In this document: in pieces, positions 1 through 28,390 of the stretch
How positions within the stretch are numbered: the stretch's first letter is position 1
Layout of the letters: every line of letters begins with the position of its first letter
IMG/VR virus record: IMGVR_UViG_3300049810_001306
Span: 1-28,390 of that record
Length of the DNA stretch: 28,390 bases
DNA from: a virus
Strand: one strand, 5' to 3'
The notes under the pieces: generated by a model
What the model was told of the DNA's origin: nothing
Databases searched by the model: none
What the model saw: the letters and a program-made list of their open reading frames with translations, nothing else
Position numbers and translations under genes: made by a program

Positions 1-603
1 AGTGCCGACCATGGATATACATCAGGAGGTTGGGAATTAGCTACACCTGGTACTACAAATGTTATAGATAAATTCCCTTTTACATCGGATAGTAATGCCA
101 CAGATGTAGGAAATTTAACTCAGGTAACTGACGGTGGTCCAGCTGGACAATCATCGTCAGACTATGGATATGTGTCGGGAGGCAATGGTGGTGGTCCAGG
201 ATTTAGTGATTATAATAAAATAGATAAATTTCCATTCAGTTCAGATAGCAATGCCACGAATATAGGCAATTTAACATTATCAAGAAAGCAAGTAAGTGGT
301 AAATCAAGTTCTGAAAGTGGATACACCACTGGTGGTGATAATCATGCATCTTCTGTAACATTAAATACCATAGACAAATTCCCGTTTGCTGCAGACGCCA
401 ATGCTACAGATGTGGGAGATCTATCAGTGTCACGGGCCGCTACAGCAGGACAATCAGCAATTAGTGAAGGGTACACCTCAGGCGGCAGCGCCCCTGGCGT
501 AATAAACTCTGTTGATAAATTTCCTTTTGCATCAGACGGTCATGCTACTGATGTAGGGGATCTTACTGTTCCGAGAGCTAATTTAGCAGGCCAACAGGGA
601 TAA
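1..603 (+). CDS. Kelch-like repeat tail-fibre-type protein, C-terminal part
   Basis: The reading frame is open from the first base, so the start lies outside the window and 200 residues are visible. They consist of four units of about 45-50 residues. Each unit carries a variant of I-D-K-F-P-F-x-S-D, then N-A-T-D-V-G-D-L, then A-G-Q-S-S, then G-Y-T-S-G-G. This pattern looks like a beta-propeller or kelch-like blade. The chain stops just after the last D-V-G-D-L with A-G-Q-Q-G, almost the same ending as the paralogue at 18038-18976. Such proteins are common beside fibres in marine T4-like phages and I infer a surface-exposed, receptor- or glycan-binding role. An internal GTG at 172 is a repeat residue, not a start. 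The next gene begins 2 bases after the stop. Family assignment beyond repeat protein is uncertain. Confidence 0.8.
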   Translation, partial: SADHGYTSGGWELATPGTTNVIDKFPFTSDSNATDVGNLTQVTDGGPAGQSSSDYGYVSGGNGGGPGFSDYNKIDKFPFSSDSNATNIGNLTLSRKQVSGKSSSESGYTTGGDNHASSVTLNTIDKFPFAADANATDVGDLSVSRAATAGQSAISEGYTSGGSAPGVINSVDKFPFASDGHATDVGDLTVPRANLAGQQG

Positions 604-604
604 C

Positions 605-1363
605 ATGAAACTCACTGACATCATACAAGAAGATCTCAGAGCCTGGTTTGGCAAAGGTTACAAGAGCCATGGCACAAAGAACATGATTGGCAAGACAGTT
701 CCAGATTGCCGCAAGTATCCAAAGAACGAATCTAAAGAGATTAAAACAAAAAAGAATCAAGATGGGTTTACCATTGATTTGTATGACGGCGGCAAGCATG
801 TTGGACAATACATACATGCACGTGAAGATGATATTGTTCAAAATCAAGCAGAGATTTTTCCCGAGTATCGCAACAAAGGTTACGGCACAATGCTATTACT
901 CGCGGCAATCAAAACAGCAAATGACTTGGGATTGGACTTTGAAGAAGATGCACAAAGCCTAACACCTGCAATGAGTAGAATATATGACGAACTAGATGAT
1001 AGTGGAATGATTTATGGCGGCGGCGGTTCATGGGCTATCAGTCCAAGTGGCGAATCAGAGCTTGAAGATTTTTTAAACGAAAACTTACGTGCGTGGTTCG
1101 GCAAAGGCAAGAAGGGCGGCGCTGGTGGCGGTGGCTGGGATCGTTACAATACCAAAGGTGAAAGAATAGGTAAGTGTGGTGACAGCAAAAAAGGCGAAGG
1201 CAAACCCAAATGTTTAAGCAAAAGCAGAGCCGCTAGTCTCAGAGCCAAAGGCGGCAAGAAAGCTGTAGCTAGTGCTGTGAACAAGAAGCGCAGGGACGAT
1301 CCCAACAAGAACAGAAGTGGCAAAGCTAAAAACGTAAGCAATACCACTAAAAAATACAAATAG
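605..1363 (+). CDS. Probable head-internal fusion: leader, GNAT-like domain, basic C-terminal domain
   Basis: This 252-residue protein starts with MKLTDIIQE, a capsid-targeting-like leader whose I7-Q8-E9 fits the T4 gp21 cleavage rule. Residues about 52-150 look like a GNAT acyltransferase: R89-N-K-G-Y-G-T95 is the acetyl-CoA-binding R-x-x-G-x-G/A motif. Residues 160-252 are very lysine-rich with a C-G-x-S-K...K-C-L-S-K-S pattern, which I remember from small basic proteins of marine phages (possibly DUF5872, not verified). The peptide LRAWFGKG occurs twice, at residues 11-18 after the leader and at 161-168 after a second L157-N158-E159. This suggests a precursor cut into two products. The acceptor of the acetyl-like domain is unknown. 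The gene follows the repeat protein by 1 base and precedes the LamG gene. Confidence 0.8.
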   Translation: MKLTDIIQEDLRAWFGKGYKSHGTKNMIGKTVPDCRKYPKNESKEIKTKKNQDGFTIDLYDGGKHVGQYIHAREDDIVQNQAEIFPEYRNKGYGTMLLLAAIKTANDLGLDFEEDAQSLTPAMSRIYDELDDSGMIYGGGGSWAISPSGESELEDFLNENLRAWFGKGKKGGAGGGGWDRYNTKGERIGKCGDSKKGEGKPKCLSKSRAASLRAKGGKKAVASAVNKKRRDDPNKNRSGKAKNVSNTTKKYK

Positions 1364-1374
1364 GAGATATAAAA

Positions 1375-2769
1375 ATGGCAATGGAAATATCAGGAGTAAC
1401 AATACAAGGTGGAATGAATATTTTGCCAGCAGGTGGTTCACCAAGTCCTAGTCCCACACCAGGACCCTCAGACCCCGACTTTTCCAACGTAGTGTTTATG
1501 TTTGATGGTGATGGCACGAACGGTGCAGACAACAACACATTCGTAGACGGATCATCAAATGGCTATACAGTAACAGAAAACAGCTCAGTAATTCAGGGTA
1601 GTTTCTCGCCATACAGTATGCCATCGGGCAGAGCATACACAGGTAGTGATGGTGGTAGCACCTATTATAACAACGACTTCAATAACTATCTTTCAGTATC
1701 TGCCGGTAACTTTATTACCACTACAACAAATTATACTTTGGAGGCTTGGGCCTACTGGGAAACTGCCGGTACAGGTGTAATTATTAATGGTATGACTAGT
1801 GGCAACGCTGATAGATTCTATCTGTCACACGTTAGCAATACATACTTTTTCGGTGACGGTGACACAAATATTATTTCAGCAAATGTGGGACCACCAGCTA
1901 CCAATACGTGGATACACTATGCTGTAGTAAAAAATGGTTCTACAACTAAACTGTATATTGATGGTGTTGAGGAAGCAAGTACTACAAGTTCATTAGGTAC
2001 ATATACTATTGCTACCTGGCAAATAGGATCAAGACCAAGTGTAAGTGCTGGTTTTCCAGGATATTTAAGTGATGTGAGAGTTGTAAATGGCACAGCAGTA
2101 TATACTAGTGCATTTACTCCTAATACATCGCCACTGACTGCAATTACCAACACATCTTTGTTAATACAAGGTCAAAACAGTGCTATATTTGACTACACTG
2201 GTAAAAACAACATTGACACAGTTGGTGATGCTCAATTAGATACAGCCGTTAAAAAGTACGGCACGGGATCAGTTAAGTTTGATGGTACAGGGGATTACTT
2301 AGATATTCCAGCCTCCGAAGATTTCAATTTTGGTTCTGGAGATTTCACTATAGAGTTTTGGCTAAATATCAATTCCAATAATGTGACACAGGCAATTACA
2401 GATCCCAGAAGCTCTGACAATGATAATGTACCTCTGGTCTGGGTCCAGGGCGCTAATGGGGTGGTTTACTACTATGCAGGTGGCGCAAATAAAATAGTGG
2501 GTACAACTCAGCTCGCAACAGGACAGTGGTATCACGTGGCGTTAGCAAGAAATGGTAGCACCACCACATTGTACCTGGACGGATCTTCAGAAGGTTCATT
2601 TACTGATAATCTAACATATATACAACCTACTACCTTAAAGATAGGCCAGAGATATACTGGAACCGCTTTTAATCTGGATGGATATTTAGACGACTTCCGT
2701 ATCACTAAAGGCTTAGCCAGATATACTTCAAACTTTACAGCACCAGCAGCTGCTTTACCCAAATTCTAG
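1375..2769 (+). CDS. Double LamG/concanavalin A-like lectin fibre protein
   Basis: This 464-residue protein has two beta-sandwich domains of the laminin G / concanavalin A-like type, about residues 40-255 and 265-460. The signs are T-L-E-A-W-A-Y-W (121-128) and F-T-I-E-F-W (324-329), W-I-H (179-181) and W-Y-H (385-387), K-L-Y-I-D-G (192-197) and L-Y-L-D-G (399-403), and G-Y-L-S-D-V-R-V and G-Y-L-D-D-F-R-I near the domain ends. The family binds sugars or proteins, and in phages usually sits on fibres or capsid decorations. The N-terminus (ISGVTIQGGMNILPAGG, then a Pro/Ser linker) closely matches that of the kelch-like protein at 18038, which suggests a shared attachment peptide with exchangeable heads. 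The start is ATG 1375, 6 bases after AGGAGAT at 1362-1368; ATG 1381 is a less likely alternative. Confidence 0.85.
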   Translation: MAMEISGVTIQGGMNILPAGGSPSPSPTPGPSDPDFSNVVFMFDGDGTNGADNNTFVDGSSNGYTVTENSSVIQGSFSPYSMPSGRAYTGSDGGSTYYNNDFNNYLSVSAGNFITTTTNYTLEAWAYWETAGTGVIINGMTSGNADRFYLSHVSNTYFFGDGDTNIISANVGPPATNTWIHYAVVKNGSTTKLYIDGVEEASTTSSLGTYTIATWQIGSRPSVSAGFPGYLSDVRVVNGTAVYTSAFTPNTSPLTAITNTSLLIQGQNSAIFDYTGKNNIDTVGDAQLDTAVKKYGTGSVKFDGTGDYLDIPASEDFNFGSGDFTIEFWLNINSNNVTQAITDPRSSDNDNVPLVWVQGANGVVYYYAGGANKIVGTTQLATGQWYHVALARNGSTTTLYLDGSSEGSFTDNLTYIQPTTLKIGQRYTGTAFNLDGYLDDFRITKGLARYTSNFTAPAAALPKF

Positions 2770-2773
2770 GAGG
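2768..2773 (+). promoter_or_regulatory. Orphan strong Shine-Dalgarno
   Basis: A perfect AGGAGG overlaps the stop of the LamG gene, but no ATG, GTG or TTG lies at normal spacing. The frame that follows begins ATA (2778) ATT (2781) and runs 22 codons to TAA at 2844-2846. It could be a relic of a lost gene or a peptide with a non-standard start. Confidence 0.4.
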
Positions 2774-2851
2774 AATCATAATTTTTAGGTTAAGACAACA
2801 TGGTATGGTACAGGTCAACAATACTAAACACTTTAAATTTAAATAAACTAT

Positions 2852-4138
2852 ATGAGATACTCACAAATAGCATTGCCCAAGGTAGTTGAAATACAGCGAA
2901 TACCTCGTGCCCACCTTACTGAAAGCAACCAGGAAGGTGGTAAAAATACGCACCTGGAACATCTGGAAGATCTAATATTTAACAAAGGTCACAAAGGTGC
3001 CAAGGAGAGCATTGACTATCTTTACAGTGTATACGAAATGCTCAAAGGTCATAGCAAGGGAAAAACAAAGATGACTCGTAAGTGGGACGGTGCTCCTGCT
3101 ATCTTTGCTGGCATCAATCCTGAAAACGGCAAGTTCTTTGTGGGCACTAAAAGTGTGTTCAACGCAGAGCCCAAGATAAACTATACTCCTGCTGACGTTG
3201 ATCGTAATCACGGACACGCAGCAGGTCTAGCTAGCAAACTCAAAGTAGCACTCAAATTACTCAAGCCACTCAATTGGAATGGTAAAGTAGTACAGGGTGA
3301 CTTCCTCTGGACAGGTGAAGACCTTAACAAAGGCACGGTGTCAGGTGAAAACTATGTGATGTTTACACCAAACACTCTTACCTATGCGGCACCTGCCAAC
3401 TCAGAGTTAGGCAAACGTATAGCAAGCTCGCCCATGGGTGTGGTATGGCACACTGAGTATGTGGGCGGTCCCACTCTGCAAGACATGAGTGCCAACTTTG
3501 GATTTGACCATAAGCAACTGGGCGATAGCAAGGGGGTGTGGCAAACTGATGCCGGCATGCCTGATGTATCTGGTACTGCTACACTAACTCAGGCAGAGTC
3601 AGACGCAGTATACAAAGCCATAGCAGACGCAGACAACTACTGGGCAAGTTTGAATCCCAATGTGTTTACATGGCTAGACTCGCCAGAGGGCAAGGATTTT
3701 AAAGTCAGACTCAAGAAGCATGTAAACGACAGAGTTCGCGCAGGTAGTTTTGGCGATCCACAGAAGTTTGCCAAGGAGTTTTTACAAGACTATCTTGCAT
3801 ACCTACAGGGCAAAGCAGATAAACTTAAGACTGAGAAAGGCAAAGAGCGTTATCTACAAAAGCAAGTGGAGATAGCCAAATATATTCAGACAAATGCAAC
3901 TGACATGGCTACCACATATGATCTCTATATGAGAGTCATACAAGCCAAACTCATGTTAATCAGAAAGTTAGAAACACTCACTGATCTCAATGTGTTTGCT
4001 CAGGATGGCGCTGACTTTGTTGCCACTGGCGACGAAGGTTTTGTGGCAGTAGACCACATGGGTTCTGGCATAAAATTAGTAGACAGATTAGAGTTCAGCA
4101 GGCTCAATTTTGGATCAGGCAAGCCTGGGGGCAAATAA
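2852..4138 (+). CDS. Ligase/nucleotidyltransferase-like protein, probably head-internal
   Basis: The 428-residue protein carries motifs that resemble the covalent nucleotidyltransferase (DNA/RNA ligase, capping enzyme) superfamily. K77-W-D-G80 followed by A-P-A resembles motif I (K-x-D-G) with the adenylated lysine. V147-Q-G-D-F resembles motif III, E395-G-F-V motif IV, and I407-K-L-V motif V. The distance from motif III to IV is much longer than in ordinary ligases, so a helical insertion (about 245-375) would be needed. From memory the family is an uncharacterised phage family (perhaps DUF6267). The N-terminal 24 residues end in L22-T23-E24, a possible prohead protease site, so the enzyme may be packaged. 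No clear ribosome binding site precedes ATG 2852. The stop overlaps the next start (TAATG), so the genes are translationally coupled. Enzyme activity is inference. Confidence 0.7.
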   Translation: MRYSQIALPKVVEIQRIPRAHLTESNQEGGKNTHLEHLEDLIFNKGHKGAKESIDYLYSVYEMLKGHSKGKTKMTRKWDGAPAIFAGINPENGKFFVGTKSVFNAEPKINYTPADVDRNHGHAAGLASKLKVALKLLKPLNWNGKVVQGDFLWTGEDLNKGTVSGENYVMFTPNTLTYAAPANSELGKRIASSPMGVVWHTEYVGGPTLQDMSANFGFDHKQLGDSKGVWQTDAGMPDVSGTATLTQAESDAVYKAIADADNYWASLNPNVFTWLDSPEGKDFKVRLKKHVNDRVRAGSFGDPQKFAKEFLQDYLAYLQGKADKLKTEKGKERYLQKQVEIAKYIQTNATDMATTYDLYMRVIQAKLMLIRKLETLTDLNVFAQDGADFVATGDEGFVAVDHMGSGIKLVDRLEFSRLNFGSGKPGGK

Positions 4139-4911
4139 TGGATTTACAGATATTAAATACGCTTACTGAAAGTCAACTATATCGAAGCAATGGCATGGGT
4201 AAAAATTTAAAATCAGATACTGTGTCTGAGTTACTTTATTTAAACACGCTTGCTCTGTCTCTTATGATACAGGATCGCGCACAGCACAATACTGCCAAAC
4301 AATATGCAAAAAAGACTACCAATTATGGAAATTATTTGTTGTTTAGAAATAGCGCAACTGATTTATATACTCTGGCGCATCAGGTCAGATATCCAAATTC
4401 TAAATCTCTTAGCCTGTCTGACAAACAAAAAGGCATAGATTATCTGGAAAGTCTTAATTTTGCAGACAAGGCGCATTTTATAGTATTACAACGAATTTCC
4501 CAAGGCGACCGAAATATTTTGCAAACTCTGTCTGCCTACCTAGTTCGTTTGGAACGACAACTTGCTGTGCCTGCCAGACTTAGATCATTGCGAAGGGAAG
4601 TTTTGAATTGGAAGGACAGCAGTCAAAATAACCGTGAACGCACAGTAGCCAAGATAGCTGATGAGATGCGCAGAAAAGGCAAAACAGGTGATTTACTGAG
4701 ATCATTACAGAACATGAGCAAATACAAGCAGTTCGATAACCCAGAAAAATCTGGAGTATTAAAAAGGGCCGCCATTGCTGGCGCCGGCGCTGTAGCAGGA
4801 GCTTCTCTGGGCAGAAAGATAGCTACTAAAATGGATAAGGATGCTGATAAATACTCTAAAGCAGGCGCTGGCATAGGTGCACTAGCAGGATATTGGGCAG
4901 GTAAAAGATGA
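4138..4911 (+). CDS. Probable head-internal protein with C-terminal glycine zippers
   Basis: I do not recognise the family of this 257-residue protein. It begins with a leader ending L9-T10-E11, like its neighbours, so a prohead-protease-processed internal protein is likely. Residues 20-205 are mainly helical and basic. The C-terminus has two glycine-zipper segments, 211-226 (A-A-I-A-G-A-G-A-V-A-G-A) and 241-255 (K-A-G-A-G-I-G-A-L-A-G-Y-W), separated by a charged hinge. This is the pattern of glycine-zipper proteins that insert into or stabilise membranes. A role in crossing or sealing the host membrane during genome entry is possible but is inference. The start overlaps the upstream stop by 1 base and the end overlaps the next gene by 4 bases (ATGA), so the three genes 2852-5423 look like one coupled set. 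Confidence 0.75.
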   Translation: MDLQILNTLTESQLYRSNGMGKNLKSDTVSELLYLNTLALSLMIQDRAQHNTAKQYAKKTTNYGNYLLFRNSATDLYTLAHQVRYPNSKSLSLSDKQKGIDYLESLNFADKAHFIVLQRISQGDRNILQTLSAYLVRLERQLAVPARLRSLRREVLNWKDSSQNNRERTVAKIADEMRRKGKTGDLLRSLQNMSKYKQFDNPEKSGVLKRAAIAGAGAVAGASLGRKIATKMDKDADKYSKAGAGIGALAGYWAGKR

Positions 4912-5423
4912 GACTGACAGAAATTTTTGAGGATAATAATCCACGCAAAGAAGTAGAATTTGACATGGCTTGGCATAATAAGAAAGACGCTATCCCACAA
5001 AAGTATCATTCAAAAGTTCGCACTTTGGCCCAAACGCAGTTAGCCAGAGATGAATCACCTAGTGACGCAATTTCAACTGCATGGGACATAACTAAATCGC
5101 AATTACAAAAGCAAGATAAGACTAAACAAAAATCAGCAACTGTTCAGAAAGATAATTCGCCATCAGCAGACAGAGTTAGACAGGACGCCTTGGGCAGAAA
5201 CCTTAAACACGACCGCTACTACCGACCATCGGATGCCAAAGTATCATCCCCAAGAGCGATGCCAAGTGCTCCTGCAGGTATTGGGGATGCATTATCCAAA
5301 AGCACTCCCAGGGCATTATTGAAAAAAGCTCTGGCCCCTGTGGATAAAACACTGGGAGATTTACTTGACGTTGATAAAGCACTGAGTGGTAACTTAAACA
5401 AGAATAGTCGCCGCAAAAGATAA
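4908..5423 (+). CDS. Basic head-internal-type protein with MRLTEIFE leader
   Basis: This 171-residue protein starts with MRLTEIFE, where both L3-T-E5 and I6-F-E8 fit the gp21-type cleavage rule. The rest is strongly basic and low in hydrophobic residues. A helical segment around 38-70 (K-V-R-T-L-A-Q-T-Q-L-A-R) is followed by a Ser/Pro/Lys-rich linker, a short helix around 140-160, and an N-S-R-R-K-R end. No catalytic motif is visible. DNA binding inside the head is plausible from charge. The ATG sits in an ATGA overlap with the gene before, with AGGT just upstream. It is the last gene before the late promoter at 5439. Confidence 0.75.
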   Translation: MRLTEIFEDNNPRKEVEFDMAWHNKKDAIPQKYHSKVRTLAQTQLARDESPSDAISTAWDITKSQLQKQDKTKQKSATVQKDNSPSADRVRQDALGRNLKHDRYYRPSDAKVSSPRAMPSAPAGIGDALSKSTPRALLKKALAPVDKTLGDLLDVDKALSGNLNKNSRRKR

Positions 5424-5438
5424 AAAAAATTAAAAAAA

Positions 5439-5446
5439 GATAAATA
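5439..5446 (+). promoter_or_regulatory. T4-like late promoter box GATAAATA
   Basis: GATAAATA lies 65 bases before the start at 5504 in an A-rich intergenic stretch. It matches the T4 late consensus TATAAATA except for the first base, and the same G appears in all five boxes of the window. Transcription would begin near 5452. Confidence 0.75.
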
Positions 5447-5454
5447 ACTGCATA

Positions 5455-5476
5455 CTCAAGTAATATTATACTTGGG
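5455..5476 (+). promoter_or_regulatory. 5' UTR hairpin
   Basis: CAAGTA (5457-5462) pairs with TACTTG (5469-5474) around a six-base loop, extendable by a wobble and a C-G pair. It lies at the predicted 5' end of the late transcript of the small virion gene and could protect that mRNA. Confidence 0.5.
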
Positions 5477-5503
5477 GAATGAATTTCTAATAGGAGAATT
5501 AAA

Positions 5504-5821
5504 ATGGCACAGACTAAAACTAACGGAGCACCAGAAGCAGGTCAATTCCTGACTGGTAATCTAGATCACTTAATCATTGACGAAGTATCGGGCACTGCTG
5601 ACATCAGCGATTTAGGCACTGTAAACGGTAATGCAGAAGTACTTTTATCTGCACTTAGCACAGTTTCAAACCCTGTAATTATCGAAAGTAGCAATGCTCG
5701 CGTAATGTTCGTTGCTGTTGAGTCCAACGGTGCAAGCACTGCTGACATGGCAACAGCTATTAACGAAGCTACAGCATTCAGTGCTTGTACAGTTACTGCA
5801 GGTTCTTACTCAGTAGTTTAA
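5504..5821 (+). CDS. Small, probably abundant virion protein
   Basis: I do not recognise this 105-residue protein. It is acidic, rich in Ala, Ser, Thr and Val, with no membrane segment, and looks like a small beta-rich structural or decoration protein. The segment Q-F-L-T-G-N-L-D-H-L near residues 14-23 matches E-L-L-T-G-N-L-E-Y-F in the gene at 7762, so the two may share a docking region. The gene is a complete single-gene unit: late promoter (5439), 5' hairpin (5455), strong TAGGAGA ribosome binding site, and an intrinsic terminator just after the stop (5838). Such an arrangement suggests high late expression. The function as a capsid or tail decoration protein is inference. Confidence 0.8.
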   Translation: MAQTKTNGAPEAGQFLTGNLDHLIIDEVSGTADISDLGTVNGNAEVLLSALSTVSNPVIIESSNARVMFVAVESNGASTADMATAINEATAFSACTVTAGSYSVV

Positions 5822-5837
5822 TTTAGCCACTGTTTTT

Positions 5838-5866
5838 AAAAATCCTGTCTAGGCAGGATTTTTTTT
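5838..5866 (+). terminator. Rho-independent terminator
   Basis: AATCCTG (5841-5847) pairs with CAGGATT (5854-5860), with A/T extension on both sides and a run of T after the stem. It closes the single-gene unit of 5504-5821. Confidence 0.85.
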
Positions 5867-5902
5867 GACTTAAATTTCTGTAACATTTTATTTAATGTAT
5901 CG

Positions 5903-5910
5903 GATAAATA
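5903..5910 (+). promoter_or_regulatory. T4-like late promoter box GATAAATA
   Basis: GATAAATA, followed by G, lies 26 bases before the fibre start at 5936 and just after the terminator of the previous unit. Predicted transcription start is near 5917. Confidence 0.8.
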
Positions 5911-5935
5911 GTCGTATTATTTGGAGAGAATATCC

Positions 5936-7684
5936 ATGGCTACAATTAAGTTTTCAGAATTTGACGCAGGTAACATAAATGCCCTAGGAACAATATTAGT
6001 TGGCATAGAATCTGGTGTGAATAAAAAGTTTACTGCAAGTGACCTAGTAAACGGATTAGCTACTCAGACATATGTGGACGGTGAAGTAACCACATTACAA
6101 ACTGCAATTACCCAAAATACTTCCAATATTTCTGGAAACTCAGGTAATATTACTACTTTACAGGGCCAAGTAAGTGCATTACAGGGCAATGTGGGTATTG
6201 TACAGGGCAACATTACTGTGTTGGAAGGCAGGGTAACTGCCCTGGAGAATAATGTAAGTGTAAATCAGGATGATATTGTTACGCTTCAGGGTAATGTTGT
6301 AAGTATAGAAAACCAAATAGCTAATATTGCTGACACAGACTCCCAAACTTTATCCTGGGATGGTGTTACAGCAAACCTAAGTATTAGTAATAGTAACAAT
6401 GTTATTTTACAGGAAGTTCTGGATAATGCAGGAAATATAACTGTAATTCAGGGCCAAATTGCAGACCTACAAGCCAATGGTAATATTCAAGTTTTAAGTT
6501 TAGATAATGGTTCCAATGTGTTGTCAATATCTGCTGGTAATAGTGTAGATTTTACAACCATACTTGCAAATGTCATAGGATCAGATGCTCAAACCCTTAC
6601 CTGGGATAGTGGAAACAGCAATCTTAGTATATCCGGTGGGAATACAGTAACCATAGACAACAATGCTGCTGGCAACGATACTCAAGTCCAATTTAATAAC
6701 AGTGGTACTTTGGCAGGGGACTCAGGTTTAGTTTATGACAGCACTGGGAAAAAACTTACAGTTGGTGTAGGCGGCGGTACTCTGCAGGTCAATAATATTG
6801 ATGGCTATGACAGCGTGGGGAATGGATTAGCTTTAAGATCTGATAACGGCGCTGGTGTAAAATCAACACACGTTATTTTTAGAAGCCATGTGTCAGGCGT
6901 AGAAACATTATTTTTACAGGGCAATGTAGATTTTACTAACATTGATACAGTGGACTTCACTGGAGCTAATGTTATTGGATTAACATCCACATATAGCAAT
7001 GCCACAGTAACTGCCTACGCCGAGGCAGGATGGGCTGGAAACATTATTCCCAGTGCAAACATCACATATAATTTAGGTTCACAGACTGCCAGATGGAATG
7101 ACTTATACCTGGCAGGTAACACAATTTATCTGGGTAATCAAACTGTTAGCGCAACAGACCATGGTTTAACAATAAATGTTGATAATTTATATGGTAATTC
7201 CAATGTTATAACCATGGGCACAAGCTTTATACCAGACACAAATGCACAATATGACTTGGGTTCAGCAGAGTTTAAAATCAGACATCTATATCTGAGCGAT
7301 AATAGTCTGTATATTGGCAATACAAATATTTCAGCAGGCGCCAGCAATACTATAATTTTTAATAGTTCTATTGCTACAAATGTTGACACGCCAGCTCCTG
7401 GTATTTTATCCCTGGAAAATAGTATCCATGTATTAACAAATGGAACATATATTTTGCCGGATGGTCAGGAAGGGCAATCCATTTCCTTAGTAGCTGCCGA
7501 TGGCGCAGAAAAGAATTTAATCATAGTTGAAGCTACATTTAGAACTTTTGAAGATCCGGCGCCGGCGCAGACAACACCATCCAAACAAGTGCTGCCATTT
7601 AATACAACATCGTTATCAGATGGCGGAACTTTGGTACAAATGGTTTATGCAGCCGGAGCATGGAACTACTCCAAAGCTAATTAA
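5936..7684 (+). CDS. Tail fibre with coiled-coil stem and repeated fibre motifs
   Basis: The 582-residue protein has a fibre architecture. After an N-terminal segment, residues about 45-140 form an Asn/Gln-rich heptad region (repeated I-T-x-L-Q-G-x-V, L-E-G-R-V-T-A-L) typical of trimeric coiled coils. Two copies of a Q-T-L-S/T-W-D...N-L-S-I-S motif follow, then repeated Y-N-L-G-S...W-N-D-L-Y-L...I-Y-L-G and Y-D-L-G-S...H-L-Y-L...L-Y-I-G units found in long fibres of marine T4-like phages. The C-terminal 100 residues look like a beta-sandwich tip. It likely binds the host surface. I chose ATG 5936, not the in-frame TTG at 5921, because that TTG overlaps the GGAG ribosome binding site (5923-5926). 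No fibre chaperone is obvious next to it. Confidence 0.88.
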   Translation: MATIKFSEFDAGNINALGTILVGIESGVNKKFTASDLVNGLATQTYVDGEVTTLQTAITQNTSNISGNSGNITTLQGQVSALQGNVGIVQGNITVLEGRVTALENNVSVNQDDIVTLQGNVVSIENQIANIADTDSQTLSWDGVTANLSISNSNNVILQEVLDNAGNITVIQGQIADLQANGNIQVLSLDNGSNVLSISAGNSVDFTTILANVIGSDAQTLTWDSGNSNLSISGGNTVTIDNNAAGNDTQVQFNNSGTLAGDSGLVYDSTGKKLTVGVGGGTLQVNNIDGYDSVGNGLALRSDNGAGVKSTHVIFRSHVSGVETLFLQGNVDFTNIDTVDFTGANVIGLTSTYSNATVTAYAEAGWAGNIIPSANITYNLGSQTARWNDLYLAGNTIYLGNQTVSATDHGLTINVDNLYGNSNVITMGTSFIPDTNAQYDLGSAEFKIRHLYLSDNSLYIGNTNISAGASNTIIFNSSIATNVDTPAPGILSLENSIHVLTNGTYILPDGQEGQSISLVAADGAEKNLIIVEATFRTFEDPAPAQTTPSKQVLPFNTTSLSDGGTLVQMVYAAGAWNYSKAN

Positions 7685-7736
7685 AACTTTTTAAATTTAT
7701 TTCACGACTCCCACAATAATTTTCTGATCTAAATCC

Positions 7737-7744
7737 GATAAATA
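7737..7744 (+). promoter_or_regulatory. T4-like late promoter box GATAAATA
   Basis: CGATAAATAG lies 18 bases before the ATG at 7762, with AAGGAC in between as ribosome binding site. Confidence 0.8.
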
Positions 7745-7761
7745 GTGTAAAGGACATACAC

Positions 7762-8190
7762 ATGAGTTTACATAACAATGTACATGGTCAAAGTGGTAAG
7801 ACAGGCGGTGCTTATGGCGCAGAATTACTAACTGGTAACCTGGAGTATTTTACTCTGTATACATCGCTCGATATAACGGCATCTGGCGATTATCGTGATA
7901 ATACTCAGAAAGACTTTGACATGGTAATTCAAGTTATTGGATTAAGAGCTATGCCAATTATCATGAATACACCAGTTAAGATAAATGGCATTGGTGCACA
8001 GCGCATAGAAGCCTATGGTTCTCCTAGCATAGAGGGCAAAGGTTGGATATTTAAATTTGCGTTTGAGCGTGAAGGCGTGCATAGTATACATACATTGACC
8101 ACAGAATTAAATGGAATTGTACTGAATGCGGGAACTATAAACACAATAGATAACGTAAATTTAGAATTTACCAAACAGGATATGTTATAA
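7762..8190 (+). CDS. Small virion structural protein, unknown role
   Basis: This 142-residue protein is not recognised with certainty. It is beta-rich, has no signal peptide or membrane segment, and contains two conserved-looking cores: G-A-E-L-L-T-G-N-L-E-Y-F near residues 19-30, and W-I-F-K-F-A-F-E-R-E-G-V-H-S near 91-104. The first core resembles the N-terminal part of the protein at 5504. A dedicated late promoter and good ribosome binding site argue for a virion component, perhaps of the tail or head surface. Its TAA overlaps the ATG of the next gene (TAATG), so it is coupled to the holin-like gene. Confidence 0.75.
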   Translation: MSLHNNVHGQSGKTGGAYGAELLTGNLEYFTLYTSLDITASGDYRDNTQKDFDMVIQVIGLRAMPIIMNTPVKINGIGAQRIEAYGSPSIEGKGWIFKFAFEREGVHSIHTLTTELNGIVLNAGTINTIDNVNLEFTKQDML

Positions 8191-8435
8191 TGGCCACTAA
8201 AAAAACTAACAAGCAAGCTGATATTCAGCAGCTGTATACTGAACAAAGCCGATTGGATGCTCATGCAACCAATGTTATGTTACGTTTAGATATGCTCATT
8301 GAAGAGTTGCGAGAATTTAAACAAGATTCCAAGGCAAGAATGAACAAATTTGAAACATGGATGGTGGGTATTGTAGCCATAGCGTTAACAACATTGTTAG
8401 CTACCGTTGGAAGCCTATTAATGAGGTTATTATGA
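8190..8435 (+). CDS. Small coiled-coil membrane protein, holin/XhlA-like candidate
   Basis: The 81-residue protein has a charged helical N-terminus (about 1-55, with heptad-like L-x-x-x-L-R-L-D-M-L-I-E-E-L-R) followed by one hydrophobic segment (about 58-81, W-M-V-G-I-V-A-I-A-L-T-T-L-L-A-T-V-G-S-L). This layout, a coiled coil plus a single C-terminal membrane anchor, is that of XhlA/haemolysin-type holin partners. It lacks the leader peptide of its downstream neighbours. It begins inside the stop of the previous gene (TAATG) and ends in an ATGA overlap with the next. A lysis role is a suggestion from topology only; no endolysin is seen in the window. Confidence 0.7.
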   Translation: MATKKTNKQADIQQLYTEQSRLDAHATNVMLRLDMLIEELREFKQDSKARMNKFETWMVGIVAIALTTLLATVGSLLMRLL

Positions 8436-8824
8436 GATATGTAGATTTATTAATTGAAGATAATTACGATGACTTTTTACCAGAGGAATTTACTCTTACT
8501 GGTCCCATGGGTAATTTAACATTTACAAAAACTTTTAATATTACTGAATCCGATATAGAAGAAGCAGAATATCAGGGACGTAAAGTAAAACTCAATAAAC
8601 CCATGCAGGGCGATGTTAAAAAGTTTAAGGTATATGTCAAAGACCCCAAAACAGGAAACGTTAAAAAAGTAAACTTTGGGCATGGTGGTAGCAGTGTTAA
8701 AGGCAAAGCCATGAAGATACGTAAAAGTAATCCCAAGGCTCGCAAGAGCTTCCGTGCTAGACACAACTGTGACAGTCCAGGGCCTAAAACAAAGGCACGT
8801 TATTGGTCATGTAGGAAGTGGTAA
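8432..8824 (+). CDS. Head-internal-type basic protein with conserved Cys/His C-terminus
   Basis: This 130-residue protein starts MRYVDLLIE (L7-I-E9 cleavage-like), with a second possible site at I37-T-E39. The C-terminal half is basic and ends in a conserved-looking block with R-K-S-F-R-A-R-H-N-C-D, P-G-P-K-T-K-A-R-Y-W-S-C. I remember closely similar tails in many marine T4-like phage proteins of unknown function. The paired Cys residues and His may bind a metal. I chose ATG 8432, which makes an ATGA overlap with the upstream stop; the longer in-frame start at 8357 would lie inside the upstream gene and hide the leader. DNA binding in the capsid is inferred. Confidence 0.82.
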   Translation: MRYVDLLIEDNYDDFLPEEFTLTGPMGNLTFTKTFNITESDIEEAEYQGRKVKLNKPMQGDVKKFKVYVKDPKTGNVKKVNFGHGGSSVKGKAMKIRKSNPKARKSFRARHNCDSPGPKTKARYWSCRKW

Positions 8825-9121
8825 ATGCGTTTATCAGATCTAACAGAGGGCGTTGAATTATTTGAAGCCAGAATGGTCTGGCGTAAGGTCGGCAATAAAA
8901 TTACTCGTGCTGTAAGATGCACAGGCGGCCCCAGAAAAGGCAGAGTAGTCAAATCTGGTAGTGATTGCAGTAAGCCCATAGATATTAAAAAGCGTATGAC
9001 ACTCAAGAAAACAAAAGCTCGCATGGGCAAACGCATGAGTCGTAAGGCTCAGCGTAGTAAAAGAATTAATCCTGCTAGCAAAAGATTGCGTAGCATGAAC
9101 AGGCCCCTGAGAAAGAGATGA
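8825..9121 (+). CDS. Protamine-like packaged protein
   Basis: The 98-residue protein begins MRLSDLTE-GVELFE-A, with two successive L-x-E sites (L6-T-E8 and L12-F-E14). Everything after residue 15 is extremely basic, with about one third Lys/Arg. It includes V-R-C-T-G-G-P-R-K-G-R-V-V-K-S and P-I-D-I-K-K-R-M-T-L-K-K-T-K-A-R-M-G, blocks I recall as strongly conserved in marine T4-like phages. Two Cys residues flank the first basic block. Cleavage would leave a histone- or protamine-like peptide that could condense phage DNA in the head or bind host DNA after injection. The start directly follows the upstream stop and the end overlaps the giant gene by 4 bases. Confidence 0.82.
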   Translation: MRLSDLTEGVELFEARMVWRKVGNKITRAVRCTGGPRKGRVVKSGSDCSKPIDIKKRMTLKKTKARMGKRMSRKAQRSKRINPASKRLRSMNRPLRKR

Positions 9122-12100
9122 AGGCAAAAGATCTCAGAACACTGGAAGTATTCCTAGCTGAATATAGTGGCGTGGGTCAGCAACCTGTTAAACCTGGGGC
9201 TGCTCCCAGTGGCCCAGTTCCCAGTGGTCAACAAGCACTTGACACTGCAGATAGGGCAAAAGCAGAACGAGACAGAAAATCTGCAGGATTACCCAAGGAT
9301 GATGTTAATACTGATCTAAGAGCAAAAGCATCTGCTGGGGAATTATCTCAACAACCCAATGATACTACTGACGTTGAGCCCACCAGTGATGAAAAAGTAG
9401 TTAAACCACCTCAAAATTCAGGAAGTAATATCAGCAAAGTACAATCAACTGGTAGCCCCACAACTGGCAAGGGACAAAATCAAGCAGTATCCGAAACAGA
9501 CAAGCTCAAAAAATTTAAGCCCAGAGGTGCATTTGGCCGCAGTGCTGTTAAGAGAACACTTAAAAAGAAGTTGCCCACAGGCAGACTACTCAGGGAAGCA
9601 GACCAACCTGAGTTCATGATTGAGATAAACTTCAACAGCAAGGATACTGTCAAGAAAGCACTCTCAGGTCCAGTAAACTGTGGCTTTGAAGCAGAACTTA
9701 TCTTCCCCAGAATACAGCAATTTAATGATAACGACGATGCCTACGGTGATGATTTTGCCATGATAGACAGAATTAATAATTCTGAACATGTGGATGAGAT
9801 CAGAGATCTATACAAAAAGACTTTATTCGACTATGACAATGCCTATGGCGAAGCCTTCTTCGAATACCAAATGGAACAGATGTCCAGAGATTTTGAGGAC
9901 GAAGAATGGATCAATGACTTTGTAAATTATAGTATCGACGACAATGACATAGTAGATTACAGAAAAGAAACATTGGATACTGCCAAGGAAGACGACCCCG
10001 CCGAATATGAAGAGCGTCTTGATTGGGAAGAAGATGCCTGGGGCAGAGAGTTAGCAGAACTTCGTTACAAGGACGACATGCAGGAATATTGGATGGAGAA
10101 CTTGGACGATGTTAAACTGGAAAGAATGGTTAACAGATTTGAGGACAACAACAGATACGGCATCGACAACTGGATGATGGATAGTGGTGAAGCAGGCAAT
10201 GAATATTGGACAGACGCCAATGACTTACTACAGCAGGGTGATAGTGAATCTGAACTTTCGGGCAACCCCAAATACCAAGCCTATGAAGAAGTAGAGAAAT
10301 GGTTGTTTGATTGGGCCAAGATGAATAGCCATAATGCTGACATAGAAGTAGGAGGCTATCACGAAACTGAAAGTCATGATGGCTGGCGCATAGAAGAAGA
10401 TCAGAGTTTGGATGGTGACGGTGCTGGCTTTGAAGTTATTAGCCCAGTGTTTGACAACCCCAAAGACATGCTCAAGGAGATCCAGAGCCTGTTTGAGTAT
10501 GCCCAGGACGCCACAGAAACTAATCGCTCAACTGGCTTACATGTAACCATGAGTTATGCTGAAGAGTCAGATGTACCCACTAACATTGCCAAGACTAAAA
10601 TGTATGTGTTAAGTGGAGCTGACAACCAAGCCAAGGTATGGAACAGAGAGTTCAACTCATACAGCCAGAGCACCAAGGTTCAGGTCCTACAAGCACTCAG
10701 AGCCATAGCAACTGGTAACGCATCAGACGATAACATCAAAACCATGGACGACATGATTACGCAGTTTGATGCCACTGGTGAAGCAAACAAAGTTGGCAGA
10801 CAAAGCACAGTAAATGTCAAGCAACGCAAAAACTCTGCTGGCAATAGCCTGGTAGAGTTCAGAGCAGCCGGAGGTCCTGGTTACACAGGTAACTTTGATC
10901 AAGTAGCCAAGGATGTAATCAGATACAGTGCTACTATACAAGCAAGTTATGACGAAGATGCCTACAACCGTGAGTTTGCTAAAAAGATGTACAAGTGGCT
11001 ACAAGATGCGCAGGACGTGGAAGATCCGCAGGCTTACAGTGCTACCAAAGGATTAAGCCCACAGGATGTTTATCGTCAATCAACCGGTGATACTACTTTC
11101 GATGTAGACAATCATCCTCTCACAAACTACATGATGAAGTTTACTCACAGCACATTCCAGGACAACGTCAAAAAGACACTTACCAGATTCTTTAGTAGTC
11201 TCAAGAACCAACAAGAGTATCAGGCAAAACACAACCTCAATGAGTACGAAGAGAACCCAGAAGAAGTATATGCTGAGTTTAAGTCAAGCACTCGTGAAGC
11301 ACTAACTGACTTGATGGTATATTTGTCACTGAGCGCAAACACTGACAAGATGAGTACCAAAGAACTCATGGCTATCAGAAAACTCGTGAGTCAACATGGC
11401 ATCGATGCTGAACAGTTTGTTAAGGCACTCAAGCGTGATAGTGGTAACCCTAGGCTAATACCCGACCCCAGAGACAAGGCTGACCGTACCAGAATATTTA
11501 AGCGTGGCGGTAAGTTGATTGGCAAGGATCTCATGGCAGATGCACCTGAGAAGATGTCAATTTCTGTTGCGCCAGATCAGGTAGCACTACTAACAGCAGA
11601 TGGGCTGAGATACATGCAGCAATATAGCGACACTGAAGATGCGTACCTGCTCTTAAAGAAAACAGATTATAATTACATTCAGATGGAAATCAAGGCCCTG
11701 AACGAATTGTTAAATAAATCCAAGGCTAATCCAGACGATGCTGAATTAGATGTTGAAGTCAGAAAGACGGCATTTGATTTAAGCAAAACTGTCAGTACAC
11801 GATTCAACCGTGAGTTGGATGTGGAGCGCATTATAAATAAACATGGTTTACAATATGCTCTGATGTGGCAGAAACAACTTGCGCGTCCATATAATGATAC
11901 CAAGATGGCACAAAATTTAAAACAATTAGGAGTAGAAGTGAAACCCACAGAATCAGATGCACCCTTCGAGAGTTTGATGTCTAAGTTTGAAGGTAAGAGT
12001 TTACAGGAACAACTTACTATACTTGGCAAACTAGACAAGCAGAAGATTGATGAAGCTTATAAAAAAATTACTTTCAGAGAAAATACTGTGCCTGACAATA

Positions 12101-13905
12101 GGACAGTTACTATAGTTAATGATTTATTGAGTAAACATTTCCCAGCCAGCGATCTGAACAAGCAAATGGACGCATTTACTGCGATCCCCATGCCTGAAAT
12201 GATTGATAGCTTTAGATCCATTGAGCGCACACAGGGTCCTGATGCTTGTTGTAGAGGTGTATTATGTCAATTTATAAATTACTTACATCCCACATTAAAA
12301 GACCAAATAAACAGTGATTTCTGTGATGGAAAAACATCAGATTTAGGAAAGTCACAATGTAAGCCATGCAATGAAGCATGGCAAGGCAATCCTAAAATTA
12401 AAAAGACTGGGCAATGGAGCGGTAAGACTATCGCAGAACTACAAAAACTTGCGAGCTTACTAAGAAAAAAGGATAAGCGCACAGCCGCGGAACAATCCAA
12501 ACTCAAGCAGATTAATTTTGCGATTAGATCCAAGAGAGATTGGAAAGGCGACACCAAAGAAAATATTTCAGAAAATCTAGAGGAAGCCAAAGGCATAATG
12601 GGCAGAGTTGCTGGTGATAAATTTATCAAGGGAAATCAACAGTTGGAATTTCAGGAAGTAAAAGTCTATCCCGAAGAAAGCACCCAATATCAATCTGCTG
12701 AGGAGCGTGATCAAGCTATTAAATCTTTTGAAGAACAAGCGGGCCAGATCATCTGGACAAACAACCCCAATAAAGGAATGTTGGCTTTCGGTGTTGCCAC
12801 ACTTACAGATCCCCTTAATAATAACACGCCCACCTACTGGGGCAGATACTTTAAGCAAAAGACTACAAATATGATGGGTGTCTGGCAGAATAACCAAGTG
12901 CCTACTGGCTGGAAAGTGCAGAAGGCTGGGGCACTTAAACTAGATATTGGTATTGATCCGCAACATCTAATAAAAGTAGAAACTCCATTTGCTAGCATAG
13001 ATCAAGTTATTAATACAGTAAAAAAGAATAGCCAGGGCAACCCCTTGCAGAAAGAGTTGATATCGGGATTGCAACAAATAAAAGCAGGCCAAAATCCAGT
13101 GTTTGAAAATTGTGCTCAGCACATCCCAGCACTAAGAGATTACTTTGGTGAAATCATGGGCCCATGCGCACTCATGGCTGACATGGTTGGTGGACAAGCA
13201 GAGGACGCTAACCAAGCATTGCTTAAAGGTGCTGGTTGGGGCAATAGCCAGGTATTTTGGCCACAGGCTATGAATTATGCGCTGGTGGATAGTGTGTTTA
13301 TAGGACCGGACGGACAGGAAGTGGGTATAAGTAGTAAGGGCGGCAAAGGTGCCAAAGCAAGTGCTAAAAATATTGCTGATGCCATTGCAAAAGCACCACC
13401 AAAATTGATAAAAAAATATAAATTTACTGTAGCAATCATTCAACTGGTTGAACAATCATCAGCACAGGAAGGTCCTTTTAGGATTGCCGAATATCTCAAA
13501 GCGTTGCCTGCAGGACTGGAAAAAGAAATCATGGGCTATGTAAAAAGCTCAAAATCAGACTATGTGGGACTCAGTGATGATGCTAAGGAGCTTTTTAACT
13601 ATGGAACGCCCAAACAAGGAGCGCCTGGTTTTAACACTGGTTTGGCTCTTACTGCATTGCTAGCCAAGAAAGTAGCAAAAATAGTAAATGAAAACCCCAC
13701 ATTTAGTGCTGGCGCTTTGTCGTTTCTAAATCAATCAAGTATTGTACAATTATATTGCAAGATGGGAAAACAAGGAAATAATGCTAGAGTTACTGGATGG
13801 GACGCTATATATCCTCCCAACTTTAAGGGCAGAGTAGTATTGGATGGCAGTAAAAACTATTATAGTTCCAGAATTGGTGGCAAATTTGCCTTTGGATTTG
13901 TTTAA
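9118..13905 (+). CDS. Giant head-internal-type protein with amidoligase-like domain
   Basis: This is a 1595-residue protein. The leader ends V-F-L-A-E15, nearly the T4 IPIII F-I-A-E. Residues 16-155 are a Ser/Pro/Lys linker ending in L158-R-E160. Residues about 185-625 fit the COOH-NH2 amidoligase family (glutamine-synthetase-like fold): C-G189-F-E191-A-E193, D432-G-D...G-F-E439-V-I-S-P443, G473-L-H475-V and E580-F-R582 with G-G. A long acidic helical insertion (about 205-410) splits the domain. Cys residues at 1044, 1045, 1050, 1069, 1081 and 1084 could bind zinc. A possible internal cut follows L1154-E-E1156. The last 440 residues form a separate module with W-G-R-Y-F (1241-1245), a D-S-V-F...I-S-S-K-G-G-K-G stretch (1391-1411) and a YSSRIGGKFAFGFV end. 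The start overlaps the upstream stop (ATGA). Forming amide bonds on host or phage proteins or peptidoglycan is possible; the substrate is unknown. Confidence 0.82.
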   Translation: MKAKDLRTLEVFLAEYSGVGQQPVKPGAAPSGPVPSGQQALDTADRAKAERDRKSAGLPKDDVNTDLRAKASAGELSQQPNDTTDVEPTSDEKVVKPPQNSGSNISKVQSTGSPTTGKGQNQAVSETDKLKKFKPRGAFGRSAVKRTLKKKLPTGRLLREADQPEFMIEINFNSKDTVKKALSGPVNCGFEAELIFPRIQQFNDNDDAYGDDFAMIDRINNSEHVDEIRDLYKKTLFDYDNAYGEAFFEYQMEQMSRDFEDEEWINDFVNYSIDDNDIVDYRKETLDTAKEDDPAEYEERLDWEEDAWGRELAELRYKDDMQEYWMENLDDVKLERMVNRFEDNNRYGIDNWMMDSGEAGNEYWTDANDLLQQGDSESELSGNPKYQAYEEVEKWLFDWAKMNSHNADIEVGGYHETESHDGWRIEEDQSLDGDGAGFEVISPVFDNPKDMLKEIQSLFEYAQDATETNRSTGLHVTMSYAEESDVPTNIAKTKMYVLSGADNQAKVWNREFNSYSQSTKVQVLQALRAIATGNASDDNIKTMDDMITQFDATGEANKVGRQSTVNVKQRKNSAGNSLVEFRAAGGPGYTGNFDQVAKDVIRYSATIQASYDEDAYNREFAKKMYKWLQDAQDVEDPQAYSATKGLSPQDVYRQSTGDTTFDVDNHPLTNYMMKFTHSTFQDNVKKTLTRFFSSLKNQQEYQAKHNLNEYEENPEEVYAEFKSSTREALTDLMVYLSLSANTDKMSTKELMAIRKLVSQHGIDAEQFVKALKRDSGNPRLIPDPRDKADRTRIFKRGGKLIGKDLMADAPEKMSISVAPDQVALLTADGLRYMQQYSDTEDAYLLLKKTDYNYIQMEIKALNELLNKSKANPDDAELDVEVRKTAFDLSKTVSTRFNRELDVERIINKHGLQYALMWQKQLARPYNDTKMAQNLKQLGVEVKPTESDAPFESLMSKFEGKSLQEQLTILGKLDKQKIDEAYKKITFRENTVPDNRTVTIVNDLLSKHFPASDLNKQMDAFTAIPMPEMIDSFRSIERTQGPDACCRGVLCQFINYLHPTLKDQINSDFCDGKTSDLGKSQCKPCNEAWQGNPKIKKTGQWSGKTIAELQKLASLLRKKDKRTAAEQSKLKQINFAIRSKRDWKGDTKENISENLEEAKGIMGRVAGDKFIKGNQQLEFQEVKVYPEESTQYQSAEERDQAIKSFEEQAGQIIWTNNPNKGMLAFGVATLTDPLNNNTPTYWGRYFKQKTTNMMGVWQNNQVPTGWKVQKAGALKLDIGIDPQHLIKVETPFASIDQVINTVKKNSQGNPLQKELISGLQQIKAGQNPVFENCAQHIPALRDYFGEIMGPCALMADMVGGQAEDANQALLKGAGWGNSQVFWPQAMNYALVDSVFIGPDGQEVGISSKGGKGAKASAKNIADAIAKAPPKLIKKYKFTVAIIQLVEQSSAQEGPFRIAEYLKALPAGLEKEIMGYVKSSKSDYVGLSDDAKELFNYGTPKQGAPGFNTGLALTALLAKKVAKIVNENPTFSAGALSFLNQSSIVQLYCKMGKQGNNARVTGWDAIYPPNFKGRVVLDGSKNYYSSRIGGKFAFGFV

Positions 13906-14063
13906 TGGACCATTTAACTGAGGTCAACAAGACATATTTAGGACACCTAGCTCATGCTTGGAGCATGGCATTTGCTTTACTCATACATGGCTTGTGTCCT
14001 TGCTTGTTGGAAAATTACGCTAGCAATAAGATGTGTGACCATGAGACTGACTCAATTAAATGA
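13905..14063 (+). CDS. Small DUF6356-like membrane protein
   Basis: A 52-residue reading frame starts in a TAATG overlap with the giant gene and ends 23 bases inside the superoxide dismutase gene. It reads M-D-H-L-T-E-V-N-K-T-Y-L-G-H-L-A-H-A-W-S, then a hydrophobic stretch with A-F-A-L-L-I-H-G-L-C-P, then a polar end. From memory this matches DUF6356, a small family with one membrane helix found in bacteria and phages, whose members begin in a similar way with H-L-x-x-V-N-x-T/S-Y. It fills the otherwise empty 135 bases between two clear genes. Function unknown. Too short for most gene callers, so it may be missed in related genomes. Confidence 0.65.
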   Translation: MDHLTEVNKTYLGHLAHAWSMAFALLIHGLCPCLLENYASNKMCDHETDSIK

Positions 14064-14577
14064 GGAAAAGCAAAAACTAGCACTGGAGAAACTCCAGGCA
14101 GATCGCTCAGACTACGAACCATTTCTCAGTAAAGAAAGCATTGACATCCACTACGGTAAACTCGCCAGGGGTTATGTAGACAGATTCAACGCAGGCGAGG
14201 GCGACAAAGATTTTAACCAGGCTGGTGCTTTTTTGCACAACATCTATTTCCCACAGCTCAAGGAGCCTGGTGGATCGAACATTCCCAGAGGTGCTAGTTT
14301 AATGCTCATTAATTCAAAACACGGCAGTTACGACAAGTTTAAGTCTGAAGTAACCAAAGTAGCAATGTCTATACAAGGCTCAGGCTGGGTATACATGGCT
14401 CGCAACGGTGAAATTAAAACTATTAAAAATCATGCCTTGCGTTCAGACATAGCAATGCTCATAGACTGGTGGGAGCATAGTTGGTTTACCGACTATGGAT
14501 CAGACAAGTCCAAGTATCTGACTAACTTCTGGAAGGCTGTGGATTGGGAAGTAGTGAACCAGAGGATACTCACATGA
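14041..14577 (+). CDS. Iron/manganese superoxide dismutase with packaging-type leader
   Basis: The 178-residue protein matches the Fe/Mn superoxide dismutase family, which turns superoxide into oxygen and hydrogen peroxide. Y-E-P-F-L-S-K-E-S-I-D-I-H37-Y is the first helix with metal ligand H37. A-F-L-H66-N-I-Y-F gives the second ligand, and D142-W-W-E-H146 the third and fourth. G-S-G-W (113-116), G-S-Y-D-K-F-K and the final N-F-W-K-A-V-D-W-E-V-V-N-Q-R are also typical. The gap between H37 and H66 is shorter than in bacterial enzymes, and the chain is somewhat shorter than the usual 190-200 residues. The start at 14041 gives MRLTQLNE, ending in L6-N-E8 like the neighbouring leaders. The longer in-frame ATG at 13954 would add an unlikely Cys-rich stretch in the frame of another gene. 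Fe versus Mn preference cannot be judged. Confidence 0.88.
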   Translation: MRLTQLNEEKQKLALEKLQADRSDYEPFLSKESIDIHYGKLARGYVDRFNAGEGDKDFNQAGAFLHNIYFPQLKEPGGSNIPRGASLMLINSKHGSYDKFKSEVTKVAMSIQGSGWVYMARNGEIKTIKNHALRSDIAMLIDWWEHSWFTDYGSDKSKYLTNFWKAVDWEVVNQRILT

Positions 14578-14753
14578 GACTTTATGAGATAATATCACAA
14601 CTAGATGTTGCAGAAGGCAACAAAGCACAGAAAGGCATACCCGCTAACGCTACTCAGGCAGAGTTAAAGAGCGCCCGTAAAGCAGGCGGTGACAAGGGTA
14701 AGCGAGCACACTGGCTTCTTAACATGAGAAAAGGCAACAAGAAGAATAAGTGA
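14574..14753 (+). CDS. Very small basic head-internal-type protein
   Basis: The 59-residue protein starts MRLYEIISQLDVAE, which has L3-Y-E5 and a weaker V-A-E. The rest is basic, with A-T-Q-A-E-L-K-S-A-R-K-A-G-G-D-K-G-K-R-A-H-W-L-L-N (written here in separate residues) and an M-R-K-G-N-K-K-N-K end. I recall the H-W-L-L-N-M-R-K-G tail in small proteins of marine T4-like phages. No enzyme motif. ATG 14574 forms an ATGA overlap with the superoxide dismutase stop; an upstream in-frame start at 14544 would hide the leader. Likely a DNA-binding internal peptide by charge. Confidence 0.75.
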   Translation: MRLYEIISQLDVAEGNKAQKGIPANATQAELKSARKAGGDKGKRAHWLLNMRKGNKKNK

Positions 14754-15064
14754 AATATTTAGTATCACTCGTAATACCCATTACAGTAAGTGCTACTGAC
14801 ATGACTACCAGAGTAGAAGTTTTCCAATACGATCATGGAGCTTGGCGTTTTACAAATACCACTGATAAACACCTGAGATGTAACATAGGGCTCACTGAGT
14901 ATTCACGCCTGAGTACCAGTGTTATGCCAAAGTCTCCCCCTTTCAAAGAGCCCGTTAAATTACCTAGCACCGTGGGTAACAGAAACTTTAGCTTGGAACC
15001 CTATGATACCTTTGTATATAGCCGCAAAAATGTGGGCACTGTGCATTGCAGACTAGACAAATAA
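14750..15064 (+). CDS. Small protein with probable signal peptide
   Basis: The 104-residue protein begins at GTG 14750 in a GTGA overlap with the upstream stop. Residues 1-15 (M-K-Y-L-V-S-L-V-I-P-I-T-V-S-A) form a short hydrophobic stretch with an A-x-type end, which looks like a signal peptide or an N-terminal anchor. The remainder is beta-rich (V-E-V-F-Q-Y, W-R-F-T-N, F-V-Y-S-R-K) with two Cys residues. It has no L-x-E leader, unlike the genes on both sides, so it may act in the host envelope, for example in lysis or exclusion of other phages. No family recognised. Confidence 0.65.
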   Translation: MKYLVSLVIPITVSATDMTTRVEVFQYDHGAWRFTNTTDKHLRCNIGLTEYSRLSTSVMPKSPPFKEPVKLPSTVGNRNFSLEPYDTFVYSRKNVGTVHCRLDK

Positions 15065-15087
15065 AAAATTTTTTAATAAATATACAT

Positions 15088-15366
15088 ATGAAGATTTATG
15101 AAATTCTTACAGAAGAAGATTCAGGTGTTTCCAGTGGCGACAGCGGGTCTGCAGATTCTGGTACTGCCACAAATGGTGGTTCCAATTCCGCTGAAGCCAC
15201 ACCTTCCACAGATGCATCAACTGCTACTACTAGCAGTGATGTTGCTACTGTGATTTATCCCTTGGGTTCCATGATTACACGTCCATACTTTAATTATGTT
15301 AGACCCAGCAAAAAGTGCAAATATGGCAAGAAAAAAGACGGTAAATGCAAGAAAAAACCAGGGTAA
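15088..15366 (+). CDS. Head-internal-type peptide with Ser/Thr linker and basic Cys tail
   Basis: This 92-residue protein starts MKIYEILTE (L7-T-E9 cleavage-like). Residues 10-55 are a low-complexity Ser/Gly/Thr/Ala stretch. The end is Y-P-L-G-S-M-I-T-R-P-Y-F then a lysine-rich K-K-C-K-Y-G-K-K-K-D-G-K-C-K-K-K tail with two Cys residues. I chose ATG 15088, which puts the leader at the N-terminus; an in-frame ATG at 15046 lies inside the previous gene. No good ribosome binding site is seen; AATAAATA at 15075-15082 lies only 5 bases before the ATG. The tail pattern appears in other marine T4-like phages from memory; function unknown. Confidence 0.75.
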   Translation: MKIYEILTEEDSGVSSGDSGSADSGTATNGGSNSAEATPSTDASTATTSSDVATVIYPLGSMITRPYFNYVRPSKKCKYGKKKDGKCKKKPG

Positions 15367-15370
15367 TGAT

Positions 15371-15592
15371 ATGAAAAGTGTACAAACTAAACACGGATAT
15401 TTAACTTTTATTAATAATCCTGAAACCAGAGTATTCGATAAAATCAAATGTCAGGACTTTGTGTCAGTAAATAGTCTCACAGAAGCTGAAAAACACAACG
15501 CCGATCAGCTTGTGCAAAAAAATGTATTGGAAAAAATTGACAACCATGAGCAAACGGGATACAGAGCATACTCTACAAAAATCAGACTCTAA
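15371..15592 (+). CDS. Unknown small protein
   Basis: I do not recognise this 73-residue protein. It starts M-K-S-V-Q-T-K-H-G-Y-L-T-F-I-N-N-P and is mixed helix/strand with balanced charge. There is no membrane segment and no L-x-E leader at the N-terminus. ATG 15371 follows the previous stop by 4 bases. The end overlaps the next gene by 47 bases. It may be a regulatory or structural accessory protein, but nothing in the sequence decides this. Confidence 0.65.
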   Translation: MKSVQTKHGYLTFINNPETRVFDKIKCQDFVSVNSLTEAEKHNADQLVQKNVLEKIDNHEQTGYRAYSTKIRL

Positions 15593-15971
15593 AAACTTAG
15601 CGAAAAAACTCAGAGATCTCCATAACAAACTCTCTGAAAAAACAGTATACGCTGTAAAAAAGCATTATAATGTTTACGCAATCGCAGACGTGAGCACGAA
15701 TAAGAGTGTGGTTAAAAACTTACCTAATTATCGTATTGCTGATTTAATTACTAAAGGATTAAATCGTGAGCACACAACACCAGAATCAGTAAATATCCGC
15801 TTAGAACCCTTAATGAAGATATACAATCACCACCAGCAAGAGATACTTTTCTATAATAACATCATTAAAAATACGTCAGATCTAAATCGGCGTTTAGTTA
15901 TGCATGACAGAATACTCGATAGTCAAATACACATAGAAGATGCAATTTCCAAGATGAGTTCTATACACTGA
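15546..15971 (+). CDS. Unknown helical protein
   Basis: This 141-residue protein starts M-S-K-R-D-T-E-H-T-L and is basic. It has a middle module Y-A-V-K-K-H-Y-N-V-Y-A-I-A-D (about 34-47), R-I-A-D-L-I-T-K-G-L-N-R (about 62-73), and a C-terminal helical hairpin. No family is recognised, and no leader or membrane segment is visible. ATG 15546 was preferred to the in-frame ATG at 15510 because the longer form would overlap the upstream gene even further. It is the last gene before the late promoter at 15975. Confidence 0.65.
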   Translation: MSKRDTEHTLQKSDSKNLAKKLRDLHNKLSEKTVYAVKKHYNVYAIADVSTNKSVVKNLPNYRIADLITKGLNREHTTPESVNIRLEPLMKIYNHHQQEILFYNNIIKNTSDLNRRLVMHDRILDSQIHIEDAISKMSSIH

Positions 15972-15974
15972 TTA

Positions 15975-15982
15975 GATAAATA
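15975..15982 (+). promoter_or_regulatory. T4-like late promoter box GATAAATA
   Basis: GATAAATAG lies 38 bases before the ATG at 16013. It is part of an 8-base inverted repeat, TTAGATAA (15972-15979) and TTATCTAA (15993-16000). Confidence 0.8.
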
Positions 15983-16012
15983 GTCATATAAATTATCTAA
16001 CGGGGATATAAA

Positions 16013-17302
16013 ATGAACATTACCGATTTCAATCCAACTGGCAAGACCAAGTTGGGCAAAATGAATAAACTTTTAAAAGAACAGTTTGGTATTAAACTAA
16101 ACAGCGCACCTGAGCGTAAAAAGCTAGAACGAGTCATGGAGACTGCCAATCGTGCACTAATACAGATCCGTGGTAGCCAAAAGAAGTTCCATCTGGATCC
16201 AGAGTACATTAAGTTCTTGGGATTGCGTGATGCAGCTGAAACCATGATTAACGAAGGAAACTATGTTAAGTCTCCTGCTTATGAAGCCATGGCAAACAGT
16301 CTCAGAACTACTATTCAGGAACTCATGGATGCTGGCTACAGCAAAAATGACGCTTGTGCTGAGACCATGAACCGCGCCAGAATGAACGGTGCCTGGGCAT
16401 TTGCTGAAGATGTAATGAGCCCCATCGTTGCTAGTGCCGCTACGCAATATGTAGCAGAATACGAAGTAGCCAATGACCCCGCGTTGGTTGAGTATGATGC
16501 CGCTAGTAACATGTCAGATGTTTTGATTGCTGAGATGGCTCGTGAACTTAACATGAGAGTAGAAGATACTGAAACACTGGGCGCTATTGCTGAGAAGATT
16601 TCAATGTTTGCTGGTGTATCAGGCAAGACACCCGAATCTATAGTAGAGTTTTTAAACGGACTCAACGAAGGTGACATGGCTAACGGCATCCAGATGTTTG
16701 GACGCAAGATAGCGGCTGAGAATGGGGGCTTTAACTTAGCGGCCATGGACGCCAAGAAGGCTAAAAAGGATTCGTTTGAGTATGGTGGCAAAACGTTCCC
16801 AGTCAAAGAAGCACAAGAAGCCGCTAGACGTGGCGATGTTGGCATGTTTAGTGATTTGATTGACAGCATCCTGAACGAAGAAGTTGATGTAGAGCAAGCA
16901 GAAGTTGTCATGGCTGTACGCAGTTTGGCTGATGATGTACAGAGTCAGATCGAGCGTATCTCAGACATGATGAACAAAGACGTTCCTGCTATTGCTGATC
17001 AGATGAGAGCAGAGCAAGGAGCATCACAAGCGCAGCAGTTTTCGGACACCATGAGCAACACACTGGGAACATATCTTGAAAGTGCCAAGGCATGCAAAAC
17101 CGCAATCGATAGTCAGGTAATGTCACTGAGTGGTGAAGCACCTGCTAATGATATGACTGGCTTGGGTGATACTGGTGCCATGGATGCCATGGATGCACCA
17201 GCTGATACTGGCGATGACCTGGACTTAGATGCTCCAGCAGACACCAATGAGCCAGCAGCTTCAGGCCCTGAATCCGAACCACTGGGCCGCGCAGAAGTAT
17301 AA
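16013..17302 (+). CDS. Conserved virion-associated protein of marine T4-like phages
   Basis: The 429-residue protein starts M-N-I-T-D-F-N-P-T-G-K-T-K-L-G-K-M-N-K-L-L, a beginning I remember from marine T4-like phage genomes, where the protein is conserved but of unknown function. It is almost entirely alpha-helical. Residues about 375-429 form a very acidic, Asp/Pro/Ala-rich low-complexity tail. There is no membrane segment. It heads a late transcription unit (box at 15975, GGGGAT ribosome binding site near 16003) whose other genes encode a leader-bearing protein and tail or fibre proteins, so a virion or assembly role is likely. The next gene starts inside its stop (TAATG). Confidence 0.8.
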   Translation: MNITDFNPTGKTKLGKMNKLLKEQFGIKLNSAPERKKLERVMETANRALIQIRGSQKKFHLDPEYIKFLGLRDAAETMINEGNYVKSPAYEAMANSLRTTIQELMDAGYSKNDACAETMNRARMNGAWAFAEDVMSPIVASAATQYVAEYEVANDPALVEYDAASNMSDVLIAEMARELNMRVEDTETLGAIAEKISMFAGVSGKTPESIVEFLNGLNEGDMANGIQMFGRKIAAENGGFNLAAMDAKKAKKDSFEYGGKTFPVKEAQEAARRGDVGMFSDLIDSILNEEVDVEQAEVVMAVRSLADDVQSQIERISDMMNKDVPAIADQMRAEQGASQAQQFSDTMSNTLGTYLESAKACKTAIDSQVMSLSGEAPANDMTGLGDTGAMDAMDAPADTGDDLDLDAPADTNEPAASGPESEPLGRAEV

Positions 17303-17691
17303 TGCGCTTAACAGAACTCTTTGAGGACATGGGAGTTTTAGACTCCCCCTCTGCTGATATAGTAAATCCCCAGGAGGATCTGGTATCAGCAGTTTCTGAT
17401 ATCATGAGCATGGCAATGGCAGACGATATCACAAAGATACCCACACGAACGGTTCAGGACATGCTCAGAAGATCAGGCTATAATGTTAGCACAGATGAAC
17501 TTATACTTGCTCTTGACCAGTCAGGATTTACTAGCAGTCAGGATAAGAAAATGATCACAACCAAGGATGAAATACCACCAGACGTGGTGCAGTCAGACTA
17601 TGATGCACGTGAGCCAGAGGATGGCACTGATACAGGCGTGGACGTTGAAAAAATTGCTAGTGATCAAGCCATGAAGGATATTAAAAAATGA
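17302..17691 (+). CDS. Acidic head-internal-type protein with MRLTELFE leader
   Basis: The 129-residue protein starts MRLTELFE (L6-F-E8 cleavage-like), nearly identical to MRLTEIFE of the gene at 4908, although the codons differ. Unlike the other leader-bearing proteins it is acidic. A helical middle part (R-T-V-Q-D-M-L-R-R-S-G-Y-N-V-S-T-D-E-L, written residue by residue) looks like a small helix-turn-helix-type fold with no clear DNA-binding signature. It is coupled to the acidic protein before it and overlaps the next gene by 4 bases. No family recognised; it could be a scaffold-type or partner protein rather than DNA-binding cargo. Confidence 0.75.
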   Translation: MRLTELFEDMGVLDSPSADIVNPQEDLVSAVSDIMSMAMADDITKIPTRTVQDMLRRSGYNVSTDELILALDQSGFTSSQDKKMITTKDEIPPDVVQSDYDAREPEDGTDTGVDVEKIASDQAMKDIKK

Positions 17692-18020
17692 CAACTGTGC
17701 CTGTTAAAACTTTTTATGATGCTCAGGATGCCAGATACCAGAGTCTTAATTCTGTTACTATCCACACTGAGGTATCAGATCTGGAAACTTCCATAATTAC
17801 AGAAGTGCAATCCGGCAATCTCAGTGTGCAAGTAAGCAGTGGTACCACTATGACTACTAGCAATGCATACTATAATGCGTATTATGGTGTTACCAATGAT
17901 GCTACTAAAGTAGCAGAAGTACAAACAGTGGAACAGCATTTTTATAATTTAGGTTACAATATCAGAGTAACTGTAAATACAACCACAACAGATACTCTGG
18001 TGTGGAACATAAATTGGTAA
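17688..18020 (+). CDS. Small virion structural protein
   Basis: This 110-residue protein begins in an ATGA overlap. The N-terminal 50 residues look like a helix plus Ser/Thr-rich strand region. The C-terminal half has Y-Y-N-A-Y-Y-G-V...V-E-Q-H-F-Y-N-L-G-Y-N-I-R-V...T-L-V-W-N-I-N-W. That pattern, a helix, L-G-Y-x-I-x-R/V and a W-x-I-x-W end, recurs in structural proteins of marine T4-like phages as I remember them. It probably belongs to the tail or fibre attachment, because the next gene encodes a fibre-type repeat protein. Specific role unknown. Confidence 0.7.
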   Translation: MTTVPVKTFYDAQDARYQSLNSVTIHTEVSDLETSIITEVQSGNLSVQVSSGTTMTTSNAYYNAYYGVTNDATKVAEVQTVEQHFYNLGYNIRVTVNTTTTDTLVWNINW

Positions 18021-18037
18021 TTTAAACAGGAGAAAAA

Positions 18038-18976
18038 ATGCAAATTTCGGGTGGATTACAATTAAGTGGTGGTATAAATTTAGTACCAGGTGGATCATCA
18101 CCCACACCAGACCCCTATGTGTTTCAGGGCAGTAATTATGGATATGCGTCAGGTGGTTCTGGTGGAGGTGTCTTACAAACTGCTATAAATAAATTTTCGT
18201 TCAGTTCAGATAGTAATGCATCAGATGTTGCTGATTTATTTGTAAGTTTCAATAATTCAGCAGGTCAATCCAGTAATAATAGTGGGTATGCATCAGGGGG
18301 TCACAGCCCCAGTTATACAAACATCATTCAAAAATTTACCTTTACAATTGATGGAAATTCCACTGATGTTGGAGATTTAACTATAACCAGGAAGGGTCCA
18401 GCAGGGCAGTCTTCTTCTGAATCTGGATATTCATCAGGTGGTAGTGCTCCGCCCTACGACGACACAATTGATAAGTTTCCGTTTGCATCGGATGGTAATG
18501 CCACTGACGTGGGTGATATCACACTTGCCAGGGAAAAATCTGCAGGTCAGTCATCGACTTCCAGTGGTTACACATCAGGTGGTCTTGCTCCGCCCTTTGT
18601 AAACACAATTGACAAGTTCCCATTTGCGTCAGACGCAAATGCCACTGATGTGGGGGATTTAGCACATAATTTATTTTTAAGCGCTGGACAATCCTCGACT
18701 ACTAGTGGTTACAGTTCTGGTGGCAGGCCCGCGCCTTCGTCAACAATACAAAAATTTAGTTTTAGTAGTGATGGCAATGCCACTGACATTGGTGATTTAA
18801 CTGTAGCAAGAGATGACATGGCAGGACAATCATCAACAGCTAGTGGATATTCAGCAGGTGGGGCAGACAATGATAAAGATACTATAGACAAGTTCCCATT
18901 TGCGTCAGATAGCAATGCCACAGACGTAGGGGATTTGCCAGTGGCGTCATCCTCATTGTCTGGCCAACAATACTAA
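18038..18976 (+). CDS. Kelch-like repeat fibre protein, complete
   Basis: The 312-residue protein starts MQISGGLQLSGGINLVPGG, which matches the start of the LamG protein at 1375, followed by a short Ser/Pro linker. Six units of about 48 residues follow, each with I-D/Q-K-F-x-F-x-S-D, N-A-T-D-V-G-D-L, A-G-Q-S-S and G-Y-x-S-G-G. Six units would fit a six-bladed propeller. It ends shortly after the last D-V-G-D-L with S-G-Q-Q-Y, like the protein at 1-603. The N-terminal peptide likely docks it to the particle and the repeats bind a surface ligand. The ribosome binding site is AGGAG before ATG 18038. The strong terminator at 18991 follows 15 bases after the stop. Confidence 0.85.
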   Translation: MQISGGLQLSGGINLVPGGSSPTPDPYVFQGSNYGYASGGSGGGVLQTAINKFSFSSDSNASDVADLFVSFNNSAGQSSNNSGYASGGHSPSYTNIIQKFTFTIDGNSTDVGDLTITRKGPAGQSSSESGYSSGGSAPPYDDTIDKFPFASDGNATDVGDITLAREKSAGQSSTSSGYTSGGLAPPFVNTIDKFPFASDANATDVGDLAHNLFLSAGQSSTTSGYSSGGRPAPSSTIQKFSFSSDGNATDIGDLTVARDDMAGQSSTASGYSAGGADNDKDTIDKFPFASDSNATDVGDLPVASSSLSGQQY

Positions 18977-18990
18977 AAGCACCAGACCAA

Positions 18991-19016
18991 AAGAGCCCGG
19001 TTTTGCCGGGCTTTTC
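18991..19016 (+). terminator. Rho-independent terminator
   Basis: AGCCCGG (18994-19000) pairs with CCGGGCT (19006-19012) around a TTTTG loop, with A residues before and T residues after. It is the strongest terminator in the window and separates the late structural genes from the next unit. Confidence 0.92.
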
Positions 19017-19045
19017 TTTCTGTAACAAAATCAGCAACTTAGAGC

Positions 19046-19073
19046 TTGACATCTGATCATTCTGTGCTATAAT
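19046..19073 (+). promoter_or_regulatory. Sigma-70-type promoter
   Basis: TTGACA (19046-19051) and TATAAT (19068-19073) are perfect consensus boxes with a 16-base spacer, 30 bases after the terminator and 36 bases before the ATG at 19110. Likely an early promoter read by unmodified host RNA polymerase. Confidence 0.88.
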
Positions 19074-19109
19074 ATATACATACTAAAGAAATAGTTGAAG
19101 GAATCAACC

Positions 19110-19670
19110 ATGGTATCATTTACATCAGATCAATTGGCACTCCAAGCTTACATCGAACAGGCTAACGCCAAGCATATTGCTCGTGCTGAATCAGAGGGCT
19201 GGACCTTCTATACTGTCACAGTGTCAGATCCAGTACACTGGGCCAGAGGCGGTATTTTCACTATCGAACAATATGAGCGTGATAGCCTGATATCATACAT
19301 CTCAGATGCGCACAAGGATGCCTATGGTTTCCGTCCTCGTGGTTGCAACTATTCAGAGTGGACAATGGCTCAGCTTGAGGAAGAAGCTGATCGCATGAGC
19401 GATGCGGTTACTCAAGCTATAGAAGCCAATGAGGTGGAGAAAAATCAAACTGTAGAGGCATTTGAGCAGAGTGTTCAGAATATGATTGGCATGGGTGCAG
19501 GCAACCGTGCTACTGCTCTCAGATGGTTGACAGACGCTGAAACGTTCCATAGCCCACAGTGTGTTGAGAGTTTTGTGTGGGAGCAGGGCATTCTATTTAC
19601 TGACTATGGTCGCACCCTGGTCACTGAACTTGCTGATATCGTGACATATACTGATTGGGAGGCCGCGTAA
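19110..19670 (+). CDS. Unknown early-type protein
   Basis: The 186-residue protein is the first gene after a consensus sigma-70 promoter. The start is ATG 19110 with GAAGGA at 19097-19102; the in-frame TTG at 19095 overlaps that site and is less likely. It is mostly helical and acidic. A middle segment with I-S-D-A-H-K-D-A-Y-G-F-R-P-R-G (about 65-79) followed by S-E-W-T-M-A-Q-L-E-E-E recalls a widespread phage protein family of unknown function that I cannot name. No membrane segment or leader. It is followed by DNA ligase after 1 base, so a role in early DNA metabolism or host takeover is possible. Confidence 0.78.
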   Translation: MVSFTSDQLALQAYIEQANAKHIARAESEGWTFYTVTVSDPVHWARGGIFTIEQYERDSLISYISDAHKDAYGFRPRGCNYSEWTMAQLEEEADRMSDAVTQAIEANEVEKNQTVEAFEQSVQNMIGMGAGNRATALRWLTDAETFHSPQCVESFVWEQGILFTDYGRTLVTELADIVTYTDWEAA

Positions 19671-19671
19671 A

Positions 19672-20790
19672 ATGATAGTCAAACAGACATTATATAAGTT
19701 AGACAGCAAAGGGAAGGTTCGTGAATGGCGCATGGAAATAGACGGAGACAGATTTCGAACTGTAAGCGGGTTAATTGATGGGCAACATGTGACATCTGAG
19801 TGGAAGCAGACTCATGCCAAGAACGTGGGCCGTGCCAACGCTACTACCGCTGGGGAGCAGGCTATTGTAGAAGTAGACGCGCTGTATACCAAACGCTTGG
19901 AAGGCGAGTACCACACTGACATCAAGAACGTTAGCAAGGCAAGATTCTTTAAGCCCATGCTGGCGGCTAAGTGGGAGGACCGCAAGGATAAAATTACGTA
20001 CCCTGTAATGGTACAACCCAAGTTAGATGGTGTCAGAGCAATCATTAATCGTGATGGTATATGGAGTCGTGCTGGCAAGAAGATCTTAGCAGTGCCTCAC
20101 ATTGAGCAACAGTTGGCATTACTATTTGTAAGGTTCCCAGACATGGTCCTGGACGGTGAACTTTACAACCACAACCTCAGGGACGACTTCAATAAGATCA
20201 TTAGTTTAGTTCGCAAGACTAAACCCACTGAGGCAGACTTGGCAGAGAGTGCTGACACAGTAGAGTTCCATACCTATGACTTTGCTCACTACACTGACCT
20301 TACTTACTTTGATCGTGCCAGGTCGCTCAGAGACTTTGTAGACATTAACTCAGAGAAGATACCCAGCGTGGTATGGGTACAGACTGACTCAGCAGACTCA
20401 GAAGCAGAAGTAGACGACCTGTTTGGTAGCTATGTGGAGCAGGGCTTTGAGGGCGGCATCATTAGGCTCAACGGTGTGTATGAGCAAAAGCGTAGTAATA
20501 ATCTACTCAAACGTAAAGATTTCGAAGATGCTGAATTTGAAATTGTGAGCGTGGAAGAGGGCCAGGGCAACTGGAGTGGTTACGCCAAGACACTGTTTAT
20601 CAAACTTCCCGACGGTACTATACAACAATCTGGATTGGCAGGCAATCAGGCGCACCTCAGACAAGTACTCGCAGAAAAAGATGCTTATGCTGGCGGAGAA
20701 GCTACTGTGCAATACTTTACTAAAACTCCCGATGGCAAACTCAGATTTCCAGTAGCAAAAGTTCTGTTCAAAAGTAACAGAGATATTTGA
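19672..20790 (+). CDS. ATP-dependent DNA ligase
   Basis: The 372-residue protein has the full set of nucleotidyltransferase motifs: K117-L-D-G-V-R (motif I, adenylated Lys117), V159-L-D-G-E-L-Y (III), F-H-T-Y-D-F (IIIa, 199-204), F259-E-G-G-I-I-R (IV) and L278-L-K-R-K (V). A C-terminal OB-fold follows (E-G-Q-G-N-W-S-G). The N-terminal 80 residues resemble the WGR-like domain seen in phage ligases (L-Y-K-L-D...K-N-V-G-R-A-N-A-T-T). It seals nicks in DNA during replication and repair. It is transcribed with the unknown gene at 19110; ATG 19672 is 1 base after that stop. The next gene has its own promoter overlapping the end of this one. Confidence 0.94.
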   Translation: MIVKQTLYKLDSKGKVREWRMEIDGDRFRTVSGLIDGQHVTSEWKQTHAKNVGRANATTAGEQAIVEVDALYTKRLEGEYHTDIKNVSKARFFKPMLAAKWEDRKDKITYPVMVQPKLDGVRAIINRDGIWSRAGKKILAVPHIEQQLALLFVRFPDMVLDGELYNHNLRDDFNKIISLVRKTKPTEADLAESADTVEFHTYDFAHYTDLTYFDRARSLRDFVDINSEKIPSVVWVQTDSADSEAEVDDLFGSYVEQGFEGGIIRLNGVYEQKRSNNLLKRKDFEDAEFEIVSVEEGQGNWSGYAKTLFIKLPDGTIQQSGLAGNQAHLRQVLAEKDAYAGGEATVQYFTKTPDGKLRFPVAKVLFKSNRDI

Positions 20791-20816
20791 CAAAACAATG
20801 TATAATAGTTTATAAT
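20787..20816 (+). promoter_or_regulatory. Sigma-70-type promoter close to the nuclease start
   Basis: TTGACA (20787-20792) overlaps the ligase stop. TATAAT at 20811-20816 gives an 18-base spacer; another TATAAT at 20801-20806 is too close to be used with it. Transcription would start within a base or two of the ATG at 20823. Confidence 0.8.
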
Positions 20817-20822
20817 AGATTT

Positions 20823-21497
20823 ATGACATTAGTAATAGACAAATACACATACCCCAAGCTAGAGCGTGAGATGATTTCAGGCGTTCGTCACTACACAGAT
20901 GGCGATACGCCAGTGCCCAGTGTGACTACCATATTGTCAGAAACAGGCGATAAGACAGCACTGTTTGAATGGCGCAAGCGAGTGGGTGACGCTGAGGCTA
21001 ATCGTATTAGTCGTGAGTCAGCTGGGTTGGGTACCAAAGTACACAACGCCCTGGAGAAGTACGCTCTGGGGGAGGAATGGGACACCTTTGGCAATAATCT
21101 GGTAAGCACCATGGCTAAAAGCATGACGTCAGAGATGATAGACAAGGGTCTGAGCAACGTTTCTGAGATCTGGGGCATAGAAGTGGGCTTGATTGCACGT
21201 GGCTTGTACGCAGGCACAGCAGATTGTGTGGGCATGTATAACGGTGTTCCTAGCATCATTGACTTTAAAACTGCTAAAAAGCTCAAGAAGCGCGAGTGGA
21301 TCGACGATTATTTCATGCAAGGTGCGGCATATACGCTGGCTCACAACGAAATGTTCGACTCAGGAATCGACCAAGTAGCTATTTTAATGGTAGACCGTGA
21401 CAATAAATTTAAAGATTATATAGTTTCTGGTCAGGAACTCACAAAATTTAAGTCGTTGTGGGGTCAAAGGATTCAGGATTATTATTCCAGAATCTAA
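20823..21497 (+). CDS. PD-(D/E)XK exonuclease, RecB/Cas4-like
   Basis: The 224-residue protein shows the RecB/Cas4-like nuclease pattern. P-S-V-T-T-I-L (32-38) is an N-terminal motif common in phage exonucleases. G-T-K-V-H74-x-x-x-E78 is motif I, G-T-A-D134 carries the metal-binding aspartate, I146-D147-F-K149 is the D/E-x-K motif and Q166-x-x-x-Y170 the downstream motif. It probably resects or degrades DNA in replication, recombination or host genome breakdown. I chose ATG 20823, which gives the usual compact N-terminus; a TTG at 20787 in the same frame is part of the -35 box. No ribosome binding site precedes the ATG, so translation may be leaderless. Confidence 0.88.
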   Translation: MTLVIDKYTYPKLEREMISGVRHYTDGDTPVPSVTTILSETGDKTALFEWRKRVGDAEANRISRESAGLGTKVHNALEKYALGEEWDTFGNNLVSTMAKSMTSEMIDKGLSNVSEIWGIEVGLIARGLYAGTADCVGMYNGVPSIIDFKTAKKLKKREWIDDYFMQGAAYTLAHNEMFDSGIDQVAILMVDRDNKFKDYIVSGQELTKFKSLWGQRIQDYYSRI

Positions 21498-21509
21498 ATA
21501 GCCCTTAAG

Positions 21510-21517
21510 GATAAATA
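21510..21517 (+). promoter_or_regulatory. T4-like late promoter box GATAAATA
   Basis: GGATAAATAC lies 31 bases before the GTG at 21541, with AGGAG (21530-21534) between. It puts a late structural gene between two early-type units. Confidence 0.78.
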
Positions 21518-21540
21518 CACGGATAACATAGGAGTTTTCC

Positions 21541-24333
21541 GTGGCGGATCCATATAACGACGAAAATCAAACTATCATAGGCAGAATGCAACAGAGACGT
21601 GGTCTCAAGCAAGACTTACCACAGCCTTTGCGTCCTGGTGAATTTGGTTTTACAGTAGACAGTCAACAACTTTACATTGGTGCAGATCCAGAGCAAGCAC
21701 CAGCATATAATAAGACCAGTGTGTATGAAAATACAACTGGAGCTGTGGAAACAGCAAATGCTATCATGAGCAATCAGATAGTATATTTTACTTTTCCATT
21801 TAAAAAATATGCCAAAGGCGAGCCTTCTGGAGCAACAAATTCTTTTAACTGGTTACCAAGTAGCATAAGACTAACTGGGGTTGATACTAATCCCGTTTTT
21901 AGTAATTCTGTCACAACCACTAATAATGTTAAAAGTATTATGACAAATAATACTTTTACGGCTACTGATCTATATGTAAAAAGAAATAGTACTATTCAGC
22001 TAGGCAATAATTTTGCTACCTATACAACTCTAGCGGCAGAGGATTATATTTTCGATCAGGCCAATCCAGATGGAACAACCAGTCATAATTTAGTGTTTAG
22101 ATCAACACCACAACCCAGTGAAGAGATCACTGTGAGTTATTATGACAAAGATGCTATTATTAAATTATTAAGTAATCGCAATGGAGGCAGCGGCGGTAAC
22201 CAGGACGGTTTTTACACAGGCACTGCCTTCCCCAGTTTTTACACTACATATAATATTCCTGCGTGGGATCAGATTGATACAGATTTAATTCAGATTTCCG
22301 ACACTTCAGGGTCTGGGTACATAGGACTGGAATTCAAACATGTCGCACCCAGAGCGATGAGTACAACCATAAGTAACCCTACCAATATCACTGGACTATG
22401 TGATTTAGTGTTAGTTACTCCGGGCAATGCCGTATCTGACAGATTACCCAGCGGTGGTAATATATTACAAACTGCAAATTTATTAGAAATTCCTGTTACA
22501 GATACGACAGAATTCAGTCTGACTTCACCAAATAATATTATTTCGCTAAGTCAGAGCGAGACTGGCGCCGGAGATAATTGGTTAACTTCAAACTCCTGGA
22601 TAATATCCAGTATTGATCAAAGTAACTCTACTGTCACAGTGGATATTGCTGATAATGGATTTACGCATTTTCCAGTAACAGATGTGATTGTGGGAAGTTC
22701 TGCAAGTGACATCACAATTACTGGTCCACTTGCTCAGGGTATTATTGCAGCTGGCAGTGGTACCAACGGTCATTTCTTTAAAATGATAACTGGAAATGTA
22801 ACCGTAGATGATATGTTTTTCAGAGTAAAGGTATATCCCAACAATGGCACAAAAATCAATGGAGAGATATGGGCAGAGGATTGTGGCCATTACAAAGAAA
22901 TCACAACGTTTATGTCTCCTTTTGAATCTGATGCCGTAGCCAATGAAATTAAAAATAATCTTACCCATTATATAAATTGGGGATATGGAAAATTAGAAAC
23001 TAGCGGAAATTTAATGCCTGCCAGTGGCAATGTAGTGCAAGTATATAGTAAATTTAGCAACTACAATAATACCAACGGTTATGGCAACATAACTATTGCT
23101 GGGTCTAGCAATATAAGCCAGATCTCCAATACAGTAAAAGACATCAACCAGGACCTAGCAAATGTGTTAGCAACACAAAACGAACTTTGGAGCACAAGCA
23201 CAGCAAATACATTCTTTATAGAAGCAGATGCTCCTGTTAGATCTAATGTAAATTTAAGTCATTATCCAAATCTAGGTAATATGATTGCTAATGAATTTTA
23301 TCTGGACGATACACTTATTTTTGATCTTAGCGGCGTGACAAATTTAAATAATATTGTAGCAATGGTCAATAGTCAAAATGACTGGCCCCTGATGCAATTA
23401 GTACCAGGTGAAGTTGATAGTCAGGGAAATCCCAATAAGATTATGATTACTTTAAATCCTGCTATTACTAGCGCCTATACTACTTTTGAAATTGTGCCAG
23501 ATGAATGCGGTACTGCAGAATTGCTGGGATTGTCGTCAGGAAAATATGACGAATCAAATACTTACAAGGCTAAATTAGAGGATTGGTTTGCAGATTTATT
23601 AGCACAAGCTGACTGTCCCATTATTAACACAGTGGCCACAGGAAAAACATATAGCACTAATCCTACAACAAAATCAGTTATTGAAAAATATATACTGCCT
23701 TTTGATGAAACATTCCAGGAACTTACTTTTGCAAGCAGAGAGGAAGCACTGGCCTTTAATGAAGTAGTTAATCAGTTGTATTTCCAACAAAGTACTTCCG
23801 ATATACGCGGACTAGTAAACATTAAAAGTAACCTAGAAATTGAATTGAAAACTGGTCTTACCATTGGTGATAAAACAGTAACCTATGTGGATTTAAATGG
23901 TGCCGAGCAAGCAATTCCACAAGGACCGTCCACTCCCAGCCCAACTGAAATAAGTCCTTCTCAGTGGAAGGATGTTGTGGGTGCAGTATTTAATACCAGT
24001 GACTATGACACTTATGTGTTAGAATATACCATAAGAGAAGCAGAATTTGAAAGTGCTAGTGGAGATGGTTATCAAAAGGTTGGAACTTTGTTTATATCTG
24101 GCAGGCAGGATTTTAGTTTGGGAGTGGGTGATGTTGTGTTTCAGGATAACAGCTCAGAAATGGCAGATTTAAACATGCAGGAGTTTTTAACAAGTTCCGA
24201 CGGTGATGCTGTTCCAGCATTGCATCTCAGAGTTATAAATGATGGCGTAAATGTCAGACTGCAGGCTTTTAACAGAATGCCTCAGATTTTAACCATGAGA
24301 TACTTAGTGCGACGTTGGAATAGTTTGGGATAA
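21541..24333 (+). CDS. Large tail/baseplate fibre-type structural protein
   Basis: The 930-residue protein starts at GTG 21541, well placed after AGGAG. Residues about 11-55 (Q-Q-R-R-G-L-K...P-L-R-P-G-E-F-G-F-T...Q-L-Y-I-G-A-D) match the N-terminal domain of phage major tropism determinant-like fibres, which attaches fibre proteins to the particle. The rest is a long Asn/Ser/Thr-rich beta protein with no enzyme motif. A G-G-S-G-G loop occurs near 217-221. The last 150 residues contain a compact beta domain (A-L-H-L-R-V-I-N-D-G-V-N-V-R-L-Q). It is read from its own late promoter although early-type genes lie on both sides. A tail fibre or baseplate-wedge-associated role is likely; the exact T4 counterpart cannot be named. 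Confidence 0.85.
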   Translation: MADPYNDENQTIIGRMQQRRGLKQDLPQPLRPGEFGFTVDSQQLYIGADPEQAPAYNKTSVYENTTGAVETANAIMSNQIVYFTFPFKKYAKGEPSGATNSFNWLPSSIRLTGVDTNPVFSNSVTTTNNVKSIMTNNTFTATDLYVKRNSTIQLGNNFATYTTLAAEDYIFDQANPDGTTSHNLVFRSTPQPSEEITVSYYDKDAIIKLLSNRNGGSGGNQDGFYTGTAFPSFYTTYNIPAWDQIDTDLIQISDTSGSGYIGLEFKHVAPRAMSTTISNPTNITGLCDLVLVTPGNAVSDRLPSGGNILQTANLLEIPVTDTTEFSLTSPNNIISLSQSETGAGDNWLTSNSWIISSIDQSNSTVTVDIADNGFTHFPVTDVIVGSSASDITITGPLAQGIIAAGSGTNGHFFKMITGNVTVDDMFFRVKVYPNNGTKINGEIWAEDCGHYKEITTFMSPFESDAVANEIKNNLTHYINWGYGKLETSGNLMPASGNVVQVYSKFSNYNNTNGYGNITIAGSSNISQISNTVKDINQDLANVLATQNELWSTSTANTFFIEADAPVRSNVNLSHYPNLGNMIANEFYLDDTLIFDLSGVTNLNNIVAMVNSQNDWPLMQLVPGEVDSQGNPNKIMITLNPAITSAYTTFEIVPDECGTAELLGLSSGKYDESNTYKAKLEDWFADLLAQADCPIINTVATGKTYSTNPTTKSVIEKYILPFDETFQELTFASREEALAFNEVVNQLYFQQSTSDIRGLVNIKSNLEIELKTGLTIGDKTVTYVDLNGAEQAIPQGPSTPSPTEISPSQWKDVVGAVFNTSDYDTYVLEYTIREAEFESASGDGYQKVGTLFISGRQDFSLGVGDVVFQDNSSEMADLNMQEFLTSSDGDAVPALHLRVINDGVNVRLQAFNRMPQILTMRYLVRRWNSLG

Positions 24334-24336
24334 TCA

Positions 24337-24765
24337 TTGTTCGAAAAACATCACACAGGCAGAGATCGTCTGAAAGTATTTAGAAATTTCAGACAACAGG
24401 ATCCAGATAAAAAATCTGTTATAGAAGCTTTTGCTAATGTGGATATCAAACCCAGATACGTAGACTATTATTCTCCCAAGAATTGGCCAAATACCTTTGA
24501 CATTATCGAGGAAGGCATGCTTTGTCAGAGCGGGGTAACCCTAGTTATTGCTGCTACATTGCATCATTTTGGGTATACATCAGACACCGATATAAAATTG
24601 ATTGCAGTAAGTAATCATATCACTGGCAGAGAAGGTCTTATACTTCAGGACAACGGAAATTGCTATAATTTTCTACCTGGAAAAATCGTATCAGATAAGT
24701 ATGTGGCAGAGAATAGTATCATTTTGGATCAACACATTATACAGCCTGATAAATTATTTGGTTGA
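24337..24765 (+). CDS. Unknown protein next to the large structural gene
   Basis: The 142-residue frame begins at TTG 24337, with GGGAT at the end of the previous gene as a possible ribosome binding site. No ATG or GTG start is available near the N-terminus. It reads M-F-E-K-H-H-T-G-R-D-R-L-K-V-F-R and contains a hydrophobic middle (S-G-V-T-L-V-I-A-A-T-L-H-H-F-G-Y, about 66-81), too short and polar-flanked to be a clear membrane helix, then I-L-Q-D-N-G-N-C-Y-N-F-L-P-G. No family recognised. It is likely transcribed with the late gene at 21541. The nrdA promoter starts just inside its end. Confidence 0.7.
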   Translation: MFEKHHTGRDRLKVFRNFRQQDPDKKSVIEAFANVDIKPRYVDYYSPKNWPNTFDIIEEGMLCQSGVTLVIAATLHHFGYTSDTDIKLIAVSNHITGREGLILQDNGNCYNFLPGKIVSDKYVAENSIILDQHIIQPDKLFG

Positions 24766-24790
24766 CAAGATAAGTATCATACAGTAGAAT
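24762..24790 (+). promoter_or_regulatory. Sigma-70-type promoter for nrdA
   Basis: TTGACA (24762-24767) and TAGAAT (24785-24790) with a 17-base spacer. The GTG of nrdA follows at 24817, with AAGGA at 24806-24810 as ribosome binding site. Confidence 0.85.
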
Positions 24791-24816
24791 AGTTACACAC
24801 ATAATAAGGATTAACA

Positions 24817-27117
24817 GTGTCTCCCAAAAGCATAATGATCATCAAAAGAGACGGGTCCAAAGAGGATCTAAACCTGGATAAACTCCACAAAGTAGTTTTT
24901 CATGCTTGTGAAAGTATTTCCGGGGTAAGCCCAAGTCAGGTGGAAATCAAGAGTCACATACAATTTTATAACGGTATAAAAAGTTCTGATATCCAGGAAA
25001 CTCTCATAAAAAGTGCCGCAGATCTTATCTCTGAAGAAACACCAAATTATCAGTATGTTGCTGGCAGATTAGTAAATTACCATTTACGCAAGCAGGTATA
25101 CGGCGTATTTGACCCCCCGTGTCTGTGCGAAATAATTCAGTCTAATATCGATAGAGGTTTTTATGATGCCGACATCATGGATAAGTATACCAAAGCAGAT
25201 TTCGATGAAATAGAAACATACATAGATCACAGTCGTGATAACGATTTAACCTATGCAGCCATGGAACAATTCCGTGGAAAGTATCTAGTGCAAAATCGCG
25301 CCACTGGGGAAGTATTTGAGACTCCACAAGTAGCTTATATTATGATTGCTGCCACTCTGTTTTCAGATTATCCCAGGGATACGCGCCTTCATTATGTAAA
25401 AGAATACTATGATGCAATCAGCAAGTTCGATCTGAGTCTGCCCACGCCTGTCATGGCTGGGGTAAGAACACCACAGCGACAGTTTAGTAGCTGTGTGCTG
25501 ATTGAAACCGATGACTCACTGGATTCAATCAATGCAACTTCAAGTTCCATCGTTAAATACGTTAGTCAAAAGGCTGGTATTGGGATTGGCGCTGGCAGTA
25601 TCCGTGCCATTGGTAGTGCTATTCGCAACGGGGATGCTACTCATACTGGTGTCATACCATTCTATAAACACTTTCAAAGCGCCGTTAAAAGTTGTTCCCA
25701 GGGTGGAGTTAGGGGTGGAGCGGCGACATTATACTACCCAATATGGCATCTTGAAGTCGAAGACCTCCTTGTACTTAAAAACAACAAAGGAACCGAGGAT
25801 AACAGAGTAAGGCACATGGACTATGGTGTCCAATTTAACAAGTTAATGTATCAAAGACTTCTTAGTGGTGGCGATATTACTTTGTTTAGCCCTGCAGATG
25901 TGCCAGGCCTATATGAAACCTTCTTTAATGATCAGGATAAGTTTGCTGAGTTATACGAGCGAGCAGAACGCAACACACATATCAGAAAAAAGACTATCAA
26001 GGCAGTGGATTTGTTTAGTCAGTTTGTGCAGGAGCGCAAAGATACTGGTAGATTATATTTAATGAATGTGGACCATGCTAATACACACGGAAGTTTTGAT
26101 GAGAAAATTGCACCAGTGCATCAGAGCAATTTGTGCTGTGAAATAGATTTACCCACAAAGCCCCTGACGGATACCAATGACACAGAGGGAGAAATAGCCC
26201 TGTGTACATTAAGTGCTATAAACTGGGGGAACATCCGCAGACCTGCAGATTTTAAAAACACCTGCGATCTAGCAGTGCGGGGTCTAGATGCATTGTTGGA
26301 CTATCAAAAATATCCAGTGCTAGCCGCAGAACTAGCCACACAGAAGCGCAGACCCCTGGGTATCGGTATTATAAACTTTGCGTTCTGGTTAGCCAAGCAC
26401 GATAGCACTTATCAGAATCCTGACTTAGATTTAGTGCATGAGTGGACAGAAGCCTGGTCATACTATTTAATCCAGAGTAGTGTGCAACTTGCCAAAGAGA
26501 GTGGGGCATGTCCAGGTAACAAAGAGACAAAGTACGGTATGGGTGTGTTGCCCATAGATACATACAAAACAGAGGTGGACGAATTAGCCGCACCAAACTA
26601 TAAAATGGATTGGGATACGCTTAGAACAGATCTCATGGAGCATGGTATTAGAAATAGTACGTTGATGGCACTTATGCCTGCTGAAACATCAGCACAAATT
26701 TCAAACAGCACAAACGGTATTGAGCCGCCCAGAAGTTATGTGAGTATCAAGCAGAGCAAGCATGGTGTACTCAAACAAGTAGTGCCACAGTATCACAGAC
26801 TAAAGAACAAATATGATTTGTTGTGGGATCATAGAAGCCCCGAAGGCTATCTTAAAATCTGCGCAGTATTACAGAAGTTTATTGACCAGGGCATTAGTGT
26901 GAACACTTCATACAATCCCGAACACTATGAGGACGAGAAAATTCCCATGAGTGTGCTTTTACAACATATTGTAATGTTTTATAAGTATGGTGGTAAACAA
27001 CTCTACTACAATAATACCTATGACGGACAAGGCGAGATAGACGTCGACAAGTTTGATGCGCCAGAGCCAACTACAACAGTATTAGACGATGAGGACTGTG
27101 AGTCCTGCAAGATATAG
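24817..27117 (+). CDS. nrdA: Ribonucleoside-diphosphate reductase class Ia, large subunit
   Basis: The 766-residue protein makes deoxyribonucleotides from ribonucleoside diphosphates together with NrdB. Residues 1-100 are an ATP-cone allosteric domain (I-I-K-R-D-G-S...). The catalytic barrel carries C226 and C463 (the redox pair, E. coli C225/C462), N438, C440 and E442 (thiyl radical site, N-x-C-x-E) and Y730-Y731 for radical transfer. The C-terminal C761-E-S-C764-K-I tail takes electrons from a glutaredoxin or thioredoxin. The numbering is within one residue of the E. coli enzyme. Start GTG 24817 is placed by promoter and ribosome binding site. It forms a unit with nrdB and the glutaredoxin gene, so the phage supplies the full reductase system for its own DNA synthesis. 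Confidence 0.97.
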   Translation: MSPKSIMIIKRDGSKEDLNLDKLHKVVFHACESISGVSPSQVEIKSHIQFYNGIKSSDIQETLIKSAADLISEETPNYQYVAGRLVNYHLRKQVYGVFDPPCLCEIIQSNIDRGFYDADIMDKYTKADFDEIETYIDHSRDNDLTYAAMEQFRGKYLVQNRATGEVFETPQVAYIMIAATLFSDYPRDTRLHYVKEYYDAISKFDLSLPTPVMAGVRTPQRQFSSCVLIETDDSLDSINATSSSIVKYVSQKAGIGIGAGSIRAIGSAIRNGDATHTGVIPFYKHFQSAVKSCSQGGVRGGAATLYYPIWHLEVEDLLVLKNNKGTEDNRVRHMDYGVQFNKLMYQRLLSGGDITLFSPADVPGLYETFFNDQDKFAELYERAERNTHIRKKTIKAVDLFSQFVQERKDTGRLYLMNVDHANTHGSFDEKIAPVHQSNLCCEIDLPTKPLTDTNDTEGEIALCTLSAINWGNIRRPADFKNTCDLAVRGLDALLDYQKYPVLAAELATQKRRPLGIGIINFAFWLAKHDSTYQNPDLDLVHEWTEAWSYYLIQSSVQLAKESGACPGNKETKYGMGVLPIDTYKTEVDELAAPNYKMDWDTLRTDLMEHGIRNSTLMALMPAETSAQISNSTNGIEPPRSYVSIKQSKHGVLKQVVPQYHRLKNKYDLLWDHRSPEGYLKICAVLQKFIDQGISVNTSYNPEHYEDEKIPMSVLLQHIVMFYKYGGKQLYYNNTYDGQGEIDVDKFDAPEPTTTVLDDEDCESCKI

Positions 27118-27183
27118 ATCTGTTATGTTTTTACTCTGTCCCTGCATCCGATAAGTAATCACACAAACACAAGGGCATGTCCA

Positions 27184-28266
27184 ATGAGCACAGTATTTAA
27201 TACCAAAAGAAAAAAACACCATACCGAAAGCAAAATGTTCCTGGACGGTGGCGTCAATGTACAGCGTTATGATACATTGAAATATCGCACATTTGATAAA
27301 CTCACTGACAAACAACTGGGTTTCTTTTGGCGGCCAGAAGAAGTTGATATCGCCAGAGACAGCAAGGACTTTAAGGATCTTACTAGTCACGAGCAACACA
27401 TCTTTACTAGTAATCTAAAACGACAAATCCTCCTGGACAGCGTACAAGGACGCTCCCCCAACCTTGCTTTTCTGCCTCTAGTGAGTTTGCCAGAGTTGGA
27501 GACATGGATTGAGACCTGGGCGTTTTCGGAGACTATACATAGTCGTTCATATACTCATATTATTCGTAATATATATGCCGATCCCAGTAGAATTTTCGAT
27601 GAAATGCTGAGTATAAAACAGATCATGGAGTGTGCCGACAATATCAGTCACTATTATGATGATTTAATTTCTTATCAGGACAGTGATGCACACGGTACAT
27701 ATGAACACAAAAAGGCATTGTATCTGGCAATCATGGCTGTAAATATTTTAGAAGGCGTGAGATTTTATGTGAGTTTTGCATGTTCATGGGCATTTGCTGA
27801 AGTCAAGAAGATGGAAGGCAATGCTAAGATCATAAAACTCATTGCCCGTGACGAAAACATTCACATGGCTAGCACACAGCAAATGCTCAAGCTCCTGCCC
27901 ACAGACGATAAAGACTATGCAAAGATTGCCAGGGAGTGTGAAGCAGATTGTATCGAAATGTTCATGAACGCCATAGAGCAGGAGAAGGCCTGGGCTGACT
28001 ATTTGTTTGCAGATGGATCTATGATTGGCCTCAATGCAGAATTACTCAAGCAATATGTGGAGTGGATTGCGGCCAAGCGTATGCGAGCAGTGGGTCTCAC
28101 CGCACCCTATACCACTACAGCGGCAAACCCATTGCCCTGGACGGAAAAATGGATACACGGTGGAGAGGTACAAGTAGCTCCACAGGAAACAGAGATCACT
28201 AGTTATGTAATTGGTGGTACAAAACAGGACGTCACAGAAGATACATTTAAAGGAATGAGTTTGTAA
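27184..28266 (+). CDS. nrdB: Ribonucleoside-diphosphate reductase class Ia, small subunit
   Basis: The 360-residue protein is the diiron tyrosyl-radical subunit. L-L-D85-S, S-E116-T-I-H119-S, E190, and R-D-E224-x-x-H227 are the metal ligands, and Y123 in S-R-S-Y-T-H is the radical tyrosine. S-I/V-Q-G-R-S-P-N and E-T-W-A-F-S-E-T-I-H-S-R-S-Y are almost the same as in E. coli NrdB. The conserved C-terminal Q-V-A-P-Q-E-T-E-I-T-S-Y is present, and the tail is used to dock to NrdA. The start is ATG 27184, with AAGGG a few bases upstream. It lies 66 bases after nrdA and its stop overlaps the next start (TAATG). Confidence 0.97.
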   Translation: MSTVFNTKRKKHHTESKMFLDGGVNVQRYDTLKYRTFDKLTDKQLGFFWRPEEVDIARDSKDFKDLTSHEQHIFTSNLKRQILLDSVQGRSPNLAFLPLVSLPELETWIETWAFSETIHSRSYTHIIRNIYADPSRIFDEMLSIKQIMECADNISHYYDDLISYQDSDAHGTYEHKKALYLAIMAVNILEGVRFYVSFACSWAFAEVKKMEGNAKIIKLIARDENIHMASTQQMLKLLPTDDKDYAKIARECEADCIEMFMNAIEQEKAWADYLFADGSMIGLNAELLKQYVEWIAAKRMRAVGLTAPYTTTAANPLPWTEKWIHGGEVQVAPQETEITSYVIGGTKQDVTEDTFKGMSL

Positions 28267-28390
28267 TGCTAACAGTATACACCAAGAACAATTGCGGCTT
28301 CTGTATGATGGCCAAAGCACTGTTAAACAATCACAACATGGCGTACCAGGAAGTAAACATAGAGGATGATGAAGATTTAAAAATGTTTAT
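28266..28390 (+). CDS. Glutaredoxin, N-terminal part (cut by window end)
   Basis: The 41 visible residues start M-L-T-V-Y-T-K-N-N-C-G-F-C, which is the first strand and C-x-x-C active site (C10-G-F-C13) of a glutaredoxin-type thiol oxidoreductase. The following helix (M-M-A-K-A-L-L-N-N-H) and strand (Y-Q-E-V-N-I-E-D-D) fit the fold. Its position directly after nrdB, with a TAATG overlap, points to electron supply for the ribonucleotide reductase. The rest of the gene lies outside the window. Confidence 0.9.
   Translation, partial: MLTVYTKNNCGFCMMAKALLNNHNMAYQEVNIEDDEDLKMF

Follow-up and report, generated by a model that had tools for sequence, protein, structure and literature searches.

A predicted head-targeted phage precursor joining an amidoligase-type domain to an exchangeable nuclease-like module

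The window analysed here, a viral DNA record of 28,390 nucleotides, encodes a protein of 1595 residues which, judged by its sequence, is modular, with a second module in its last 439 residues. From sequence and structural models we consider it fairly probable that a T4-type large phage makes this protein as a head-targeted precursor, from which the prohead protease would release two parts: an amidoligase-like enzyme for packaging and a nuclease-like cargo that can be exchanged. We propose a series of steps. The leader would bring the precursor chain into the prohead core, and a gp21-type prohead protease would cut at LAE↓Y (residue 15), LRE↓A (160), IDE↓A (979) and LEE↓A (1156; arrows mark candidate cuts), so that the amidoligase-like enzyme and the C-terminal module come free. 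The two products would be packaged with the DNA and then ejected into the host. There the amidoligase would create an amide bond, its substrate being a protein or peptide of either the host or the phage, and nucleic acid would be the target of the C-terminal module, probably a nuclease. We suggest only tentatively the broader reading that T4-type large phages make cargo polyproteins, in which one leader carries several enzymes into the prohead, cleavage there yields a swappable nuclease alongside an amidoligase, and the products are injected. If true, phages would possess a modular set of effectors and exchange its C-terminal part among themselves.

The first-pass annotation had described a giant internal-type protein with an amidoligase-like domain. 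The open reading frame and the leader stood (Table 1), and P0003 is a full-length relative of 1693 residues; the description missed that the protein is not a single unit, residues 1157-1595 forming a separate C-terminal module. Genes similar to the small basic gene that precedes the precursor lie upstream in L004, L010, L011, L012 and L015.

Table 1. Features of the precursor region and the basis on which each is assigned
Feature	Coordinates	Strand	Basis or remark
Small, strongly basic protein with leader	8825..9121	+	4-base overlap with precursor start
Precursor ORF, 1595 residues	9118..13905	+	Uninterrupted frame; full-length relative P0003
Head-type leader MKAKDLRTLEVFLAE, putative cut LAE↓Y after residue 15	9118..9162	+	Likeness to T4 IPII/IPIII
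Basic linker, variable, residues 16-160, C-terminal end LRE↓A	9163..9597	+	
Amidoligase-type domain, residues 161-615	9598..10962	+	Profile, alignment, model, fold comparison
Acidic insertion, mostly helical, residues 200-408, within amidoligase domain	9715..10341	+	Composition, model
Middle region, residues 616-979, C-terminal end conserved IDE↓A	10963..12054	+	Weak phrog_13007 match
Connector, residues 980-1156, C-terminal end at junction LEE↓A	12055..12585	+	
C-terminal module type A, residues 1157-1595	12586..13902	+	Separate protein in most relatives
Fe/Mn superoxide dismutase, gene after precursor	13954..14577	+	Head-type leader if start is 14041

Leader and candidate cleavage sites

The likeness of the leader to T4 internal protein III, proposed at first from VFLAE, was borne out: MKAKDLRTLEVFLAE↓Y compares with MKTYQEFIAE↓A of IPIII and IPII, and at the level of motif VFLAE↓Y is a T4-internal-protein-type leader ending in a prohead-protease-type site. 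The Tyr at P1' of this site is absent from the T4 sites that we looked at, namely IAE↓A (IPIII and IPII), ITE↓A (IPI), LRE↓S (gp24) and LTE↓A (gp23). Head-type leaders begin 8 of the 29 open reading frames in the window, against 0.8 in shuffled sequences, where a downstream ATG was chosen for three of them (8432, 14041, 15088); if the first start listed for each frame is taken, the count is five.

The evidence on the inner sites comes largely from the loci that encode the C-terminal module (module A). We examined 66 of the 80 module A loci found, leaving out L029 and L030 (same contigs as other loci) and L059-L061 and L079 (match begins one residue later); L071, L077, L084, L086, L092 and L094-L096 also lie outside this set. 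Module A is a separate protein behind a leader of 9-17 residues in 54 of these loci and fused in 12; near-duplicates are included, and the distinct contexts number 40, eight of them fused. Its start carries [LIVF]xE↓[AS][KR]G, the T4 prohead-protease type of site, in 66/66 loci, and the residues of the junction site lie upstream of the module A search query.

The strict pattern (L/I)xE(A/G/S) occurs three times in the whole window protein, at exactly the three proposed inner junctions. Matches to LxE[AGS] number 3, against 2.8 expected by chance, and therefore only placement and conservation argue for the sites. Such a count would equally suit a multidomain virion or ejection protein that stays uncut, its LxE sites unused and the chain acting as one 'polyvalent' protein, as would the retention of the fusion in 12 of the 66 loci. 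We regard this alternative as possible but unlikely, as none of the 12 fused loci has lost the junction site, which also agrees with the leader in all 54 separate forms, and as one relative encodes the two parts separately: in the 189-kb record G006 the amidoligase (1182 residues, leader ending LRE↓A) and module A (453 residues) are distinct genes. The records compared were chosen for carrying module A, module B or the amidoligase. The conservation of a protease-type site at the joint thus suggests a precursor that is cut inside the virus head. Leader and site recur in the cargo genes that stand alone, so that, on the tentative cargo-polyprotein reading, genes could fuse or separate and their products still be packaged.

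The window is a record of 28 kb. The gp21 protease family (PF03420) was found in two of nine related records, those of P0003 and L099, all nine being possibly fragments; in the 340-kb record of P0003 its gene (L146, positions 6085-6714) adjoins gp23-, gp22- and portal-like genes.

The C-terminal slot

The C-terminal slot is, by sequence, exchangeable between at least two families. Other phages carry at the same place an unrelated module (B), which also occurs alone with leaders. Fused module B has LTE↓S (L106) or IFE↓S (L010) at the joint, and the free-standing forms have IKE↓A (L108), LFE↓N (L110) and LFE↓D (L109). The possibility that modules A and B are one family was rejected at the level of sequence profiles (hhalign probability 0.3%); module A and the form in L011 and L012 are one family (99.9%).

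Both modules look like restriction endonucleases, module A by a weak structural match and module B by a sequence motif. In module B the canonical E...D...ExK is present (GPGE..., with D-x9-E-x-K invariant in 9/9 sequences); no match to module B was found in Pfam, nor any meaningful one by hmmsearch of PDB sequences with its profile. In module A the residues concerned are E1345, D1391, S1405, S1406 and K1407; the D, S and K of the motif D1391-x13-S1405-x-K1407 are invariant in 26/26 sequences. The canonical D...(D/E)xK is absent, Ser standing in place of Asp/Glu, and we therefore do not file module A as a member of the PD-(D/E)XK group. The elements that bear E1345, D1391 and SxK1407 nevertheless share the helix-strand-strand order of PD-(D/E)XK enzymes, and the model aligns weakly with the EcoRV/HincII/MspI branch (MspI, HincII, HinP1I and EcoRV, Z 4.7-3.3), best with MspI (VIA-align Z 4.7 over 158 residues; 0/992 chains at Z>=5). 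Module A differs from Type II restriction endonucleases in this Ser, in its lack of sequence match and in Z values under the level of kinship. Foldseek matched mainly its N-terminal part, to elongation-factor-P domains (prob 0.98, E 0.085), with no well-scoring restriction enzyme (MvaI prob 0.02), and an hmmsearch of PDB sequences with its profile gave no meaningful match. On the models, module A is probably a nuclease of restriction-endonuclease fold.

We do not claim a full restriction-modification reading for module A. It was considered on account of Atu_ph07, in which a gene of 370 residues overlaps a D12-class adenine methyltransferase gene; the BFVD structural match of module A is to an Atu_ph07 protein of 370 residues (E 1.2e-8), tied to that gene by length only. 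The gene aligned to the module A profile with an hhalign probability of 0.4%, and neither D12 methyltransferases nor N6_N4-type ones above the cut-off occur in any of 10 records.

The amidoligase-type domain and its gene context

An amidoligase-type domain at residues 161-615, its family assigned through orthologues, is supported by sequence and model. The blocks named in the first-pass annotation (CGFEAE, DGDGAGFEVISP, TGLHV and VEFR) are all present, and the numbering of E191, E193, E439, H475 and R582 is exact. The acidic helical insertion that was said to interrupt them is equally real in composition: residues 200-408 contain 29.7% Asp+Glu, carry a net charge of -43 and are mainly helical in the model. 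The glutamine-synthetase-like fold, whose absence would have told against the first assignment, is seen in the model: the domain aligns with 4bax at a VIA-align Z of 10.8 (199 residues, 3.7 A); 183/464 chains reach Z>=8, and 50/50 among the matches listed are glutamine synthetases or close kin. These enzymes are also the top Foldseek matches (prob 0.96), at a weak E of 0.018 and low TM-scores of about 0.2.

Profile searches supported the family in the orthologues and failed in the window sequence. P0002 (30.2 bits) and P0003 (24.3 bits) exceed the curated cut-off of 22 for PF12224 (Amidoligase_2), as do four of the nine related virus records, and 10 of 14 amidoligase-domain sequences match at E<=0.1; the amidoligase match therefore exceeds chance. 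The window protein has no match to PF12224 at E<=1, its isolated domain has none at E<=0.1, and its amidoligase part drew nothing from Pfam, PHROGs or NCBIfam. We therefore treat it as a divergent relative, linked to the family by its orthologues, and not as a curated member. An hmmsearch of PDB sequences with the domain profile gave no meaningful match.

The gene neighbourhoods of relatives bear on where the enzyme would act. The amidoligase gene adjoins gp23/gp22/gp21-like genes in L017 (judged by eye), and in Atu_ph07 it lies two genes away from that of the portal. The Atu_ph07 amidoligase (AUZ94978, 500 residues) has a candidate cut after LTE, at residue 13, and is gp196 if the numbering follows the accession offset inferred from gp198 and gp204; a virion proteome of 131 proteins is reported for this phage (Attai et al. 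2018, PMC6102473). The C-terminal end of the G006 amidoligase, NTIKRLAGLV, resembles scaffold proteins ending in KLAGL or KRLAGL. An unpackaged cytoplasmic amidoligase, which would modify peptidoglycan or make a small molecule during infection, for example against superinfection, has precedent in the annotated amidoligases of Porphyromonas and Christensenellales phages, and such a role is restated for phage amidoligases in a passage of PMC10580990 that cites Iyer 2009. We consider it quite unlikely in view of the head-type leader, the neighbours with such leaders, the head gene clusters and the scaffold-like tail. The last two would also fit a head-assembly enzyme, itself a core protein, that crosslinks proteins of the head or core through amide bonds. 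This we consider very unlikely: neither a crosslink partner nor other evidence for it was seen, ATP would be required, and five of the nine related records have no PF12224 match, though that of L012 does carry the domain and all five may be fragments.

The domain positions are E191, E193, E426, D428, E439, H475, R510, N513, E580 and R582, and the five residues whose loss in homologues would have told against the first assignment are identical in all 14 aligned sequences (some near-duplicates; 21-34% identity to the window). That the glutamine-synthetase-like domain is a non-catalytic relic, a structural filler, would suit the drift of the window sequence under the PF12224 threshold and is highly improbable, given that, at this identity, no fewer than ten positions of catalytic type stay unchanged in 14/14 sequences.

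Comparison with known systems

Phage proteins that are packaged and injected act in the opening minutes of an infection, and the enzymes known among them are few. With this family the list would gain an amidoligase type that modifies proteins, together with two nuclease-like cargo families that are interchangeable. The proposed precursor also leads to a claim open to test, namely that the head-maturation protease doubles as a polyprotein processor for effectors, and a leader-plus-site rule, M[RK]...[LIVF]xE↓[AS], would help to find packaged cargo from sequence.

The closest known kinds are T4 Alt and the internal proteins, and the 'polyvalent proteins'. Amidoligase_2 is reportedly the COOH-NH2 ligase group of Iyer et al. 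2009; it shares with the window family the ExE, E, TG(L/F)H and EFR blocks and the glutamine-synthetase-like fold, whereas the window protein has a large acidic helical stretch inserted between blocks one and two, and adds the head-type leader and the fused modules. T4 IPI-IPIII and Alt, which are packaged, ejected and cut by gp21, have in common with it the type of cut site and a short leader whose last residues are (L/I)xE. The T4 internal proteins are not known to hold more than one domain, whereas the window chain joins several modules with candidate sites between them. A passage of PMC5694885 describes Alt as an enzyme cut at both ends, at ITE-6 and LTE-619.

Polyvalent proteins (Iyer et al. 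2017, PMC5512222) are encoded by phages and conjugative elements. They are large and multidomain, and packaging and injection have been proposed for them; the main text of that paper contains neither 'amidoligase' nor 'glutamine synthetase'. Polyvalent proteins would resemble the window protein in combining unlike enzymatic domains, here an amidoligase-type domain and an unrelated module of predicted activity in one phage polypeptide, and in their proposed processing into units. That processing is assigned to built-in zincin-like metallopeptidases, whereas in the window protein, in which Pfam matched no built-in metallopeptidase, we assign it to conserved sites of the prohead-protease type.

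Amidoligase-type domain of the proposed precursor

The window is a virus record of 28,390 bases. Searched against Pfam, its 1595-residue putative precursor gave nothing over the cut-off, and against PHROGs a single weak match, in its middle region; in the first homology search, of 50,697 records, the only phage matched was Agrobacterium phage Atu_ph07 (two entries). The sequence blocks and residue numbers from which the first-pass annotation had proposed an amidoligase-like domain are exact in this protein. The domain (residues 161-615) becomes visible because its relatives match PF12224: the 500-residue Atu_ph07 protein scores 30.2 bits and P0003, a 1693-residue relative, 24.3 bits (cut-off 22), and 10 of the 14 aligned domain sequences match at E<=0.1, a threshold at which the window's own domain has no match. 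The profile search proposed earlier bears out the family for the relatives and not for the window domain itself. All 14 domains (21-34% identity to the window) retain E191, E193, E426, D428, E439, H475, R510, N513, E580 and R582 (window numbering), including the five residues, E191/E193/E439/H475/R582, whose loss in homologues had been named as a refutation. A model built from the 14-sequence alignment (mean pLDDT 72.7) has the expected glutamine-synthetase-like fold, with glutamine synthetases as top matches in both Foldseek (probability 0.96, E 0.018, TM about 0.2) and VIA-align (Z 10.8, 199 residues, 3.7 A; Z>=8 for 183/464 chains). An acidic insertion occupies residues 200-408. The fold type and family relationship are well supported, and amidoligase activity is inferred. 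A Cys-rich stretch in the connector, mostly missing from P0003, is possibly a metal-binding insertion peculiar to the window phage.

Exchangeable C-terminal modules and the conserved joint

The last 439 residues (module A) are the most conserved part of the precursor (69% to P0003), and locus L005 encodes the module by itself as a 464-residue protein. A scan with module A gave 93 relatives, of which 80 were retained and 66 inspected in their upstream DNA. The module stands alone in 54/66 loci, with a possible ORF start 9-17 residues ahead and leaders such as MRAKEFLSES-KG, MRFYDLVFEA-KG and MRANQFITEA-KG (the hyphen precedes the K of the search query; the proposed cut lies one residue earlier, after E), and is fused in 12/66, where the frame is open 600 residues upstream. 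The motif [LIVF]xE[AS][KR]G, whose residues upstream of the module lay outside the query, marks the module start in 66/66 loci (54/66 with the stricter Leu/Ile), and fused forms retain the site at the joint. The T4 record has IAE↓A in IPII and IPIII, ITE↓A in IPI, LTE↓A in gp23 and LRE↓S in gp24, the Glu before each arrow being the one we take to be cut. For T4 Alt, the cut Glu is documented in an excerpt of PMC5694885. Because leaders and sites match the T4 type, the free-standing module A proteins look, by sequence, like head-targeted proteins cut by the prohead protease. In the window protein (L/I)xE(A/G/S) occurs at 158, preceding the amidoligase domain, at 977, inside a stretch that relatives also conserve, and at 1154, at the joint; three matches are the chance number (2.8), and the case for sites therefore rests on placement and conservation.

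Amidoligase proteins in other records have different C-terminal ends: a divergent module A in L011 and L012 (hhalign 99.9%), and the unrelated module B in L010, L014, L015 and L106 (hhalign probability 0.3%). Module B also occurs alone behind the leaders MRATQFIKE↓A (L108), MFVNELFE↓N (L110), MKIKDIINE↓D (L117) and MRLHHLFE↓D (L132), and two fused forms retain (L/I)xE directly upstream. The genes for stand-alone A and B have neighbourhoods in common (gene names by eye). An IMP-dehydrogenase-like gene precedes A in L005 and B in L108; a nucleotidyltransferase-like gene with GGFDPLHSGH precedes A in L072, L099 and L100 and B in L117; and a halogenase-like flavoprotein gene lies ahead of or close to A in L043 and L066 and B in L110. 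Among 12 records picked for having either module, A is present in 7 and B in 5, and no record combines the two. The precursor gene of L011 reads as split after the amidoligase domain, which may reflect a frameshift, a sequencing error or a true split.

The module A model (pLDDT 87) has no clear relative among solved structures. For the half spanning 160-442, weak alignments were obtained with MspI, HincII, HinP1I and EcoRV (Z 4.7 to 3.3), and an excerpt of PMC4081073 groups EcoRV, HincII and MspI as one branch; E1345, D1391 and S1405-x-K1407, the Ser being non-canonical, lie on one helix and two strands in the correct order. Its BFVD matches at E<=0.001 number ten, all viral and all lacking a named function; Q5GQJ7 of Synechococcus phage S-PM2 and a protein from Atu_ph07 are among them. 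In module B, GPGE ... D-x9-E-x-K, the PD-(D/E)XK pattern, is invariant (9/9 sequences). A nuclease-like nature is therefore a lead for A, given its non-canonical Ser, and a motif-level call for B. In Atu_ph07, a 370-residue hypothetical product recalls module A in its stretches DYGEI and NVKSGSGSG; its gene overlaps a methyltransferase gene by 4 bases.

Head association and neighbouring genes

In L017 the amidoligase gene adjoins gp23-, gp22- and gp21-like genes, and its product resembles at the N-terminus a core-type protein of the same locus (both by eye); in Atu_ph07 the annotated portal gene is two genes away. PF03420 identifies (E 5.8e-25) a protease of the gp21 type in the 340-kb record of P0003, where its gene neighbours others that resemble those for major capsid, scaffold and portal proteins. 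In the 189-kb record G006, a 1182-residue amidoligase (N-terminus MRYSQIKQALREAE, C-terminus NTIKRLAGLV) resembles in its tail the scaffold protein ends KRLAGL (L017) and RKLAGLSNK (L146), and module A is encoded separately, as against the single chain of the window. Head-type leaders begin 8/29 window ORFs, three of them via a chosen downstream ATG, versus 0.8 expected in shuffles. The slot directly downstream of the precursor holds two enzymes of unrelated fold with the same superoxide dismutase activity, depending on the record, of which the Fe/Mn forms carry head-type leaders. The GNAT protein (PF00583, 24.1 bits, cut-off 20.7), behind the head-type leader MKLTDIIQED, is a candidate further packaged protein-modifying enzyme. 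The DUF6267/phrog_455 protein (E 1.8e-102) lies in the same gene run as the precursor, and a relative is likewise upstream in L004 (by eye). Two proteins of repeated SGG...IDKFPFASD.NATDVGDL units may be proteins of the tail or of a fibre; the window start probably truncates the first of them.

Coordinates of the proposed precursor and associated features
Record	Position	Feature
Window	172-603	Repeat protein
Window	605-1363	GNAT acetyltransferase domain protein
Window	2852-4138	DUF6267/phrog_455 protein
Window	9118-13905	Precursor
Window	12247-12417	Cys-rich stretch (residues 1044-1100)
Window	13954-14577	Superoxide dismutase, Fe/Mn
Window	18038-18976	Repeat protein
L004	13273-13812	Superoxide dismutase, Fe/Mn
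L014	15904-16449	Superoxide dismutase, Cu/Zn
L106	7224-8360	Superoxide dismutase, Cu/Zn
L011	8022-12699	Precursor gene, two overlapping ORFs (736 + 824 aa)
Atu_ph07 (L001)	18613-19725	Hypothetical gene
Atu_ph07 (L001)	19722-20699	D12-class adenine DNA methyltransferase gene

Proposed mechanism and published systems

The domains with their conserved residues, the motif kept at the joint, the alternative modules, and the split and fused forms are direct observations. By analogy with T4, the leader would bring the chain into the prohead and a gp21-type protease would cut it; at one further remove, the products would be ejected into the host and act there. Most likely they would serve early host takeover or counter-defence, as a set made up of a protein-modifying ligase and a nucleic-acid-acting enzyme.

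A literature search by titles and abstract openings of the papers listed, which does not establish absence in print, found neither a packaged amidoligase nor a prohead-protease-cut effector polyprotein; in PMC7824862 'amidoligase' occurs once, within a reference. In an excerpt of PMC10580990, PF12224 genes of OM43 phages are counted as auxiliary metabolic genes, and a suggested cell-wall role is cited for phiEco32. The nearest published concept to the precursor is the polyvalent protein (PMC5512222).

Follow-up and report, generated by a model that had tools for sequence, protein, structure and literature searches.

A leader-bearing Fe/Mn superoxide dismutase of large T4-like phages, probably carried in the phage head

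Introduction

Is the superoxide dismutase (SOD) encoded on a viral DNA fragment from IMG/VR an enzyme made for the infected cell, or is it cargo of the phage head? The question arises from the N-terminus of the protein. Capsid-targeting propeptides of 10-20 residues are removed by gp21, with cutting after Glu in T4 and in giant phages (PMC9958956, PMC5694885), and the T4 ipII and ipIII sequences follow the same rule with a ten-residue leader ending FIAE/A (the slash marks the cut here and below). The SOD begins with a short extension of this type. We analyzed the gene, its relatives and its surroundings in the whole stretch of 28,390 bases (the window).

The SOD gene and its product

The features at the locus are as follows.

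13905..14063, + strand: DUF6356 gene, 52 aa (PF19883, 5.1e-9), overlapping the SOD start
14041-14577, + strand: Fe/Mn superoxide dismutase gene, 178 aa (coordinates and translation exact)
14041..14064, + strand: leader MRLTQLNE, residues 1-8, a predicted capsid-targeting propeptide with a predicted cut after E8 (L-N-E/E)
14065..14577, + strand: predicted mature SOD, residues 9-178, with ligands H37, H66, D142 and H146 and the outer-sphere His131

The translation of 14041-14577 starts MRLTQLNEEKQK. A longer in-frame ORF opens at 13954, within the overlapping DUF6356 gene (13905-14063); because of this overlap, and because a relative that is 93% identical (L001) uses the same ATG as the window, the start was assigned to 14041. 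A Sec signal peptide was ruled out by inspection, as the leader is short, ends in Glu and has no hydrophobic core.

Two Pfam domains were matched above the cut-off, Sod_Fe_C (5.7e-21) and Sod_Fe_N (5.3e-7); a PHROGs search with the SOD gave no match to a SOD family. The four Fe/Mn SOD ligands named in the original prediction (H37, H66, D142 and H146) are present and are invariant in alignments of 26 and 44 phage sequences, together with Y45 (equivalent to Tyr34), W144, E145 and H131. The model, for which 44 phage sequences served as input, has a mean pLDDT of 94, and values below 50 are confined to residues 1-7. The top matches of this model in a Foldseek comparison with the PDB are all Fe/Mn SODs. 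Beyond the disordered residues 1-7, the protein as modeled is a confident two-domain SOD fold.

Conservation and descent of the leader

Relatives were obtained from scans of viral contigs, many of them environmental IMG/VR contigs; three of the scans listed at least about 560-595 relatives each. At least 303 phage SOD genes among the matches listed were grouped into 92 clusters at 80% core identity, and a leader was scored where hydrophobic-x-Glu (h-x-E) occurred at residues 6-20 of the N-terminal extension, counted from the nearest ATG. A leader ending in h-x-E was identified in 89 of the 92 clusters among the matches listed, 86 with the nearest ATG and three more with the true upstream ATG. 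L233, L481 and L499 had appeared leaderless, which was an artefact of an internal ATG; the upstream ATG restores the leader, and that of L499 (MRLEQLDE/S) is near that of the window (MRLTQLNE/E). When the extensions of the 92-cluster set were shuffled, 20.6 clusters on average, and 33 at most, had a site among the matches listed, compared to the 89 observed. A first, smaller set had given a leader in 44 of 46 clusters (shuffles: mean 11.5, maximum 24 of 46). As the clusters are phylogenetically related, the shuffles overstate their independence. Genome-wide, leader-like starts are found on 3-8% of genes.

The leader is 8 residues long in the window SOD and 8-18 in its relatives. P3 is Leu or Ile in 40 of 44 clusters, and P1' is Ala, Ser or Gly in 35 of 44. 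Leaders of unlike types, such as M[KR]xxDFLTE/, MxxIRxLIxLVE/, MxYNFIxxxxxE/ and MKNFxHFxE/, have the terminal motif in common. Judged from these alignments, position, cleavage motif and selective constraint are what the leaders share; their sequences differ. Two comparisons bear on selection: the window and L001 leaders differ by three synonymous and no nonsynonymous changes, and one 36-member SOD family has a pN/pS of 0.28 for the leader, compared to 0.14 for the body, with F5, I6, E12 and G13 invariant in the leader region. The protein sequence of the leader is under purifying selection.

Sampled cellular SODs (from genome contigs) have no extension and start ~10-20 residues later in register, which is approximately the start of the predicted mature phage form. 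The original prediction had proposed aligning phage and bacterial dismutases to learn if the leader is confined to the phage forms, and had named close leaderless homologues with an identical N-terminus as a finding that would refute packaging. Both points were followed up: 89 of 92 phage clusters have the leader and the cellular SODs lack it, and the search for such homologues did not refute the packaging reading. Three clusters (L057, L478 and L081) have no N-terminal leader, and L057 starts where the cellular proteins start.

In the tree, a branch with 100/100 support separates all phage SODs from the cellular ones, and the phage proteins form one clade on a long branch. The leaderless L057 and L081 are nested within this clade, so that loss of the leader is the simpler explanation. 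Bootstrap values had not converged, and the places of the PA5oct and Vibrio phage 2.275.O proteins are unsure because of their long branches. Of the three SODs that lack an N-leader, two have a C-terminal tail: those of L478 and of Vibrio phage 2.275.O (L081:10004-10573). The tail of the Vibrio phage protein, SVNIRHLINFISK, resembles the N-leaders of two upstream neighbors, MFTIRHFIDVMNE/A and MKKTTEAQKIRSIIGTLEE/A; this resemblance hints at a putative C-terminal packaging tag. A search for relatives of this Vibrio phage SOD found none.

Other leader-bearing genes in the window

Leaders of the same type were identified at seven other genes of the window (605, 4908, 8432, 8825, 14574, 15088 and 17302), which bears out the earlier remark that MRLTQLNE is of the type carried by other window genes, and makes the match of the SOD leader more than chance. 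The genes concerned, and a structural gene discussed below, include the following.

605..1363, + strand: GNAT-like acetyltransferase (Pfam Acetyltransf_1, 4.6e-5), leader MKLTDIIQE/D
4908..5423, + strand: 171-aa protein, leader MRLTEIFE/D
8825..9121, + strand: very basic 98-aa protein, leader MRLSDLTE/G..LFE/A
14574..14753, + strand: basic 59-aa protein, same-type leader MRLYEIISQLDVAE/G
15088..15366, + strand: 92-aa protein with a Lys-rich C-terminus, leader MKIYEILTE/E, late-promoter box AATAAATA 5 nt before the ATG
16013..17302, + strand: virion structural protein, homologue of PA5oct gp247
17302..17691, + strand: 129-aa protein, leader MRLTELFE/D, homologue of PA5oct gp246

The SOD gene had been described as lying between basic internal-type genes. 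This is correct for the downstream side, where the products of 14574 and 15088 are basic and leader-bearing, but the immediate upstream neighbor is the DUF6356 gene, which is not of that kind, and 14750-15064 has no leader of this type. The acetyltransferase at 605-1363 is, from its predicted leader, another candidate for a packaged enzyme. The 1595-aa product of 9118-13905, which belongs to no clear family, starts in a leader-like way (MKAKDLRTLEVFLAE/Y) and is possibly a large packaged protein.

Leader-like starts were also seen elsewhere. A DUF6267 protein of the window (2852-4138, 1.8e-102) and its look-alike at G003:203227-204522 both have one, and both lie near SOD. Directly upstream of SOD in another relative, a 216-aa protein (L271:5335-5985) has a late-promoter box and the leader MRINEIITE/S; it has no Pfam match and is kinase-like by eye. 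A protein of ~190-230 aa starting M[KR]xxxxxxxES occurs in five distant genomes (G003 230491, G011 17280, G013 273609, G018 31680 and Vibrio 2.275.O 233091), seemingly orthologous by its N-terminus and with the leader grammar in all five. In the 340-kb genome G003, five of the six strict leader matches are located around SOD at 189.9-202.4 kb, within 12.6 kb.

Prohead protease and late promoters

A protease able to remove such leaders would be of the gp21 type. PF03420, the gp21-type protease, is encoded in all eight SOD contigs that carry a gp23 capsid gene, and also by PA5oct and Vibrio phage 2.275.O. No gp21 protease was found in the window, a 28-kb fragment that is too short. The propeptides of the relatives' capsid proteins contain L-x-E/S and L-x-E/G sites, like those of the SOD leaders.

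Among the matches listed, 50 of 92 clusters have a T4-type late-promoter box, TAAATA, 3-7 nt upstream of the SOD ATG, and in 47 of 92 the gap is 4-5 nt; across all ATGs of the loci, the background frequency of TAAATA at 3-7 nt is only 0.46%. The window SOD has no late-promoter box before its ATG and is probably transcribed from upstream. With the T4 late-promoter spacing, a box ending 4-5 nt upstream would put the transcription start at or near the ATG. The boxes at 47 of 92 SOD starts, and that at 15076-15088 in the window, would thus imply leaderless late mRNAs.

A homologue flagged by mass spectrometry in phage PA5oct

Experimental information on a homologue comes from Pseudomonas phage PA5oct, whose gp223 is a SOD homologous to that of the window (42% over 148 aa), with the leader MNDSIKKYISIAE/A (ending ISIAE/A). 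It is annotated as a hypothetical protein in PA5oct (NC_071039), and its counterpart in MIJ3 is annotated sodB. The PA5oct genome paper of Lood et al. reportedly lists 93 virion-associated proteins; by our count of the record NC_071039, 93 coding sequences carry an ESI-MS/MS flag, and gp223 is among them. So are gp246 (leader KIKDILVE/S) and gp247, the homologues of the window genes at 17302 and 16013. PA5oct and its Wroclawvirus relatives thus resemble the window phage in a homologous, leader-bearing SOD, which is MS-flagged in PA5oct, and in homologues of these two genes.

The flagged list also includes thymidylate synthase, ribonucleotide reductase, ligase and FtsH, and may contain carry-over that does not belong to the virion. 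The flag on gp223 is therefore support for packaging, not proof, since the list contains such likely carry-over enzymes. The loose leader motif showed no significant enrichment among the MS-flagged PA5oct proteins, and the strict pattern was found in 4 of 93 flagged proteins compared to 0 of 142 (p=0.024). No discussion of the PA5oct SOD as a packaged protein was found in the literature.

Proposed packaging and site of action

The leader is of the type that serves as a removable head-loading tag, and the SOD is for this reason probably carried in the particle. With good though incomplete confidence, we propose that this Fe/Mn SOD is carried in the phage head by means of a T4-type leader, that it is cut and packed, and that it is most likely ejected. 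The suggestion that the SOD may be head-carried, made originally from the window alone, thus gains support from the leader survey, the gp21-type proteases, the late-promoter boxes and the PA5oct MS flag; for the window phage itself, packaging, cleavage, ejection, activity and benefit are all inferred. The precursor would be made late in infection, and its residues 1-8 would direct it into the scaffolding core of the prohead, where a gp21-type prohead protease would cut the leader off after Glu8. The mature SOD (~20 kDa) would be packed together with the DNA, would most likely enter the next host with it, and could remove superoxide before phage genes are expressed.

These last two steps are inferred from two precedents. 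In T4, IPI is an internal protein that acts after injection (PMC3012670). IPI, IPII, IPIII and Alt resemble the phage SODs in a short N-terminal propeptide with hydrophobic-x-Glu before a small residue, in a gp21-type protease in related genomes, and in that unrelated cargo proteins have only the leader in common. The T4 cargo differs in being a small specific inhibitor or an ADP-ribosyltransferase, whereas the phage SOD is a conserved metalloenzyme whose packaging is inferred. The second precedent is the Cu/Zn SOD of chlorovirus PBCV-1 (a245r), the product of a late gene, which is packaged in the virion and associated with less early superoxide (PMC7019647). It is likewise a late viral, packaged dismutase proposed to lower early superoxide, but it is of an unrelated family, belongs to a eukaryotic algal virus, and has no described T4-type leader or prohead cleavage (PMC7019647).

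The literature search turned up no report of a SOD in phage virions. The earlier statement that no head-packaged SOD is established consequently holds for phages, as far as the literature was searched, but not for viruses at large: because PBCV-1 packages a Cu/Zn SOD, the idea is new for phages only. As far as could be found, SOD is a new cargo on a known packaging route.

What the packaged enzyme would do is less certain. We put forward only tentatively that this widespread family of T4-like phages injects SOD with its DNA as a redox counter-defense that acts before phage gene expression, against a superoxide response of the host or a burst caused by infection. A live rival, which we nonetheless regard as unlikely, accepts the leader-directed packaging and places the function inside the particle, where SOD would shield the enclosed DNA and proteins against superoxide while the particle is in sunlit or oxic water, instead of acting as an injected effector. 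The leader survey and the late-promoter boxes serve this reading equally well, and the environmental origin of many relatives is in its favor. It would require a continuing source of superoxide, though, the H2O2 product would stay close to the DNA while no catalase was seen in the vicinity, and the T4 internal proteins of known role act after injection (IPI, PMC3012670).

Gene neighborhood and the metabolic alternative

The gene had further been described as not lying among metabolic genes. This is true of the window but not of the family as a whole: an IF-1 gene is located just upstream of SOD in 12 of 45 clusters, and an Fe-S assembly gene (IscA/IscU-type) just downstream in 17 of 45. In large T4-like phages, a kept cassette of IF-1, SOD and IscA-type carrier/IscU/ferredoxin was observed at L003:5720-6844, L002:6530-6862, L265:6649-7068 and other loci.

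These neighbors suggest a metabolic cassette, and the SOD could be an ordinary auxiliary metabolic enzyme made in the infected cell and spread with late genes, its extension being incidental (translation-start context or stability); the three leaderless homologues would then mean that the leader is dispensable. We consider this improbable. An incidental extension does not account for a leader that varies freely in sequence, yet keeps h-x-E before Ala, Ser or Gly and is under purifying selection. The neighbors do not share the feature, as IF-1 has no leader and the Fe-S carriers have only their usual, native N-terminal helix. The late-promoter boxes sit at SOD itself and not at IF-1, and the PA5oct homologue is MS-flagged.

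The active site compared to cellular SODs

In the SodFM classification, SodFM3 and SodFM4 have a C-terminal water-coordinating His, and SodFM4 loses the last His of HXXXHH (PMC10172142). The phage SODs resemble these cellular groups in fold, ligands and the C-terminal outer-sphere His (H131, in place of the outer-sphere Gln). They differ in their long branch, a shortened, compact alpha-hairpin, the N-terminal leader, and the positions of His30 and Tyr166. The first of these is Leu in all aligned phage sequences (Leu41 in the window), and the second (window residue 149) is Phe, Ala or Met. In the phage clade, these two replacements go together. Neither His of the terminal pair in HXXXHH is retained: the last one is gone, and its partner is replaced by Leu41. 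The enzyme is, by comparison of residues only, unusual in its second shell, and its catalytic activity is inferred only. A packaged SOD-fold protein with altered catalysis, such as a metal store or a host-binding factor, would fit the replaced His30 and Tyr166 positions and the short hairpin, but is very doubtful given the invariant four ligands, Y45, W144, E145 and outer-sphere H131, as in SodFM3/4 (PMC10172142).

Implications

Compact, leader-tagged SODs occur in many large T4-like phages, freshwater and marine, and are probably carried in the particle and delivered with the DNA. If this is true, hundreds of environmental phages put a redox enzyme into their heads, and superoxide during DNA entry would be a real obstacle to phages. 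A general enzyme, rather than a specific inhibitor, would serve as an ejected internal protein, providing a testable case. Phage sod genes, otherwise read as auxiliary metabolic genes, would become genes for probable virion proteins, and the rule of a leader plus a cleavage site would find packaged enzymes from sequence alone.
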